64,000 nt of DNA from NCBI GenBank assembly GCA_028822445.1, contig JAPKDQ010000005.1, positions 122,135 to 186,134 on the forward strand, given 5' to 3'. The notes beneath the pieces are model-generated. The model saw only the letters and a list, made by a program, of their open reading frames with translations. It had not been told where the DNA came from and did not search any database. This document shows, piece by piece, positions 1 through 64,000 of this stretch (positions are counted from its first letter, which is position 1; every line of letters begins with the position of its first letter). The stretch is from Rhodospirillaceae bacterium. GTDB taxonomy: Bacteria > Pseudomonadota > Alphaproteobacteria > Rhodospirillales > Rhodospirillaceae. The position numbers and the translations under genes are program-made.

Positions 1-477
1 CGGATCGTTTTCCAGATTGATGTCTTTCGTACCAAGGAAAACCCGATCAGCCGCAAAGAGTACCCGCTGCATTCACAGACGGATGTCTATCAGTCCTGCG
101 AACTGTGGGCGATCTCCAGCAGCTTGTCAGAAGTGGCTGATCCTAATGTCACGTCGGCCTCAAACCACACCGCCTGGGCCCGCAACGGTATGTGGTTACC
201 ATTCATGGAAATGGGCAACATTGCGGGGCATATGGTTTATCATTCTCAGTCCTTCAAGATGATGAATGGGGTTGATGGGCTACCCAACTACATCCGGGAC
301 TACACGGCGAAGCACCACCCAGAATACCTTGAGGCGCCGAGGGAGTGGCAGGGCTTGGCTGAAAACGAAAACACCTGGTCCTACGCCAAGAAAATCATCG
401 ATGCCAAGCGCGAAGAAGGGCAAGGCGGGCCCGGTGGAAAAGGCTCGGTCTTCGGGGTGCCAGACGCTGGGATGTAG
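1..477 (+). CDS. DUF1838 family protein, C-terminal part (cut by window edge)
   Basis: The frame is open from base 1 and ends at TAG 475-477, so only the last 158 residues are visible. The segment 'WLPFMEMGNIAGHMVY' followed by 'LPNYIRDYTAKHHPEYLEAP' matches the C-terminal pattern of the two complete DUF1838 proteins at 15425-16339 and 18469-19350 (PWLKM..PGHM...W.GKK...LP......PEL). The family has no established biochemical function. Those two relatives carry Tat signals, so this one may be exported too, but its N-terminus lies outside the window. The tail after the domain is rich in Gly and Lys. It is convergent with the CitE-like gene, with 35 bases between them. Confidence 0.8.
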   Translation, partial: RIVFQIDVFRTKENPISRKEYPLHSQTDVYQSCELWAISSSLSEVADPNVTSASNHTAWARNGMWLPFMEMGNIAGHMVYHSQSFKMMNGVDGLPNYIRDYTAKHHPEYLEAPREWQGLAENENTWSYAKKIIDAKREEGQGGPGGKGSVFGVPDAGM

Positions 478-512
478 CCTCCGACAACGCGTGGGTCACA
501 ATTCTTGAATAT

Positions 513-1202
513 CTAGCAAGGAGGATAGACAGCGTTGATCCGCTGCGCCTGCGCCTCATTCATGGCACAGCACCCGGTAAAGCCTAGCGCCAAAGAATGT
601 GTGAGGTGGGCTTCAAAACCGTCGCTGTCTGCAGTGTCGGCCCAGGGCATATCGAACGATGCTGTGCCCGCGGCTAGAGCAGCGGTCGCGATTCTGCAAC
701 GCACATCCATAATTCCGGGAATAAATAGGCCCGGCTCTGCACCTATATTTTTTTCTAGGTCGAACGCCCCAACAACCACTGAATCGACATCAGATTCCAC
801 AATAGCAGACACGTTTTCTAGTCCAATGAGTGTTTCTATAATCACATGCAGCGCCGATGCCCCAAGGTCTGAATCCGTAAGGTCTGCGCGCGCAGTGGCG
901 ACATCACCGGGGGTCTCCACCTTTGGCACAACAACGGCTGGGAGATACAGGCCGGACAAAGCCATCCGGTCCACCTGCCCCGCTTCTGACCCCCATGCAT
1001 TAACCCGAACCGCACAGCGCTCGTCATCAGCCCAGTCTGCGGACAAGCCCGTGCGCAGCATGATGCGAGCCCGCGGCTTTAATGCGTCCTCTACCGTACC
1101 CTCTAGGTCAAGCACGACAAGGTCTGCTGATCCGGCTAAAGCAGATCGGGACCTCACCGCGTCAAAAGCGGGCACTAGAGTGTAGGAACGAAGAATGGAC
1201 AT
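513..1202 (-). CDS. HpcH/HpaI aldolase / CitE-like lyase
   Basis: This 229-residue protein has the TIM-barrel pattern of the citrate lyase beta / HpcH-HpaI superfamily: 'VLDLEGTVEDALKPRAR' near the N-terminus (acidic metal and substrate region), 'VRVNAWGS', 'VVVPKVETPGDV', 'IETLIGLENVSAI' and 'GAFDLEKNIGAE'. Such enzymes cleave or form C-C bonds in acyl-CoA thioesters or 2-keto acids with a divalent metal in the cytoplasm. The ORF track extends 29 residues further, into the upstream gene. The ATG at 1202 (MSILRSYTL) lies 7 bases after that gene's stop and fits the family N-terminus. It is the last gene of an msrP - exported protein - lyase set on the minus strand. The substrate cannot be told from sequence. 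Confidence 0.8.
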   Translation of the reverse strand: MSILRSYTLVPAFDAVRSRSALAGSADLVVLDLEGTVEDALKPRARIMLRTGLSADWADDERCAVRVNAWGSEAGQVDRMALSGLYLPAVVVPKVETPGDVATARADLTDSDLGASALHVIIETLIGLENVSAIVESDVDSVVVGAFDLEKNIGAEPGLFIPGIMDVRCRIATAALAAGTASFDMPWADTADSDGFEAHLTHSLALGFTGCCAMNEAQAQRINAVYPPC

Positions 1203-1209
1203 TCTCTGA

Positions 1210-2007
1210 TCAGTCAAATATCGCAGGCATTTCCATGGTGATTGCCTCGTAGCCGTCGCGTGTACCAAGAGTAGAGCCCACCGTGTCAAAAGCTAGAGGC
1301 CGGTGCTCCCCATCAACCCAGAGGTTAAAAGCGAAGCTGACAACATCGCCCGTATCTGGCTTCGTGATCGTCTCAACAAAGAGATACTGTGACACTTCTT
1401 TGCCGTTAAATAGCTCAGTCCTCACAAAACGAATATCAGCATGTCCCTTGAGTAAGGTTTGGTCCTGGGTTAGCCCCTGCGCTATCCAACGAAACCTTTG
1501 GTTCCCACCCGCCTGGCGACTGTACTGGCGGGTCATAGTAAACATGGGCAACGCGCTTGGCGCCATATCGATTAGGCAATCTGGGTCACACGGCGCTGAA
1601 ACAAACCGGCGCACGTCGCCCACGCTTATTGTTACCGTCGCACTAGGTGGCGCCGAAACAATTCCAATATCGACAGGTTCTCCGTTGTAACTGGTTTTAC
1701 CAACTGCGGAGGTCGCCTGTTCATTCGCGTCGAACTCCCAGCGCCCCTCTGCGCGATAGCTGCCCTTGGACCCTGTAATCACACTTGTGACAACCCTGCC
1801 TCCATCAGCACGGCGAACAACCTCAAATGCTTCAGTGCGAGCGAACGGGCCATCAGCGACAGTGAGCACCCCGGCATCCTCAATTCGATCGTTGGCCTCA
1901 ATGGCGAACAGACTGGAGCGAACGACACCTGCCCCTTGCGCAGCAACCACTTGAACTGAGCTTAAAAGATAAAGACAAATGACTGCGGTTTGAGCGAGAA
2001 TATTCAT
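1210..2007 (-). CDS. Exported protein of unknown function
   Basis: This 265-residue protein begins with a typical Sec signal (MNILAQTAVICLYLLSSVQVVAAQ) and has no later membrane segment, so it is probably periplasmic. The mature part is rich in beta-forming segments and contains one close cysteine pair (APCDPDC), which could form a disulfide. I do not recognise a family. It lies 32 bases downstream of msrP and 7 bases upstream of the CitE-like gene, so the three are probably co-transcribed. That context gives no clear function; a role in handling an external substrate or in envelope maintenance beside MsrP is only a guess. Confidence 0.6.
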   Translation of the reverse strand: MNILAQTAVICLYLLSSVQVVAAQGAGVVRSSLFAIEANDRIEDAGVLTVADGPFARTEAFEVVRRADGGRVVTSVITGSKGSYRAEGRWEFDANEQATSAVGKTSYNGEPVDIGIVSAPPSATVTISVGDVRRFVSAPCDPDCLIDMAPSALPMFTMTRQYSRQAGGNQRFRWIAQGLTQDQTLLKGHADIRFVRTELFNGKEVSQYLFVETITKPDTGDVVSFAFNLWVDGEHRPLAFDTVGSTLGTRDGYEAITMEMPAIFD

Positions 2008-2039
2008 ATATCGACATTAACCGAGGAAGAGTCTTGCCC

Positions 2040-3017
2040 CTAATACTCTTTGCGCAGGTCCATGCCAGCGTAGAGCTCGCCCACCTCTTGCTCATAACCA
2101 TTAAACATGAGGGTCTCGCGGCGAAGGAAGTCACCAATCCGACGTTCACGCGCCTGAGACCAACGTGGGTGATCTACATTCGGGTTCACGTTGGCATAAA
2201 AACCATATTCCTTCGCAGCCATGACGTTCCAGGTATTTCGCGGTTGCTCATCCGTGAACGTAATCTTAACAATGGATTTAATGGATTTGAAGCCGTACTT
2301 CCACGGGGTCATTAGCCGGATAGGAGCACCGTTCTGGTTCGGCAATTCTTCTCCGTACAGACCGACTGCAAGAATAGCCAAAGGGTTCATAGCCTCATCC
2401 AATCTCAAGCCTTCAATGTAGGGCCACGGCAAAATGCGCCGCGAACGTTGGCCCACCATTTCTTCAGGACGGACGACCGTTTCAAAGCGGACATACTTGG
2501 CGGACCCTGAAGGTTCAAAACGCTTCACCACATCGGCAAGCGAAACTCCGACCCAAGGCACGACCATTGACCATGCTTCGACACACCGCAGTCGATAAAT
2601 TCTTTCTTCTAGGTCATGGGGCTTAAGAAAATCTTCTAAACCCATTCTGCCAGGATTCGCACATAGACCATCAACCGCAATCTCCCAGGGCTTAGGGTTA
2701 AATAGTCCGGCGTTTTCAACAGGGTCTCCCTTACCCGTACCGAATTCATAAAAGTTATTGTAGGACGTGACGTCGCCATAAGGCGTCAGAGGGTCGTCTT
2801 CCCCTAGTTTGGAATACCCCTCCACCACTGATTTAAGGCCCGGATTCATCCCAGGCGAATTCACTTTCGCAGCAACTGGTTTGATGATCGCACCCATGGC
2901 GACTGAACCCGCTACAAGTCCTGTTCCCGCAATAAATTTGCGTCGGTTCAGATATTGGTCCTTAGGAGTAATCTCACTGGACTTAGGGTCAGATTTACAG
3001 GCAATCCGAATCAGCAT
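2040..3017 (-). CDS. msrP: Protein-methionine-sulfoxide reductase catalytic subunit MsrP (YedY)
   Basis: This 325-residue molybdopterin enzyme has a Tat signal ([14 protein letters not shown]), the sulfite-oxidase-fold sequence, and the cysteine of '[11 protein letters not shown]' that binds molybdenum. Motifs '[11 protein letters not shown]', '[22 protein letters not shown]' (start of the cofactor-binding part) and 'PRNTWN' are typical. MsrP reduces methionine sulfoxide in periplasmic proteins with electrons from the quinone pool through the haem membrane protein MsrQ. No msrQ is adjacent: the downstream genes encode an unrelated exported protein and a lyase. The start is well supported, since AAGGAG lies just upstream of ATG 3017. 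The length is normal for the family. Confidence 0.93.
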
Positions 3018-3378
3018 GGGAACTCCTTATCAATTCAAACTGCGCCGACACCGCCGACACTTAATATTTATCATATATAATACGACCCGGCGGACTTTCC
3101 CGATCACTTTAGGAAACATTGCATAACAAAGGTCTGGATTTGCCTCACACCCCAGTAATGGGACAAGCAAGTCATCCGATGGTTAATCAATGCCTGGGTG
3201 ACCTAAAGTCGGCGAACACACGGTTTCTAACGCAGTGAGCAAATTTATCTCAAATCAAGTTCATTGATTCACTCGCCGGTAACCATTTTCAAATACTGTT
3301 CATCTAAATGAATGCCGCCGATTTTTCGTAATGAAAAGGTATCCGCCTAAACAAAGCGGGAAGCTCTTGAGGAGAGTT
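3018..3378. promoter_or_regulatory. Divergent intergenic region (msrP / REC-GGDEF)
   Basis: About 360 bases lie between the divergent starts of msrP and the response-regulator gene. The stretch is AT-rich near 3060-3090 and 3240-3340 and must hold both promoters. No clear operator, RNA gene or conserved small ORF was seen. The only firm signals are the ribosome-binding sites at each edge: AAGGAG before msrP and TTGAGGAGAG before ATG 3379. Confidence 0.5.
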
Positions 3379-4350
3379 ATGGATCGACTAAAAGCTCACG
3401 TGTCCGAATCCCTCCGTATTCTGCTGTTTGAAGACAACGCGATAGACGCAAGTTTAATCACCCGCTTCTTGGAAGCAAGCGGGATCAAACGTTGCAACAT
3501 CGTCACTACGGACGCAATTACTAACGCAATGGATGTTCTAACCAACAAAGATATCGACCTTTGCCTGACCGATTACTATCTCGGTCCAAACACAGGGTTT
3601 GACCTGATGGATGAAGCCAAACGTCGGAATATTGACGTTCCGTTCATTATGCTGACGGCGATGGAAGACCCTTCAGTCGACGAAGGCGCGCTCGCACGCG
3701 GAGCATATGGCTTCATTATCAAAGGCGAACTGACAATTGAAAATCTAGAGCACACAATTCTATGTACGCTCGCTCGCCATCGTAAAGCACCAGCTTTATC
3801 CAAAGCGGCTTTTCGCGACCCTCTGTCAAACCTATCGAATCGTAAAGCCATTTTAGATCACTTGGGCGGCGTCATCATGACGCCGCCGGAGAGTGGTCAG
3901 GCGATCGGCGCACTTCTCTACGTTAGCATCAATGGCCTCAAGTTCATCACTGAAGCTTATGGCATGAAAGTAGGTGATGCGATCCTACGCGAAACTGGGC
4001 GCCGCCTTAAGTCAATCAAGTGTACAAGCGAAATGATGGCACGTTTGGACAGCGACGAGTTTGGCTGCGTGGTTGATCAAGTAGATGGCATTGGCCAAGC
4101 AATGATAGTCGGACGCAGAATAGCGACAGCTTTTTCACAACCCGTGCGTACCTTTGATGGTCAACACGACATTAGCGGCGCCATAGGTTTAGCCCTGTTT
4201 AGCCGGAGCTGCGCAACCGACGCCCACCCGGCGACCGCGCACGAAACCGAGCTAGATGTGCTCCAGAGAGCGGCAGAAGCCATGGTTAAGGCAAAGCGAA
4301 CATGCCGCATCACACGGGCCACGGAAATCGGGCTAGCAACAACTCACTAG
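3379..4350 (+). CDS. Response regulator with degenerate GGDEF domain
   Basis: The 323-residue product has an N-terminal receiver domain: acidic pair 'FEDN', phospho-acceptor Asp in 'LCLTDYYLG' (about residue 65), 'MLTAME' and the conserved Lys in 'GFIIKGE'. From about residue 150 a GGDEF-type fold begins ('DPLSNLSNRKAILDHL'), but the signature reads 'RLDSDEFGCV' instead of RLGGDEF. Both glycines of the catalytic loop are lost, which normally abolishes diguanylate cyclase activity, so it may be an inactive or ligand-sensing domain. The start was moved from 3331 to ATG 3379 because of the strong TTGAGGAGAG site just upstream. No partner histidine kinase is adjacent. Confidence 0.85.
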   Translation: MDRLKAHVSESLRILLFEDNAIDASLITRFLEASGIKRCNIVTTDAITNAMDVLTNKDIDLCLTDYYLGPNTGFDLMDEAKRRNIDVPFIMLTAMEDPSVDEGALARGAYGFIIKGELTIENLEHTILCTLARHRKAPALSKAAFRDPLSNLSNRKAILDHLGGVIMTPPESGQAIGALLYVSINGLKFITEAYGMKVGDAILRETGRRLKSIKCTSEMMARLDSDEFGCVVDQVDGIGQAMIVGRRIATAFSQPVRTFDGQHDISGAIGLALFSRSCATDAHPATAHETELDVLQRAAEAMVKAKRTCRITRATEIGLATTH

Positions 4351-4395
4351 GCTGCCGCCCCCTGCACCCCATCTGAGCAGCGATTGCATGGCGGG

Positions 4396-4419
4396 CATCT
4401 CTGCAGCCGGGCAGAGATG
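4396..4419. other. Hairpin downstream of REC-GGDEF gene
   Basis: CATCTCTGC (4396-4404) and GCAGAGATG (4411-4419) form a perfect 9-bp stem with a 6-base loop, in the 233-base gap between the convergent REC-GGDEF and trkH genes. There is no T-run on either side, so it is not a standard Rho-independent terminator. It may be a transcript-end structure. The rest of this gap shows no ORF or RNA. Confidence 0.35.
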
Positions 4420-4583
4420 TGCAAGAGCAATCAAATTAGTGACGACTTGGTTAATCCCGCCGCACAAGGTTTAGAAGACGCCATGGAATAGGGTCGTGAA
4501 CTAGCGGCATACGTAACTCCACCCAGCCTTACATATCAGCCCGGTGATACAATGAACGATCCAGAAAACTCGATCATGCCTGT

Positions 4584-6023
4584 CTAAAAGTCTCTCCAAA
4601 ATCGGCGAGTCCCCAATACAAACAAGATAAATAGCTCAAGACGACCAAGTAGCATTCCACCTGCTAAGAACCACTTTGCTGCACCAGACAACTCTCCAAA
4701 GTTCCCAGCCAGCCCGCCAACCGCCCCAAGACCGGGGCCGACATTTGTCAAAGCGGTGGCAGCAGCTGAAACACTCGTCTGGAAATCAAGCCCGGTAAGA
4801 GCAAGCCCAACAGACAGTCCAAACCAACTCACAAGATAGAGTGCCAAGAACGCGGTAACAGACAGAACGATTTCGGAGGATACTTCGTGGCCATCATAGG
4901 TGACCGGAAAAACACCATGTGGATGGATGAGCCGATTAACCTGAGATTTAAGAAACGACCACATGAGCTGGTACCGGAAAATCTTCACAGACCCTGTCGT
5001 TGATCCAGAACACCCGCCCGCGAACGTAATGATAAGAAAAACGACAGATGCGCTGCCCCAGACAGTGTAGTCAGCGTTTACGTATCCGGTCGTTGTAATA
5101 ATCGAAACGGCATTAAAGGCGGCTTGTGAGAAAGCGTCGAACAAAGGCAAGGATGTTGTGCGCCAAGCCCACAATGTCAGGATCGCCACGACTAGAACAC
5201 AAAACCCAAGAAAGAACCGAACCTGCGCATTCTTGAAGAGCAATGTCGGGTCTCGACCTATCGCCTTCAGGTATAAAACAAACGGAAGGGCACCCATGAG
5301 CATGAAGAGTATCGCGACCCATGGCAAAGCTGGCGCGCTAAAATATGAGAACGACACGTCATGTGTTGAGAATCCGCCCGTCGCTATTGTTGTCATCGCG
5401 TGATTAAGAGCATCAAACGGGTCCATTCCTGCCGCACCATATGCAACAGCACAGGCTAGCGTAAGAAAGACATAGACAGCGCCAATGCCCGTCGCAATTT
5501 CCTTGGCACGAGGCAGAACCTTGTCTGACGTATCGGAATTCTCGGTCTTCATGAGTTGCATTCCGCCGACACTCAGCAGAGGCAAAATGGCGACACCCAT
5601 AACGATGATCCCGATACCACCGCTCCACTGAAGCATCGATCGCCACAACAACAATCCAGGTGGTAGCTCGTCGAGCCCGGACAACACCGTTGACCCCGTC
5701 GTCGTTAGGCCTGAGACACTTTCAAACACCGCGTCCGTAATACTGATGCCCTGTCCGCTAAACAAAAATGGAACAGCACCAAATATTGGAAGCACGAGCC
5801 ATGCAGCCGCTGTTAATAAATAGGCCTCGCGTATGGTTAAACGTTCGGGATGATTGGAATTGGCTAAAAGTAGTGCCATACCGAAAAAGAGTGTTAGCAG
5901 AGAAGAAACTGCGAATACCATCCAGTCCGGATTACCAGAGACACGGTCAACAATCAAAGGCACCGTCTCAACAGCAGCAAGAACGGTTAAAAGTCCGCCT
6001 AAAATATAGAGAATTTTACTCAT
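4584..6023 (-). CDS. trkH: Trk-type potassium uptake membrane protein TrkH
   Basis: This 479-residue protein is very hydrophobic, with about ten or more membrane spans and the repeated K+ filter segments of the Trk/Ktr family: 'SVSGLTTTGSTVL', 'MTTIATGGFSTHD', 'VSIITTTGYVNADY' and 'ALTNVGPGLGAVG'. It forms the ion-conducting subunit for K+ uptake in the inner membrane, normally gated by the NAD-binding protein TrkA, which is not in the window. The start overlaps the stop of the upstream SnoaL-like gene in an ATGA arrangement (6020-6023), implying translational coupling. Confidence 0.93.
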   Translation of the reverse strand: MSKILYILGGLLTVLAAVETVPLIVDRVSGNPDWMVFAVSSLLTLFFGMALLLANSNHPERLTIREAYLLTAAAWLVLPIFGAVPFLFSGQGISITDAVFESVSGLTTTGSTVLSGLDELPPGLLLWRSMLQWSGGIGIIVMGVAILPLLSVGGMQLMKTENSDTSDKVLPRAKEIATGIGAVYVFLTLACAVAYGAAGMDPFDALNHAMTTIATGGFSTHDVSFSYFSAPALPWVAILFMLMGALPFVLYLKAIGRDPTLLFKNAQVRFFLGFCVLVVAILTLWAWRTTSLPLFDAFSQAAFNAVSIITTTGYVNADYTVWGSASVVFLIITFAGGCSGSTTGSVKIFRYQLMWSFLKSQVNRLIHPHGVFPVTYDGHEVSSEIVLSVTAFLALYLVSWFGLSVGLALTGLDFQTSVSAAATALTNVGPGLGAVGGLAGNFGELSGAAKWFLAGGMLLGRLELFILFVLGTRRFWRDF

Positions 6024-6481
6024 AAAATTACTGGTGCACTGGCAGCGTCAGGGGTGGGAGTGTCCATATCTCGGTGAATGCGCCATTGGCCATCGTAGCC
6101 CTTCTTGTACAGGATTAAAGCTCGGCCAGAATCGTAAACAGGCTCTCTACCAGACATCGATTGGTATGTTAGCGCAAAGCGCGCCACGTTCCATGCGAAG
6201 CGCGCTATGGCTTCCAATTTTTCGACACCAAAGGTAACGGCTAAGTTAGTATATTCCGCTACGGACACAAAAAAATTACGGGTTTCTTCTCGACCACGCA
6301 TCGCTGGGCGGCGGCGCGCCATCACCCAGCCATATTCGTTATATAAGTCCGCGAGCACCTCGAAATCGCGGGCGCCATAGGCAGCCTGCCATTGAACCTC
6401 AATCGCATCTATCGCGGCATAGTCTTCTTCTGTGCCACCGCGTTTCTGATAGCCCCAACTCGGCGTCGAAAGCAGGGTCAT
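6020..6481 (-). CDS. SnoaL-like / DUF4440 (NTF2-fold) protein
   Basis: This 153-residue protein shows the NTF2-like pattern of DUF4440/SnoaL-like proteins: an N-terminal helix 'IDAIEVQWQAAYGARDFEVLADLY', 'GREETRNFF' and a C-terminal strand pattern ending 'GQWRIHRDMDTPT'. Members bind small hydrophobic molecules or act as isomerases or hydrolases; the function here is unknown. A start nearer 'GGTEEDYAAID' is possible. It is upstream of trkH with a 4-base overlap, so the two are co-translated, an unusual pairing. Confidence 0.65.
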   Translation of the reverse strand: MTLLSTPSWGYQKRGGTEEDYAAIDAIEVQWQAAYGARDFEVLADLYNEYGWVMARRRPAMRGREETRNFFVSVAEYTNLAVTFGVEKLEAIARFAWNVARFALTYQSMSGREPVYDSGRALILYKKGYDGQWRIHRDMDTPTPDAASAPVIL

Positions 6482-6617
6482 AGAAAAAAAGTCACATAAA
6501 GACCGACACGACTAAGCATGAGTTTCCTCCTAAAGACTAAGGCAGAGCCTAGCGCAAGACAAACCTTTCGGTATGATGCCTTAACTCAAATGACCAACAG
6601 GGGACCGAGGGGCAACC

Positions 6618-7292
6618 ATGTACGTCACATCATACGATCTACTAATCTATATCCATACACTGCTCTTTGTGTACTGGTTAGGCGGAGACTTAGGCGTTTA
6701 CCTGTCGGCTAAATTCGTCGCAGACCGCAATCTTTCAATAGAAGAACGATTCCGCTTTATGCATGTCCTCATGCAATGCGACATGGGGCCTCGGACGGCC
6801 TTGATCGGCCTCATTCCTCTTGGATTCCAAATGGCATGGATGCAAGGCCTGTCACCCATTGGTGGCCCCCCATTAGTCGTTATTTGGGTTTGTGCCCTCA
6901 CCTGGCTCGCCGCAAATTGGTGGATGTTCTTTAACGAACGGCACCCCATGACCGCAAAACTGAAGGGCATCGACATGTATATTCGTTATGCCGTGATACT
7001 TGGTATGGGTGGCCTTGGCCTTATGTCCTTGATCACCGAAGCCCCTATTCAAGACAAGTGGCTCGCGTCCAAAATATTCCTCTTCGGATGTGCAGTTGTC
7101 CTTGGCGTCTATCTCAGGGGTGAAATCAAAAATTGGGTGATCGGCTTCGGCATGGTTAGGGCTGGCGGGGACGAAGCGACAAAGGGCAATGATATTATCG
7201 AGGCCGCGTCAGGCCGCTCCAAGGTTGCAGCTTTAATGCTTTGGACGATCGTCGCAGTCATTGCCTTTTTGGGGAAAGTAAAACCGTTTTAG
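6618..7292 (+). CDS. Multi-pass inner-membrane protein, unknown function
   Basis: The 224-residue product has about five or six hydrophobic segments: residues ~8-28 'IYIHTLLFVYWLGGDLGVYL', ~55-75, ~80-100 'VVIWVCALTWLAANWWMFF', ~120-140, ~150-170, and the C-terminal 'LMLWTIVAVIAFLGKV'. Two conserved-looking His residues (IHTLLF and RFMHVL) in or near membrane helices could bind haem or metal, as in CopD- or DUF2269-like proteins, but I cannot assign a family. The ATG at 6618 follows the G-rich site 'GACCGAGGGGCAACC'. It stands alone between trkH and the exported SDR. Confidence 0.55.
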   Translation: MYVTSYDLLIYIHTLLFVYWLGGDLGVYLSAKFVADRNLSIEERFRFMHVLMQCDMGPRTALIGLIPLGFQMAWMQGLSPIGGPPLVVIWVCALTWLAANWWMFFNERHPMTAKLKGIDMYIRYAVILGMGGLGLMSLITEAPIQDKWLASKIFLFGCAVVLGVYLRGEIKNWVIGFGMVRAGGDEATKGNDIIEAASGRSKVAALMLWTIVAVIAFLGKVKPF

Positions 7293-7466
7293 GCTCTTAA
7301 GGCAGACTTAGCACCGCGCTTGTCGATACTTCAGAAAGGTTGCCGCTGGTGCCTGAAGCTCAAGTTCCAATGCTAGCGTTACACTTAACAATATCACTCG
7401 GGGCGGCGATTGAAAGGTCCCGCCCTGTCTGGGTTTAGACCGATAACAATCTGAAGGGAAAGCCGG

Positions 7467-8288
7467 ATGTTACAGTTACGCATCGCGCTTATAGCCGCTG
7501 CTTTGTTTATTCTAGACAGCGGGAGCGCTGACCCTGCAACAGCAAAAACTGTTTTGGTAACAGGGTCTTCACAGGGTCATGGGCTCGCATTTATTAATGA
7601 CTATGCAGAACGCGGCTGGACCGTCATCGCAACAACCCGCACGCCCAGCACGGCTACGCAGTTGCAGGCGCTTGCTGCAAGTTTCCCTGACGTCACCGTT
7701 GAGGAGTTGGACGTCACGGACTTTGCTGAAATTGATGCCCTTGCAGACAAATATAAGAATACACCAATCGATGTCCTTAACCTCAACGGTGCTATCAACA
7801 CCTTTCGTGTCGGTCGAAACACACACGGTGAAACCGACTATGCATGGCTTGAGCAAGTGCTGAAGACGAACATCGTCGGACAGCTCTATGTTTCCGAGGC
7901 ATTTCTAGAGCACGTCGCCGCAAGTGATCAGAAAACCATCGCCGTCATGAGTGCTGTCGGTGGCTCAATCACAAACGTCCGAAGCGCTACAGCGCCATCT
8001 TACCGTACCAGTAAAGCAGGCCTAAACATGTTGATGCGAACGTATGGTGAAGCCGTCAAAGACCGAGGTGTAATCGTTGCTGTCATCGCGCCGGGTACGA
8101 TAGATACGGAGAATTACATGAAGGTCGAAGACCCCTCCACACTTTCCGACAGAAACCAGCGCATGGTGGCCGCAAATTCTTATGCGCCGCGCGAGGCCAT
8201 TGGAAAAATGATCGACCTCATCGATAGCCTAACCCTTGATGACATCAGCACATTTCACAAGTGGGATGGTACGACCCTTCCGTGGTAG
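7467..8288 (+). CDS. SDR family oxidoreductase with N-terminal signal peptide
   Basis: This 273-residue SDR has an unusual N-terminus, MLQLRIALIAAALFILDSG, a good Sec-type signal ahead of the Rossmann domain. The domain looks active: cofactor motif 'TGSSQGHG' (TGxxxGxG), 'DVTDF', Ser in 'VMSAVGGS' and the catalytic Tyr/Lys of 'YRTSK'. SDRs reduce or oxidise alcohols and ketones with NAD(P)(H), which is not freely available in the periplasm, so an exported or membrane-tethered form is odd. A good ribosome-binding site (GAAGGGAAAGCCGG) supports this start, so the signal is not an over-extension. It is followed 55 bases later by a TAXI-TRAP operon, suggesting oxidation outside and then import. 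Confidence 0.8.
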   Translation: MLQLRIALIAAALFILDSGSADPATAKTVLVTGSSQGHGLAFINDYAERGWTVIATTRTPSTATQLQALAASFPDVTVEELDVTDFAEIDALADKYKNTPIDVLNLNGAINTFRVGRNTHGETDYAWLEQVLKTNIVGQLYVSEAFLEHVAASDQKTIAVMSAVGGSITNVRSATAPSYRTSKAGLNMLMRTYGEAVKDRGVIVAVIAPGTIDTENYMKVEDPSTLSDRNQRMVAANSYAPREAIGKMIDLIDSLTLDDISTFHKWDGTTLPW

Positions 8289-8343
8289 GCATAAGGCCCC
8301 ATAGGCTCTTTGATTAGCCTGCGCCCTCCCCTACACTCCGGTG

Positions 8344-9354
8344 ATGAATCACAGATCAATACTATCAAAGGCCGCCCTGACGCTCACTTTATTTACGAGT
8401 TCCGTTCAGGCAGAGTCCTACCTATTGGCCACCGCAACAACGGGTGGCACCTATTATCCAGTTGGTGTTGCGCTCGCCACGTTGACGAAAGTTAGACTAG
8501 AGCCAAACGGCGGGCCTTCCCTCTCAGCAATCTCATCCGCGGGTTCCGCAGAGAACATTAAGTTGCTTCGAGAAAAACAAGTTCGGTTTGCAATTCTACA
8601 AGGGATCTACGGGGCTTGGGCTAAAAATGGCAGCGGTGCGTTACAAACCGAAGGCCCGCAAAACCACCTTCGTTCCATCACAACGTTGTGGCCTAATGTT
8701 GAGCACTGGCTCGTCCGCAAAAAATTCGCACCCACCGGAACTGTTGCAGATTTCGACGCACTCAAAGGCGAACGTCTCTCTATAGGAGCCAGAAACTCTG
8801 GAACGGAAGGCTCGGGCCGGGCTCTTTTGACACAGCTGGGCTATACCCCTGACACAGATTTTGATCTTGTCTTTCAAGGCTATGGGCCAAGCGCCGATGG
8901 ACTTCAAAATAACACTATAGCGGCTGCCAATCTCCCAGCAGGACCGCCCGTCGGGGCCGTGACTCGGGCCTTTGCTGCATCAAGAAACAAGCTAAGTTTG
9001 CTTTCCTTTACTGATGCACAAATGATTCAAGCAAATACACCACGCGCTTTATGGACACGCTATACGATCCCGGCCGGGACCTACCCTGGACAGGACAATG
9101 ACGTCCAAACACTGGCGCAGTCCAATTTCTTAGCCGTCCATGAAGCCGTGTCTGACGAAGACGTATACCAGATCGTGTCCACCATTTATGAGAACCTGGC
9201 TTTCCTCAAAGCCATTCACAAGGCGACATCGGACATGAGCGTCGAAAATGCCTTGCCAGGCTTACCGCTCCCACTGCACCCGGGCGCAGCCAAGTTTTAT
9301 CGAGAGTCAGGGCTGGCAATTCCTGACACTCTGCGACCGCCCAAGGCACCATAA
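8344..9354 (+). CDS. TAXI-family TRAP transporter solute-binding protein
   Basis: The 336-residue periplasmic binding protein has a signal peptide (about residues 1-24, ending SSVQA-ES) and the TAXI hallmark 'YLLATATTGGTYYPVGVALATL', followed by 'GSAENIKLLREKQVRFAILQG' and 'RLSIGARNSGTEGSGRALL'. It delivers an organic acid or amino acid to the TRAP permease encoded 2 bases downstream. The ORF track starts at GTG 8341; the next codon, ATG 8344, is chosen, although neither has a clear Shine-Dalgarno site. Ligand unknown. Confidence 0.88.
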   Translation: MNHRSILSKAALTLTLFTSSVQAESYLLATATTGGTYYPVGVALATLTKVRLEPNGGPSLSAISSAGSAENIKLLREKQVRFAILQGIYGAWAKNGSGALQTEGPQNHLRSITTLWPNVEHWLVRKKFAPTGTVADFDALKGERLSIGARNSGTEGSGRALLTQLGYTPDTDFDLVFQGYGPSADGLQNNTIAAANLPAGPPVGAVTRAFAASRNKLSLLSFTDAQMIQANTPRALWTRYTIPAGTYPGQDNDVQTLAQSNFLAVHEAVSDEDVYQIVSTIYENLAFLKAIHKATSDMSVENALPGLPLPLHPGAAKFYRESGLAIPDTLRPPKAP

Positions 9355-9356
9355 GC

Positions 9357-11420
9357 GTGAGTGATGCGGCGGCGCCACCCAGCAGTGAGACCACGTACCC
9401 GCGCTGGGTAACCTTTCTCGCCGCGGGGATTGCAGTCCTTCACCTCTATTTCAATTCGATTTCGCCCCTGTCTGAACTTTGGATGTCGCTCCTCCATTTC
9501 GGCACTCTCGGATTCCTGGTTGCGCTCACGTTTCCCATGTTCAAGGGCGCGACAGGGTCGAGCTTTCGCTTGATTGATATAGCGCTTGGGCTAGTTACGC
9601 TTTGCTCCTGCCTATATCTCATCGCTGGAGAAAACGCATTCTATGAGCGCGGCCAAACGTTCACAGCGTTCGATTGGCTGTGCGCTATTGCCGCAGTCAT
9701 TTGTGCTCTGGAATTGACGCGACGGGCAACCGGGTGGGTCATTCCCATCTTAGCCATAATCGCAATCACCTATACAGCGTGGTGGGGCCGCTACGTCTCA
9801 GGCATTTTCCAATTCCCCGGCCTAACCTGGGAAACCGTACTCTACCGCGCAACCTACGGCGGCGACGGCATGTTTGGCACGATTGCCCGCATATCATGGA
9901 GCTATGTCTTCATGTTCATCTTGTTCGGAACATTCCTGCTGAGGAGTGGCGCTTCTGACGTAATCTTAGCGTTAGCACGCGCAGCTGCAGGACGCTTCGC
10001 AGGTGGACCCGGTTTTGTAGCCGTCTTCGGCTCAGGTTTGATGGGATCTATCTCGGGGTCTGCCATCGGCAACACTGTCTCAACTGGCGTGGTTACAATC
10101 CCCCTCATGAAACGCGCCGGTTTCCCAGCGAAGACCGCAGCCGGAATTGAAGCCGCAGCCTCAACAGGCGGCCAGTTAATGCCGCCGGTCATGGGTGCCG
10201 GCGCCTTCTTGATGGCGACATACACTGGCGAAAGTTATTTGACTATTATATCCGTCGCCACGTTGCCAGCCCTTCTCTATTTCTTGTCCGTCGCATTCCA
10301 CGTGCGCATAACGGCTCTACAACTTGGCCTCAAACCCGACACATCCAACACGTCGTTAAATGACCTTGGTCTCGCCAAGGGGTGGCCTGTACTGCTCCCC
10401 ATTGTGCTGTTGGTGGCGCTGCTCATTGCAGGCTTCACGCCAACTTGGTCAGCGGCGGCAGCTTGTATCGCAACAATTCTCTGTGCCAACTTTGGGCCAC
10501 GACCCATGGGCCCGCGCGATGTTATCGACACACTGGCTCAAGGCAGCTTCACCGCCGCCTCGATTTCAGTCTTACTCATTGCGGTTGGTTTGGTGGTGAT
10601 GGCCGTCACTACGACAGGACTTGGTCCGACCCTTTCGCAAATGATTGTGTCTTGGTCGAGTGGAAGCCTATTCCTAACCCTCACATTTGTGGCTTTGGCG
10701 TCTCTCGTCCTTGGCCTAGGCCTCCCCGTTACAGCAGCCTACGTCGTCCTAGCTCCCCTGGCCGCGCCTGCGCTGACCGACCTTATGCTCGATGCAAAAT
10801 TGACTGATGCCCTTGTTATGGGAACATTGAACGACAGCGCAAAGACTATTCTTCAGGTGCTAATGCCAGAACAAGCTGCAGTACTTGGTGGACCTATGAC
10901 CCAAAGCGCCGCCATCGCTTTTCTCGATGCCGTTCCACCGGAACTCATGAGTACAATTTCCGAGCAAGGCTTGCCAGCTAGCATCATTGCGACCACGTTA
11001 CTCTCAGCACATATGATTGTGTTTTGGCTCTCCCAGGATTCCAACATCACCCCACCCGTTTGCCTCACGGCATACGCTGCCGCAGGGATAGCAGGCACGA
11101 AACCGCTTGAAACCGGATTCACTGCCTGGGCCCATGCAAAAGGGCTCTACATTATTCCTCTTGTTATGGCCTATTCGCCGATGATCGGTGGCAATGGCCT
11201 CTCTCTTGTTCAGATTACGGTATTTACGATCGGTGGGCTTTACGCGTTCACTGCAACTCTCAAAGGATACTTAGAAGGGCCCATCAGCCCTGCCATACGT
11301 GGCGTGGTTTCTGCACTGGCGCTTACTCTCCTGTGGCCGCATGGATCTTGGACCATCGGTGGCCTGTCTCTGCTGTTGCTCATTAGCTTGATGGTGGTAT
11401 CAAGACGCAAACGATCATGA
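9357..11420 (+). CDS. TRAP transporter fused permease (4TM/12TM)
   Basis: The 687-residue membrane protein combines the small (DctQ-like) and large (DctM-like) TRAP subunits, as expected for TAXI systems. Large-subunit motifs are 'FGSGLMGSISGSAIGNTVSTG', 'GGQLMPPVMGAGAFLM', 'LGLGLPVTAAYVVLAPLAAPAL' and 'FWLSQDSNITPPVCLTAYAAAGIAG'. It drives Na+- or H+-coupled uptake of the solute bound by the preceding protein. Translation starts at GTG 9357, 2 bases after the binding-protein stop, so coupling is likely. It is followed 13 bases later by a Tam-like methyltransferase. Confidence 0.9.
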   Translation: MSDAAAPPSSETTYPRWVTFLAAGIAVLHLYFNSISPLSELWMSLLHFGTLGFLVALTFPMFKGATGSSFRLIDIALGLVTLCSCLYLIAGENAFYERGQTFTAFDWLCAIAAVICALELTRRATGWVIPILAIIAITYTAWWGRYVSGIFQFPGLTWETVLYRATYGGDGMFGTIARISWSYVFMFILFGTFLLRSGASDVILALARAAAGRFAGGPGFVAVFGSGLMGSISGSAIGNTVSTGVVTIPLMKRAGFPAKTAAGIEAAASTGGQLMPPVMGAGAFLMATYTGESYLTIISVATLPALLYFLSVAFHVRITALQLGLKPDTSNTSLNDLGLAKGWPVLLPIVLLVALLIAGFTPTWSAAAACIATILCANFGPRPMGPRDVIDTLAQGSFTAASISVLLIAVGLVVMAVTTTGLGPTLSQMIVSWSSGSLFLTLTFVALASLVLGLGLPVTAAYVVLAPLAAPALTDLMLDAKLTDALVMGTLNDSAKTILQVLMPEQAAVLGGPMTQSAAIAFLDAVPPELMSTISEQGLPASIIATTLLSAHMIVFWLSQDSNITPPVCLTAYAAAGIAGTKPLETGFTAWAHAKGLYIIPLVMAYSPMIGGNGLSLVQITVFTIGGLYAFTATLKGYLEGPISPAIRGVVSALALTLLWPHGSWTIGGLSLLLLISLMVVSRRKRS

Positions 11421-11433
11421 TAACGAGACCACT

Positions 11434-12213
11434 ATGAGCCAGACCTGGAATCCTGACGTTTATCTTCGTTACGAAAGCTACCGGTCGCGCCCGGCTCTCG
11501 ATCTCATCACACAAATTCCGTTGGAGGTTGCCGGACCTATTGTTGATCTAGGGTGCGGCCCAGGCAACGTTACCCGCAGGTTAAAAGATCAATGGCCGGA
11601 TCGCCCTGTAATAGGAGTGGATTTGTCTAGCGACATGTTGGCCAAAGCGCGCGGGGAGTACGGCAATACGGAAATTCAATGGCAGCAAGGAGACATCGAG
11701 ACTTGGCAGGCAAATGAACGACAGGCTTTGATTTTTTCCAATGCCGCCCTTCATTGGGTGACCAATCATGTCGATGTGGTGCCACGCCTTGCTGAGATGG
11801 TCATACCAAATGGATGGCTGGCGTTCCAAATTCCCGTCACTGAGCAATCCGCTTATCAGGTCTGCATTCGCGAAACTGTGCAGTCAGACCGCTGGGCTGA
11901 CCAATTGGCGCATGTCTGGATGTATAAGGACCCCATGGGTCCAGACGCCTTCTACGACCTTCTGTCGCCACACAGTCAATCTGTCGATATCTGGGTCACG
12001 GATTACAACCACGCCCTGGAAGGTGATAACCCGGTATTCGATTGGATTGTTGGCACCGGTCTAACACCCTACCTCTCAGTTCTCAGTGAAACAGAAAAAG
12101 AAGAGTTCTTAGAAGATTACAGCGCTAGAGTTTCTTGTGCCTACCCGAAGCAAGCGAATGGCAAAACTCTATTCTTTATGAAGCGAATATTTGTACTCGC
12201 GCAAAAGCGCTGA
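11434..12213 (+). CDS. tam: Trans-aconitate 2-methyltransferase-like SAM methyltransferase
   Basis: This 259-residue class I methyltransferase opens with 'WNPDVYLRYESYRSRPALDLI', has the SAM-binding motif 'IVDLGCGPGNVTRRL', and has 'GVDLSSDML' and 'IFSNAALHWVTNH', as in Tam proteins. Tam methylates trans-aconitate, an inhibitor by-product of the citrate cycle, in the cytoplasm. Its place 13 bases after the TRAP permease suggests the imported solute may be a tricarboxylate or related acid, or that the enzyme detoxifies one. That link is inference. Confidence 0.82.
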   Translation: MSQTWNPDVYLRYESYRSRPALDLITQIPLEVAGPIVDLGCGPGNVTRRLKDQWPDRPVIGVDLSSDMLAKARGEYGNTEIQWQQGDIETWQANERQALIFSNAALHWVTNHVDVVPRLAEMVIPNGWLAFQIPVTEQSAYQVCIRETVQSDRWADQLAHVWMYKDPMGPDAFYDLLSPHSQSVDIWVTDYNHALEGDNPVFDWIVGTGLTPYLSVLSETEKEEFLEDYSARVSCAYPKQANGKTLFFMKRIFVLAQKR

Positions 12214-12225
12214 GATTGAAGCCGG

Positions 12226-12486
12226 TCAGGCCGCGTCCCGTTCACGAACACGGTAAACAGCGTTCAATGCTTCAGTAAATGAGATATCGTGGCGCACAGC
12301 GACAATGCCCTCCGCCGCGGAACGACATTGGGCCACATAGTCACGGCCAGCATCACGGGCAACAGAAATAGCCCTGACAATGATGCCCTGAACATCATCT
12401 AACGCGAGGGTTACAGGCACAGCAGGCATTCCATATTCGAATGTAAGCCCATCTTCATTTGCCGGAATAACTCTTACCTTATCCAT
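12226..12486 (-). CDS. Small hypothetical protein
   Basis: This 86-residue protein (starting MDKVRVIPANEDG) is not recognised. It has short N-terminal strands followed by predicted helices ('VQGIIVRAISVARDAGRDYV', 'FTEALNAVYRVRERDAA') and no signal or membrane segment. The ORF track starts at 12540, but a TAAAGGAAAG site precedes ATG 12492 and ATG 12486; the latter has the better spacing. It is convergent with tam. Confidence 0.5.
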   Translation of the reverse strand: MDKVRVIPANEDGLTFEYGMPAVPVTLALDDVQGIIVRAISVARDAGRDYVAQCRSAAEGIVAVRHDISFTEALNAVYRVRERDAA

Positions 12487-12675
12487 AACCATCTTTCCTT
12501 TAAAACGTCTAAGTAGTGTATGTGTTCCACCTTGAGACACAACATGCCGGACGGTTTGTTAACCTTTCCAACGAGTCGCAAAAAGAACTCGAGCTAGAAA
12601 TCCTGGTCGGTCAAACGAATCGATGGCTTAGACTTGAATTTTGAACAATGGTCCAGGACTGTGGCCAGGGTTTGC

Positions 12676-12912
12676 TTAGAGTAAGACAGTGTCAGGCGAG
12701 CTTCGTGCATCTTCAGCACGCACCTTGCACGCGGCTACAACCACACGCTTTTGATCCAGGGTCATATTGCGCCACCCACCGATTTCTTTAAGGGTCCGCA
12801 AACACCCAATGCACACCTTAGTTTCCTTATCGACCATGCACACGCCAACGCACGGCGAATCTGGCAGGTCATCAGGATTGGCATTCGGCGGTGTGTCTAG
12901 TGTATCGATCAT
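12676..12912 (-). CDS. DUF1289 family protein
   Basis: The 78-residue protein carries the DUF1289 pattern: 'DSPCVGVCMVDKETKVCIGCLRTLKEIGGW'. The four cysteines in C-x3-C..C-x2-C spacing suggest a small metal-binding (zinc or Fe-S) fold. The family is widespread in proteobacteria and its function is not established. It is divergent from queF, with about 80 bases between the starts. Confidence 0.85.
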   Translation of the reverse strand: MIDTLDTPPNANPDDLPDSPCVGVCMVDKETKVCIGCLRTLKEIGGWRNMTLDQKRVVVAACKVRAEDARSSPDTVLL

Positions 12913-12994
12913 GACCGATCACGTATCGCGCATCGCCTCTTCTGGCAAGGCCCCCGGCACGTTAGAGTAGCGCGAGACATATCAGGAGCAAGTA

Positions 12995-13456
12995 ATGACA
13001 GAGTATTCAGAAACGCTACCGCAGCTTGGCGGCATCGCCGATGTGCCGGCCTCACCGAACGACGCCACATTAGAAACAGTGCCTAATCCCCACGAGGATG
13101 CTGGGTACCTCATCCGTTTCTCCTGCCCCGAATTCACCAGTATTTGCCCAGTCACAGGGCAACCGGATTTCGCCCACCTGGTCATCGATTACGTCCCAAC
13201 AGACAAGATCGTCGAATCAAAGTCTCTCAAGCTGTTCTTGGGATCATTTCGCAATCATGGTGCGTTTCATGAAGATTGCACGATAGCCATCGGCAAGCGC
13301 ATCGTTGCCTCGACCGACGCAAAATGGCTGCGGATCGGAGGCTATTGGTACCCACGCGGTGGCATTCCCATCGATGTCTTCTGGCAGACCGGTGTGCCAC
13401 CCAAAGGTTTGTGGCTCCCTGATCAAGGCGTGCCCGAGTACCGAGGCAGGGGGTAG
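12995..13456 (+). CDS. queF: NADPH-dependent 7-cyano-7-deazaguanine reductase QueF
   Basis: The 153-residue protein matches the short, unimodular QueF type. It has '[20 protein letters not shown]' with the catalytic Cys that forms a thioimide with preQ0, the NADPH motif '[22 protein letters not shown]', and '[19 protein letters not shown]' at the end. It reduces preQ0 to preQ1 in queuosine tRNA modification. No other queuosine gene is nearby. GGAG lies upstream of ATG 12995. No preQ1 riboswitch was seen in the short leader. Confidence 0.95.
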
Positions 13457-13557
13457 ATATCCGTTTAGCGAACAGGGCAGGAATCACAGACTAGGCCTCA
13501 TCGTCACTTTACTCTGTAATTACCTCACCAATTACGATCAACCAGGAACGACAACCC

Positions 13558-14229
13558 ATGAGTAGATTTAGCGGCAAGGTGGCATTGGTCACCAACGCAG
13601 GCGGCAAAACCGGCAAAGGCATTTGCGCGCAACTGGAAAAAGACGGCGCCACTGTTGTTGTTGCCGACTTCGATGTCACGACCGTCGAAGGCTGGGAACA
13701 AGGGCTCTCTGCCATAGGTTATAGCCATGGCCGCTTGGATGTTTTGGTTACTATTTCTGAAGCTAAATACGACACAGCGAAGCCTATTGCAGAAACATCT
13801 CTAGAAGAATTCCGCGCCGTCAATCGCGATAACGTCGAAGCGGCGTTTCTCGCCAACCGCTATGGCGTGGTGAAGATGCGTGAGTTTGACAATGGCGGAT
13901 CTATCGTCAACGTCGCACCTGCAACAGCTACCGTCGGTGTTTCTGGACAAGCAGCCTTCTGCGCCTCTGCAAACGGCATCCGTATGATGACCCGTGGCGC
14001 CGCTCTCTCCTGCTGCGACGCCAAAGACCGCATTCGCATAAACTGTGTGCAAGCTGGCCGAATTGAAGGCACGCCTGATGGCGACGTCATGGCCAACACC
14101 CACGTACCTCTTGGCCGAGCGGGCACTGTAGAAGACATTGCTGAGGCCGTTTCGTTCCTCGCCTCAGAAGAGGCCTATTACATCACAGGATACATTTTAC
14201 CGGTCGATGGCGGCATGCTCGCCGTCTAA
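13558..14229 (+). CDS. Degenerate SDR-fold protein (probable pseudoenzyme)
   Basis: The 223-residue protein is clearly SDR-like at both ends ('MSRFSGKVALVTN' and 'ITGYILPVDGGMLAV'), but every catalytic motif is altered. The glycine-rich TGxxxGxG reads 'TNAGGKTGKG', with two of three glycines changed. The NNAG motif reads 'LVTISEAK'. The catalytic Ser region reads 'NVAPATATVG', and the YxxxK pair reads 'FCASA', so Tyr is Phe and Lys is Ala. About 25 residues of the central domain are also missing compared with a typical 250-residue SDR. The frame is intact, so it seems maintained rather than a recent pseudogene. It ends in a 4-base convergent overlap with the hydrolase-like gene. Confidence 0.75.
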   Translation: MSRFSGKVALVTNAGGKTGKGICAQLEKDGATVVVADFDVTTVEGWEQGLSAIGYSHGRLDVLVTISEAKYDTAKPIAETSLEEFRAVNRDNVEAAFLANRYGVVKMREFDNGGSIVNVAPATATVGVSGQAAFCASANGIRMMTRGAALSCCDAKDRIRINCVQAGRIEGTPDGDVMANTHVPLGRAGTVEDIAEAVSFLASEEAYYITGYILPVDGGMLAV

Positions 14230-15419
14230 GGCGCTTCACTTTCCTCAAGAAGCCCTTCAATCAGCCGGTTGGGCAAGTACGACGCATCCCAATCCGCATG
14301 GCGTTTACCCAAACGCAGAATCACCATGTTCTCGGATGGAATCACATACATCGTACGGTAGCCGCCACCTTCAAAGAAATAGATATCATCTCGAACAAAC
14401 GGTTCCCGGTGAGGGACACCAGCGGGGCGGGTTTCAGAGTACGGACGGTTTTCGACAAATTCGCGCCCTAACCAGATGTGCATGCCATAGTTAGGATTGC
14501 GCGGAGATGGCATGGTCATGGTGTTCACCCAGCCTTCAGGCAACACACGCTCGCCCTGCCACACACCATCGTTGAGCATCAGGGCACCAAGGCGAAGCCA
14601 GTTGTGGGGCGTGGTGCGAAAGCAGCAATCGATATGGATCATGCCGTCGGCGCGATCCATAAAAAAGCTGCCCCGGTCTGCCCCTATCGGTTGCCATATT
14701 TTTTCGACGAAATACTCCTGAATCGGCTTGCCGACCGCTCTCTGCACGACTATGGCGATCAATTGAGACGTGACATTACCAATATCAAATACTGTGCCAG
14801 GCTCATGTGCCATTTCATGGTCCAGGGCCACCATAACAACGTCTCCGGTCCAAGCCGAACGGGTGAACCGATTCCAGGCCCCAGGGCCGAGCGGTGGATT
14901 CTCAAGACCGCTGGCCTGATACAGCAGATCGCGCAGGGTGATGTCGCCTTGAGGCGCGTCCTGCCATTCTTCAAGGTACTCGCCAATGCGGTCATCGATA
15001 GCGATGGCACCATCGTCAATGGCGGCCCCAGCCAGCAGGGCGTTGAGAGTCTTGGTCATGGCCCGGCCGGTCATCAGTTCTTCGGCACCACCCTCTTGCC
15101 AATAGCGTTCGATCTGTATTTTCCCTTTGTGGACGACGATGAAAGCAGTCCCGCCGGTTTGCCCAGCCCAGTCCGCCGCAGCCTTAAGCGTAACCGGGTC
15201 GATGGTTTTCTCACCGTGCTCTGCGGTCACGAAAAACTTGCCGCTGGGTTCATCCATAGCAAATTGAGGAAGATAAAAGTCCGGACCGGGCTCCATGGCG
15301 TCGTCCGGCTGGTTGAGATACCGCTGCCAGAACCCCGGGTCGGACCAATACTCAAGGCCAGCCGCTATAACAAAACAAACCGCTAGGCCACCGATCCCAT
15401 ATCCAAACGCTCGCAACAT
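14226..15419 (-). CDS. Serine-hydrolase (class C beta-lactamase-like) homologue lacking the catalytic Ser
   Basis: The 397-residue protein has one N-terminal membrane anchor or signal (about residues 5-22) and then the beta-lactamase class C / 6-aminohexanoate-dimer hydrolase fold: 'GTAFIVVHKGKIQIERYW', 'LLAGAAIDDGAIAIDDRIGEYL', 'LRDLLYQASGLENPP' and 'GGGYRTMYVIPSENMVILRLG'. The SxxK nucleophile motif reads 'AMTK' (about residues 120-123), so Ser is Ala with Lys kept. The YxN motif reads 'IGN' (about 213-215), so Tyr is Ile. These losses should abolish normal hydrolysis. The gene lies 5 bases after a DUF1838 gene and is the last of the minus-strand array. Confidence 0.82.
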   Translation of the reverse strand: MLRAFGYGIGGLAVCFVIAAGLEYWSDPGFWQRYLNQPDDAMEPGPDFYLPQFAMDEPSGKFFVTAEHGEKTIDPVTLKAAADWAGQTGGTAFIVVHKGKIQIERYWQEGGAEELMTGRAMTKTLNALLAGAAIDDGAIAIDDRIGEYLEEWQDAPQGDITLRDLLYQASGLENPPLGPGAWNRFTRSAWTGDVVMVALDHEMAHEPGTVFDIGNVTSQLIAIVVQRAVGKPIQEYFVEKIWQPIGADRGSFFMDRADGMIHIDCCFRTTPHNWLRLGALMLNDGVWQGERVLPEGWVNTMTMPSPRNPNYGMHIWLGREFVENRPYSETRPAGVPHREPFVRDDIYFFEGGGYRTMYVIPSENMVILRLGKRHADWDASYLPNRLIEGLLEESEAP

Positions 15420-15424
15420 GTCAG

Positions 15425-16339
15425 CTATCCTTTGAACTTACTTTTGTCGACCACGAGAAGTTCAGGGTTGTCCTGCTCGATCTTCTCAAAGTAACTGGCC
15501 GGCAGCTGATGCACGCCATCAAGTTTCTTGCCACTCCAAGTCGCGAACATGTGGCCTGGATTATCTTCCATCTTGAGCCATGGCGGGTAAGGAAAAACGT
15601 ATCCACCGCTGGTTCCCATAGGCAATCGGGTAATGGATTCGTCTTCGAACATGGCGCGCGGTGTCCAATTATGGGATGTCTCGATAAACGGAGTGAACCA
15701 GTTATCAGGCGGTACCCTAATCTCTTCCTGCTTGATCATGTCATCTTCAACCCGGAAAAGAGAATAAGTTTCCGTGAACTCCGCACCGGCTCGGTCGAGG
15801 GGGCGCTTGCCGCCGGGGCCATAAATCATACCCGGGTCTTCGGTCAAAATGGTCGGCGTCACACCATGTGTTTTTCCGGTGATGGGATTAACCAGTTCGT
15901 CGATAAAGTCGCCCGTATAAACGTCACGGGGATAGGACGTGTTATGGCCATGAAGCTCAAACAAATTCTCACCAATTCTACGGTGATGAGAGAACTCGAT
16001 TCCTTCATAGCGGACAACCGGTTTAACGGTTTTGCCTTCTGCCACAATAAACATAGTGAAGAAGTACCAGAGCAGCACATCAGCTTCGTCTTCCCAGGCA
16101 CGGCCTAGGCGAAACTCCGCCTTCATTTTGGCAAGGGGGTCATCGAAGGAGAATTGCTCCGAGACGAGGCGACCATCGGCCGGCGGCATATACGTCGCTG
16201 CAACGTGGTTATCCGCTCTTGCTGTGCCAACACCCAAGGCCCCAGCGGCAGCGCCAATAGCGGGGATAGTCAAAGCTTTGCGGCGCGATACGCTTGGTTC
16301 AACACCGCCAGCGAATGCGCGTTTCATGATATCGAGCAT
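15425..16339 (-). CDS. DUF1838 family protein with Tat signal
   Basis: This 304-residue protein starts with a twin-arginine signal ('SVSRRKALTIPAIGAAAGALG', cleavage probably near ARA-DN). The DUF1838 domain follows: 'DPLAKMKAEFRLGRAWEDE', 'MRYEGIEFSHHR'-like 'VRYEGIEFSHHRR', 'NPITGKTHGVTPTILTEDPG', and a C-terminal 'YPPWLKMEDNPGHMFATWSGKK'. It is probably periplasmic, and no reaction is known for the family. AAGGGG stands upstream of ATG 16339. It pairs tightly with the downstream pseudo-hydrolase (5-base gap) and lies 159 bases downstream of the LytTR gene. Confidence 0.85.
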   Translation of the reverse strand: MLDIMKRAFAGGVEPSVSRRKALTIPAIGAAAGALGVGTARADNHVAATYMPPADGRLVSEQFSFDDPLAKMKAEFRLGRAWEDEADVLLWYFFTMFIVAEGKTVKPVVRYEGIEFSHHRRIGENLFELHGHNTSYPRDVYTGDFIDELVNPITGKTHGVTPTILTEDPGMIYGPGGKRPLDRAGAEFTETYSLFRVEDDMIKQEEIRVPPDNWFTPFIETSHNWTPRAMFEDESITRLPMGTSGGYVFPYPPWLKMEDNPGHMFATWSGKKLDGVHQLPASYFEKIEQDNPELLVVDKSKFKG

Positions 16340-16498
16340 AGGTAGAAACCCCTTAAGTTAGCTTGAGCTGCAATCTGACCAGATAGTGGAGCTTGAGACG
16401 GGGTCCTGCAATCCATGTTGGCTCTCAGACTGGTCGAAATTCACGAATGCGCTTTCAAGAATAGCCCCTTAAAAGGCCTAGGCTGGCGTCTTGGGTCG

Positions 16499-17299
16499 CT
16501 ATAAAAGGCCTGCGTGCTCAACAACGCCACGGTAAGACTGACTTACCGGGACTTCCAAGTCATTAGATAGTCTCAGCTTTAGAGTACGCCCGGTTTTCTC
16601 TAATGCTTTGATTGCCGATGTCGCAACCCAGTATGAACGGTGAACCCGGATACCAGGCCAGTTCTTAAGGTCTGAAACTGCATCCCGCATACGATACATA
16701 ACCAGGTCGTCCCCTAGCGCGGTATAAACCTTGAGATAATGCTCTTGAGCTTCGAGGGCGATCACATCATGCCCGATTGATGGGTTTGCTTTGCGCAAGA
16801 ATCCAGGCACCTCAAGAGCACTAACCGCAACAGCATTTTGAACCAATGACGCACGTCCCCACTCGCCATTGAGAACACGGTTACGCACGGCGAATGCGGC
16901 GACCCATGCGGTCACCCCTCCAAGGGCATTTGGTCCAAATGCGAATGATAAAAATGGGTCGGCTAAAACGTAACCATTGAGGTGAAGCAATGAGGAAAGG
17001 GTACCCCCCCAGCCATCTGTCAGACCAAGAAGCAATCCCATATAGAAATAGCTTCCGGCCATACCAACCCAGCCACCACACGCGGCCAACAGAATCGTGG
17101 CTGTCCCGTCGGTCTTTAAAACCTTAACGAGTGCAAAGGTGCCCGCAGCGCTGACCAACCAGAAAAACTGGCCGCACGCATACCACAAAGGTACGAGCGT
17201 TCCGGCCCCAAGGTCTGGCGCATACAAAGAGCCACGAACGCCGTTGAGGATAGACAACGCGACCGGCAAACCCACATAAAAGATGATATTTGCCGACAC
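16499..17299 (-). CDS. Membrane-anchored LytTR-domain transcriptional regulator
   Basis: The 266-residue product has about four to six hydrophobic segments in residues 1-140, then a LytTR DNA-binding domain: 'VIALEAQEHYLKVYTALGDDLVMYRMRDAVSDL' and 'RVHRSYWVATSAIKAL', ending 'PVSQSYRGVVEHAG'. LytTR proteins bind direct-repeat promoter sites. Here a membrane sensor replaces the usual receiver domain. It starts at GTG 17299, 17 bases after the MDR reductase stop, so it is the third gene of the DUF1838-MDR-LytTR operon. A paralogue with the same architecture lies at 47505-48386. Confidence 0.85.
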   Translation of the reverse strand: MSANIIFYVGLPVALSILNGVRGSLYAPDLGAGTLVPLWYACGQFFWLVSAAGTFALVKVLKTDGTATILLAACGGWVGMAGSYFYMGLLLGLTDGWGGTLSSLLHLNGYVLADPFLSFAFGPNALGGVTAWVAAFAVRNRVLNGEWGRASLVQNAVAVSALEVPGFLRKANPSIGHDVIALEAQEHYLKVYTALGDDLVMYRMRDAVSDLKNWPGIRVHRSYWVATSAIKALEKTGRTLKLRLSNDLEVPVSQSYRGVVEHAGLL

Positions 17300-17316
17300 G
17301 GTCGTTTTCTAAAACC

Positions 17317-18459
17317 TTACGTATGCTGAATAATCACCTTACCGATATCGTCGTGTTCTCTTTGATATTCGAACGCCTTAGCCGCATCTTCAAAACTAAA
17401 CCGTTTGGCGATTGGTGGTGTGAGCCCGCTCACGCCGTAAGCTTGGACCATATCATTAAGCATCTCAACGCTGGCGTTGCTAATCGCCTTCATCGTGATG
17501 TTTTTCATATAAAAGCCTGGCATCTTCGGAAGTTGCTCGGGCAACCGGTCCGTGCCAATCAACACCACATAGGCATTGACCGCTGTACCCGTTAAGGACT
17601 GATCAAGCGTCCGTCGTCCGACATTTTCCAACACAATATCGGCGCCATGGCCGTCGGTCGCATCAATGACCGCCTGACCCCAGTCAGGCGTCGTGCGGTA
17701 GTTGATACCGATGTCGGCGCCGTGCTTCTTCATGGCTTCGAGTTTCGCATCACTCGATGATGTCACCACAACCTTTGCGCCACTCATTTTTGCGAGTTGA
17801 ACGCCGAACGAAGACACACCGCCTGTCCCAAGTGACAGTACGATATCTCCCGGTTTTACACGGGCGACTTCGTACAATGCATGCCAAGCTGTAACACCGG
17901 ATGACACAAAGGTCGCCGCTGTCTCTTCAGAAACGCCTTCTGGAAGCTTGACCAACGCATGCGCCGGCAGCAAAGCCATCTCGGCTAGCCAGCCATCGAT
18001 ATTGTTCCCGATATCGCCAATATAGGACTGCTCAGGATCCCATGGACCTTTGATCCAAGACGAGAAGTGAGTGGCAGTCACACGATCACCAACCTGAACC
18101 TGCGTCACGCCGTCACCAACAGCCGCAACAACTCCTGCCCCTTCACTGATGGGGATGCGTGTATCTGGGCGTCGGCCCCGTGGGATAGGGAAGCGATTAG
18201 AAATCAGACCATGATCTCGGGCATTAATAGATGTCGAGACCACCTTAATGAGAGCCTGCCCCGGACCGGGCGCCGGCACCGGGCGCTCAACCATGCGTAA
18301 AGTCTCAGGGCCTTTTTGCTCGCCGATTTCATAAACGCGATACGTCTCACCACCGCTCTGTGCAACTTGCTCGGCCGCCTCCGCAAGGGCTGCTTTGCCC
18401 CCGATCAGTGCACCCGTTGCTCCTGCTGCAGCTGTAAGCACGTTCCGTCTACTGACCAC
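17317..18459 (-). CDS. Tat-exported zinc-type alcohol dehydrogenase / quinone reductase (MDR family)
   Basis: The 380-residue protein begins with a twin-arginine signal, 'SRRNVLTAAAGATGALIGG', before a complete MDR domain. The GroES-like part has 'APGPGQALIKVVSTSINARD' and 'GAGVVAAVGDGVTQVQVGD'. The Rossmann part has 'GDIVLSLGTGGVSSFGVQLAKMSGAKVVVTSSSD'. No structural-zinc Cys cluster is seen, which fits the quinone-reductase branch. Export of an NAD(P)H enzyme needs folding with its cofactor before Tat passage, as known for glucose-fructose oxidoreductase. GTG 18459 follows a good AGGAGAAG site, so the Tat signal belongs to the protein. It lies 9 bases after the upstream DUF1838 gene. Confidence 0.87.
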   Translation of the reverse strand: MVSRRNVLTAAAGATGALIGGKAALAEAAEQVAQSGGETYRVYEIGEQKGPETLRMVERPVPAPGPGQALIKVVSTSINARDHGLISNRFPIPRGRRPDTRIPISEGAGVVAAVGDGVTQVQVGDRVTATHFSSWIKGPWDPEQSYIGDIGNNIDGWLAEMALLPAHALVKLPEGVSEETAATFVSSGVTAWHALYEVARVKPGDIVLSLGTGGVSSFGVQLAKMSGAKVVVTSSSDAKLEAMKKHGADIGINYRTTPDWGQAVIDATDGHGADIVLENVGRRTLDQSLTGTAVNAYVVLIGTDRLPEQLPKMPGFYMKNITMKAISNASVEMLNDMVQAYGVSGLTPPIAKRFSFEDAAKAFEYQREHDDIGKVIIQHT

Positions 18460-18468
18460 TAACTTCTC

Positions 18469-19350
18469 CTAAATTTCAAACGGCGCAGGCTTATCAAAAT
18501 CATCCCACCTTGGCGCCAATAATTCCGGGTACTCCCGTTCCATGCGATCAAGCATTTCGCGGGGCAATTCAGCTGGCCCGTTTACTTTTTTGCCGTCCCA
18601 AAAACCAGAAAGATGCCCGTGCTTGTATTCATCTGGCATGTTGAGCCAGGGGTAATATTCAAAGGCATAGTGACCACAAAATTTCACGGGCAATGAAGTG
18701 ATGGTCTCGTTGGCAAACAAATCTTTTTCAATCCAACTACACGAATTTTCAATATGCGTTGCAGGCCAATCAGGCGGGGCGCTACGAACGCTATCGAGTT
18801 TGATGAGGTTGTCTTCGGTGCGGAACTGGCGGTACACCTTTTGGTAGGTTCCGTCCCCACTTAGATTACGAAACCCTGTCGGATTGCCGACAGTGCCAGG
18901 GTCATGAAGCAAGAGAGAAACAGGAACGTTTACCTGCTCTCCAGTGATCGGGTTTTCGATGCGATCAACAAACTTGTTCGTCTTTAGGTCCCGCGCAAAC
19001 GAAACATTGTGGGCATGAATGCGGTAGTTGTTGTCACCTAAATGACGGAAGTAACTGTATTCGATACCCTCGTACCGCATAAGCGGTTCGGGTCTACGTC
19101 CACCGGGAATAACGAAGACCATCCAGTGATACCACGTCAGCGTTGAGCCTTGGTCTTCGACCAAATCACGCCCCATGCGAAACTGAGCCTTAAACTCTTC
19201 CGCCGGATCATCAAAGTAAATGAATTCGGATGTGGTTTGGCTGATAGGCGGACTGAGAGACGTCAGGATTTGAGACTGTGCTGCCTGGCTGCCTAACAAA
19301 GCGCCCGCGCCGCCGGCTGCGGCCGAAATTATGTTTCGTCGCGTCACCAT
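18469..19350 (-). CDS. DUF1838 family protein with Tat signal
   Basis: The 293-residue protein starts with the Tat signal 'VTRRNIISAAAGGAGALLGSQ'. Its DUF1838 domain resembles that at 15425-16339: 'DPAEEFKAQFRMGRDLVEDQGS', 'LMRYEGIEYSYFRHLG', 'NPITGEQVNVPVSLLLHDPG' and 'YYPWLNMPDEYKHGHLSGFWDGKK'. The start was moved from 19392 to ATG 19350, which follows AAAGGGGAAAG and places the twin arginines correctly. It is the first gene of the minus-strand operon with the MDR reductase and LytTR regulator, divergent from the SDR at 19522. Function unknown; probably periplasmic. Confidence 0.85.
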   Translation of the reverse strand: MVTRRNIISAAAGGAGALLGSQAAQSQILTSLSPPISQTTSEFIYFDDPAEEFKAQFRMGRDLVEDQGSTLTWYHWMVFVIPGGRRPEPLMRYEGIEYSYFRHLGDNNYRIHAHNVSFARDLKTNKFVDRIENPITGEQVNVPVSLLLHDPGTVGNPTGFRNLSGDGTYQKVYRQFRTEDNLIKLDSVRSAPPDWPATHIENSCSWIEKDLFANETITSLPVKFCGHYAFEYYPWLNMPDEYKHGHLSGFWDGKKVNGPAELPREMLDRMEREYPELLAPRWDDFDKPAPFEI

Positions 19351-19521
19351 TGTCTTTCCCCTTTTTCCCGTTACATCTATTCTATCTGTCATAGAGCGTG
19401 AACCGGCTGTTTCAAGCTACCTTGGCCGACCAGTGACCAAACGCACACGTCCGACTTGGGCTTAGATTCCTAGGTGTCATGGTATGATTATAGTTTAGAC
19501 CGATATTGGAGAAATAAGGTT

Positions 19522-20283
19522 ATGGGTGCGCTTGAGGGCAAAGTTGCGATCGTCACAGGGACAACAGCCGCCAGCATTGGCCGTGCCTGCGCGATGGCCA
19601 TGGCGATGGCCGGTGCCAAAGTCGTCGTAACAGGCCGAACCGTAGCCGGCGGCAAAGAAACGGAACAGTTGATCCGTGACGCCGGAGGCGACGCCCTGTT
19701 CGTACGCCATGACGTCACCATCGAAGAGGACTGGGCAAACGTCGTAAAAACAACAATTAGCACTTACGGCCGCCTAGACTTTCTAGTGAATAATGCGGGT
19801 GAAGCGGTTGTGAAACCGATTGAAGAATTGACCCGTGACGATCTTATTTTTTTGCGGCTTGTGGATCTCGATGGACCCTTCTTGGGAATGAAACACGCGT
19901 GGCCTCATATGGTCACGTCAGGCGGCGGCGTCATTCTCAACATGAGCTCCATTGTTGGCCAGAAGGGCAACCCTAAAGGCACCGCTTATGGTGCAATCAA
20001 AGGCGCACAGTTGGGGCTAACGCGAACAGGAGCTCTAGAAGGCGCAGCCGCAAACATTCGCGTCAACTCGGTTCACCCAGGCATGATTTGGACAGCAGGA
20101 GTCCCTGACGTACTCGGCCCAAACGCAGATAAAATGAAACCCGCGCTTGCCGCGCGCATACCTTGGGGTGAGACCGGAGAATCGCATCATGTGGGAGATT
20201 CGGTCGCATTTCTCTGTTCCGATGCAGCTAAATACATAACTGGTGCTGAGTTCAATGTCGACGGCGGCGCAGGCGCAAGCTGA
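19522..20283 (+). CDS. SDR family oxidoreductase
   Basis: This 253-residue classical SDR has all expected motifs: 'VAIVTGTTAASIGRA' (a slightly longer cofactor loop), 'HDVTIEEDW', 'LVNNAG', Ser in 'LNMSSIVG', the 'YGAIK' catalytic pair and 'ITGAEFNVDGGAGAS' at the C-terminus. It probably acts in the cytoplasm on an alcohol or ketone with NAD(P). The track start at 19474 adds 16 residues without homology; ATG 19522 fits the family and has GGAGAAATAAGG upstream. It is divergent from the DUF1838 operon, so the two may share control. Confidence 0.87.
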   Translation: MGALEGKVAIVTGTTAASIGRACAMAMAMAGAKVVVTGRTVAGGKETEQLIRDAGGDALFVRHDVTIEEDWANVVKTTISTYGRLDFLVNNAGEAVVKPIEELTRDDLIFLRLVDLDGPFLGMKHAWPHMVTSGGGVILNMSSIVGQKGNPKGTAYGAIKGAQLGLTRTGALEGAAANIRVNSVHPGMIWTAGVPDVLGPNADKMKPALAARIPWGETGESHHVGDSVAFLCSDAAKYITGAEFNVDGGAGAS

Positions 20284-20398
20284 TTTTTTTAATCACGCTG
20301 CATTCAAACAGGCATCTAAACGCATCTCATCTATAATTAAACCAAGCCTCCTTGAGGTGCGGCCATTAGACTGAGGGTAACCCTAGGCGAGGATACTT

Positions 20399-21049
20399 AT
20401 GGCAACCATGCGCGGAACTATGGACTCACTCAGCGACGAAATGATCGAGGCTATGAATGTCACACGTGAGTTTCTAGGGAATCGTAATGTCGAGAAAGAC
20501 AAAATGGATGCCCGTGCACCCAAGATTCTCGACCAGGCCCCAGACTTTACAGCGGAACGACTATCGGGCGATGGATCCCGCACCGGAGAAAAAATAAGCT
20601 TATCAAACATTCTAGACAAACCCGTCGGCCTACTGTTCGGCAGCTACACCTGCCCCATCTTTCGCGATCAATTGCATCGGTATGAAGAAATCCATCAAGC
20701 ACGCAAAGCTCAAATAAATTTCCTGTGCATCTACATTCTCGAAGCTCACCCAGAAGACGGATGGCGGGTCCCCCACAACTGGAATAAAGACATTTGCCTT
20801 CCCACACCGCAGACCCTGGATGAACGCGCTAAAATTGCCCACTTATGCCGCATCAAGGAGGGATTCACCGTTCCCATGGCCCTCGATACTATGGAAAATG
20901 AACTCCTGGCTTTATATGCCGGAACCCCGGAGCGGCTTTACGCCATTAATACTAACGGTATGATCACTCACAAATCATCCGTCGGCCCATTTACGTTGGA
21001 CGATGTAGAAGCCTGGGACGCTGCGCTAGGCAACCTGACCGACGCCTAA
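20399..21049 (+). CDS. Iodothyronine-deiodinase-like thioredoxin-fold protein
   Basis: The 216-residue protein carries the signature of bacterial deiodinase-like proteins: 'LDKPVGLLFGSYTCPIFRDQL', where Cys stands in the place of the selenocysteine of animal deiodinases, then 'INFLCIYILEAHPEDGW' and 'PMALDTMENELLALYAGTPERLYAIN'. The fold is thioredoxin-like. Animal members reductively remove iodide; the bacterial role is not established and could be peroxide or thiol chemistry. No signal peptide is seen. A GAGGAT site precedes ATG 20399. It lies between two SDR genes on the same strand. Confidence 0.82.
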   Translation: MATMRGTMDSLSDEMIEAMNVTREFLGNRNVEKDKMDARAPKILDQAPDFTAERLSGDGSRTGEKISLSNILDKPVGLLFGSYTCPIFRDQLHRYEEIHQARKAQINFLCIYILEAHPEDGWRVPHNWNKDICLPTPQTLDERAKIAHLCRIKEGFTVPMALDTMENELLALYAGTPERLYAINTNGMITHKSSVGPFTLDDVEAWDAALGNLTDA

Positions 21050-21078
21050 CCCTGACCAATAATCGCGAGAGAGACATT

Positions 21079-21219
21079 GTGACCACTGCACACGATATTC
21101 TTAGCCAAGCAATAACCTTGCTGGATTTAGGTAATTTTTCTGGCGCTGAAACATTGCTATACGATGCCATGGCCAACGTGCTCGATAACAAGAACACATA
21201 TATTGGATCGGGAATTTAA
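21079..21219 (+). CDS. Small ORF, 46 residues, TPR-like helix pair (below ORF-track cutoff)
   Basis: A GTG at 21079, preceded by GAGAGAG at good spacing, opens a 46-residue frame ending at TAA 21217-21219. The translation 'HDILSQAITLLDLGNFSGAETLLYDAMANVLD' looks like a helix-turn-helix pair of the TPR type, and codon use looks like the neighbours. It fits the gap between the deiodinase-like gene and the next SDR and ends 4 bases before that SDR's start. It may be a true small protein or a leader peptide that couples translation. Homology was not testable. Confidence 0.5.
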   Translation: MTTAHDILSQAITLLDLGNFSGAETLLYDAMANVLDNKNTYIGSGI

Positions 21220-21223
21220 GCTC

Positions 21224-21982
21224 ATGGCGGCACTCAACGGTAAAGTCGCGCTCATTACGGGCGCAGCAGGGGACATTGGTGCGGCAATCGCGCGGCGGTT
21301 TATAGCTGAAGGTGCAACAGTGTGCCTCTCCGACATCGATGATGACAGGGGGCGCGCTTTGGCGGACGATATTGGAGAAGCATCATTCTATACCCACCTC
21401 GACGTCACCACAGAAGAGGACTGGCGTATTGTTTTGGAAACCTTGCTTAGCCGTCACAACCGCCTGGATATACTCGTCAACAATGCGGGAACGTTAGAAA
21501 CGGGAACCATTGAAGATACCGACTTGGCAACATGGGAAAATATTCAGGCCAGCAATTCAACGAGCACATTCCTTGGGTGCCAAGCGGCTGTTCGCGCCAT
21601 GAAAGAGACCGGCGGAGGCGTCATCGTGAACATGGCATCGCAAGCCGCAGTGAGGCCTCGCCCTTCCACATTGGCATACGCAGCGTCGAAAGCGGCCGTC
21701 ATCAATCTAACCAAGACCGTAGCCACCCATTGCGCTGATAACACCTACAACATTCGCTGCAATGTGGTTCTACCCGGCGCGATTGATACTCAGATGATCT
21801 ACAAAAACCAAGCTGCGGGGGAGTCAGATGAAGACTTCGTTGCTGCCGTTAATGCGCGTTATCCTTTGGGACGCATGGGTACCGCAGAAGAAATCGCCAG
21901 CGCCGTCCTTTTCCTCTCATCGGAGGAGAGTAAATTTATGACAGGAGCGCAGCTTCGCGTTGATGGCGGCGGCACAATTTAG
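21224..21982 (+). CDS. SDR family oxidoreductase
   Basis: The 252-residue classical SDR is intact: 'KVALITGAAGDIGAAIARRF', 'LSDIDDDRG' (NAD-type acidic residue), 'LDVTTEEDW', 'LVNNAG', 'VNMASQAAVRP', the catalytic 'YAASK' and the C-terminal 'MTGAQLRVDGGGTI'. Substrate unknown. The track start at 21164 reads through the small ORF upstream; ATG 21224 fits the family N-terminus 'MAALNGKVALITG'. It is probably part of a plus-strand operon from 20399. Confidence 0.87.
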   Translation: MAALNGKVALITGAAGDIGAAIARRFIAEGATVCLSDIDDDRGRALADDIGEASFYTHLDVTTEEDWRIVLETLLSRHNRLDILVNNAGTLETGTIEDTDLATWENIQASNSTSTFLGCQAAVRAMKETGGGVIVNMASQAAVRPRPSTLAYAASKAAVINLTKTVATHCADNTYNIRCNVVLPGAIDTQMIYKNQAAGESDEDFVAAVNARYPLGRMGTAEEIASAVLFLSSEESKFMTGAQLRVDGGGTI

Positions 21983-22201
21983 AGCCAACGCGGTTAGATT
22001 CTGACACGCAACGTTGCATAGTCAATGAGCCCAAAAGGCGCGTCGAACTGAGCAATTCTGCCCGATAGCCCATTTTGGAAGCGCGTTTCATGCCGGACTA
22101 AACAAAAATGAAAACGCGGATTTTTATCGTGTGAAACACTAAGAACTGATGTACGAGCCCATGACAAAAATTCACGAACTAAGAAGTTGTCTAGGATTCG
22201 A

Positions 22202-22933
22202 TTACACTAACCGCTTGCCGCCATCACAGGGTAACAGGATACCTGTCAGAAACCCATTTTGGATGCAGGCAAGGACAGCTTCTGCGACGTCTTCAGGCTG
22301 ACCAATCCGGCCGGCCGGTGTGCTGGCGGCAGACTGAGCATACATGCCCTCACGAATATCATCGGGAATGCGGCTCCACGCTTCCGTATCTGTTAGGCCC
22401 GGCGAGACTGCATTCACGCGGCGCGGTGCCAACTCTACGGATAGGGTTTTGACCATGCCTTCGAGCGCACCGTTAACGGCGCCCAGACACGAGGCCTGCG
22501 GGACAGCGGCAATGGCAGACGCGCCAGTCACGATGGTAATTGTCCCCTGCTCCGAGAGTATCTTCGCACCATGGTGCATGGCAATCAGGTAAGGCCAGAA
22601 TTTTCCATCAAAGGTATCTCGTACACCCTGAACGGGCACTTCGGTAAACGGGCCAAGCGAGGCACCGCCCGCCAGAGATATAACCAGATGGTCGAGCGCG
22701 GGAAGGCCTTCGAAGAACGCCGCTGCAGCCGCTTCATCGGCACAATCCATCACAGCTGTCGAAACAGCGCCGCCAAGCGCACCTTTCGCCTTTTCCAAAC
22801 GCTCTTCCGTTCGACCGACAATGGTAACTATTGCTCCACGGTTCACGAGCAACTGGGCGGCGGCCAAACCGATGCCGCTGGATCCGCCGACAACCAAGGC
22901 CGCTTGTCCTGTGAGAGAGGTCGCTAAGGGCAT
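22202..22933 (-). CDS. Atypical SDR family protein without the Tyr-Lys pair
   Basis: The 243-residue SDR keeps the cofactor motif 'VVGGSSGIGLAAA' and the C-terminal 'LTGILLPCDGGKRLV', but the usual YxxxK region reads 'ASCLGAVNGALEGMVKTLSVELAPRRVNAVSPG', with Leu and Asn where Tyr and Lys are expected. A known SDR subgroup shows the same 'NGALE..V..L..ELAP.RVNAVSPG' pattern, so this is a family trait and not local decay. It may bind NAD(P) without classical catalysis or use other residues. It stands alone, with 219 bases before it showing no gene. Confidence 0.78.
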   Translation of the reverse strand: MPLATSLTGQAALVVGGSSGIGLAAAQLLVNRGAIVTIVGRTEERLEKAKGALGGAVSTAVMDCADEAAAAAFFEGLPALDHLVISLAGGASLGPFTEVPVQGVRDTFDGKFWPYLIAMHHGAKILSEQGTITIVTGASAIAAVPQASCLGAVNGALEGMVKTLSVELAPRRVNAVSPGLTDTEAWSRIPDDIREGMYAQSAASTPAGRIGQPEDVAEAVLACIQNGFLTGILLPCDGGKRLV

Positions 22934-23087
22934 AAAAAGGCACCACGTCTGAGAGATAAGGAATATTTAGAATAAGACGGCTGGTGAGAATGGCAATGCG
23001 AACTCTTACAGCAAGTACGATTGCGTTGTTGGCGCTAAGCCCGCAAAATCAATTCCTTATAAACATAGTTCTGGGATTAATTTGCTC

Positions 23088-24584
23088 ATGAAGTTTGTTA
23101 TCCAGCTCGCGCTATTGGCTCTCACGCTAGCTTTCCCCAATGTTGCATCCGCAGAGAAAGTACTGCGCATTGGCTTGGTGAGCTTGCCAGGAGATCTTGG
23201 TAATCCTTTTGGCTCATACACCATTCCCACTGTGGTACCCGGGCTCGCCGTCTTCGACTCACTCACCGTGGTCGATATAGATGGCGTGCTCCAACCCTGG
23301 ATCGCTGAGCACTGGGAAGCGGTTGATCCCCTGACCTGGCATTTCACCCTCAAACCCGATGTAACTTTCTCTAACGGCGAGCCCTTTGATGCCACTGCGG
23401 CTGCCGCCGCCCTCAATTATTTTGCCAGTGGTGATGGTCTAATTGAGGTCGTCGCACAATCTGTGATTGATGTTGAAAGCGCCCGCGCGGTCGAGCCGCT
23501 GCTCTTGGAGGTCAAAACCAAGGCTCCAAATATTCTGTTACCACGGCGGCTGTCCGGTATTCGGATTCCTGCGCCTGGACCCTGGGCAGAGCTTGGGCGA
23601 CGCGGTTTCGCGCAAGATCCAATTGGGTCTGGCCCATTTATCGCAACGCGCTGGGACAGCACCCAAATTAATCTAGTGGCAAACACCACGTCATGGCGCC
23701 CACCCAAAGTCGACCGCATAGAGATAAAGGCGGTGCCCGAAATTACCACACGCTTACAAGGGCTCATCACTGGCGCCCTCGATATTGCGTTCGACATAGG
23801 GCCCGATGACAGAGCAATTGTTGAATCTGCTGGTGGGCACCTCAACATTCGCCCCACCGGCCGCGTCCAACTGTTGACCTTCATGTCCATCGGCGACTCA
23901 CCCGTCGCCGATGTGCGCGTGCGCCAAGCATTGAATTACGCGGTAAACAAACAGCAGATTATTGATATTCTTCTGGCCGGTGCGACAGAACCCTCTGGTC
24001 AGGCGGCCGTAAAAGCCTCATTTGGATACAATCCAGACGTTGAGGCCTATCCTTACGACCCCGATAAAGCGCGGGCGTTGCTCGCTGAAGCAGGCTACCC
24101 AGACGGATTCGAATTGGCGGCCGATATGACTCCCGGTGCGATGGCCGGTGATGGTGCTTGGTATTTACAAATTGCCAGAAACCTTGCCGACGTCGGCGTT
24201 CGGGTGACCTACCAGGCCTCTCCTTTCACCGTCCATATCCAGAAAATTCGTCAAGGTGGCTGGAACGGCTCAGCCTTTGGTATGGATTTCAACAACCTGC
24301 CGTCTTTAGATGTTTTGTGGCCGCTGCGTATTCACTCTTGCCTCTGGAACGCGCCATGGCATTGCCGGCCAGAATGGGTGCCACTGATCTTAGATGCCGA
24401 GCAGGAATTTAACCTGGAAGAACGGCGTCGCAAAACACAGGCCTTGGTGCAACTCTACCGCGACGAGCCGACGAGCTTGTACCTATGGGAGATGCCGGGC
24501 GTTGATGGCGTTGCTGCTCGCGTGGTCAACTACCAACCGCGCCATGCGTTTATCAATTTTCATGAGATGGATGTGGAAGACTGA
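23088..24584 (+). CDS. Peptide/nickel-type ABC transporter substrate-binding protein (SBP_bac_5)
   Basis: The 498-residue protein has a Sec signal (MKFVIQLALLALTLAFPNVASA-EK) and a family 5 binding-protein pattern: 'VFDSLTVVDIDGVLQPWIAEHWEAVDPLTWHF', 'VTFSNGEPFDATAAAAALNYF', 'DVRVRQALNYAVNKQQIIDIL' and 'YPYDPDKARALLAEAGYPDGFEL'. It would deliver peptides or other solutes to an ABC permease, but no permease or ATPase gene is adjacent, so it is an orphan. ATG 23088 is preferred over TTG 23082. It is convergent with the ABC-F gene. Confidence 0.9.
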   Translation: MKFVIQLALLALTLAFPNVASAEKVLRIGLVSLPGDLGNPFGSYTIPTVVPGLAVFDSLTVVDIDGVLQPWIAEHWEAVDPLTWHFTLKPDVTFSNGEPFDATAAAAALNYFASGDGLIEVVAQSVIDVESARAVEPLLLEVKTKAPNILLPRRLSGIRIPAPGPWAELGRRGFAQDPIGSGPFIATRWDSTQINLVANTTSWRPPKVDRIEIKAVPEITTRLQGLITGALDIAFDIGPDDRAIVESAGGHLNIRPTGRVQLLTFMSIGDSPVADVRVRQALNYAVNKQQIIDILLAGATEPSGQAAVKASFGYNPDVEAYPYDPDKARALLAEAGYPDGFELAADMTPGAMAGDGAWYLQIARNLADVGVRVTYQASPFTVHIQKIRQGGWNGSAFGMDFNNLPSLDVLWPLRIHSCLWNAPWHCRPEWVPLILDAEQEFNLEERRRKTQALVQLYRDEPTSLYLWEMPGVDGVAARVVNYQPRHAFINFHEMDVED

Positions 24585-24620
24585 GTAGATGCTAGAGTCA
24601 GCACTGTGTCCTTGGCCTCT

Positions 24621-26450
24621 TCATGCGCCTTCGATTTTCTCCCGCAGTGCTTCAAGAGCAAGCCATTCTTCTTCGGCCTTCGCCACACGGGTCTCAGCTG
24701 CTTCAAGGTCAGCCGTCGCCTTCGTGAATCCTTCAGGATCACGCTCATAAAAACTTGAGTTAGCAAGCGTAGTTTGAAGCGTGGCGATCTGCGTGCCAAG
24801 TGCGTCCATTTCTTTTGGCAAACTCTCAAGGGCGAATTTATCTTTAAATGACAATTTGCGTTGACCAGCACTACCAGCATTACCGTAAGATTTTGATCTA
24901 CGTTTTTTCGTTTTTTGTTCGACCGACTTCTCGCGCGCGCTATCCATATCTTCAACGCCAGATCCGCGTTGCACGACCATGTCAGAGTAGCCCCCCGCGT
25001 AATCCAGCCAATGCCCCGGTTCATCTGAAGCAATGACAGAGGTGACAACGCGGTCCAGAAAATCACGATCGTGGCTCACCAGAAGCACAGTTCCCGCATA
25101 GTCGCTCAACATCTCCTGCAACAGGTCAAGTGTTTCAAGGTCGAGGTCGTTGGTTGGCTCGTCGAGCACGAGCATGTTTGACTTTTTCGCAAGAGCGCGC
25201 GCCAGCATAAGACGACCACGCTCGCCGCCAGAAAGAACCGTGATCGGCGTTTTCACCATATCTGGCGTAAACAGAAAGTCCTTCATGTAACTAATCACGT
25301 GACGTGGCTCACCACGCACATCAACATGATCACCAGAGTTTCCCGTAAGCGCCTCGCCTACTGTCCAATTAGGGTCGAGCGTGTCGCGATTCTGATCCAT
25401 TGTCGCTATCTCAAGAAAGGTTCCCAGACGCACCCGCCCGGTATCAGGCTTGAGTCCGCCGGTGAGCATATTGAGAAGGGTAGTCTTGCCGGCACCGTTA
25501 GGGCCGACGATCCCTAGCCGGTCGCCGCGTTGAATGCGGACCGAAAAATTATCAACAACAGTGAAGTCTTCAAACGACTTCGAAATATCTTTGGCTTCAA
25601 TCACGAGTTTGCTGGAAACCGCGCCATCTCCAGCACCCAGATTAACGTTACCCGTTCGCTGGCGATGATCGCGCTTGTCTTGGCGCAGGGTGTGTAAAGC
25701 ATCTAGGCGGCGCACATTGCGTTTACGACGACCACTGACCCCGTACCGCAACCAATGCTCTTCCCTGACAATCTTACGGTCCAGCTTTTGCTGCGTTCGG
25801 TCTTCTTGATCAATGATGGTGTCTCGCCACGCCTCAAAGTGCGTGAAGCCTTTTCCAAGCCGACGTGTTTCCCCGCGATCAAGCCAAACAGTAGCCCGCG
25901 ATAGTTTCTCTAAGAAGCGCCGGTCGTGACTGATGATCACCAATGCACGGCGTAGACTTTTCAACTCGCGCTCCAGCCATTCAATTGTTGGTAAATCGAG
26001 ATGATTGGTTGGTTCGTCGAGCAATAAAATATCTGGCTTTGGGGCAATGATACGGGCGAGCGCTGCCCGGCGTTTTTCTCCGCCAGACAAATGCGCTGGG
26101 TCTTCCGTGCCCGTTAAACCCAACTGCTCTAAAAGATAAGTCGCGCGGTAGGGGTCGTCTCCATCCTCAAGGCCTTCTTCAACATAAGACAGGGTGTCAG
26201 TATATCCTGTGAGGTCGGGCTCTTGCGCGAGGTACCGAACTGTCACTCCCGGTTGGACAAAACGCACTCCGTCTTCATGTTCAATCAACCCGGCCGCAAT
26301 CTTCAGGAGTGTAGACTTGCCCGAACCATTACGCCCAACCAGACAGACGGTTTCGCCAGGAAGCACCATAAGTTCGGCGCCCTGTAGGACAGGGGCGCCG
26401 CCGAACGTCAGGTGAATATCTTGCAGTGTAAGAAGGGGAGGTGCAGCCAT
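24621..26450 (-). CDS. uup: ABC-F family ATPase (Uup-like)
   Basis: The 609-residue protein has two ABC domains and no membrane segment. It shows Walker A 'GRNGSGKST' and 'GPNGAGKTT', signatures 'LSGGEKRRAAL' and 'LSGGERGRLML', and Walker B 'ILLLDEPTNHLDL' and 'MLVLDEPTNDLDL', with a short linker between. A charged C-terminal coiled coil ('MDALGTQIATLQTTLANSSF ... EEEWLALEALREKIEG') is typical of Uup. ABC-F proteins act on the ribosome or in genome stability, not in transport. The length is normal. Confidence 0.9.
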   Translation of the reverse strand: MAAPPLLTLQDIHLTFGGAPVLQGAELMVLPGETVCLVGRNGSGKSTLLKIAAGLIEHEDGVRFVQPGVTVRYLAQEPDLTGYTDTLSYVEEGLEDGDDPYRATYLLEQLGLTGTEDPAHLSGGEKRRAALARIIAPKPDILLLDEPTNHLDLPTIEWLERELKSLRRALVIISHDRRFLEKLSRATVWLDRGETRRLGKGFTHFEAWRDTIIDQEDRTQQKLDRKIVREEHWLRYGVSGRRKRNVRRLDALHTLRQDKRDHRQRTGNVNLGAGDGAVSSKLVIEAKDISKSFEDFTVVDNFSVRIQRGDRLGIVGPNGAGKTTLLNMLTGGLKPDTGRVRLGTFLEIATMDQNRDTLDPNWTVGEALTGNSGDHVDVRGEPRHVISYMKDFLFTPDMVKTPITVLSGGERGRLMLARALAKKSNMLVLDEPTNDLDLETLDLLQEMLSDYAGTVLLVSHDRDFLDRVVTSVIASDEPGHWLDYAGGYSDMVVQRGSGVEDMDSAREKSVEQKTKKRRSKSYGNAGSAGQRKLSFKDKFALESLPKEMDALGTQIATLQTTLANSSFYERDPEGFTKATADLEAAETRVAKAEEEWLALEALREKIEGA

Positions 26451-26571
26451 GGCGCTGCGTCTATCGTCTTAGGCATATTTTCGCAAGAGACGTTAGCCAA
26501 TTGAGGAGCGCTTATTTCCAGGTTACGTCCGGGAAAGCACGCAACTTCTCCTCACTCTTCCTGCGTTCGTA

Positions 26572-26784
26572 GTGAAGACACTTGAATCACATGGGACCTG
26601 GGACCCTGACAAACGCCTAATGCTCGTCAGAGACCTGCTCAGAGCCTACCATTCCTACGCACTCATGCTTTATATGCATGACGCCATCATGTTCGACGGC
26701 CTCAGCAACTGCATTCAGGGCTATACTCCGGTTAACCTCATCGTAAACTACCACGACCTCACACCCAGTGATGCGGATCAATAA
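26572..26784 (+). CDS. Possible small hypothetical protein
   Basis: A 70-residue frame opens at GTG 26572 in the 405-base gap between the ABC-F gene and the TRAP operon. The translation 'LMLVRDLLRAYHSYALMLYMHDAIMFDGL' looks protein-like and codon use is normal. However, there is no clear ribosome-binding site and no recognised family, and the frame stays open upstream without an ATG. It may be the remnant of a longer gene. The rest of the gap shows no other feature. Confidence 0.3.
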   Translation: MKTLESHGTWDPDKRLMLVRDLLRAYHSYALMLYMHDAIMFDGLSNCIQGYTPVNLIVNYHDLTPSDADQ

Positions 26785-26855
26785 TTGATGTGCGCCAGTG
26801 TCTAGGGGTATAACTCAACTTTACAAGGGATAAGGTTCTTGCACGCGCAAGTAAA

Positions 26856-27965
26856 ATGAAGAAGATGAACTCGCAGTCAAAAACGAAGGACGTGTCGCGG
26901 GTAGTTCTGTGGACCTATAGGTGGAATTTTTTAGTGCGTGTATTACCCTTATCAATCTTACTTGCCGCATTTTCATTGAGCAATTTGACTAGCAGCGCTC
27001 AATCGCAACCGCCAGAAACCGTGACACTGCGCGTTTCTGCTTACCTGTCACCACTCAGTCACAGTGTTCAAAATATTTATACGCCATGGATGAAACGGAT
27101 ATCCGAGGCATCAGATAATAGAATTAAGTTCGAGACCTATTGGGGTGGCGGCCTGGGTCGCAACCCATATAAGCAATTCGACCTGGTAAAAGCGGGGATC
27201 ACGGACGTCGGATTGGTTCAACCCAGTTACACGCCCGGCCAATTCCCTCAGCTCCAGGCCCTTGAGCTTCCATTTCTTATGCGGTCCTCTATGGAAGCCA
27301 GCCTTGTGGCATGGCGGCTTTACGAGCGAAATTTAATATCTGGCTTTGATGATGTGCACTTGCTGGGGTTATGGACAGCAGAACCGAGCAATTTATACAC
27401 CCGAAAGCCAATTGAAAAGTATGCCGACATTGCTGCTCTTAAAATTCGCTCCGTCGGAAGACTAGAGGGTGATTTTCTAAAGCGTTTGGGCGCGGTACCA
27501 GAAGCACTCCATCCAGCAGACGCGGTTGAGGCTCTTCGGCGCGGCACGATCGATGGTGCTATCCAAGGTTGGATTGCGATCAACACGTTCCAGACCTATC
27601 GCGAGACCAGCCACGTGATTACGGCCCCCCTCGGCACCGTGTCCTTTGGCATTATGATGAATGAAGACAAATGGGAAAGCATCCCCGCTGACCTCCAAGC
27701 CATCATTAATGAGAATAGCGGTGCGATCATCGCGATGCTCGGCGGCCAAGCCTACGACAGGCGTCAGGCTGAGATATCCAAAAGACTTAGGGACGAAAAC
27801 CACCTGATTTTTGTCGATGCAAACCCTGAGGAACTCGAAGAGATGAAGAGCTACGTCAAACCAATCGCGGACACATGGGCAGAGCGCACGCCACGCGGCG
27901 CAGAGACCTATCGCGCTATACAAGATATCCTGGCCGACCTCCGTCGTCATGAACGGCAATTATAA
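26856..27965 (+). CDS. dctP: TRAP transporter substrate-binding protein (DctP family)
   Basis: The 369-residue protein has a long n-region, then a signal core (about residues 28-48, 'VRVLPLSILLAAFSLSNL'), then the DctP fold: 'KRISEASDNRIKFETYWGGGLGR', 'LVKAGITDVGLVQPSYTPGQFPQLQALELPFL', and 'LKIRSVGRLEGDFLKRLGAVPEALHPADAVEALRRGTIDG', where the Arg normally binds the substrate carboxylate. It binds an organic acid in the periplasm. The two membrane subunits follow 2 and 14 bases after each preceding stop. A later start inside the long n-region is possible. Confidence 0.9.
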   Translation: MKKMNSQSKTKDVSRVVLWTYRWNFLVRVLPLSILLAAFSLSNLTSSAQSQPPETVTLRVSAYLSPLSHSVQNIYTPWMKRISEASDNRIKFETYWGGGLGRNPYKQFDLVKAGITDVGLVQPSYTPGQFPQLQALELPFLMRSSMEASLVAWRLYERNLISGFDDVHLLGLWTAEPSNLYTRKPIEKYADIAALKIRSVGRLEGDFLKRLGAVPEALHPADAVEALRRGTIDGAIQGWIAINTFQTYRETSHVITAPLGTVSFGIMMNEDKWESIPADLQAIINENSGAIIAMLGGQAYDRRQAEISKRLRDENHLIFVDANPEELEEMKSYVKPIADTWAERTPRGAETYRAIQDILADLRRHERQL

Positions 27966-27967
27966 AA

Positions 27968-28501
27968 ATGAACGACCACTCTCCCCATACAAACACCAAC
28001 ATTCTAGACCGTGCCGTCGACACGATGGCGATAATTGGTTTTGCGGGCCTGGTGATCATCGCGTTTATGACCGTGGTGGACGTCTGCCTGCGGTACTTAA
28101 GCATACCCAGAATCCCTGGCCTCAACGACATTGAAGAAGTCGCCTTCGCCATCGTCATCGCAAGTTGCTTCCCAGCTGGCCTCAAAAAAGGTAATGCCGT
28201 CACAGTGCGCGTCCTTGGTAAAATTCTTGGGCCAAGGGCCCACAGCTATCTCGACGTAATCGGCGCAGTCTTCATGCTGTCGTTCTTTTTCTTGGTCGCC
28301 TTTGAGTTCATATCCTTTACCATCAGCTACACGGCGGATAGCCGCACGACGTCCACACTTGAGTGGCCAATTGCCCCGGTGTGGACAATTGTAAGCCTGA
28401 TCATGATTGCTTGTGTCTGTGTTCAAACATGGGTTCTAGGCCAAACGCTGAAAGCCGCCGCGTCCGGAACACCCGTCGAGCATGAAGCTGAGTCCCTTTA
28501 G
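27968..28501 (+). CDS. dctQ: TRAP transporter small permease (DctQ family)
   Basis: The 177-residue protein has four membrane helices: about residues 18-38 'MAIIGFAGLVIIAFMTVVDV', 53-72, 92-115 and 138-158. It has the family pattern 'DVCLRYLSIPRIPGLNDIEEVAFAIVIASCFPAGLKKGNAV'. It supports the large TRAP subunit in the inner membrane. It starts 2 bases after dctP and ends 14 bases before dctM. Confidence 0.88.
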   Translation: MNDHSPHTNTNILDRAVDTMAIIGFAGLVIIAFMTVVDVCLRYLSIPRIPGLNDIEEVAFAIVIASCFPAGLKKGNAVTVRVLGKILGPRAHSYLDVIGAVFMLSFFFLVAFEFISFTISYTADSRTTSTLEWPIAPVWTIVSLIMIACVCVQTWVLGQTLKAAASGTPVEHEAESL

Positions 28502-28515
28502 GATATGAAGTAACA

Positions 28516-29823
28516 ATGGAACCACCCGTCATAGGCGGACTTGTTGTCGCCGGTATGTTCATCATGATTGCCCTACACGTGCCAATTGGTGTGGCCATGG
28601 CGATAGCTGGGTTTATCGGCACCGGCATAATCATCGGCTTCGAGCCAGCAATTGCTCTGTTTGGTATTGAGCCATCATCGGCCATCGCCAGTCAGGAACT
28701 CGCAATCATCGCACTATTTCTGTTGATGGGTAATTTTGCCGCAGCGGCCGGCCTATCCGGCGACTTATATCGCCTGGCGCAAGCCTTCTTGGGTCATCGT
28801 AAAGGTGGCCTCGCCATGGCCACTGTCGCCACCTGTGCTGGATTTGGTGCGGTCTGTGGCTCCTCCTTAGCAACAACCGCAACAATGACACGGATCGCAT
28901 TGCCAGAGATGGACAAACGCGGTTACTCGCGCCGACTCTCGACGGGTTCTATCGCCGCCGGGTCAACTTTAGGCGTGATTGTTCCTCCCTCAGTTTTGCT
29001 CGTTCTATACGCCATCCTGACTGAGCAATTCGTGACAGCTCTATTCGTGGCCGCCCTCGGTCCTGCCATTATCGCTATCTTTCTATACTTGTTTTCCGTC
29101 ATGGCCTACGTCAGCGTTGCGCCCAATGCTGGCCCTGCGGCTGAAAGAGTCCCCTGGGCCGAACGCCGGGTCGTACTCAAGAAAAGTTGGGGCGTTCTGC
29201 TGCTCGCCATCGTGGTGTCCGGCGGTATCTACTCAGGAATATTCACGGTCAATGAAGCAGCAGCCGTCGGGGCCGCAGTTGCCATCGCCTTCACAGCATT
29301 ACGTGGGAAGCTGAGCCGCAGTATATTTTTTAGTAACCTGAAAGAGACCGCGGCCAGCACCGCCTTGATTTATCTCATCATCATTGGTGCATCGATTTTT
29401 TCGTACGCCATAACGCTGTCACACCTGCCGGACATAATTGTCACCTCAATTGAAAATCTCGGCCTGGAACCTTTGATGGTCATCCTACTTCTAGAAGCGA
29501 TGTACATCATTCTCGGCTCGATCTTTGACACTGTAGCAGCAATGGTGATCACCCTACCATTCGTCTTCCCCCTCGTCATTGGCATGGGGTACGACCCGAT
29601 CTGGTGGGGCGTTATCAACGTTGTTGTTATGGAAATGGGCATGATCACACCGCCCATAGGCCTCAATGTTTTTGTGATGCATGGCATGAATAAAGACTTA
29701 CCTTTGAGCACCGTTTACGCTGGAATTTGGCCGTTCTTATTGTCTGATCTTGTACGGCTTTTGATACTAACCTTATTCCCAGTTCTGACCCTGTGGCTGC
29801 CCAAAGCCATGGGTCTTATGTAA
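28516..29823 (+). CDS. dctM: TRAP transporter large permease (DctM family)
   Basis: The 435-residue membrane protein has the DctM pattern: 'LHVPIGVAMAIAGFIG', 'LMGNFAAAAGLSGDLYRLAQAFLGHRKGG', 'AGFGAVCGSSLATTATMTRIALPEM', 'AGSTLGVIVPPSVLLVLYAIL', and 'VVVMEMGMITPPIGLNVFVMHGM' near the end. It is the transporting subunit for the solute bound by the DctP-like protein. About a dozen membrane helices are expected. A small c-type cytochrome gene follows on the same strand. Confidence 0.92.
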   Translation: MEPPVIGGLVVAGMFIMIALHVPIGVAMAIAGFIGTGIIIGFEPAIALFGIEPSSAIASQELAIIALFLLMGNFAAAAGLSGDLYRLAQAFLGHRKGGLAMATVATCAGFGAVCGSSLATTATMTRIALPEMDKRGYSRRLSTGSIAAGSTLGVIVPPSVLLVLYAILTEQFVTALFVAALGPAIIAIFLYLFSVMAYVSVAPNAGPAAERVPWAERRVVLKKSWGVLLLAIVVSGGIYSGIFTVNEAAAVGAAVAIAFTALRGKLSRSIFFSNLKETAASTALIYLIIIGASIFSYAITLSHLPDIIVTSIENLGLEPLMVILLLEAMYIILGSIFDTVAAMVITLPFVFPLVIGMGYDPIWWGVINVVVMEMGMITPPIGLNVFVMHGMNKDLPLSTVYAGIWPFLLSDLVRLLILTLFPVLTLWLPKAMGLM

Positions 29824-29933
29824 TAATTTACGCTCGATCTGGGGTTTATTCTAGACGCCACGTGGGCTCTAGCTGAAGCCGAGATACCGCTTGTACCGTG
29901 ACAAAATTAACCCCCTTCATAGAGAACACGACG

Positions 29934-30275
29934 ATGTCCCGCACCGCCCCCAGAATCATAATAGCGACTGCGGCAAGCCTTCTTTACAGTTTAGTTGCAA
30001 CATCAGCCTATGCGGACGATGACCCAGATTATGCCGCCATGGTCGATGGGGATGGCAAAGACTTTGCCTTCCTTGTTTGCTCCGACTGCCATGCCATGCA
30101 GCATGTCCTTCAAAAACGCTATAGCAGTCAAGGTTGGCAGAGTGCCATTAAACGCATGACCGAAGATTTCGGCATGGCCGAACTCGAGCCAGACGAAAGC
30201 CGCCTAATTATTGATTACTTGAACTACAACTACGGTACCGTTGCGGGACGAAAACAACCTCGCGCTAAGCCATAA
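29934..30275 (+). CDS. Small exported monohaem c-type cytochrome-like protein
   Basis: The 113-residue protein has a Sec signal (MSRTAPRIIIATAASLLYSLVATSAYA-DD) and one haem motif, 'CSDCH', about 50 residues in. A possible axial Met lies in 'RMTEDFGMAELEPDE'. It ends with helix 'ESRLIIDYLNYNYG', as in class I cytochromes of the type that pass electrons from periplasmic dehydrogenases. ATG 29934 is preferred to GTG 29898 because it leaves a clean signal. It lies between the TRAP operon and the M24 pair. The 293-base stretch after it (30276-30568) shows nothing recognisable. Confidence 0.75.
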   Translation: MSRTAPRIIIATAASLLYSLVATSAYADDDPDYAAMVDGDGKDFAFLVCSDCHAMQHVLQKRYSSQGWQSAIKRMTEDFGMAELEPDESRLIIDYLNYNYGTVAGRKQPRAKP

Positions 30276-30568
30276 CGGTTTGGTTGCCGACATCATTATT
30301 CGGTTCCACACCGTCTTCCATGATCAACATCAAGTCTTCGAGGTGGGGCGGGCCTAATCCGTTCGCGGATATGGTCCCACGGCCTTTCAGTCAGTTCTGA
30401 AACGCGCTACATGCCATTGGGCGGTTCACCAACCTTAACAGCCTAAAAGATTTGCCGTGATAGCCCCTGCCTCTCCGGCTTCTAGTATTCTGAGAACATT
30501 GCCACGATTAATTATTGTCTGTCTGTCTGCCCGCCTCCTTAAGGCACTAAGAATGGCATGCGTTATAA

Positions 30569-31960
30569 TTATAATATGATAAACGGGTCTTCTTCCGTAT
30601 TCATAGGCTCGTAACCGGTTTTGGTCACGCGAAAGAGGTCTTCGTTATGGCCGCAGCCATAGCCCACTTCCAGGTAGGGTAGATCAACGGTTAGGGTCAT
30701 ATTTTCTTCCAGAACATGATCAAAGGACTCGACCCCAAATTCTGACAAACGGAATGGATTGTCATCATGCTGCAAACCGACGGAATGCGGGGTAACGAAA
30801 GCGGCATAATCCGGCATACCGTTCTTGACCATGGTATCAAAACCTATCGTACGGAGCGTAGAATAGGTCACGCCCGGTTTGATGGCATCGAAAACAGCTT
30901 CACGGGCTAACTGATTTGCACGGCGGCGCACCTCTATTTCTTTCGATGGGTCACCGATCATGAATGTGCGTGCGATGTCTCCCATGTAGCCTTTGTAATT
31001 GCTGACCGCATCAACCAGAAACGGCTTGCCCGGAACCATCATGCCATCGGGAAAGCCACCACCCGGAAAGCCGGCGATAAAACTATCTACATCGTTGCCG
31101 CGCTTAGCGCATTCATATCGAAATATATGGGCGATATCTTCATGTGTCATACCCGCTTCGATAGCCCGGATCGTCGCCAAACAGGCATCACCATTATTCC
31201 CGCTGCCAATGCGCTGATACGCGAGCTCTTGCTCCGTCTTCACCATACGAATGAGCTGAAATACGCCGTAGCCAGGCACGCATTCGACGTCGACTAGATC
31301 TGTCTGCGTTAAAAATTCCGCAATGCGCATATCATCAACAGCGACTTTGCCTTTAGTAATACCTTGCGCCTTCAGGGCCCGCGCCAGGGCCCAAGCCGAA
31401 CTCGAAGCTAATTCACGTCCCACTTTATCCTGTGCAGCGGCCCAACGCTTTTCGCGCTCGGTAAGCATGACATCATCACGGACATGATATTTCCGCGTTC
31501 TACCCGCGCCTGGATCAACCGGCACACCATTTGAATCGCGCTGAATGTCTCCACCGCCGCCAAACCCGTACGGCATAAGTTCGGCTGTCTCCCGATCCCC
31601 GTTAGCGATATCCCACGCTACAGACGAGCCAGCAACAAGATAAATCGGCGCTTGTGGGTCTGCGGCATAAGTCGCAAAGCCCGGATACTGGGAGCGGAAC
31701 TTGACGCCAATGGTGGTGATATTCGTGAGGTAGTAAACGTTGATCGGATTGAGGGCAATCATACCTACCAAGCCAAACCGCTCGAGCACTTCTGTTGCTC
31801 GCGGTCGGTTGACCAGTAGCTTGCCATCAATATCCGGCTTGGGAGCGGCGTATGCCGTAGACACAGAATCTGTCTGCGCATGAGCAGACACTGTCGTGGC
31901 GGTTGCAGCAGCAGCAAACCCGCCAAGGGCTGTGCGTCGATTGATTCGCGAACTCTTCAT
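30569..31960 (-). CDS. Tat-exported M24 family (X-Pro dipeptidase / creatinase-like) protein
   Basis: The 463-residue protein has a Tat signal ('RINRRTALGGFAAAATATTVSAHAQ'), an N-terminal creatinase-type domain ('GLVGMIALNPINVYYLTN'), and a pita-bread domain with 'VDAVSNYKGYMGDIART' (two metal Asp), 'PHSVGLQHDD' (His) and 'TVDLPYLEVGYGCGHNEDLF'. In the last motif the first of two metal Glu is Asp. M24 members are mostly proline peptidases, but the fold also includes creatinase and the DMSP lyase DddP. The changed ligand, and the same change in the paralogue at 32258, suggest another reaction. The start was moved from 32023 to ATG 31960, which follows AAGGGGTACGCC. Confidence 0.83.
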   Translation of the reverse strand: MKSSRINRRTALGGFAAAATATTVSAHAQTDSVSTAYAAPKPDIDGKLLVNRPRATEVLERFGLVGMIALNPINVYYLTNITTIGVKFRSQYPGFATYAADPQAPIYLVAGSSVAWDIANGDRETAELMPYGFGGGGDIQRDSNGVPVDPGAGRTRKYHVRDDVMLTEREKRWAAAQDKVGRELASSSAWALARALKAQGITKGKVAVDDMRIAEFLTQTDLVDVECVPGYGVFQLIRMVKTEQELAYQRIGSGNNGDACLATIRAIEAGMTHEDIAHIFRYECAKRGNDVDSFIAGFPGGGFPDGMMVPGKPFLVDAVSNYKGYMGDIARTFMIGDPSKEIEVRRRANQLAREAVFDAIKPGVTYSTLRTIGFDTMVKNGMPDYAAFVTPHSVGLQHDDNPFRLSEFGVESFDHVLEENMTLTVDLPYLEVGYGCGHNEDLFRVTKTGYEPMNTEEDPFIIL

Positions 31961-32137
31961 GGCGTACCCCTTATGATTGATGCGGTTGCGCGGCAGAAGT
32001 GGGCCCAGAACGAATACCAACAAAAACGCCGCAATAATTCATTATGGTTTCCTTGCTCGTAACATTGGCCAGGATATTTCCAAAGGTATCGTATTGCTCC
32101 AAGGCGCCATCATAAGCGCTCTGATTAAGTAGTTATT

Positions 32138-32152
32138 ATAAGCCGAGCTTAT
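32138..32152. promoter_or_regulatory. Inverted repeat in divergent M24 promoter region
   Basis: ATAAGC-CGA-GCTTAT forms a perfect 6-bp inverted repeat, with further A/T symmetry outside it, in the 297-base region between the divergent M24 genes. It sits about 105 bases before the plus-strand gene and could be a binding site for a regulator of both. No regulator gene is adjacent. Nothing else was seen in this spacer. Confidence 0.3.
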
Positions 32153-32257
32153 TATAGGTGATTGCATTATTTTGGAAATCCCTCCATCCCGCACCTCTAG
32201 CCTTGCACAGTCGACAGATTGGACTGAGGATAGGTCTTCATAAAAAGGGCAAAGAGC

Positions 32258-33640
32258 ATGAAACGCAGAATGGCGCTTAAGGGAATTGGAGCGACCGTCG
32301 CAGCAGCTGCTGCTGCAATAACCAGTCCGGCTCACGCCCTGGATAAGATGGATTTGGCACCTGTGGGCAATGAGCTAGACGCTCTACGTCAGCCCTTGCT
32401 CAATAAAGCCCAGGCGCAGGCAGTCATGGAAGAGTACGACCTCGCTGGCATGCTGGCGCTTAATCCGGTCAACATTTACTATCTGACCAACACCACACCC
32501 ATCGGCGCAAAAATGCGTTGGGAGTACCCCGCCTTCGCAACGCTTCCACGTGACCTCGATCAACCAAACTTTCTGATAACAAACGCACTACAGCTTTGGG
32601 ATATTGCTAATGGAGACCGCTACAGTCCAGACGTTATTCCTTACTCTGGCCCGCTCAACAAGCGCGCTTACATGGGTATGGACGGCAAGCCACTGACAGA
32701 AGAACCTGTGGCGGCCACCGGCGGCTTCGCCGTACGTGAAGGCGCCGCCCTCACCGCGCGCGAACAACGCTGGGTAGATAGCCAGAACGTGCAGCCCTCT
32801 GCGACCCCAGAGTGGGCGCTGGCGCGCGCCATGAAAGAATCCGGAATCGTCAAAGGCCGAGTGGCCGTCGATGACATGCGCATCGCACATCTCCTCCAAC
32901 GGATTGGCGTCGCCGATAACATTGAATTCGTCGACGGCGATAACCTCTTCCGACGTATCCGTTACATCAAGTCAGAGCCTGAAATTGCCTTGATGCGCGT
33001 TGCAGGCGCAAAGAATGCAGAGGCCGCTTTGGCCACAGCCCGGTCCATCGAGAAAGGTATGAGTTTCGCCGAGATTGAGCGGCGCTTCCTGGCAGAATGC
33101 GCACTACGCGGCAATGCCATGTCCTTCATTATTGCGGGTGTCACCCTTGGTTTCTTGCCCGATGCAGAAGTGGTGCCAGGTAAACCGTTCCTGATCGATG
33201 CCGTATCAAATTTTCAACAGTACCACGGCGACTTCGCCCGGTCGGTTGTGCTTGGCGAACCCAGCAAAGAAGTCATAAAACGAGCAAACGCACAGCAAGC
33301 AGCGCGGGAGGCGACGTTCAGCATTCTAAAGCCCGGCACAAAATATTCAGACATACAGGCCGCAGGGTATGCTGCCTTCAAAAAGGCTGGCGGCAACCCA
33401 GATACCCTAATCGTCAACCCGCACTCATTGGGTCTCCAACACACAGACCAACCCTACGACGACACTAACCCCTGGCGCGGCGGCGAGGACATTGTGCTTA
33501 AAGCAGGCATGGTGATTACGGTCGACTTGCCCTACATAGAAATCGGCTTTGGCGCAGGGCATAACGAAGATCTCGTGCTCATCACCGCGGATGGCTTCGA
33601 AGCCATGAATTCGGAAGAAGAGCCACTCGTGATTGTCTAG
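32258..33640 (+). CDS. Tat-exported M24 family protein, paralogue of the divergent gene
   Basis: The 460-residue protein begins with 'MKRRMALKGIGATVAAAAAAITSPAHA', a short Tat signal, and follows the paralogue at 30569 closely: 'YDLAGMLALNPVNIYYLTNTTPIGAK', 'LWDIANGDR', 'GRVAVDDMRIAHLL', 'LIDAVSNFQQYHGDFARS', 'NPHSLGLQHTDQP' and 'TVDLPYIEIGFGAGHNEDLV'. As there, the first Glu of the last metal motif is Asp. AAGGGCAAAGAGC precedes ATG 32258. The divergent pair probably shares a promoter region and perhaps makes a heterodimer, since M24 proteins dimerise; that is inference. Confidence 0.83.
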   Translation: MKRRMALKGIGATVAAAAAAITSPAHALDKMDLAPVGNELDALRQPLLNKAQAQAVMEEYDLAGMLALNPVNIYYLTNTTPIGAKMRWEYPAFATLPRDLDQPNFLITNALQLWDIANGDRYSPDVIPYSGPLNKRAYMGMDGKPLTEEPVAATGGFAVREGAALTAREQRWVDSQNVQPSATPEWALARAMKESGIVKGRVAVDDMRIAHLLQRIGVADNIEFVDGDNLFRRIRYIKSEPEIALMRVAGAKNAEAALATARSIEKGMSFAEIERRFLAECALRGNAMSFIIAGVTLGFLPDAEVVPGKPFLIDAVSNFQQYHGDFARSVVLGEPSKEVIKRANAQQAAREATFSILKPGTKYSDIQAAGYAAFKKAGGNPDTLIVNPHSLGLQHTDQPYDDTNPWRGGEDIVLKAGMVITVDLPYIEIGFGAGHNEDLVLITADGFEAMNSEEEPLVIV

Positions 33641-33719
33641 CCTACCCCCACAGCGCCGACCACTCGCCCTGTAGCCGCGCCCAAAGACACGAATGGAAAA
33701 AGGTCCATAGGGCGATAGC

Positions 33720-33749
33720 AAAGGCCGAGGCTACAAAGGCCGAGGCTAG
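33720..33749. repeat. Two-copy 15-base tandem repeat
   Basis: AAAGGCCGAGGCTA(C/G) occurs twice head to tail at 33720-33749, in the 200-base gap between the M24 gene and the YqaA-like gene. It looks like a slippage duplication, and no function is suggested by its position. No gene was seen in the gap. Confidence 0.6.
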
Positions 33750-33840
33750 CCACGTATTTGTCGATAGTCAGCAGGTACTAAGAACTGATGTGCCTGATCT
33801 CTTAGCTTGATCTCATGATGCGGGGCTGATAGCCCGCAGC

Positions 33841-34275
33841 ATGCTTTTAATTCTTGTATCAGTATTCTGCACAGCGTTTCTAGCCGCAACTATTCTCCCG
33901 TTCTCTTCTGAGTTGGTGGTAGCCACGGCCATGGCCGACGAGCGCGTGCACTTGGTCGCGCTTTGGGCCTCAGCTACTGCCGGCAATACACTCGGTGCCG
34001 TCGTCAACTACTGGCTTGGCCGGGGCGCAACCCGCTATCAAGATAAACAATGGTTCCCGGCCTCTCAGACGCAAATGGACAAAGCAGAGGCCTGGTTCAA
34101 TCGTTACGGCATATGGTCATTACTACTGACATGGATCCCTATTGGCGGCGATGCGCTGACCGTGATCGCAGGCCTATTACGGATTCGCTTGGATATCTTT
34201 GTGATATTCGTAGGCCTCGGCAAAGGCGCACGATACGCAGTGGTGATTGCAGGTTTGGACGCGCTACTATTTTAG
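33841..34275 (+). CDS. YqaA-like small DedA/VTT-type membrane protein
   Basis: The 144-residue protein has about four hydrophobic segments and the YqaA pattern: 'FLAATILPFSSELVVATAMA', 'WASATAGNTLGAVVNYWLGR', 'AEAWFNRYGIWSLLLTWIPIGGDALTVIAGLLRI' and a hydrophobic end. YqaA proteins are short relatives of the DedA/VTT family, which is implicated in lipid movement and membrane homeostasis. The exact role is unknown. The length is normal. It stands alone, with long gaps on both sides. Confidence 0.82.
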   Translation: MLLILVSVFCTAFLAATILPFSSELVVATAMADERVHLVALWASATAGNTLGAVVNYWLGRGATRYQDKQWFPASQTQMDKAEAWFNRYGIWSLLLTWIPIGGDALTVIAGLLRIRLDIFVIFVGLGKGARYAVVIAGLDALLF

Positions 34276-34705
34276 CACCCTCAGCCAGCTTCCATATGAA
34301 AGGGTTGAACGCCCTACTCTCAAAAGCAAAGCTGTTTGTTGTGAAAATGGGGTAACTTTGGATAAGGTTTTAGATACCGAACCTTATCCATTATTTGTAC
34401 GGTTTGGTTATTCGCCCAGATATTGATGCACACCATATAAACTGGCAATTCTCAATATGTTTAGTGCCTGGAGAGCGTACCTATTTTATACCTATTCCCG
34501 CAAAAATTTTACGCTAATGAGGCAACTCGAGGGTCTGCCCTATCTACCCCTTTACCCCGACGCAAAGGGGGCAAGGTTAGAGCAAGGGACTACGATAATT
34601 TGAAGGTGGCGTATCAATAGATGAAATACTAGCATCGGCACAGATGGCAGCACTATTGAAACCTGACAATTACTTCGGGTTAGCCCTGACAAGAGGCGGA
34701 TCGAA
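34276..34705. other. Gene-free stretch before exonuclease I, with a perfect 10-bp inverted repeat
   Basis: These 430 bases carry no convincing gene and look more AT-rich than most of the window. GGATAAGGTT (34360-34369) and AACCTTATCC (34380-34389) form a perfect 10-bp inverted repeat with a 10-base spacer. There is no T-run after it, so an operator or RNA hairpin is more likely than a standard terminator. No tRNA-like or phage-like sequence was seen. The composition change begins here and continues through the next gene. Confidence 0.45.
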
Positions 34706-36118
34706 ATGGGATATGTTTTTTACGATACGGAAACGACTGGAGTAGAAACTTCTTTTGATCAGATCTTGCAGTTTGGAGCGATCTATACGGATGACGATCT
34801 CAACGAGGTAGAACGACTGGACTTGCGCTGTCAGCTACTACCAAATGTCGTGCCTCACCCGAAGGCCCTCATCATAACAGGTGTCGGGCCAGAGACCTTC
34901 TTAAATGAAGAGTTACCCTCTCACTATGAAATGGTTGAGACCATTCGCTCAAAATTGATTGAATGGTCGCCCTCCCTGATCCTGGGGTACAACTCTATTG
35001 ATTTTGACGAGGTGCTGGTTCGGCAGGCACTTTATAAAACCCTGCACGATCCATATCTGACCAATACTCTGGGAAACCTTCGGGCGGATGTATTATCTCT
35101 TGTAAGAGCTGCAAATTCCTTGGCGCCAGGTGTTTTGGAGGTTCCCTTGAACGAGAAGGGGCGCCCAACATTTAAGCTGGACCAGTTGGCCCCTGCGAAC
35201 GGTTTCGAGCACACCAATGCCCATGAGGCGCTCTCTGACGTTGAGGCAACCATTTTTATGGCCCGAAAGATAAAGGAGTCATTGCCGCATATCTGGGAGT
35301 CCACAAAACAGACAGCTAGCCGCCAACTGGCCACTGAAATGATCACAGAGACGCCCTGTTTCGTCCAGTCAGTCACTTACTTTGGCACGCCCTATAACTA
35401 CGTCATGACTTTTGCTGGAAATAATCCAAAGATTCCATATCAGGTGACTGGTTTTGATCTCGATAATAATCCCGAATATTACCTGGATGCTGATGTTGAT
35501 GGACTAATCGATGCGATAACTAAGCAACCTAAAGCGATCAGAAAAATTCGATCTAACGCGAGCCCGGTCATATTAGCTGCGGACGATATCCTCGAATTTT
35601 TTGAGACCACGGCAGAGTCCCTTGAAACCTATAAAGAGCGTGCTGGGGCTCTGGTAGGAAATCATGCATTTCAATCAAGAGTGGGCGATGCTCTCGCGCG
35701 CATCTCCGATGATGCAGCAGAGGGAAGGGAAGAATCACCGTATATAGAAGAACAAATCTATAGCGGTTTCTTAACCCCACAAGATAAGGCCCGCCTGGTC
35801 GAGTTTAGAAAAAGCGATTGGGAAAGCCGTTTAACGATCGTGAATTCCCTTGCAGATCCCAGATACAAAGAACTAGGCATCCGGGTGATCTACTGCGAGC
35901 GCCCAGAAATTCTGGAGGAGGTAGATAGAAACAGGATGGATAACTGGGTTAAGCAGCACATATTTAATCCGGATCCAAAAGTGCCCTGGACAACGCTAAA
36001 CAAGGCGAGGCTAGAGCTTGAGGCAATATCCAAGATGGCATCTAGTGAACAACAGGTTTTCCTAAATTCAATATCTGATTTCTACGGTAACCTTGAAGGC
36101 AAATGGTCTAAGCTATAA
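34706..36118 (+). CDS. sbcB: Exodeoxyribonuclease I (SbcB-like)
   Basis: The 470-residue protein has an N-terminal DEDDh exonuclease domain: 'FYDTETTGVETSFDQILQFG' (first Asp/Glu), 'LILGYNSIDFDEVLVRQAL' (second Asp) and 'NAHEALSDVEATIFMARKI' (His-x4-Asp). A long C-terminal part typical of ExoI follows, ending 'WTTLNKARLELEAISKMASSEQQVFLNSISDFYGNLEGKW'. ExoI degrades single-stranded DNA 3' to 5' in repair and recombination. It is common in gammaproteobacteria and less so in this presumed lineage. With the AT-leaning sequence this hints at transfer, not proven. Confidence 0.85.
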   Translation: MGYVFYDTETTGVETSFDQILQFGAIYTDDDLNEVERLDLRCQLLPNVVPHPKALIITGVGPETFLNEELPSHYEMVETIRSKLIEWSPSLILGYNSIDFDEVLVRQALYKTLHDPYLTNTLGNLRADVLSLVRAANSLAPGVLEVPLNEKGRPTFKLDQLAPANGFEHTNAHEALSDVEATIFMARKIKESLPHIWESTKQTASRQLATEMITETPCFVQSVTYFGTPYNYVMTFAGNNPKIPYQVTGFDLDNNPEYYLDADVDGLIDAITKQPKAIRKIRSNASPVILAADDILEFFETTAESLETYKERAGALVGNHAFQSRVGDALARISDDAAEGREESPYIEEQIYSGFLTPQDKARLVEFRKSDWESRLTIVNSLADPRYKELGIRVIYCERPEILEEVDRNRMDNWVKQHIFNPDPKVPWTTLNKARLELEAISKMASSEQQVFLNSISDFYGNLEGKWSKL

Positions 36119-36176
36119 TCATTTCTCGGGACGGAATAGAGTGTCCGGTTCCGCAACAGCGAAAAGGACTGCCGCC

Positions 36177-37712
36177 ATGTTCCGAAACGCGATCAGACGG
36201 GCTCTGCTCGTTTTAACGCTGGCCGTCCCCAACCTTGCCCATGGGCAAATCACCGCAACACTGACATTCGAAACCAACGGCGTCGCCGGGGTCACCCAAG
36301 ATGGAGTGGATGTGTTCAAGGGCGTTCCCTATGCTGCGCCGCCGGTGGGAGCGCTGCGGTGGCGGGCACCTCAACCTGCGACACCCTGGCCGGGCATCCG
36401 CGTAGCTGATCACTATGGTGATATATGCGTGCAGCCGCTGGGGCCCGGAAGCACAGGCGGTACGGAGACGCCCGAGGCCATGAGCGAGGACTGTCTTACA
36501 CTTAACATTTTTAAGCCGAATGACGCGGTCGGTCCGTTGCCTGTTGTAGTCTGGATACACGGCGGCGGGTTCACCCGCGGTGCGGCGTCCGTGCCAACTT
36601 ACGACGGCGCGGCTTTCGCCCGTGGCGGTGTGGTGTTTGTGTCCATCAACTATCGCATCGGTCAGCTCGGAGTGTTCGCGCATCCAGCGTTGACGGCGGA
36701 AAATGCCGACGGAGGACGTCTCGGCAACTACGGCCTGATGGATCAGATCGCTGCTTTGCAGTGGGTGTCCCGTAATATTGCAGTCTTCGGTGGAGACCCG
36801 AACAACGTAACGATTTTTGGCGAGTCTGCCGGTGGACTCTCCGTCAATGCCCTGATGGTGTCACCGCAAGCGCGCGGGCTGTTTCATCGTGCTGTTTCGC
36901 AGTCCGGATACGGCCGAGGTTCGTTCCATCGTATGACCGTTGATTCACTGGACGGCCGGCGTGCAGCGGAAACGGAAGGTCAAGAATTGGCAGCCGCTGT
37001 CGGTGTCACCGGCAATGATTTGGCGGCACTGCGTGCTGTGCCGGCGGCCACCATTGTCGCCCAGCCGAGACCGCCCGGGCATCTCTATTTCATTCTCGAT
37101 GGCACGGTGCTGACCGATGACATGTGGGCAGTATTTCGCGCTAACAAAGAAGCGCCGGTGCCGTTGATGATCGGATCCAATAGTCATGAGTTCTCAGGCA
37201 TCTCCTGGGATAGTCCGCGCCCGGATCTGCATGCTTTTGTCAGTGATGACGCGTATGGTGCGCTTGCGCAGCCTTATGGCGGTAAGGACATGCTCGACCA
37301 TCACCTCATTAGCGATTTCCTGTTCACCCAACAGGCGCGTGCCTTGGCGCGGATGCACAGCAACAATGGTCACCCGACATCTCTGTATCTTTTCTCTGTG
37401 GTCGGCGACGCCGCTGCGGCGGAAGGAAAGGGCGCCCGCCATGGTGCTGAGATCGCCTATGTCTTCGATACCCTGAACGCGGGCGGGCCACCCGATGTGG
37501 CGGCGGCGGATCAAGCCGTTGCAGAAACGATGAACGCCACCTGGCGTGCCTTCGCAGCCACCGGAGATCCGAACGGGACCGGGTTGCCCCCTTGGCCGGA
37601 TTACGCTGACGGCCAGATCATGGAGTTCACGCTGCGCGGCCAGTCCGTGCATCCCGATGTCCGTAACGACCGTCTCGATGCGCTCTCGGCCGTGCTCGAC
37701 GGTAAGTCGTAA
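36177..37712 (+). CDS. Exported type B carboxylesterase
   Basis: The 511-residue protein has a Sec signal (MFRNAIRRALLVLTLAVPNLAHG-Q) and a full carboxylesterase/lipase domain: 'DVFKGVPYAAPPVGALRWRAPQP', 'EDCLTLNIF', the oxyanion motif 'VVVWIHGGGFTRGAAS', the nucleophile elbow 'IFGESAGGLSV', an acidic residue in 'GSNSHEFSG' and His in 'GARHGAEIAYVF'. It should hydrolyse esters outside the cytoplasm. The track start at 36093 overlaps ExoI; ATG 36177 follows AAAAGGACT. The sequence looks richer in GC than both neighbours. A piece of its 5' region recurs just after its stop. Confidence 0.9.
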   Translation: MFRNAIRRALLVLTLAVPNLAHGQITATLTFETNGVAGVTQDGVDVFKGVPYAAPPVGALRWRAPQPATPWPGIRVADHYGDICVQPLGPGSTGGTETPEAMSEDCLTLNIFKPNDAVGPLPVVVWIHGGGFTRGAASVPTYDGAAFARGGVVFVSINYRIGQLGVFAHPALTAENADGGRLGNYGLMDQIAALQWVSRNIAVFGGDPNNVTIFGESAGGLSVNALMVSPQARGLFHRAVSQSGYGRGSFHRMTVDSLDGRRAAETEGQELAAAVGVTGNDLAALRAVPAATIVAQPRPPGHLYFILDGTVLTDDMWAVFRANKEAPVPLMIGSNSHEFSGISWDSPRPDLHAFVSDDAYGALAQPYGGKDMLDHHLISDFLFTQQARALARMHSNNGHPTSLYLFSVVGDAAAAEGKGARHGAEIAYVFDTLNAGGPPDVAAADQAVAETMNATWRAFAATGDPNGTGLPPWPDYADGQIMEFTLRGQSVHPDVRNDRLDALSAVLDGKS

Positions 37713-37715
37713 TCC

Positions 37716-37793
37716 GAAGAGGGAGTGGATGTGTTCAAAGGCATTCAACATTTGGTCGCAACAGTAAAAATAATTGCCGCTCAACTCAAATAG
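37716..37793 (+). pseudogene. Vestige of a second carboxylesterase 5' region
   Basis: Directly after the esterase stop, and in the same frame, the sequence reads 'EEGVDVFKGI', which copies 'QDGVDVFKGV' near the N-terminus of the gene. At base level GGAGTGGATGTGTTCAA (17 bases) is identical at 36303-36319 and 37722-37738. Similarity stops after about 10 codons, and the frame ends at TAG 37793. It is best read as what remains of a tandem esterase copy after deletion, or of a recombination between repeats. Confidence 0.5.
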
Positions 37794-37810
37794 CTGAAGT
37801 GGCACGTGTA

Positions 37811-37882
37811 TATTTATTTCTAGATATAACTATACCCCCGAGCCTCTCAGCCCGGGGGTATAGTTATATCCACAAATAAATA
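37811..37882. terminator. Long two-part hairpin (candidate bidirectional terminator or mobile remnant)
   Basis: GATATAACTATACCCCCG (37823-37840) is exactly complementary to CGGGGGTATAGTTATATC (37853-37870), with a 12-base loop. Outside this, TATTTATTT (37811-37819) pairs with AAATAAATA (37874-37882) across a 3+3 internal loop. The 27-bp structure lies in the 287-base gap between the convergent esterase and PAS genes, where a terminator for both is expected. It lacks a clean T-run, and its length is unusual for a simple terminator. Confidence 0.5.
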
Positions 37883-37999
37883 ACTAAAGGCGTCCAAAAA
37901 CCTGTGAATGCCACTCACGAAGTTGCTTCTACAAGACCTTGATAGTGATTAGCCGAATAAACCGACCGCATACTAAAAATTCTTCTAATTAGAGTTGGC

Positions 38000-38389
38000 T
38001 TATCCTTGTCGTTGAATAGCAATCCATGCAGCAACCTTCTTGTCAACTTTGATTGGAGCGACCTTCCAATGCATTATGAAAGGCGTGCCATCTTTTTTGT
38101 AGTTAACCGCTTTTCCCTCAAAACTCTTTTCAGTTTTCAGGGCAGTGGCCAATTTGCGTATTACATTTTTGTCGGTGCCTGGGCCTTGCAAAATTTTTGG
38201 TGTTTTTCCAATAACCTCCGACTGTTCGTAACCTGTGAGTTTCTTGAATGCTTTATTTGCGTAGGTAATGCTTCCTTTAACGGTCGTATCAGTGATCAAA
38301 ATCGAGTCAAAACTGTTGTCAAGTAGCACCTTGAGCAAGGCTAACTTAGACTCTGATTCTCCAAATGCTTTATCCATTTCTGATGACAT
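38000..38389 (-). CDS. Stand-alone LOV-like PAS domain protein without the flavin-binding Cys
   Basis: The 129-residue protein is a single PAS domain with short flanking helices: 'LLDNSFDSILITDTTVKGSITYANKAFKKLTGYEQSEVIGKTPKILQGPGTD', then 'GKAVNYKKDGTPFIMHWKVAPI'. This layout is that of LOV domains, but the photoactive motif GxNCRFLQ reads 'GKTPKILQ', so the adduct-forming Cys is Pro. It may bind flavin or another ligand without classic photochemistry, or act as a protein-binding unit. No output domain is present. ATG 38389 follows GAGGTAAAA. The gene is AT-rich compared with the esterase beside it. Confidence 0.78.
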   Translation of the reverse strand: MSSEMDKAFGESESKLALLKVLLDNSFDSILITDTTVKGSITYANKAFKKLTGYEQSEVIGKTPKILQGPGTDKNVIRKLATALKTEKSFEGKAVNYKKDGTPFIMHWKVAPIKVDKKVAAWIAIQRQG

Positions 38390-38561
38390 TTTTACCTCGT
38401 TTACAGACACAATTATTTTCTATACGAAGCTTCCCTGTCTTTAGATCGTTATCAACTTGATAATTATAGGGGCTATCAACAAAAACCAGAGCAGCTATGA
38501 CCGCTTGGCCTTAAAGCCGTTCGGTATGTTGTTGAAGGTGATTGCTCTGTGTCAGGCGGCT

Positions 38562-39320
38562 TTATTTTCTGCTTAAGAAATCCTTACGCATAGTGATCCA
38601 GACGACAGCGACTGACAACAAGACGGACCCTGTTATGGCCGCCAATTTTACCGGGTCGCTTATCCCCTCCTGCCTGACGTATATGCCGTAGGACGCCCAT
38701 ATGAAAACACAGCAGTAGGCGATATCGCGGGTGGTCACACCCATCCAAATGTAAATGGCAATGGCAGACACAACCGTGACTAGGGCCCATTGATCCATGG
38801 AAAGAGAAAACGGATAGAACTGCTGCGCATAAAAGACCGCGCCTAAGTTGGCGAGGGTCGCTGTGGTGATCCAGCCAAAGTACAAACTGAAAGGGCCGTC
38901 AACAGCGAGTAACTGTCGCGGCGACGGCGTACCTTGTTTTCTGAGTTTTGAGGTAATCAGTATCAGAGTCACGAGGATGCCCAACATGAAAACCAGGCTC
39001 AACTCGACCAGACGGTAGTGCCAGGCGAATATCCAAGCCGCGTTACATGTGGCATTTACCAGAAACAAGTTCTCCACTGTTTGGGCGCGAGATTTAACGG
39101 CTTCCATTCCATACAAAAACGAAAACGCATAAATGGCTAGTCCGATATAAATTAGGCTCCAAATAGAAAACACGTATCCCGATGGCGTGAAGCCCGTAGG
39201 ATACAGGTCAGACAATTCGCCGGTCTGATAGCCGTTAATGGGGACTACATTCGCGGCGGCGTTCACGCCGATGACGATGAAAAACGCGATGAGTGGAAGG
39301 AACGGTCGGAGGGCCTGCAT
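38562..39320 (-). CDS. TspO/MBR-like (tryptophan-rich sensory protein type) membrane protein
   Basis: The 252-residue protein has about seven or eight hydrophobic segments and the pattern 'YPTGFTPSGYVFSIWSLIYIGLAIYAF', 'NATCNAAWIFAWHYRLVELSLVFML' and 'DGPFSLYFGWITTATLANLGAVF', resembling a longer TspO-like family of tryptophan-rich sensory proteins. Members bind porphyrins or lipids; the role here is unknown. No carotenoid or porphyrin gene is next to it. Confidence 0.65.
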   Translation of the reverse strand: MQALRPFLPLIAFFIVIGVNAAANVVPINGYQTGELSDLYPTGFTPSGYVFSIWSLIYIGLAIYAFSFLYGMEAVKSRAQTVENLFLVNATCNAAWIFAWHYRLVELSLVFMLGILVTLILITSKLRKQGTPSPRQLLAVDGPFSLYFGWITTATLANLGAVFYAQQFYPFSLSMDQWALVTVVSAIAIYIWMGVTTRDIAYCCVFIWASYGIYVRQEGISDPVKLAAITGSVLLSVAVVWITMRKDFLSRK

Positions 39321-39525
39321 AGTGTTTTCCCTGGATTGTTAACTATGGCATGGCCTAGTTTTCTCAAAGGATATGCCGGTATTGACCTAAGGGCATATGC
39401 TACCACCGACTGGTCGGCAATTAAATCCAGGATTTAATTAGGGCTGAAAAGAGCGAAGAATAGAGACTGCCCCAAAAGGTGGTTCGGACGAGTGAGCTTC
39501 TTGTAGTGAATGTCGTCCCGTTTCA

Positions 39526-40503
39526 TCAACGCTGAATAAATTCAAACATTTCTTCGTTCGGACCCCTCACCATCATCATGCGGTACAGATCACCATCGCC
39601 TTTAATATCTGCTGGGGGTTGAACAATATCGTACCCCATACCGGAAAGGCGTTCATGCAACGCTTCGATATCGTCAGTGTCATGGGTGAGCAGAGAAAAC
39701 CCAAGCATTCCCGGCTTCATACGATCAATGAGGCGCTTGCCTGTACGGTCGAAGAAATGCACACAGAGAATTTTACCGCTGGCTTCCCCCTCATCCGCCC
39801 AAAGTAAGAAGTGAACACGTGTCCCATGCGGCACGCCAGTGAGGTCGTCAACCTTGTCGCGATACTCATCACCTGTTTCATCGTCAGCCACAGCAATCAG
39901 GCCGAGCCCCTCTTTATAAAAGCGTCGGGTCTCATCCAAATCACCGGCAACGACGGAGATAGTTGGAATTTCTGAGAAGGGCCCATCGGGTGATCCAGCT
40001 CGCATTGATGTCTTTGCGTGAACATGCCCGACCATGATGAGAACGGGCAAACCATCTGGACCAGAAAACAAGCATTCTTCACTAACGGTTTTGCCAATCT
40101 GGTGCTTGACCGGTGGAGAACGAAACTTATACCCGGCGTGTTCGATCTTCTCGACGTAGGGCGCTATTGGGTCTTTGACATAAAAATCAATCGCTTTGAC
40201 CCCAACATCGGTGCCGGAGTCGGCATTTTCCTCGCCAAAGTCGAGTCGGACTTTTTTAGACGCCACGGGCTCATATTGTACCAACCGCAGCCACCCTAAA
40301 GGGTAGCCCTTGCAAGACAGCTCAGCAAAGCGAGCCGTCACCCCTTCTCCGAGGCCCCAAGCAGTTAGTAAAGAGCCTGACAAATGGCCCTCGCGCTCAA
40401 CCTTGAGCTCCATAATGTTCCGAAAAAGAGTTAATGCCCGATCGAGGTCCACAACCCCAACCGTCGCCATACGCATTGCTCCTACGTAGCCATTTTTAGC
40501 CAT
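39526..40503 (-). CDS. VOC-family protein (two glyoxalase-like domains)
   Basis: The 325-residue protein has two vicinal-oxygen-chelate-type domains. The first starts 'YVGAMRMATVGVVDLDRALTLFRNIMELKVEREG'. The second starts 'FSEIPTISVVAGDLDETRRFYKEGLGLIAVAD' and ends 'DLYRMMMVRGPNEEMFEFIQR', where the terminal Glu would be a metal ligand. Such proteins include extradiol dioxygenases, isomerases and lyases. The reaction here is unknown. There is no signal peptide. A three-copy 12-base repeat lies in its upstream region. Confidence 0.8.
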   Translation of the reverse strand: MAKNGYVGAMRMATVGVVDLDRALTLFRNIMELKVEREGHLSGSLLTAWGLGEGVTARFAELSCKGYPLGWLRLVQYEPVASKKVRLDFGEENADSGTDVGVKAIDFYVKDPIAPYVEKIEHAGYKFRSPPVKHQIGKTVSEECLFSGPDGLPVLIMVGHVHAKTSMRAGSPDGPFSEIPTISVVAGDLDETRRFYKEGLGLIAVADDETGDEYRDKVDDLTGVPHGTRVHFLLWADEGEASGKILCVHFFDRTGKRLIDRMKPGMLGFSLLTHDTDDIEALHERLSGMGYDIVQPPADIKGDGDLYRMMMVRGPNEEMFEFIQR

Positions 40504-40544
40504 TGATGCGTTCCCTTTGTGACCATGCCCTGAGTGAGCGTATT

Positions 40545-40580
40545 ATGATGACTAATATGATGACCATTATGATGACCATG
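40545..40580. repeat. Three tandem 12-base repeats upstream of the VOC gene
   Basis: ATGATGACTAAT, ATGATGACCATT and ATGATGACCATG follow each other without spacer at 40545-40580, about 40 bases upstream of the VOC gene start, in the 260-base divergent region before the CpeT-like gene. Position and spacing (just over one helical turn each) would suit cooperative regulator binding, but slippage is a simpler origin. The rest of the region is AT-rich and carries no gene. Confidence 0.6.
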
Positions 40581-40763
40581 GTGTCAGACTCAACTGGTGT
40601 CGGATGAATACATAGATTTAAAGCACGAAGGGACGAGCGACAGGATTTAGTGAGGTAGTATAATCGGTGCTACTTGCAGAAAAAATTTCTGCTCTAACGC
40701 ACGGCGTATCCTCATTGATTATAATATTTATTGGCAAAATTTTTACACGATTGGTTAGTGTCT

Positions 40764-41411
40764 ATGTTCAACAAGTTGCACCTTACAGCGGTCTTTTTGA
40801 CTCTATCTTCTTTTAGCAGCACGACCGTTGCGGAGCCCACTGACGCCGTTCTATCTGACATCGCCCGCATGCTCCCAGGGACTTATACCAACGCGGCGCA
40901 ACTGGCCTCTGTAGACGAGAGCACAGAAGCCTTCGCGCTCACCACGATCATCAAGCCGATGTCAAACCCGGCCCTTGGCGAAACCTTGTATTACTTGGAA
41001 GAATACAAAAACAACGACCCATCGGCGGTCGCACGAATTCGAATCTATTCATTTGTTCTCGAAGACGGTGTTGTAAGGCTGCACTTACTCAACCCCACGG
41101 ATGTAGAAGCATTACATGGCGCCCACGCCGATTTATCGCGAGCCGAAAGATTGACGCCTGAAGACATTCAGTTGGATCGTGATAGCTGCATGCTCGATAT
41201 AACTCGCCTCAACGATACTCTTGTAGCCCGGATGGATTCCCACACTTGCGATGTGCTTGATACCTGGGTGGATTACGAATTGATCATCGATCAGGCGGGA
41301 ACATGGACCTGCTACGCACGGCGCCTTCAATCAGACGACAGTCTCGCCTGGCTACAAATGCCCACCTTTCCCTGTATTCGCCAACAACGGACGGTGACTA
41401 TTCTGCCCTAG
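40764..41411 (+). CDS. CpcT/CpeT-like (DUF1001-type) exported protein
   Basis: The 215-residue protein has a signal peptide (residues ~1-24, ending STTVA-EP) and a pattern like the CpcT/CpeT family: 'IARMLPGTYTNAAQLAS', 'IIKPMSNPALGETLYYLEEYKNN', 'RIRIYSFVLEDGVVRLHLL' and 'LTPEDIQLDRDSCMLDITRLNDTLVARMDSHTCDV'. CpcT/CpeT proteins attach bilins to phycobiliproteins in cyanobacteria, but relatives occur widely in non-phototrophs with unknown roles, and no phycobilin gene is here. ATG 40764 is preferred to TTG 40731. It lies 15 bases before the metallo-hydrolase gene, so the two are probably co-transcribed. Confidence 0.65.
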   Translation: MFNKLHLTAVFLTLSSFSSTTVAEPTDAVLSDIARMLPGTYTNAAQLASVDESTEAFALTTIIKPMSNPALGETLYYLEEYKNNDPSAVARIRIYSFVLEDGVVRLHLLNPTDVEALHGAHADLSRAERLTPEDIQLDRDSCMLDITRLNDTLVARMDSHTCDVLDTWVDYELIIDQAGTWTCYARRLQSDDSLAWLQMPTFPCIRQQRTVTILP

Positions 41412-41426
41412 GATGGAGTAAGCCTG

Positions 41427-42287
41427 ATGCGCCTCGTTTTTATTATTGCTGCAATTTACCTTGCCGCCATTGCCCCGGTCCGGTCGCAATCTCTAGACAT
41501 CTTTAAAAAGACAACAACCGAAGTTGCCCCAGGTGTGTATTCCTACGGTTCATTCTCCGCACGCAGCCTTTTTGTTGTAACTACCGACGGCGTGATTACG
41601 ACCGACCCTGTCAGCGCCAAGAACGCTGCCGACATGCGAGAAGCTATTGCAGAGGTCACGGATCAACCGGTGAAGTATGTGGTCTATAGCCATCAGCATT
41701 GGGATCACGTGCTCGGCGGACAGGTTTTTAAAGATGAGGGTGCGACGTTCATTAGCCATGAGAAGTGCATTCCCCACTTCATACTCCATCCAAACGATGA
41801 CTTAGTCATGCCGGACCAAACCATCGCTGGTGATCATGATCTCACGGTAGGCGACAAGACCCTCAAGCTTATGTACTTCGGTCACAACCATGGTGATTGC
41901 ATGTTGGTGATGCAGGTGGACGGGACCCGCGTTCTATATATCAATGACCTCGTCACCCCCTATTCAGTTGGCCTAGGGTTTATGCCTGATTACGACCCTG
42001 GCGAATGGGTGCGCACTTTGCATGAGTTGGAAGCCATGGACGGCTGGATGCAATTCATCGGCGGCCATGGCATTCCCATTGCCCCGAAGGACGCTATGGT
42101 TCAACGGCGGCGTTATATGGAAGCTCTGATGGCAGCAGTATTGGATGGCATAGAGAGCGGTAAGCGTCTGGAAGAGCTGTACGGCACTATTGAGCTAGCC
42201 GAAGAGTTTAAAGAAATGCGCGGCTATGACACTCATATTCGGCGGAGCGCAGAGCGCATTTATCACTACTACACGATGGGCTGGTAG
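41427..42287 (+). CDS. Exported MBL-fold metallo-hydrolase
   Basis: The 286-residue protein has a signal (MRLVFIIAAIYLAAIAPVRSQ) and the metallo-beta-lactamase metal motif 'YSHQHWDHVLGG' (HxHxDH), further ligands in 'FGHNHGDCML' and 'LYINDLVTPY', and His in 'FIGGHGIPI'. It should be a periplasmic binuclear zinc hydrolase. The substrate class (beta-lactam, lactone, thioester or other) cannot be told from sequence. It lies next to the CpeT-like gene and is convergent with hisI. Confidence 0.87.
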   Translation: MRLVFIIAAIYLAAIAPVRSQSLDIFKKTTTEVAPGVYSYGSFSARSLFVVTTDGVITTDPVSAKNAADMREAIAEVTDQPVKYVVYSHQHWDHVLGGQVFKDEGATFISHEKCIPHFILHPNDDLVMPDQTIAGDHDLTVGDKTLKLMYFGHNHGDCMLVMQVDGTRVLYINDLVTPYSVGLGFMPDYDPGEWVRTLHELEAMDGWMQFIGGHGIPIAPKDAMVQRRRYMEALMAAVLDGIESGKRLEELYGTIELAEEFKEMRGYDTHIRRSAERIYHYYTMGW

Positions 42288-42299
42288 TACCCCTTAGGC

Positions 42300-42788
42300 T
42301 TACAGCTTGGTCGGGTTAGGCGCATCACCATAGACATCCTTCGGATCGAAGGTCTTATCGTCTTCTTTAAACTCTAGCAGTCTAGACGCATCCGCTACCG
42401 GAACACCCGTCGGGATGGCGCGATAAAAGCACGAGCGATATCCAACGTGGCAGCTGGCACCAGAGCCAGCAACACTGACGCGAAGCCATACGGCATCCTG
42501 ATCATCATCAATCCGCATTTCTACGATTTCTTGGGTCAGACCAGATGTAGCACCCTTGTGCCAAAGAGCCTGACGGCTGCGGCTCCAATAATAGGCCTCG
42601 CCGGTTTCAATCGTCTTGGTCAGGGCTTCTTCGTTCATATAGCCATGCATCAAGAGCTCACCCGATTCGGCATCTGTGGTAACAACGGCAATCAGACCGT
42701 TGGAATCAAATTTCGGGGCCAATTCCGAGCCTTCTTCGACCTGTTCTATGGTCTCGCGGCTGGCAAAGGGTGATGTATTCTGGGTCAT
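42300..42788 (-). CDS. hisI: Phosphoribosyl-AMP cyclohydrolase HisI
   Basis: The 162-residue protein matches HisI: '[53 protein letters not shown]', the metal motif '[10 protein letters not shown]', and zinc cysteines in '[14 protein letters not shown]'. It opens the purine ring of phosphoribosyl-AMP in histidine synthesis. HisE is not fused, as usual in alphaproteobacteria, and no other his gene is nearby. It is divergent from cysS. Confidence 0.94.
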
Positions 42789-42914
42789 ACGACCTCCTTC
42801 ATGGCTGTATAGGCTTCATTTAGGCTGATACGCATTTATTCTCAAGGGGTCGTTTCAATTGCTTTATTCAGCCAAGACTGGAGCCTAAGCCTATTTTCGG
42901 CTAAACCCCGAGCC

Positions 42915-44294
42915 ATGATTACCCTAAAACTGCACAACACCATGACGAAGGCCAAGGCAGCCTTCGAACCTACCGATCCAAAACGGGTAACCATGTATGT
43001 CTGTGGACCAACGGTCTACAGCAGACCACATATCGGCAATGCACGCCCCGCACTCGTTTTTGACGTTCTGTTTCGCTTGCTGCGTCACCTCTACGGTGAA
43101 GAGCACGTAGTCTATGCCCGCAATATCACAGACATCGACGATAAGATAAACGCGGCATCGCAAGAGAGCGGACGCTCGATCAGCGATATCACTAAAGAAA
43201 TGGCTGATATCTATCGTAGCGATATGGCGGAACTCGGTGTTTTGCCACCAACCCATGAGCCGCACGCGACGGCTCATATTTCTGAGATCATTGCCATGAT
43301 CAAAACACTAATCAACAGTGGCAATGCCTATGAGGCTGACGGGCACGTTCTATTTAATGTGCCTGGGTTTGATGACTACGGGAATCTCTCACACCGCAAC
43401 CGCCACGACTTAATTGCCGGCGCGCGCGTTGATGTCGCTCCCTATAAAAAAGACCCCGCAGATTTTGTGTTGTGGAAGCCGTCGACCGAGGACCTTCCCG
43501 GTTGGGAAAGTCCATGGGGACGCGGCCGACCTGGCTGGCATATTGAATGCTCAGCGATGATTGAAAAACATCTCGGGAAAACCATCGACATTCATGGCGG
43601 CGGACACGATTTAATCTTCCCGCACCACGAAAATGAAATTGCGCAAAGCCGTTGCAGTCATGGCGGCGTAGATTTAGCTCGAGTATGGATGCACAATGGA
43701 TTCCTGACGATGGATAAAGACAAAATGTCTAAATCCATCGGTAATATTGTGACCGTGCATGAGCTCACAAAAACACATTCCGGTGAAACGATCCGTTTCG
43801 CGATGTTATCAGCCCATTACCGTCAGCCATTGGACTGGTCAGAAGAACTATTAGCGCAGGCAAAGAAGACGTTGGATAGAATGTACGGCACACTAGAAAA
43901 TCTTTCTGAAATAGCCCTACCTGCAGGTGCCGAACCATCAGAAGCGTTTATTGCTGCTTTATCGGATGACGTGAACACGCCCAAAGCCCTGGCCGAATTA
44001 TCGGCACTTTGCAAAGCTGCCAACACGGCAACTTCAGACGTAGAACGCGCCAAACTCAAAGGCCATCTCGCAACCTCAGGCGCCTTGCTTGGGTTGCTGC
44101 AGAATGACCCATCAGCTTGGCTCAAAGGAGATGGCAACGATGACCAAGAGATCGATGCCCTGGTAGAAGCTCGCAAGATTGCACGAGCCAATAAGGACTT
44201 CACAGAATCGGACCGCATACGCGATGACCTCACGGCACGAGGCATTACGCTAGAAGATGGCGCTGACGGCACAAAGTGGCGTAGAGGTCTCTGA
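42915..44294 (+). CDS. cysS: Cysteinyl-tRNA synthetase
   Basis: The 459-residue class I synthetase has '[25 protein letters not shown]' (HIGN motif and a zinc Cys), '[12 protein letters not shown]', '[21 protein letters not shown]' and the 'KMSKSIGN' loop. It charges tRNA-Cys. The length and motif order are normal. argE starts 2 bases after the stop codon, so the two are in one operon. Confidence 0.97.
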
Positions 44295-44296
44295 GG

Positions 44297-45457
44297 ATGG
44301 TCACCGTCGCAGACACACGCGTTGAATTAAATAGGCTGATTGCCTTCCCAACGGTTTCCCGCGATTCGAACATGAAGCTGATCGCTTACGTCCAAGAACG
44401 GCTTAATGAATATGGGATTGGGTCTCGTCTCGTCCATAATGAAGAAGGCACGAAAGCAAACTTGCTCGCAACCATCGGGCCTATGCTAGAGGGTGGGGTG
44501 GTTTTGTCAGGACACACGGACGTTGTGCCCATTGATGGCCAAGACTGGCATACCGACCCGTTCTCACTCGTTGAAAACGATGGCAAGTTGTTCGGACGCG
44601 GTACTTGCGACATGAAGTGCTTTATCGCCACATGCTTGGCTGCGCTGCCAGATATGGTGGCGGCGGACCTGTCAGTCCCGCTTCACTTTGCCTTTTCTTA
44701 TGATGAAGAAATTGGCTGCGCAGGGGTCCCATCGCTGATCAAATTAATCCGCAAAGAACTCCCGCTGCCAAAGGCTGTGATTGTCGGTGAGCCAACGGAC
44801 ATGAAAGTTGTTACCGCCCATAAAGGGGTGGACGCTGTTAACGTCGTTATTATTGGCCAAGAAGCGCATTCATCGCAAACCCAACTAGGGTACAGCGCCA
44901 TTATGGCGGCAGGGAAGCTCATACAGTTTGTCGGCGAGATGATGGCCGAGAACGCGTCTGGATCTAACAAGGACACGAACTTCGAACCAGACCACACAAC
45001 GATGACCGTAAATATGATTCACGGCGGAACTGCATTGAATATTCTGGCTGGTCACTGCGAAATGACCTGGGATATTCGATCCCTGCCCGGTGACGGCGCT
45101 CAACAATACATCAGTCGCTTCACCACATTTTGTAACGATACCGTTCTTCCCGAAATGCTCAAGACAGCGCCACGCAGCAAGATCGAAATCAACGTGCGCG
45201 CCGGCACGCCAGCCCTTCAGTTTGAAGTCGATTCAGAAGCGGAACGCCTGTGCAGGCAGCTCACTGGCGACAATACCGTCCGTGCCGCGAGCTACGCGGC
45301 GGAAGCTGGCCAGTTTCAAGAAGCTGGCTTATCAACCGTGATCTGTGGGCCTGGGTCCATTGCTCAGGCTCATAAAGCCAATGAATTTATTACCTTAGAG
45401 CAGGTTGAGCTTGGTACCCGCTTCATGAGCCACCTCATAGAAAAGCTGGCGCGCTAA
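44297..45457 (+). CDS. argE: Acetylornithine deacetylase
   Basis: The 386-residue M20 family protein has metal motifs 'VVLSGHTDVVP' and 'GRGTCDMKCF', catalytic Glu in 'YDEEIGCAG', the dimerisation segment 'VNMIHGGTALNILAGHCEMTWDIR' and the last His in 'GPGSIAQAHKANEF'. It removes acetate from N-acetylornithine in arginine synthesis. Related desuccinylases look similar, but the overall pattern fits ArgE. It begins 2 bases after cysS. Confidence 0.9.
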   Translation: MVTVADTRVELNRLIAFPTVSRDSNMKLIAYVQERLNEYGIGSRLVHNEEGTKANLLATIGPMLEGGVVLSGHTDVVPIDGQDWHTDPFSLVENDGKLFGRGTCDMKCFIATCLAALPDMVAADLSVPLHFAFSYDEEIGCAGVPSLIKLIRKELPLPKAVIVGEPTDMKVVTAHKGVDAVNVVIIGQEAHSSQTQLGYSAIMAAGKLIQFVGEMMAENASGSNKDTNFEPDHTTMTVNMIHGGTALNILAGHCEMTWDIRSLPGDGAQQYISRFTTFCNDTVLPEMLKTAPRSKIEINVRAGTPALQFEVDSEAERLCRQLTGDNTVRAASYAAEAGQFQEAGLSTVICGPGSIAQAHKANEFITLEQVELGTRFMSHLIEKLAR

Positions 45458-45564
45458 GGCTAATTTTCGGTTTAGGCTTTCCCTACTTATTTGGGGTGTA
45501 GGCCAGGAGAGCGACAACACCCAGTTCACATGGTGCTTAAGCAGAAAGCGTTTAACGCTCCCAT

Positions 45565-45599
45565 AAAAAAACAGCGCGGACCATGTGAACAGTCCGCGC
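45565..45599 (-). terminator. Rho-independent terminator of the methyltransferase operon
   Basis: On the minus strand GCGCGGAC (45599-45592) pairs with GTCCGCGC (45581-45574) across a 10-base loop, followed shortly by a seven-base T-run (45571-45565). It is a classic intrinsic terminator, 30 bases past the methyltransferase stop. The plus-strand end of argE has no comparable T-run. Confidence 0.88.
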
Positions 45600-45628
45600 C
45601 GTTGCGCATTTTATAATTAGCGTAAAAA

Positions 45629-46828
45629 CTAAACGGGCTTAGTTCCTAGTACATTGTAACGACTGCGCCATCCTGGCGGACCTTCATCAACAACCTCAAA
45701 CCCGGTCTTGCGCATTTCGCCGTTGAAATCGACAGACCCATATTCAAGCCGCCAAACTTCCTCATTCCAGCGATGATCACGCCATGAGCTAAACCGACTG
45801 TATGCATTCTTACCACGACCACGCCCTGCACCTGTTTCAAAGTCGAGGGGGAAATACACACCGCCTGGACGTAGGACACGGAATGCTTCGTCGATGATTT
45901 CCTTTGATTTATGGGCTGGCACTTCATGGTGCATAATGTAGGACGTCACGATATCGAAATACCCGTCATCGAATTTAGTATCTTCAGCTAACGCTTGACG
46001 GAAATTCGCTCCGATCCCCAAATCGATACAGCGCATATGTGAGTACCGAACCATTGGACCACCGATGTCGATGCCCCAAACCTCTGCGTCCGGAAAACGC
46101 TCTTTAAGCGCTGCGGTTAGCTGGCCAGAGCCACAGCCCATATCAAGAATACGTAAGACCTTACCGTCCTTTGGTGTCGGCATTTGAGACGAAATATTAC
46201 GGTGGATCTCATCTTGGTAGTTCTCAGCACGGTAGAAGTTGTTTGTACCGTAGTGATAGATGTGACCCGCGAATGCATCGCCAACATAGCCGCCTGGCTG
46301 AATATGTATTTCGTACTTCGTGTAACTAGGAATTTCCATATCTGGATTCAGTTCCAGCTTGCCAGGCCCGATGGTGTCAGTGGCTTCCATCTCATCAAGG
46401 TAGGCGTCCGCATTCTCATGGAAATGCTTTTGCAACGCCGACCACATCAACTGCTGGCCACTGGTACGTAAACGGGCTGCCGTGCCGATATAGGTATCGT
46501 TCTCGACCAGGGGAAATATCTTTTCCAATGGCAGGTCTTTTCGTGGATCAAGGCCAGCATCTGTAATCGCTTTGTTAAAGCGCGAGCGTGACGTCTTACT
46601 TGACGCACTGCCAGACCAAATGCGCAAGCCCGTGAGAAAGTTATCATAGCTTTCCAGATCGAGCTTAGGTAACCGCTCTAGCCTTTGGTTCGTGCCCCGA
46701 GGCTCAACGTCGCCTTTAAACATCTCCATTGGGGCAGCAGATGCTGAGGCAGACTTCGATCCGAACAACGCGCCAACAAAGGAACCGACAGCAGCTGTTG
46801 CTCCAAATAGTGTTCTACGATCAATCAT
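45629..46828 (-). CDS. SAM-dependent methyltransferase with Tat signal
   Basis: The 399-residue protein starts 'MIDRRTLFGATAAVGSFVGALFGSKSASASAA', a good Tat signal. It then has a helical region of about 170 residues and a class I methyltransferase domain: 'LRILDMGCGSGQLTAALKERFPDAEVWGIDIGG' (SAM site), 'DGYFDIVTSYIMHHEV' and 'AFRVLRPGGVYFPLDF'. SAM is a cytoplasmic cofactor, so an exported methyltransferase is unexpected. The signal may only tether it, or the fold may serve another role. It lies 31 bases after the small partner gene and ends before a strong terminator. Confidence 0.83.
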   Translation of the reverse strand: MIDRRTLFGATAAVGSFVGALFGSKSASASAAPMEMFKGDVEPRGTNQRLERLPKLDLESYDNFLTGLRIWSGSASSKTSRSRFNKAITDAGLDPRKDLPLEKIFPLVENDTYIGTAARLRTSGQQLMWSALQKHFHENADAYLDEMEATDTIGPGKLELNPDMEIPSYTKYEIHIQPGGYVGDAFAGHIYHYGTNNFYRAENYQDEIHRNISSQMPTPKDGKVLRILDMGCGSGQLTAALKERFPDAEVWGIDIGGPMVRYSHMRCIDLGIGANFRQALAEDTKFDDGYFDIVTSYIMHHEVPAHKSKEIIDEAFRVLRPGGVYFPLDFETGAGRGRGKNAYSRFSSWRDHRWNEEVWRLEYGSVDFNGEMRKTGFEVVDEGPPGWRSRYNVLGTKPV

Positions 46829-46859
46829 GAGCTGACCTCCTTAATTTTAAAAATTCGGG

Positions 46860-47210
46860 TTACTTATTTTCCCGTGTGAAGGCAGCAGAAACAGGAAGGT
46901 CCCCTTCGCGCAGTAACGGCGAGTAGGTCAAGTCGATAAAGCGATCACGATCCTTCTGCCATTCGGCATCTTGTTCAGCGGTTGGCATATAAGTCTCGAT
47001 CATCTCGACCGTCACGCCTTTTTCGGCCAACAGTGCTTCAACAACTTTCATACGACGACGGTTGGACCAAACTTCCGCGCCGAGCGCGATCAAGCTTGTC
47101 ATCATATTGTCAAGAATCGGATTGCCGAGGAAAACGGCACGTTCAACGTCTGACGCGATGAAGTCAGATGCGTAGGTGGGACGATCTGTCTTGAGCTTGC
47201 TTGTGGCCAT
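46860..47210 (-). CDS. Hypothetical protein, operon partner of the Tat methyltransferase
   Basis: This 116-residue protein is not recognised. It appears helical and charged ('LIALGAEVWSNRRRMKVVEALLAEKGVTVEMIETYMPTAEQDAEWQKDRDRFIDL'), with no signal peptide. The gene begins the two-gene operon with the methyltransferase and is divergent from the LytTR gene. It may be a cytoplasmic partner, for example a dedicated chaperone of the Tat substrate; that is inference. The 294-base divergent spacer (47211-47504) holds no gene and no clear LytTR direct repeat. Confidence 0.7.
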   Translation of the reverse strand: MATSKLKTDRPTYASDFIASDVERAVFLGNPILDNMMTSLIALGAEVWSNRRRMKVVEALLAEKGVTVEMIETYMPTAEQDAEWQKDRDRFIDLTYSPLLREGDLPVSAAFTRENK

Positions 47211-47504
47211 GACGGTGACTCCTTCACAGGTTTACAATAAAATTCTGGACCACCCACCATCATTGGGCAAGTCCTTTTGTATTGTCCTTATCTTACGCCC
47301 CAGAGCAGCCAAAACTAAAGGGCCTTGCGGGCTCAGAGGCGATGTTTTCTCTAGAATGGTCGTCGTTTAACCGCGATCCCGCAGAGCAGGTTCATGTAAT
47401 AAGCTTGCCGACGCGCTGTTATTGAGTATTTTCAATAGCCTAGGGCACCAAAAGAACAAGCCCAGCCTCTCATCAGAAGAAGCCTTAAAAGAGGATGCCG
47501 CCGG

Positions 47505-48386
47505 GTGACGAGCGATACACCGCCCCTAATTTTCAATAAAGCCACCATCGCCTCCACGGCGGTGAGCTTTGCTGTGCCCCTATTCGCAGCTCTCTTGCTC
47601 GGATGGTATGGCGCTAGCCTTCCCCTAGTTGGTATCGGGTCCTCAACTGCAATCGCATACTGGCTAGCAATTCTGATGACCACGTGGCTCGCCTTTGAAA
47701 CTGGTGGATGGGCCGCCGCCTATATTTTACGGCCGCTCAAACCACGCTTTATAGTCGTTATTATTACTGGCTGCGTCGTTGGCGGTCTCGCCGCACGCCC
47801 CTTCGTCGTTTACATCATCGGGACATTCCTTGGCGCTGCTCAAGGCACAGACCCATCGCCTGTTGCCGCACCCCAGTTTATCTGGTCTGTGGAATGGTTG
47901 ACTGGCTTTCTTCAGGAAGCTGCGGCGATCCTTTTGTTGTGGATCGGTGCGAATTTAATGATGCGCGGCCCACTTCACCTTCCGCGGTTTGGCTATGCGC
48001 CACTGCCAAGCGCCCAGCGCTATCTTCGGGACGACAGAATGGATAGTTCAGACGGTGTTCCCGATCCAGAATTCGTTAAGCGCCTAGAAGAGATTTCTCA
48101 AGACGGTGTCACAGCACTGGAAGCGGAAGACCATTACGTTCGGGTGCATTCAGAGGGCGGTTCAGAACTTATTCATTATAAATTTGCGGATGCTATTCAC
48201 GAAATGCGTGGCCAGTCCGGGCTTCAAGTCCATCGATCATTCTGGGTAAACAAGACATCCATAGTATCGATGGTAAAACGCGGGCGGTCTTACGACATTG
48301 TCTTAAAGGGCGGCAAGCGCATCCCGGTTGGGCAGACCTACAAGCAATCTGCCGCAACCGCATTCAAAGAGTTTATACAAGACTAG
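47505..48386 (+). CDS. Membrane-anchored LytTR-domain transcriptional regulator
   Basis: The 293-residue product has about four or five hydrophobic segments in residues 10-160, then a LytTR domain: 'GVTALEAEDHYVRVHSEGGSELIHYKFADAIHEMRGQSGLQVHRSFWVNKTSIVSMVKRGRSYDIVLKGGKRIPVGQTYKQS'. It matches the architecture of 16499-17299. It starts at GTG 47505 and is divergent from the Tat methyltransferase operon, its most likely target. It is convergent with the PQQ dehydrogenase gene. Confidence 0.87.
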   Translation: MTSDTPPLIFNKATIASTAVSFAVPLFAALLLGWYGASLPLVGIGSSTAIAYWLAILMTTWLAFETGGWAAAYILRPLKPRFIVVIITGCVVGGLAARPFVVYIIGTFLGAAQGTDPSPVAAPQFIWSVEWLTGFLQEAAAILLLWIGANLMMRGPLHLPRFGYAPLPSAQRYLRDDRMDSSDGVPDPEFVKRLEEISQDGVTALEAEDHYVRVHSEGGSELIHYKFADAIHEMRGQSGLQVHRSFWVNKTSIVSMVKRGRSYDIVLKGGKRIPVGQTYKQSAATAFKEFIQD

Positions 48387-48399
48387 TTTCGTCCATAGC

Positions 48400-50319
48400 T
48401 TAGTCTTCAGGCAATGCGAACGCCACAATTGCGTCACCGAGATTGTCGGTCACGCGCGATGTGCCGCCGGCCGCAATCACGACGTACTGCCGGCCGTTAG
48501 CCATGTAGGTGACGGGAATTGCAGACCCCTGATGCGGCAAGCCTGCCTGCCAGAGTTCATCCCCACTCTCGATATCAATGGCGCGAATTTTATCGTCCAT
48601 TGTCGCTGCAATGAAAACCAAACCACTCCCTGTAATGATCGGGCCACCAATGTTCGGCGAGCCCCACCCAAAGGATGCTGGCACCGTAATTCCAAAGCGT
48701 TTGACCTGGCCAAGTGGAATTTGCCACTTCATTTGCCCAGAGCTCATATCGATGGCAGCCAAAGTACCCCAAGGTGTCGGTGTGCAGGGAATGCCGAGTG
48801 GAGACATGAAAATCTCGCCAATCACCGCATAAGGGGTGTCTTTCAGAGGTCGCGTTAAATAATCTACGCGCGCGACATCCCCATCAGCCTTATCGCCCTT
48901 TGCTTCGAAGCGAAGGCGTGAGGCCAAATTCTCGGCCTTTATAATCAGCGTATTAGAGCCTGGATCAAAGGCCGCACCACCCCAGTTACCGCCACCTAGT
49001 GCGGACGGAAACAACAGCGCTTCACGGAAATCCGGCGGCGTATACAAACCTTCGTAACGCATTTTGTCGAACTCAGCCTGGCACCAAGCTTTATCGAACG
49101 GCGTTAAACCGAAGAGGTCATCACGATCAATCTTCTGGCTCGCAAAAGCCACGGGTAACGTTGGCACCGGTTGAGTCGGAGAGGCTTCGTCCTCTGGAAT
49201 GTTGGTTTCATGGGTTGGCATTTCTTCAATGGGCCAAATTGGTTCGCCGGTATCCCTATCAAATACAAACAGCCACCCCATCTTGGTTTGCAGAACAGCA
49301 ACCTCTTGGGGTTCGCCATCTTTTTCAATTGTCACCAGCAAAGGGTGGCCAACTAAGTCGTAATCAAACAGGTCATGACGAACGGTCTGGAAATGCCAAG
49401 CGACACCGCCAGTTTCTGCTTCCACTGCAACGATGGCATTCGAATACGGAATGGGGAACCGGCGTCCACCGCCATAATAATCCGTAGAGGGACTGGTTGT
49501 TGGCAGGAATACAAGGTTGCGTTCTTGATCCGCACTCATAGTCGACCACACGTTAGCGGCGCCTGATTGATTACGGCGATCCTGGGGAATGGGATTGAAC
49601 TCCCACTTCAATTCGCCAGTACGCACATCCCAACCACGAACGAAACCATCGTTAGCGTCTTGTACGCCATCGTTCGACGATGTCGCTCCGACGACAACGT
49701 CACCGACGATCGCACCGGGCGATGGCATGGCGACAAAGCCTTCACCGTGCATCTCGTAATCAGCATTACTAACACGGCCTGGGTGACCAGCATCCGCGCC
49801 GAAGTCCTTACAGGCTACGCCGGTATCTGCATCAATGGCCCAAAGGTTACCTTGGAAATCACCTTTAAAAATACGCTTCTGGCAGACGGCTCCTTCTTCA
49901 GGCTCAACTGCTGCCCAATAGGCGACACCGCGACAAGTAGCGGGACGAACTTTGCCTTCTAAAAGAGGCTCACCCGTGTCCGCATCTGGCGCATATGGAT
50001 CAAACACCCAAACGTCTTCGCCCGTCGCTGGGTCGAGAGCAAAAACACGGTTAAAGGGTGTGCAGTAATACAACAGATCATTGACCTGTATCGGGACGGC
50101 CTGCAAAGAGCTCCCACCAGGATTCTTTTTGAAGTCGCCAGAGCGATGAATCCAGGCCACCTCAAGATCAGTAACGTTATCTTTCGTGATCTGGTCGAGT
50201 GGAGAGTATTGGCTACCACCGGAGTCATTCCCAAAGGCCGGCCAATCGCTCCCAGATTGGGCCTGTACCATTGATGCTGCACCGAAGAGTACACTGATCG
50301 CCAAAACAAAGAACTTCAT
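48400..50319 (-). CDS. PQQ-dependent quinoprotein dehydrogenase (periplasmic)
   Basis: The 639-residue protein has a Sec signal (MKFFVLAISVLFGAASMVQA-Q) and the eight-bladed propeller pattern of quinoprotein dehydrogenases: 'DWPAFGNDSGGSQYSPLDQITKDNVTDLEVAWIHRSGDF', repeated tryptophan-dock-like 'GWLFVFDRDTGEPIWPIEE', and 'GRQYVVIAAGG' near the end. It resembles the glucose/quinate dehydrogenase group but lacks their N-terminal membrane domain. It would oxidise an alcohol or sugar in the periplasm. No PQQ synthesis gene is in the window. The start was moved to ATG 50319, after GGGGTTGG. Confidence 0.88.
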   Translation of the reverse strand: MKFFVLAISVLFGAASMVQAQSGSDWPAFGNDSGGSQYSPLDQITKDNVTDLEVAWIHRSGDFKKNPGGSSLQAVPIQVNDLLYYCTPFNRVFALDPATGEDVWVFDPYAPDADTGEPLLEGKVRPATCRGVAYWAAVEPEEGAVCQKRIFKGDFQGNLWAIDADTGVACKDFGADAGHPGRVSNADYEMHGEGFVAMPSPGAIVGDVVVGATSSNDGVQDANDGFVRGWDVRTGELKWEFNPIPQDRRNQSGAANVWSTMSADQERNLVFLPTTSPSTDYYGGGRRFPIPYSNAIVAVEAETGGVAWHFQTVRHDLFDYDLVGHPLLVTIEKDGEPQEVAVLQTKMGWLFVFDRDTGEPIWPIEEMPTHETNIPEDEASPTQPVPTLPVAFASQKIDRDDLFGLTPFDKAWCQAEFDKMRYEGLYTPPDFREALLFPSALGGGNWGGAAFDPGSNTLIIKAENLASRLRFEAKGDKADGDVARVDYLTRPLKDTPYAVIGEIFMSPLGIPCTPTPWGTLAAIDMSSGQMKWQIPLGQVKRFGITVPASFGWGSPNIGGPIITGSGLVFIAATMDDKIRAIDIESGDELWQAGLPHQGSAIPVTYMANGRQYVVIAAGGTSRVTDNLGDAIVAFALPED

Positions 50320-50538
50320 AACCAACCCCAAAAAATTCATAATCAACACCAATGACATCGCCTTAAGTTAACGCAACGTCAAACTTCACGTAAGAATAAG
50401 TGAGGAGCATGGTGCGATGAATTTTGCGCTGTAGTCCAGCCTCTAAATCACCCCTCATATACGGACCCAGGCCATGATCGGGTGGCGCTTGGTCCGGCGC
50501 GTGTGCTAACGCTCACTCAACTTTGATTGTGTGGTGCC

Positions 50539-51792
50539 GTGTTACAACAATTTCCTCTCATTCTCTTTTTTACTCGAAACGCCCGATTCGTGGGGTTCGG
50601 GTTTTGCTTGGCGCTATTTTCCAGCTTCGGTCAAACCTTTTACGTGGCGCTCTTCAATGGTGTCTTGAATGATGAGTTAGGACTATCCAGCAGCGAACTG
50701 GGCACGCTGTACGGTGGGGCCACATTTGGCAGCGCAATCCTGCTTATGTGGATCGGCAAACTGATCGATGCGTGGGACCTCCGCACCTTTACCATATTTA
50801 CATTCGTGATTCTTGCGGCTGCCTGTTTAATGTTCGCCAATGCGACCGGGCCCCTCACGCTCATGTTGGCGATGCTAGGCTTGAGGCTCGGTGGCCAAGG
50901 ACTAATGTCGCATACGGCGCTCACCAGTATGTCACGATACTTTGAGAACGAACGCAGCTTGGCCGTCAGCATTTCTAATATGGGTTTCGCGGCGGGCGTA
51001 GCGGTATTCCCCGTGATCGGAGCCCTGGTAATAGCGACCTATGGTTGGCGCGGAATCTGGGCCGGCAGCGCCGTCGTTATTCTGTTCGTGCTGCTGCCGT
51101 GGGCCTTGTTTCTATTGAGGGGGCACGTCACCCGCCACGCCAAGTACATCGAACGCCAGAGCGCTCCGCTAGATTCTAACAGCCCACCGCGCAGTATTGG
51201 CTGGACGAGGTCTCAAGTCTTGCGCGATAAGCGTTTTTATCTGTTGCTGCCGATCATGATGTCCCTGCCCTTCGTCGCAACCGGAATTCAGTTTCATCAA
51301 ATCCTGCTGGTTGAGGAAAAAGGGTGGGTGCTGGCAACCTTTGCATCGGGGTATTTCGTCGCCGCAATTTTTAATGTCGTTGGCGGCCTCAGTGTTGGCA
51401 GCTTGGTCACTCGGCTGGGCGGAATCAATCGCATCGTGCCTTGGTTTATGACACCGCTTTGCGTCTCGATGATGCTGCTGATTAGCTTTGATACGCCAGT
51501 TATTATCTGGGTTTACATGATCACCAATGGCCTGAACGGCGGAATGTTCGGCGTTGTCAGCAACGTGCTCTGGGCTGAGCTATACGGAACCCAGAATCTG
51601 GGAGCGATCCGCTCCCTCATCACATCGACCACTATATTCGCCGCTGCACTGGCTCCCGCAGTTATGGGCTGGCTTCTCGATTCCGGTTGGACGATGCGCC
51701 TGATCGCCTCAGTTAGCCTAGTCTACACCCTCATTGCTATGGTAATCGCCGCGCGCGTAAAGATTGCTAACAAACCTCCTCCGACGCCTTGA
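50539..51792 (+). CDS. MFS transporter (monocarboxylate/oxalate-formate-like)
   Basis: The 417-residue protein has about twelve membrane helices and MFS features: 'FCLALFSSFGQTFYVALFNGVLNDELGLSSSELGTLYGGATF', 'LRLGGQGLMSHTALTSMSRYFENERSLAVSISNMGFAAG' and a second half beginning 'DKRFYLLLPIMMSLPFV'. The N-terminal pattern resembles carriers of monocarboxylates. The start is uncertain: TTG 50527 (track) or GTG 50539, neither with a clear ribosome site. It is 111 bases upstream of the nitrilase operon on the same strand and may import or export that pathway's substrate. Confidence 0.83.
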   Translation: MLQQFPLILFFTRNARFVGFGFCLALFSSFGQTFYVALFNGVLNDELGLSSSELGTLYGGATFGSAILLMWIGKLIDAWDLRTFTIFTFVILAAACLMFANATGPLTLMLAMLGLRLGGQGLMSHTALTSMSRYFENERSLAVSISNMGFAAGVAVFPVIGALVIATYGWRGIWAGSAVVILFVLLPWALFLLRGHVTRHAKYIERQSAPLDSNSPPRSIGWTRSQVLRDKRFYLLLPIMMSLPFVATGIQFHQILLVEEKGWVLATFASGYFVAAIFNVVGGLSVGSLVTRLGGINRIVPWFMTPLCVSMMLLISFDTPVIIWVYMITNGLNGGMFGVVSNVLWAELYGTQNLGAIRSLITSTTIFAAALAPAVMGWLLDSGWTMRLIASVSLVYTLIAMVIAARVKIANKPPPTP

Positions 51793-51903
51793 ATCGCCCA
51801 CTGCTCGGGCATGTTCTTAACTCCTACTAAGAAAGCGTGATACAGCGCTATACAATAGATACTTAAAGCTAATCAAAAGTCAGTCTGCAAGGATGCCCTA
51901 CTC

Positions 51904-53937
51904 ATGCTAATGTTAACCCAAGCCGCCTGGTCCCCAAACGATGCCGCAGCCCTTGAGGCGCTCGCCGCCGCGGGATCACGCGAAGCTATTCGACAGTCCG
52001 ATAGCGGTCAGCTAGACGCACTTTTGCTTTTGCCGCATGCACCAATGGGTACGGCAGGCGCTCTGTCTGAAATAGAAACCATGGACATCGTGATATCAGC
52101 CGCGTCTTCGAGCGGCCTTCATCTCGCGGGATCAGCAGTGATGAAAGCTGAAGGAGCAGAGGCTCCTCAAACCATCGGCTTTGTAGTTGCGCCCAGCGGC
52201 GACATCTTGCTCCGTACTTTAAAAGTATCTCCTGACTTGATTGAGGGATTCACAGACACAACATCAGCCATGGGGCTAGCGGCAGACTTCCCAGTGGCGG
52301 CTCTTCCCTTTGCGAAAGTCGGAATGCTATGCGGAGAAGATATTCACTTCCCGCAATACGGACGCGCCCTCGCCTTCCATGGCGCAGAAATCATCCTTAA
52401 CCCCTGCGTCGAAAGGTCGGATCAACAGTTTGATCACCGCGTCATGTCGCGTTTCGGGCGGGCCAGTGAAAACGTAGTCTACGTGGCCGTCGCAAGCCCA
52501 GCTGCGATGGACGATAGCGGCGTGACCGTTAAGTTGCCGTCTGCAACTGCGCTCTACCCCTGGGAACGGGAGGCGACCGCCGTGCGCGGTGACGAAACCT
52601 TCGTGATTCCAGATATCGACATGCAATTACTGCGCCGCCGCCGGATTATGCCTCAAGGCAGTTTTCCGGCCATCGTGCGCGCCGACGTATACGGGCGCGG
52701 CTACGCCAAAGCCAAGGCGGAAGGAACTGTGCCCGCCGTCCCGACCACGCGAGATGGCTGGCTCAAGGAAGCAGAGCGGCGTCTGGCCTCAGAAGCAGAA
52801 GCACGTGGCCCAAAACACGCCAACCCAGAACATCAATATGATTGCATGTTGGTTCAAACCGTCGCCCGATTAATTCCGATTGGCGGCAACGTGGACCCAC
52901 GCGAAATTATTCGTAAAAATCTAGACGAGCATCTCTCTAGCGCAGGCAGTCGACTACACGTACCGACCATGCGTCTCTGCGTCTTTCCTGAATTTTGGCT
53001 CACTGGGCCCGGTGGAATTGGTGGCGTCCAACGAACGGTGCAGAACCTTGAGCGTATGGCTATCAGTGAGGGGGACGAAGTCTTTGATACCATCGGTAAG
53101 TTCGCGCAGGACTACAACGTCTACGTCGCATTCCAAAATTTTGAGGTGCATCCGAAGTTGCCAGGACGCGTTTTCAACTCCGCCTTTCTAATCGATGACC
53201 AGGGCAACCACGTCCACACCTATCGCAAAAACCAATGTGCGGATGTGTGGGGACTCCTGCCCGATACAACACCGGGCTCTATCTTAGATGAGTATCTTGA
53301 TTTGTTCGGATACGACGCCTTGTTCCCCGTGGCCGACACCCCCATTGGCAAGCTTGCGAATATGGTCTGTTTCGACAACATGAGCCCCGAAGTGGCTGGT
53401 GCACTGAGACGCCAAGGGGCGGAAGTGATCCTGCACTCGACGTCAGAGCCCCATGGTGGCGAAGGTCGTCGCGCATGGGATAACGCACGTCGCACCCGCG
53501 CCATGGAAAACTGCGCATACATGCTATCGGCCATGGATGGTGGCGAATACAAATCGCATGACTCTGAACACATGACGTTCTTCCGTCGCGGACACACGCG
53601 CTTGGTTAATTTTGACGGCAGCCTTCAAGGTACGGTTGACGGACCAGGGCCAGTTCTTCTGCGGGCTCACATCGACCTCGGCGCCTTGCGTCGCGCCCGC
53701 GCGAATCCCAGGACCAACTTCCAACTCTGGAATGATCCATCGGTCTACGCCGACCATTACTCAGCGGATATGGGCTTCCCCAGCAACATGTGGGCGGGTG
53801 ACCCATACGACAACCCTTACATCGGAGCCCAAGCAATGATCGACCGCATCGAGAGTTACATGGAGCAAGGCATATACACGCCGCCTACGTCTCAGCTGAG
53901 TACAGAAACGAAGAGCCGCACCTCCGACGTGATGTAA
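51904..53937 (+). CDS. Tandem nitrilase-superfamily (CN hydrolase) fusion protein
   Basis: The 677-residue protein contains two CN-hydrolase domains, about residues 1-260 and 310-620. The second has the full triad: Glu in 'LCVFPEFW' (~363), Lys in 'TYRKNQC' (~442) and Cys in 'NMVCFDN' (~489). The first keeps Lys in 'RTLKVSP' (~107) and Cys in 'GMLCGED' (~143), but the Glu position reads 'LLLPHAP', so Glu is His (~45). Single nitrilase proteins are usually 270-350 residues, so this is a fusion or internal duplication, with half probably inactive or altered. It should hydrolyse C-N bonds in the cytoplasm. It starts the operon with the molybdenum hydroxylase and amidase. Confidence 0.85.
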   Translation: MLMLTQAAWSPNDAAALEALAAAGSREAIRQSDSGQLDALLLLPHAPMGTAGALSEIETMDIVISAASSSGLHLAGSAVMKAEGAEAPQTIGFVVAPSGDILLRTLKVSPDLIEGFTDTTSAMGLAADFPVAALPFAKVGMLCGEDIHFPQYGRALAFHGAEIILNPCVERSDQQFDHRVMSRFGRASENVVYVAVASPAAMDDSGVTVKLPSATALYPWEREATAVRGDETFVIPDIDMQLLRRRRIMPQGSFPAIVRADVYGRGYAKAKAEGTVPAVPTTRDGWLKEAERRLASEAEARGPKHANPEHQYDCMLVQTVARLIPIGGNVDPREIIRKNLDEHLSSAGSRLHVPTMRLCVFPEFWLTGPGGIGGVQRTVQNLERMAISEGDEVFDTIGKFAQDYNVYVAFQNFEVHPKLPGRVFNSAFLIDDQGNHVHTYRKNQCADVWGLLPDTTPGSILDEYLDLFGYDALFPVADTPIGKLANMVCFDNMSPEVAGALRRQGAEVILHSTSEPHGGEGRRAWDNARRTRAMENCAYMLSAMDGGEYKSHDSEHMTFFRRGHTRLVNFDGSLQGTVDGPGPVLLRAHIDLGALRRARANPRTNFQLWNDPSVYADHYSADMGFPSNMWAGDPYDNPYIGAQAMIDRIESYMEQGIYTPPTSQLSTETKSRTSDVM

Positions 53938-54043
53938 CATAAACCCAGTTCGCTGGTTTGGTGGGCCGGACACCGCTGATGACTACCGTGGCCGAACAAG
54001 ATAAACTTGTCTCTTCGCCTAACAACGTATTATTGGGGGCTCA

Positions 54044-56338
54044 GTGACAAAAATCGGTGATGCTGTTCCACGCTACGAAGACGCGCGCCTCCTCACCGGC
54101 CAAGGTTCTTACACTGACGACAAAACTGACGCATTAGATGCCTGTTTGATCGTCGTCCGCTCTCCAGTTGCCGCGGCCAATTTAACCTCCATAGATGTTG
54201 ACGAGGCGAAGAACGCACCTGGCGTTTTAGGTGTATTTACGCGAAAAGACTTAGATGCCGATGGCATCGGCACCTTCACCACGGCGTTTCCGTTCAAGCG
54301 TCCTGACGGCCAAGACATGCACCGCCCCTCTTTTGGATTATTAGCCAAGGAAGTGGTGCGCTACGTCGGTGATCCGGTTGTAGCCGTTGTAGCCAAAACC
54401 AGGTCTCAGGCAGAAGATGCCGCAGAGTTGGTTATCATTAATTACGACGACGAAGGTGCCGTTACGAATGGCAAGGCCGCCCTTGCCGATCAAGCACCAC
54501 AGGTCTGGCCCGAAGTCCCGGGCAATATCGCCTTCGTTGTTGAGCGGGGTGATAAAACAGAGACAGACGTCGCGTTCTCAACAGCTGCTCATGTTACGGC
54601 CTTGGAACTGCGGATCAGCCGCGTCACTGCAAACGCAATTGAGCCAAGGGCTGCTATCGGCAGCTTTTCTCAAGAAAGCGGTCGTTACTCACTCAGAACC
54701 GGCACACAAACGCCGCATCGCATGCGCGATACACTCGCCAAGGACATTCTGAATGTTCCTTCAAATCTGGTTCATGTCGTATCGCCAGATATTGGGGGTG
54801 CATTTGGCATGAAAAATAATCCGTTCCCAGAATATGGGCTGGTGTTGTGGGCTGCCAAAAAACTTGGGTGCCAAGTTTCATGGCGCGCCAGTCGCATTGA
54901 AAGCATGCAGTCAGACTTCCAAGGCCGCGACAACCATGTTCACGCCGAATTGGCAATGGATGCGAATGGCATCTTTGTCGCCCTCCGTGCTCGGACCATC
55001 GGCAATCTTGGCGCTTACTTAGGCCCCCTGACCCCACACCCGCCTACCGCAAATGTGGGCGGCATGATTGGGCCCTACGCCATTCAGGCAGCACACGTAG
55101 AAATCACGGGCGCGCATACCCACACACCACCGACAGCGCCCTATCGTGGCGCGGGCCGGCCAGAAGCTACCTACGTTATTGAACGCTTAGTTGACGCAGC
55201 AGCCGTGCAGCTAGGCATCGACCCCGTCGACCTCAGACGACGCAATATGCTCACCCCGGAACAGCTACCCCACACCACGCCGCTTGGCATGGTATATGAC
55301 TGTGGTGACTTTCCAGCGCTGCTCGCCAAAACTATTCAATCAGCAGACTGGGATGGCTTTGCGATGCGGCGTGAGGGAAGCGAAGCACGAGGACTACTCC
55401 GTGGCCGTGGTCTCGCCTATTCCATCGAGATTGCAGGAGGCCCGCAAGGCAATCACAGCCCTGAGGTGGCCGACATAAGATTCGACGCTGATGGCGCTGT
55501 CACGGTCCGCATAGGATCTAAGGAAATGGGCACCGGGCACGGCACGGCATACCGCCAAATCCTCGGCGATCAACTTGGTTTAGACCCAGAACGAGTTCGA
55601 GTCCTCGATGGGGACACTGATATCATTACGCAAGGAACAGGGTCTTTCGGGTCTCGCACCATGATTGCGGCTGGCACTGCGGTAACACGTGCTGGTGAGG
55701 TTATCATCAAGGTAGGCAAGTCGATTGCAGCTGATGCCTTAGAAGCCGCCGAGATTGATATCGAATTTTCTCGCGGGGCCTTTAGGATCGTGGGAACAGA
55801 TCGACAAATTACCTTGCATGACCTGGCCGGAACCGCTGGCGATAAATTAAACACCAGGGTGTCTGAAAAAGCAGAGGGACCGACGTATCCAAACGGGTGC
55901 CATGTCTGTGAAGTCGAAATTGACCCAGAGACAGGAGTGACGACACTCGCCCGCTATGTTGTGGTTGACGATGTCGGTACAGTCATCAATCCCATGATTG
56001 TGAAAGGGCAACTCCACGGCGGCATCGCCCAAGGTGCCGGCCAAGCATTAATGGAACAAATCGTCTTTGATTCTAATGGTCAGCTCATCACCGGCAGCTT
56101 GCTAGATTACTGCTTGCCTAGGGCCGACGACATGCCAAACTTTGATATTGAGACCTATCCGATCCCTACGACGCTCAACCCATTGGGTGTTAAAGGGGCC
56201 GGTGAAGCTGGCACTGTTGGCGCATTGCCAGCGGTTATCATCGCCGCGCTCAATGCTCTGCGGCCACTCGGGGTTAAAGATATAGACATGCCGCTCACAT
56301 CTGAGCGCGTATGGCGCACCATTCAGGAGTCAAATTAA
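54044..56338 (+). CDS. Xanthine dehydrogenase-family molybdopterin-binding large subunit (CoxL-like)
   Basis: The 764-residue protein starts with an a/b hammerhead domain ('AVPRYEDARLLTGQGSYTDD'), has molybdopterin-binding motifs 'VSPDIGGAFGMKNNPFPEYGL', 'APYRGAGRPEATYVIERLVD' and 'GTGSFGSRTMIAAGTAV', and the catalytic Glu in 'GVKGAGEAGTVGALPAV'. Such subunits hydroxylate N-heterocycles or aldehydes and need an Fe-S subunit and usually a FAD subunit; neither is nearby. No signal peptide is seen. Translation starts at GTG 54044. Its stop shares bases with the amidase start (TAATG). Confidence 0.9.
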   Translation: MTKIGDAVPRYEDARLLTGQGSYTDDKTDALDACLIVVRSPVAAANLTSIDVDEAKNAPGVLGVFTRKDLDADGIGTFTTAFPFKRPDGQDMHRPSFGLLAKEVVRYVGDPVVAVVAKTRSQAEDAAELVIINYDDEGAVTNGKAALADQAPQVWPEVPGNIAFVVERGDKTETDVAFSTAAHVTALELRISRVTANAIEPRAAIGSFSQESGRYSLRTGTQTPHRMRDTLAKDILNVPSNLVHVVSPDIGGAFGMKNNPFPEYGLVLWAAKKLGCQVSWRASRIESMQSDFQGRDNHVHAELAMDANGIFVALRARTIGNLGAYLGPLTPHPPTANVGGMIGPYAIQAAHVEITGAHTHTPPTAPYRGAGRPEATYVIERLVDAAAVQLGIDPVDLRRRNMLTPEQLPHTTPLGMVYDCGDFPALLAKTIQSADWDGFAMRREGSEARGLLRGRGLAYSIEIAGGPQGNHSPEVADIRFDADGAVTVRIGSKEMGTGHGTAYRQILGDQLGLDPERVRVLDGDTDIITQGTGSFGSRTMIAAGTAVTRAGEVIIKVGKSIAADALEAAEIDIEFSRGAFRIVGTDRQITLHDLAGTAGDKLNTRVSEKAEGPTYPNGCHVCEVEIDPETGVTTLARYVVVDDVGTVINPMIVKGQLHGGIAQGAGQALMEQIVFDSNGQLITGSLLDYCLPRADDMPNFDIETYPIPTTLNPLGVKGAGEAGTVGALPAVIIAALNALRPLGVKDIDMPLTSERVWRTIQESN

Positions 56339-57891
56339 TGACGAAATATTCAAGCCCAAAACTCTCTCGCCGAAGAGCTATCTTATCCGGCGCGGCCGCT
56401 ACAGCATTAAGTATGCGAGACACCAAGGCTATAGCCTCAAACGATATTAACGGAATTTCGTTTACAGTTGCCGCCCTTGGAAGAGCCTTAAGGAAGAAAG
56501 ACCTCACTTCCGAATCAATCGCGGAAGCCATAATTTTCCGATCGGAGGTTCTGGCAAGCCTAGGCACATTCACCAGTCTAAACGCAGAACAATTAATCTC
56601 AGATGCACAGCAAGCGGATGTGCTTCTTAGGCAAGGACAAGACCTCGGGCCCTTACATGGTATTCCGGTCGCCTTGAAAGACAACATAGACGCCACTGGG
56701 CATGCCACGACGGGCGGCACACCTGCTCTTCGGAACAATTTTCCAAAAACCAACGCGCCCGTGACACAGCGTTTACTTAATGCTGGCGCTATCATTGCCG
56801 GAAAAGTGAACATGCACGAGCTTGCAGGTGGTGGCACAACCAATAATCCGTCGTATCTGAGAACACGGAATCCCTATGCACCGGACCATAGTCCCGGTGG
56901 TTCGAGTGGCGGGTCAGCTGTTGCTGTATCGGCTCGGATTGTTCCCGCTGCTCTTGGAACTGACACAGCAGGGTCGGTGTGCAATCCGGCCGCATACTGT
57001 GGCGTCACGGGGTTTCGACCCACGCTAGACCGCTACCCCAGCGCCGGAATTGTACCGTTGTCCCTAACGCGGGATACCGCTGGGCCACTGGCCCACACCG
57101 TAGACGATATTATTACACTGGATGCGGTGTTGGCCGCGGACGGGGCACCCGTTCAAGCCACCAATTTAAAGGGGGTGCGTATTGGCATCCCTAAAATTCC
57201 GTTCCTAGATAACACCACGCCTGACATTCAAAGCATGATGGCGGACGTTGAGAGCCTATTGCGCGAGGCTGGCGCAACGTTGGTTGAAGCCGAAATCCCC
57301 AACCTCGTCGATTTTGTGACCGAGACAAGCTTGATCACGCTCGGCGGACGCATCCGGAAAGACCTAACGGCCTACCTTACAGCAGGCGGCTCACCAGTGA
57401 CCTTCGACGAACTTGCTGAACAGATTGCCGATCCGTTTGTAAAGCTCTGGATGACCCCGTTCCTTAATCCGACTACCGAGATTTTGAACGAAGAATCCAG
57501 GGTCGCACGTGATGTTATTCCGGCATTGCGACACACCTACACCTCATTCCTAAAAGACAATGCACTCGATGCAATTTTGTTTCCGACCACCCCCACACCA
57601 GCTGGAATTGAAGTGCCGGGCACCGAAGACCTTATCTTAGATGGTGTGCGCATACCTGGTGGCATTTGGCTCAACATCCAGAACACTGGGCCCTCAACAT
57701 TATGGGGCGGACCCGGCATTTCACTGCCCGCCGGACTATCGGCCAGTGGTTTACCGATGGGCGTCGAACTGAACGGTGCGATCAAAGCTGATAAAGCACT
57801 ACTCGGCCTGGCGTCGGCGATAGAAAAGCTGCTTCCCGTTACAATGCCGCCAATCCAACCGCTATCATTTTCTGAAGGAAGGCCAACATGA
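56338..57891 (+). CDS. Tat-exported amidase (amidase signature family)
   Basis: The 517-residue protein has a Tat signal ('LSRRRAILSGAAATALSM') and the amidase signature: Lys in 'IPVALKDNIDATG', 'HSPGGSSGGSAVAVSARIVPAALGTDTAGSVCNPAAYCGVTGFRPT' with the cis-Ser and nucleophilic Ser, so the Ser-Ser-Lys triad is complete. It hydrolyses amide bonds, probably in the periplasm. ATG 56338 overlaps the previous stop by one base (TAATG), indicating translational coupling. The track start at 56311 would lie inside the previous gene. A micropeptide gene overlaps its end by 4 bases. Confidence 0.9.
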   Translation: MTKYSSPKLSRRRAILSGAAATALSMRDTKAIASNDINGISFTVAALGRALRKKDLTSESIAEAIIFRSEVLASLGTFTSLNAEQLISDAQQADVLLRQGQDLGPLHGIPVALKDNIDATGHATTGGTPALRNNFPKTNAPVTQRLLNAGAIIAGKVNMHELAGGGTTNNPSYLRTRNPYAPDHSPGGSSGGSAVAVSARIVPAALGTDTAGSVCNPAAYCGVTGFRPTLDRYPSAGIVPLSLTRDTAGPLAHTVDDIITLDAVLAADGAPVQATNLKGVRIGIPKIPFLDNTTPDIQSMMADVESLLREAGATLVEAEIPNLVDFVTETSLITLGGRIRKDLTAYLTAGGSPVTFDELAEQIADPFVKLWMTPFLNPTTEILNEESRVARDVIPALRHTYTSFLKDNALDAILFPTTPTPAGIEVPGTEDLILDGVRIPGGIWLNIQNTGPSTLWGGPGISLPAGLSASGLPMGVELNGAIKADKALLGLASAIEKLLPVTMPPIQPLSFSEGRPT

Positions 57892-57992
57892 CGAGACCCG
57901 AGAAAAACAAAAGAAAACACGACCCAATCGCCTTGTGGGTTATGGTCGCCATTATTTTTGTGGTGATCTGTATCGCGATTTACGGGCCATAA
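57888..57992 (+). CDS. 34-residue single-span membrane peptide (below ORF-track cutoff)
   Basis: An ATG at 57888 overlaps the amidase stop in an ATGA arrangement and is preceded by GAAGGAAGG at good spacing. The frame encodes 34 residues: a lysine/arginine-rich N-terminus (MTRPEKNKRKHDPI), one strong hydrophobic helix 'ALWVMVAIIFVVICIAIYG', and Pro at the end. The charge pattern predicts N-in topology. It is probably a small membrane subunit or stabiliser produced together with the amidase. Overlap and ribosome site make it more convincing than its length suggests. Confidence 0.72.
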   Translation: MTRPEKNKRKHDPIALWVMVAIIFVVICIAIYGP

Positions 57993-58027
57993 CACGGGCC
58001 GCTCTTGATCTGTGATCTCTTCAAGAG

Positions 58028-58101
58028 TGGAGCGGGTGAAGGGAATCGAACCCTCGTCTCAAGCTTGGGAAGCTCGCGTTCTACCATTGAACCACACCCG
58101 C
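58028..58101 (-). tRNA. tRNA-Gly (anticodon CCC)
   Basis: On the minus strand the sequence folds as a tRNA: acceptor GCGGGTG with CACCCGC, D-arm GTTCAATGGTAGAAC, anticodon arm CGAGC-TTCCCAA-GCTTG with anticodon CCC, and T-arm AGGGTTCGATTCCCT. The discriminator T and an encoded CCA follow (58030-58028). It closely resembles the known bacterial tRNA-Gly(CCC). No repeat of its 3' end that would mark an integration site was noticed in the window. Confidence 0.95.
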
Positions 58102-58420
58102 ATATCTTCTGGAAACTAGCCAGCTCTCTCTTGGTTTAAAATCAAGGAACCACGCTTCGCCACAGTAATGGCATAGTGGTGAAGTGGTCTCGGAGCCTGG
58201 GCCGATGTAAATAGGCTTTTGGAATCGTTTTTGCAGACGCCTGTCGAGCTATTTTGATAACAGTTCTTAGCAAAAAATGCCAGGAAACTGGGAATCTGGA
58301 GTGTCCAGGCCTTGACCAATCCTTGGTCATGTTACCCAATTCGGGCATGCACACCTCAGCTCGTTAGCCTAGTGTATGACCCTAACGTCGGAGCTTCCGG
58401 CGATAATGAGGGAGGGATTT
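58102..58420. other. Gene-free stretch between tRNA-Gly and the small secreted peptide
   Basis: These 319 bases hold no convincing gene. TGACCAA (58313-58319) and TTGGTCA (58323-58329) form a perfect 7-bp inverted repeat with 3-base spacing, about 90 bases before the next start, which could be an operator or a small hairpin. The promoter of the tRNA must lie at the left end, reading on the minus strand. No other structure was seen. Confidence 0.4.
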
Positions 58421-58558
58421 ATGAAAACGTCAATACTGCTCAAGTGCGGATTGGCTGCTGGTTTCTTGTTTGCGGCGCAGTCTGCACCACAAGCCCATAT
58501 CATCATAGAAAGTATGCAGGGGCGCGCTGGCTACAACGAATCGACATGCAAACCTTAG
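58421..58558 (+). CDS. Small secreted peptide, possibly a truncated YcnI-like copper-binding protein
   Basis: ATG 58421 follows GAGGGAGGGATTT, a strong ribosome site, and encodes 45 residues: a Sec signal (MKTSILLKCGLAAGFLFAAQSAPQA) and a 20-residue mature part 'HIIIESMQGRAGYNESTCKP'. A mature N-terminal His followed by 'xxxE...AGY' recalls the start of YcnI/DUF1775 copper-binding proteins, which are about 150-200 residues, so this could be a 5' remnant after deletion. It could also be a genuine short peptide. It lies 44 bases before the exported NAD(P)-binding gene. Confidence 0.45.
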   Translation: MKTSILLKCGLAAGFLFAAQSAPQAHIIIESMQGRAGYNESTCKP

Positions 58559-58602
58559 CGAAGGCGCGGGCAGAAATGTCTGGCGGTCAATAGGAGACTC
58601 TT

Positions 58603-59385
58603 ATGCGTGATTTTATGAAAACTCTTGGAATAGCGGCCCTCTGTTTATCGTTTGGTTCGCCCTTACTGGCTGCTGACAAAGTGGTTGTCGTAGGCGGCAC
58701 CAGTAAGACAGGGATCGCTGCGATCCGATTGGCCCAGGAGGCCGGATATGACGTGGTCGGCACGACCCGCAGTCTAGAGCGGGCCCGTGAACGCTACGGC
58801 AGTGATATCAATTGGGCAGTGGTCGACATTAAAGATCCGGCCACTGTTAAGGCTGCCTTCGAGGGGGCAGACTACATTATCTCCTCCATCGGTTCTCTTG
58901 AACCTAAAGGGGACAATCGACCTGAAAATGTAGATTACAAAGGCGTGGTCAATATGGTCGATGCAGCAAATGCTGCAGGGGTGAAGAGGTTCGTGCTGAT
59001 CTCATCAGCTGGCGCTGGTGGGGACGTTCGCAACCAGCTCAACTTCATCTTTAACAACATTCTTATATGGAAGTGGTTGGGGGAGGACTATTTGCGTGAT
59101 AGCGAAATGGAGTCCGCCATTCTGAGGCCAGGGAGCCTGAACGACGATCCGGGGGGCGTAACCGGTATCGACCTTCTTCAGATCGATAGCACTGCTGCAG
59201 CACGTCGTCAAATTCCTAGGGCTGACGTTGCAGCCGTAGCCGTCCGTTGTATGGAAAGCAAAGATTGCAAGAACAAGACCTTCGAAATGTTCAGCGATCT
59301 TGAAGGTCTAGTAGAGAAGTGGAAGTCAACTCTCGCAGGGCTCACGGAAGACGACGTCACGTATATGGCCATGCCACAACGGTAA
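58603..59385 (+). CDS. Exported NAD(P)-binding (NmrA/atypical SDR) protein
   Basis: The 260-residue protein has a signal peptide (MRDFMKTLGIAALCLSFGSPLLAA-DK) directly before a Rossmann domain of the NAD(P)H-binding atypical SDR type: 'VVVVGGTSKTGIAAIRLAQEAGYDVVGTTRS', 'VVDIKDPATVKAAFEGADYIISSIGS', 'VKRFVLISSAGAGG' and 'SAILRPGSLNDDPGG'. Relatives are cytoplasmic redox sensors or isomerases. AGGAG stands upstream of ATG 58603. This is a further example in the window of a nucleotide-cofactor fold with an export signal. An IS remnant follows 21 bases later. Confidence 0.8.
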   Translation: MRDFMKTLGIAALCLSFGSPLLAADKVVVVGGTSKTGIAAIRLAQEAGYDVVGTTRSLERARERYGSDINWAVVDIKDPATVKAAFEGADYIISSIGSLEPKGDNRPENVDYKGVVNMVDAANAAGVKRFVLISSAGAGGDVRNQLNFIFNNILIWKWLGEDYLRDSEMESAILRPGSLNDDPGGVTGIDLLQIDSTAAARRQIPRADVAAVAVRCMESKDCKNKTFEMFSDLEGLVEKWKSTLAGLTEDDVTYMAMPQR

Positions 59386-59406
59386 CAGGCGTCCACAAAA
59401 AGATAG

Positions 59407-59880
59407 AAAAGGCGGTGGCACATTGACGAAGTGTTTGTGAAGATCCGAGGTGAAAACCACTATTTATGGCGTGCCGTCGGTCATGAAGGCGAAGTACTTG
59501 AGTCCCTTGTTACCAAGAAAAGAGACCGTAAGGCCGCGCTACGGTTTCTGCGCAAAACAATGAAAAATTATGGCAGTCCGAAAGTAATAGTTACTGACAA
59601 GCTACGGTCATATCGCGCCGCAATGAAGGAGTTAGGTATTGAAAATCGGCAAGAAACTGGAAGATGGTTGAATAACAGGGCAGAAAATTCGTATCAGTCA
59701 TTTCGGCGACGAGAGCGTGGGATGGGGAAATTCAGGAGCACGAAATCGCTTCAGAAATTTGTTTCCATCCACACCTCAGTCCACAATCACTTTAACAAAG
59801 AAAGACATCTCAATAACGCCAAGACCTTCAAGGCGGGTCGTGCAGCAGCATTGGTTGAATGGCGTCAGCTAGCTGTATAG
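59407..59880 (+). pseudogene. 5'-truncated IS6-family transposase
   Basis: The frame, open from just after a TAG at 59404-59406, encodes the DDE half of an IS6 (IS26-like) transposase: 'RRWHIDEVFVKIRGENHYLWRAV' (first Asp), 'KVIVTDKLRSYRAAM' (second Asp) and 'NNRAENSYQSFRRRERGMGKF' (Glu). The N-terminal helix-turn-helix part (about 70-80 residues) is missing, and no terminal inverted repeats were found, so the element is a dead remnant. It marks a past insertion between the exported NAD(P)-binding gene and the broken RND gene. Confidence 0.85.
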
Positions 59881-60047
59881 TTCATACAAAACCTGGACCT
59901 ACATTTGAGTACGCGAACTTCCTCTGACAATGCCCTCATTCTCATTGGTATACATATTGGTGTGCCTGTTGATTAATATCCGCTTTAGGTCGAATGCGGA
60001 TAACTGATCAATCTGGCACAATAAAAGAAACCCTTCATTTTGGTCTT

Positions 60048-61079
60048 TTAGCCGATGCCTGACACCCTCTCCGCCTGGCCCAGCTGCCCTGAAGGTTCTT
60101 GGCCTTGATTAACCGAGAGCCGTTTCCACACCACATAGACTGCTGGAATCACCACAAGCGTAAGCACCAGGGCACTGGTCATGCCGCCGACCATTGGGGC
60201 AGCGATCCGGCGCATTACTTCTGAGCCGGCACCTTCGCCAGCCATGACGGTTATGAGACCAATTATGATTGTGGTTACGGTCATCATAATGGGGCGCACC
60301 CGGTGCAAGGCACCGTTGGTGACCGCGTCATTCAAGTCTTCGATGGTCAATGCTCGGTTTTCAGATTTTGCTTTATCGCGCTGAAGTTGGAGCGCGCGGT
60401 CCAGGTATGTAAGCATAAGAACACCGGTCTCGACCGCGACACCGGCGAGGGTGATGAACCCAACACCGACAGCGACGGATAAATTGTAGTCCAAGGCGTG
60501 CAGAAGCCACACACCGCCTACGAGGGCCAAGGGCACTGTACCGACGATGATCGCCACCTCAGCAAAATTTCGGAAATTTAGATACAGCAGTACGAGAATG
60601 ATGATCAGCACAACTGGAATGACAAACATAAGCCGCGCTTTCGCCCGCTCGATGTATTCATACTGCCCGGACCACGTCAGGGCATAGCGGGGCGGTAGGT
60701 CGACCTGTGCTGACACTGCCGCTTGGGCGTCGTTCACAACGGAGACGACATCCCGGTCTGCAACGTCAATATAGACCCATCCGTTAGGACAGGCATTCTC
60801 AGTTCGGATCAGGCCCGGACCATCGCTGACGCTGATAGCAGCAACCTGCCCTAAAGGAATTTGTGCACCTGTAGGCGTGATTAAGGGCAGCAGCTGCAAA
60901 TCTTCTAGAGAATCACGCAGCTCACGGGGATAGCGCAGGTTGATGGGGTAGCGTTCAAGCCCTTCAACGCTTTCCGCAACATTCACACCACCGACTGCGG
61001 CGGCGATGATGAGTTGAACATCGGCGATGTTCAGGCCAAACCGTGCTGCTGCTCGGCGCTCTATGTCGATTCCCCGTGA
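60048..61079 (-). pseudogene. C-terminal remnant of a CusA/CzcA-type RND efflux pump
   Basis: The frame encodes roughly the last 340 residues of a heavy-metal RND transporter: 'DIERRAAARFGLNIADVQ', 'AAAVGGVNVAESVEGLERYPINLRYPRE', 'WSGQYEYIERAKARLMFVIPVVLIIILVLLYLNFRNF', 'VGFITLAGVAVETGVLMLTYLD' and 'VRPIMMTVTTIIIGL'. A complete pump has about 1040 residues. A stop codon closes the frame at about 61080, and the sequence beyond does not continue the pump. The front two thirds and the partner adaptor gene are absent. Loss by rearrangement near the IS remnant is likely. Confidence 0.85.
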
Positions 61080-61214
61080 TCAGTAACGCGGGGGGCTCCC
61101 GATACATCCGCAATCTCTAACAATTGGGATTTCTTAAAATTTATTGAGATCGAAAGCGATTGAGTTGCTTCCAATATGCTTCCAAAACTTAAATCTGGGC
61201 AAAAAAGAACACAA

Positions 61215-61251
61215 GAAAAACCCCGCTAGGTCATTGACCTAACAGGGTTTT
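61215..61251 (-). terminator. Rho-independent terminator of the TonB receptor gene
   Basis: On the minus strand AAAACCCTGTTAGGTC pairs with GACCTAGCGGGGTTTT across a short ATG-centred loop with a few mismatches, followed by TTTTT. It lies about 40 bases after the receptor stop codon. The opposite strand also has T's after the stem, so it might work in both directions. Confidence 0.82.
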
Positions 61252-61291
61252 GGCATCTTATCGGTTTGCTTACGTTAGTCTGACAATGCCA

Positions 61292-63769
61292 TCAGAACCT
61301 ATAGGATGCCCGGATACCGCCACGAATTGGATCTGCTTTATTCAAAACGGCAGCCCGGCTTCCTCGATTGGTAAAGAAGCCGAAGAAATCTCCCTGGCCG
61401 AAACCGCTCTTAATTGTCTTGTTGTCAAAGAGGTTATCAACATACCCGGTAATGGACCAAAACTCGGATTGCAGACCCAGCCGCACATCTACGTTTGAAA
61501 AACCGCCGAACCACTGGCCGTTGTATTCGGTGAAATAACGTTTGCTCTGATATTGAAGAGAAGCCTCAGCCAAAAGTTCGAGGCCGTCTGTAATTGGTTG
61601 GGTGTACGTCAACGTGGCTGAGAGCGCATGTTTCGGTGCGCGTTCCAGATTATTTCCTGACAAATCTAGAAGGCATTGTGTGCTGTTTCCACCGCTTCCG
61701 ACCTTAACGATTTCACACTCACCCGAGAAAGCAACGTTTGCGGCAGAGCGGGTAAAAATAGTGAAGTCAGTGTATTTGGCATCTAGGAAAGTATACGCGA
61801 AGGCGAAGTCGAATTGTTCGCTCAGAGCAAAGCGCGAATCAATTTCCGCACCGTATACCCGAGCGGCACCGGCGTTTGCGATTACACTGCGGTAACCTGA
61901 CGCCGCAGTCGGGTCGACAACGAGTGTCGACACCTGCTTGTCAGTGTAATCCATATAGAATAAAGCCGAGTTGAAGATAGCCCTTCCGTCAAGCCAGGTT
62001 GTCTTAGCGCCAATCTCGTAGTTCCAAAGCTGCTCAGCACTAAAAACATTGTCTTCCAATTTATAGAACACACCAACAGTCGAAATGCCACCTGGCTTAA
62101 CACCCTTGCCAATGGAGCCGTAGACCATCACGTCCTCAGACGCCTGATATTCGATGTAACCTTTTGGAGCAAAATACTTTTGCGACAATGGAAGGCCTTT
62201 TGGACCAGGCGCGCCGTTTCTTGTCGCTACAGGCGTAATGCCGAAACCAAACCCGATCTGGCTGGTTGGAAATCCGTAGACAAAGTCTTCCCAATATTGG
62301 CGGGCCTCTACACCTACGGACAGACTTGACGAAACGTCGTATTCCACCAAGCCATATACCGAATAGTGCGACGTTTCGCGGCTTTCGCCCGTCGAAGTGC
62401 CGCCTGGGTTACCCGCGAGAACGTTATTCAAACCGGCTGAAGAAGAAGGATTGATCAAAAGAACGGCAAAGGAACGGTTATCCTGATTAGACTTTTCGTG
62501 CCAGTACAGCCCGCCGACCAACCAACGGAACTTATCATCGCTGTCAATATTTGAAATTCTAATGTCTTCGCTGAATTGCTTGGTCACCCCTTCGGTATTG
62601 AATTCAAACGTAGACGGGAGTGGCTCGCCAATACCACCCGGCAAAGGGAACATGACCTGCACGGGCTTCCGACCCACACCGTCAATGTCCTGGAATACTG
62701 AACTCTTAGCGCGAAGATATCCTGTCGTAGACTCGATAACTGCTCCGCCAAGGTCGTATTCGGCGTGCACTCGGCTAAAGAACGTATCTAGCGATGAGCC
62801 AGGGTAATCTTCTAAGGTGCGCGGATTTAAGCTGACATTAACCGTTTGATTCGGGCGGAGCTCTCCCAATGGTGGAGCCAAAATTGAGCCTGGAAGCCTC
62901 AAATTGCCAGTAGTCTTGCCGGCAACATTGGACGGTAGCGCAACCGGTACAGACGTACCGTTCGAAATGCCAATGGCAACGTAGGGTTGTTGCTCCGAAT
63001 CGTTTTTGCTGTAGGTGACTGACGCATCCACCGTAAAGTTTTCTGTCAGACGAAGAGCAGTCGTAAGACTGGCCTGAGCGCTTTCATAACCACCAATATT
63101 CTTGTCCGAAACAGTATTCTCGTGGTATCCGTCGCTTCGGGAGTATCCTGCGTGAAGCCGAATGCTCATTGCCTCGTCAACAACTGGACCTTCCACAGCA
63201 CCAACAACTTCGTACGTTCCGTGAGATGCAGCAGTTGCATTGAGACTACCGCTCACTTCATCGCCGGGCCGTTTGGTGACGTAGTTGATCGCTCCGCCGA
63301 AAGCTACGCGACCGTACAACGCACTTTGCGGCCCCTTAACGACTTCAATACGGTCTACGTCAATAAGACGTAAATTTAAGAGGTTGCCGCCCCCGGCTGT
63401 GGCGACAGCCTCGGACGAGACATCGACGCCGTCAATAAGTACTCCGATAGGCGGACGTCCTCGCGTTGCGGGCAGGCCACGAATTATCGGTCTTGTGTCT
63501 TGAGCACTGAAATTTTGTTCGAAGACCAGACTAGGGGTTAGTCTCGCAATATCGTCGATCCTGGCGATCCCTGCGCGCTCAATCATCTCTGAAGAAAAAA
63601 CCGTGACGGACAGCGGAACATCCTGCAATGACTCTTCGCGGTTACGCGCAGTGACAATGATTTCTTCGATGGCGATGTTTTGGGCGGCCACATCCTGCAC
63701 ACCCATGAGGGCGGCGGTGGACAGCATGGTGGCACTGGCAAGCCAGTAGCGGTAACTGCGAGGCTTCAT
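61292..63769 (-). CDS. TonB-dependent outer-membrane receptor
   Basis: The 825-residue protein has a signal peptide (ending ALMGVQDVAAQ), a TonB-box-like 'IEEIIVTARNREESLQDVPLSVTVF', a plug domain ('TPSLVFEQNFSAQDTRPIIRGLPATRGRPPIGVLIDGVDV', 'IEVVKGPQSALYGRVAFGGAINYVTKRP') and a long beta-barrel that ends with the outer-membrane Phe of 'GGIRASYRF'. It imports a large or scarce substrate with energy from TonB. The sequence resembles receptors for non-iron organic compounds in sphingomonads and relatives, but the ligand is not determinable. ATG 63769 follows AAAGGGATTTTAGTG. Confidence 0.93.
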   Translation of the reverse strand: MKPRSYRYWLASATMLSTAALMGVQDVAAQNIAIEEIIVTARNREESLQDVPLSVTVFSSEMIERAGIARIDDIARLTPSLVFEQNFSAQDTRPIIRGLPATRGRPPIGVLIDGVDVSSEAVATAGGGNLLNLRLIDVDRIEVVKGPQSALYGRVAFGGAINYVTKRPGDEVSGSLNATAASHGTYEVVGAVEGPVVDEAMSIRLHAGYSRSDGYHENTVSDKNIGGYESAQASLTTALRLTENFTVDASVTYSKNDSEQQPYVAIGISNGTSVPVALPSNVAGKTTGNLRLPGSILAPPLGELRPNQTVNVSLNPRTLEDYPGSSLDTFFSRVHAEYDLGGAVIESTTGYLRAKSSVFQDIDGVGRKPVQVMFPLPGGIGEPLPSTFEFNTEGVTKQFSEDIRISNIDSDDKFRWLVGGLYWHEKSNQDNRSFAVLLINPSSSAGLNNVLAGNPGGTSTGESRETSHYSVYGLVEYDVSSSLSVGVEARQYWEDFVYGFPTSQIGFGFGITPVATRNGAPGPKGLPLSQKYFAPKGYIEYQASEDVMVYGSIGKGVKPGGISTVGVFYKLEDNVFSAEQLWNYEIGAKTTWLDGRAIFNSALFYMDYTDKQVSTLVVDPTAASGYRSVIANAGAARVYGAEIDSRFALSEQFDFAFAYTFLDAKYTDFTIFTRSAANVAFSGECEIVKVGSGGNSTQCLLDLSGNNLERAPKHALSATLTYTQPITDGLELLAEASLQYQSKRYFTEYNGQWFGGFSNVDVRLGLQSEFWSITGYVDNLFDNKTIKSGFGQGDFFGFFTNRGSRAAVLNKADPIRGGIRASYRF

Positions 63770-64000
63770 CACTAAAATCCCTTTAACTTAAGGTCTATCT
63801 AGCCTCTCAGTTTCTCAGTTTTTGAAGGTGAAAATACAGAAGACTAAAATTTATTCTGCTGTATTTTCAGGTAGTAGGCAATAAATAACGGTGTCTCATC
63901 GCAATTAATTCGTCTTTGATCGGTGAGCAGTTATCGTTAATAAGGTTACGCGCATTCGGTTTTGAGCAATACCGAATTGCTAGGTGTTGCATGGCGATGT
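63770..64000. promoter_or_regulatory. Upstream region of the TonB receptor gene
   Basis: These 231 bases must carry the receptor promoter on the minus strand. The segment is AT-rich and includes a short direct repeat, CTCAGTTT CTCAGTTT, near 63811-63826. No ORF, RNA or clear Fur-like box was recognised before the window ends. Confidence 0.4.

Follow-up and report, generated by a model that had tools for sequence, protein, structure and literature searches.

Proteins that retain the fold of serine beta-lactamases after losing its catalytic residues are already known. MipB (PA1797) of Pseudomonas aeruginosa has this fold without SxxK and with degenerate YxN and KTG motifs, and has been proposed to act as a co-sensor together with ParS (PMC10936184). 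A second example, 5IHV, is an inactive beta-lactamase of Burkholderia ambifaria (GKN subgroup) in which the nucleophile Ser has been replaced by Gly with the fold unchanged (PMC12073871). In the open-access literature we did not find described a clade in which the nucleophile was lost repeatedly, the pocket was remodelled and a partnership exists with proteins of the DUF1838 family. Here we examine a member of such a clade, a gene of a marine alphaproteobacterium that lies in a stretch of 64,000 nucleotides (hereafter the window; Table 1). On balance, we lean towards reading its product as a periplasmic, inner-membrane-anchored pseudoenzyme which would bind a ligand within a DUF1838-linked uptake or processing module.

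The gene has an ATG start and an unbroken frame, and its product belongs to the Pfam family PF00144 (Beta-lactamase; E = 1.6e-22, 80.6 bits versus a cut-off of 27). The best NCBIfam match, to the 3-succinylated cholic acid synthase NF045925 (a bile-acid succinyltransferase), was rejected because it scores 58.2 bits against a cut-off of 800, despite E = 5.2e-16. In the AlphaFold2 model of the protein (pLDDT 93.9, pTM 0.91), residue 120 lies at the beginning of helix 119-135 and residue 213 immediately before helix 215-229, where SxxK and YxN normally sit. A preliminary description of this DNA had reported that these motifs read AMTK and IGN within an intact frame of 397 residues, all of which the sequence bears out; it had given no strand for the gene, which is encoded on the minus strand. 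The alternative SxxK that could have overturned that reading is absent, given that the 397 residues contain no S..K, T..K or C..K. Among the residues that mark an active S12/class C serine hydrolase, the window protein therefore lacks the Ser of SxxK and the Tyr of YxN and keeps the Lys. The predicted topology, with the N-terminal helix as a signal anchor, would leave the bulk of the protein in the periplasm.

Table 1. Features of the pseudo-beta-lactamase locus and its neighbours, in window coordinates.
Feature	Position	Strand	Basis or remark
Pseudo-beta-lactamase, PF00144, S12/class C fold, 397 aa, predicted to be membrane-anchored	14226..15419	-	ORF, profile match and predicted model
Predicted signal anchor, N-terminal hydrophobic helix, residues 1-26	15342..15419	-	Model helix 2-26; hydropathy maximum 1.95 at residue 4
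Arg119	15063..15065	-	Invariant in the Tyr-less I/V clade (20/20), 16% elsewhere
Ala120, codon GCC	15060..15062	-	Nucleophile position of SxxK (reads AMTK)
Lys123	15051..15053	-	General-base position of SxxK, kept
Ile213, codon ATT	14781..14783	-	Tyr position of YxN (reads IGN)
Motif 3 region, E350-G-G-G-Y-R355	14355..14372	-	E350, G352 and R355 clade-specific
DUF1838a	15425..16339	-	Tat-type N-terminus; followed after 5 nt by the pseudoenzyme; lost in G006
Membrane protein with LytTR DNA-binding domain	16499..17299	-	At the orthologous locus in 2/8 genomes
MDR/quinone-oxidoreductase-like dehydrogenase	17317..18459	-	Tat-type N-terminus; same gene run in 8/8 genomes
DUF1838b	18469..19392	-	Tat-type N-terminus; not beside the orthologue in G004 and G009
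SDR homologue, 223 aa	13558..14229	+	YxxxK reads FxxxN
Iodothyronine deiodinase-like thioredoxin-fold protein	20399..21049	+	PF00837, E = 1.7e-21; in the conserved neighbourhood of most genomes

Both substitutions are old and have been maintained. We compared eight orthologues, from the window genome, six further genomes of its genus and one genome of another genus (G009), which are 75-79% identical (75% for G009). Position 120 is Ala in seven of the eight, namely in all those of the window genus, and Ser in G009, while position 213 is Ile in every one, G009 included; an orthologue that keeps both Ser and Tyr, which would have spoken against the preliminary description, was thus not among them. 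The Ala is encoded by GCC, GCG or GCT and the Ile by ATT, ATC or ATA, at a median dS of 2.3 that is near saturation overall and saturated for part of the pairs. Such drift of synonymous codons around unchanged residues indicates that both substitutions are held by selection, and pN/pS in the window group (0.20) resembles that of the groups of paralogues whose Ser, Lys and Tyr are all present (0.18-0.23). By the orthologue alignment and pN/pS, the protein looks like a pseudoenzyme: residues needed for catalysis are gone, and purifying selection has kept them so. Taken together at the level of sequence, fixation, synonymous drift and a constraint like that of intact paralogues give good support to the selected non-catalytic role proposed earlier.

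The Ala codon is, as had been pointed out, a single base away from the Ser codon TCC, which is the very codon carried by G009. This proximity is what speaks for a sequencing or assembly error, or for a pseudogene in decay, but the same Ala recurs in seven separate assemblies with differing synonymous codons, intact frames and the low pN/pS given above, so that this explanation is scarcely conceivable and we regard it as ruled out. The codon in G009 is informative in another respect: since this orthologue has Ser together with Ile, the loss of Ser and the loss of Tyr were separate steps. Most likely Tyr was lost before Ser, which refines the earlier idea of two lost residues.

The wider family leads to a similar picture. 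Genomes of the genus carry 9 to 12 paralogues each, and in a maximum-likelihood tree built with the catalytic columns masked, the window gene falls inside a 20-row clade (support 99/97) whose members all have Ile or Val in place of Tyr. Within it there are three groups without Ser: A-K-I-N, to which the window gene belongs, G-K-V/I, and A-R-V-Q, in which Ser, Lys, Tyr and Asn have all been lost. Two further rows (L008 and L077) retain Ser and Lys with Tyr changed to Ile, and judging by these residues, activity might persist in parts of the clade. Constraining the 18 Ser-less rows to form one clade was rejected (p-AU 0.0018), thereby ruling out a single Ser-less clade and implying that Ser was either lost more than once or regained. 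Repeated loss within the 20-row clade (to Ala, to Gly, and to Ala together with Arg), with Tyr already gone, is probably the simpler reading. Ser, Ala and Gly are the only residues at position 120 in this clade, as would be expected if the site required a small side chain and not a nucleophile. The next group outside the clade has His for Tyr and keeps Ser. Separate relatives lacking Ser and Lys were also seen in another alphaproteobacterial family (L087:1477-2802 and L091:1468-2733), with Ala at 120, Gly or Ala at 123 and no DUF1838 gene nearby at either locus.

Relative to the rest of the protein, the variability of the active-site shell, as defined from the motif positions, is 0.38-0.48 in Ser-less groups versus 0.38-0.52 in most intact groups. 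All 20 rows of the clade agree in seven residues (G118, R119, N183, R268, E350, G352 and R355) that are uncommon in the other 76. Given that both Ser-keeping rows share this new set, the change in the shell either preceded the loss of Ser or was independent of it. From their place in the sequence, the clade-specific residues may well face the pocket. This suggests that the pocket was rebuilt and preserved, not abandoned, and that a former enzyme has become a binding protein that works together with DUF1838 proteins; a shell that is better kept than the remainder of the protein points to a ligand rather than to mere scaffolding.

A pocket this well kept also makes continued catalysis by a changed chemistry the main rival, ahead of a sensor or a pure scaffold. 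In such a case K123, R119, E350 and R355, perhaps with a metal or water, would carry out a non-covalent reaction without Ser or Tyr. Conservation of the shell equals that in intact paralogues, charged residues are among the new invariant ones, K123 persists in the AKIN and GKV groups, and the SKHN and SKFH groups, which keep Ser and have Tyr replaced, demonstrate that the family tolerates altered catalytic residues. Nevertheless, the ARVQ group has none of the classical catalytic residues and yet shares the same new set and the DUF1838 linkage, and in two GKV loci an alpha/beta hydrolase directly downstream (by Pfam) could perform the hydrolysis instead. We therefore consider a changed chemistry unlikely.

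The binding-protein reading draws further on the gene neighbourhood. On the minus strand the genes of the window follow the order DUF1838b, dehydrogenase, membrane LytTR protein, DUF1838a and pseudoenzyme. DUF1838a adjoins the pseudoenzyme in seven of the eight genomes, and at least one DUF1838 gene is found at each of the eight orthologous loci. Neither copy is an obligate partner by itself, as DUF1838a is lost in G006, where the pseudoenzyme is retained, and DUF1838b is missing beside the orthologue in two other genomes (G004 and G009). The preliminary description had suggested binding or scaffolding for a DUF1838 partner; the linkage proved real across the clade, whereas "scaffold" went too far. 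As a pure scaffold or chaperone for DUF1838, the protein would have no ligand and an irrelevant active site. The persistent neighbourhood and the 5-nt spacing to DUF1838a (6/8 genomes) would suit such a role, but it sits badly with a shell that is conserved above the rest of the protein and remodelled in a clade-specific manner, as well as with the absence of DUF1838a from G006, and we rank it lowest among the functional alternatives. Hardly more credible is a sensor in which ligand binding in the dead pocket would be relayed to the membrane LytTR regulator, in the way proposed for MipB with ParS. A membrane LytTR regulator does lie in the operon in the window and in G001, LytTR proteins are often found near sister Ser-less genes (L103, L104, L105, L109), and MipB offers a precedent as a beta-lactamase fold without SxxK (PMC10936184); at six of the eight orthologous loci, however, LytTR was not found, so it is no constant partner.

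Across the family, a DUF1838 gene lies within 1.5 kb of 27 of the 30 Tyr-less (H/I/V) genes and of 8 of the 11 SKYD and SKYS rows, and of none of the 27 Ser-Lys-Tyr-Asn rows. The association with the active site (Fisher p 1e-10) is overstated by this p-value, as the rows come from related genomes, but the split does fall between clades. In loci with upstream sequence available, TonB-dependent receptors lie near sister Ser-less genes in 4/5 ARVQ and 4/4 GKV cases, and also at L114. The order at the sister loci, (LytTR) - TonB-dependent receptor - DUF1838 - pseudo-beta-lactamase - (alpha/beta hydrolase) - DUF1838, corresponds to that of a module for uptake and processing. No TonB-dependent receptor stands next to the pseudoenzyme in the window, where one is encoded at 61292-63772. 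DUF1838 is, to our knowledge, a domain without a known function: we found it mentioned only in passing in the open-access literature, and a DUF1838 model (pLDDT 79) gave only weak Foldseek matches (best E 6e-4, TM <=0.29), which say nothing useful about its fold.

Several observations on these neighbourhoods deserve mention in their own right. At one locus (L103:4714-8612) four consecutive DUF1838 genes are flanked by a TonB-dependent receptor on one side and an A-R-V-Q pseudoenzyme on the other. In the SKHN group (L024-L027, L030, L042, L049, L055), which has intact Ser and Lys and His for the catalytic Tyr, DUF1838 occurs within 1.5 kb in 8/10 cases; an SDR and a solute-binding protein of family 5 are frequent neighbours as well. 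The dehydrogenase in the window, with the N-terminus VSRRNVLTAAAGATGALIGG, is conserved throughout the aligned genomes; export of an enzyme that depends on nicotinamide cofactors would be out of the ordinary. Lastly, the SDR homologue looks catalytically dead: Asn replaces Lys in 15/15 orthologues aligned, NNAG is gone and the protein is short by about 25 residues. In each of the eight genomes this gene and the pseudo-beta-lactamase gene converge, and their stop ends overlap by 4 nt. Seven other genomes have the SDR gene in the order QueF-SDR-SDR with no pseudoenzyme beside it, and this synteny with QueF and other SDR genes led us to reject it as a functional partner.

A likely course of events would start from an ancestor with the serine beta-lactamase / 6-aminohexanoate-dimer hydrolase fold, in which the catalytic Tyr changed to Ile or Val. 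The ancestral shell would also have gained the new invariant set (G118, R119, N183, R268, E350 and R355), after which the nucleophile position would need only a small side chain and Ser could give way to Ala or Gly in separate lineages. The old substrate pocket would most likely now bind a putative ligand without cleaving it, and hold this ligand for, or hand it to, the Tat-exported DUF1838 proteins of the same operon, with which the pseudoenzyme would belong to a module for uptake or for processing in the periplasm. For the Tyr-less I/V clade as a whole we put forward a more tentative view, to which we give somewhat less than an even chance: the rebuilt pocket (R119, N183, R268, E350, R355) would serve a new function, be it the transfer of a ligand or a chemistry that needs no Ser, together with DUF1838 in TonB-receptor-linked uptake operons, and the nucleophile, free to drift once the pocket had changed, would have been lost several times. 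Such a family is valuable because it offers a small natural series in one gene family, and partly in one genome, that runs from Ser and Tyr intact through Ser+His, Ser+Ile, Ala+Ile and Gly+Val to Ala+Arg+Val, and thus suggests an order of steps from hydrolase to non-hydrolase. As DUF1838 is tied both to this series and to TonB-dependent receptors, its function becomes testable.

How, then, does the window protein compare with known systems? Like MipB, it is a predicted envelope protein with a dead beta-lactamase fold, and MipB works with a beta-barrel partner from the same operon (PMC10936184). The likeness is one of fold: MipB, a lipoprotein, is about 600 aa long, carries two additional beta-barrel domains at its C-terminus and has MipA as its partner, whereas the window protein has 397 aa, a predicted signal anchor and DUF1838 as candidate partner, with no domain beyond the beta-lactamase fold in its model and no lipobox (the residue before Cys15, the sole candidate, is V, I, F or L). 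The neighbours identified at the pseudoenzyme loci are DUF1838, ADH, LytTR, SDR and QueF. With 5IHV it shares the superfamily and a small residue in place of the nucleophile Ser, although 5IHV is of class A type, has also lost the base (Ala50) and has no DUF1838 context described (PMC12073871). The best solved relatives by sequence are PIB-1, a 6-aminohexanoate-dimer-hydrolase-like protein, Lsa45 and NylB, and the AlphaFold2 model matches the same proteins by fold. PIB-1 (8rlj), Lsa45 (8dc1; Foldseek E 5e-21) and EstG (7uda) are among the nearest solved structures, at about 13-22% identity, and PIB-1 and Lsa45 keep Ser and Lys in alignments. The 6-aminohexanoate-dimer hydrolase NylB (1wyb), which the preliminary description had named for comparison, indeed has the same fold (E 7e-16, TM 0.60, 18% identity), and the wild-type enzyme is active and keeps Ser112, Lys115 and Tyr215, whereas the window protein has neither Ser nor Tyr. 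According to structure entries, NylB S112A, the same change in the same place as Ala120, has been crystallised with substrate, and these complexes imply that Ala at the nucleophile position is compatible with binding.
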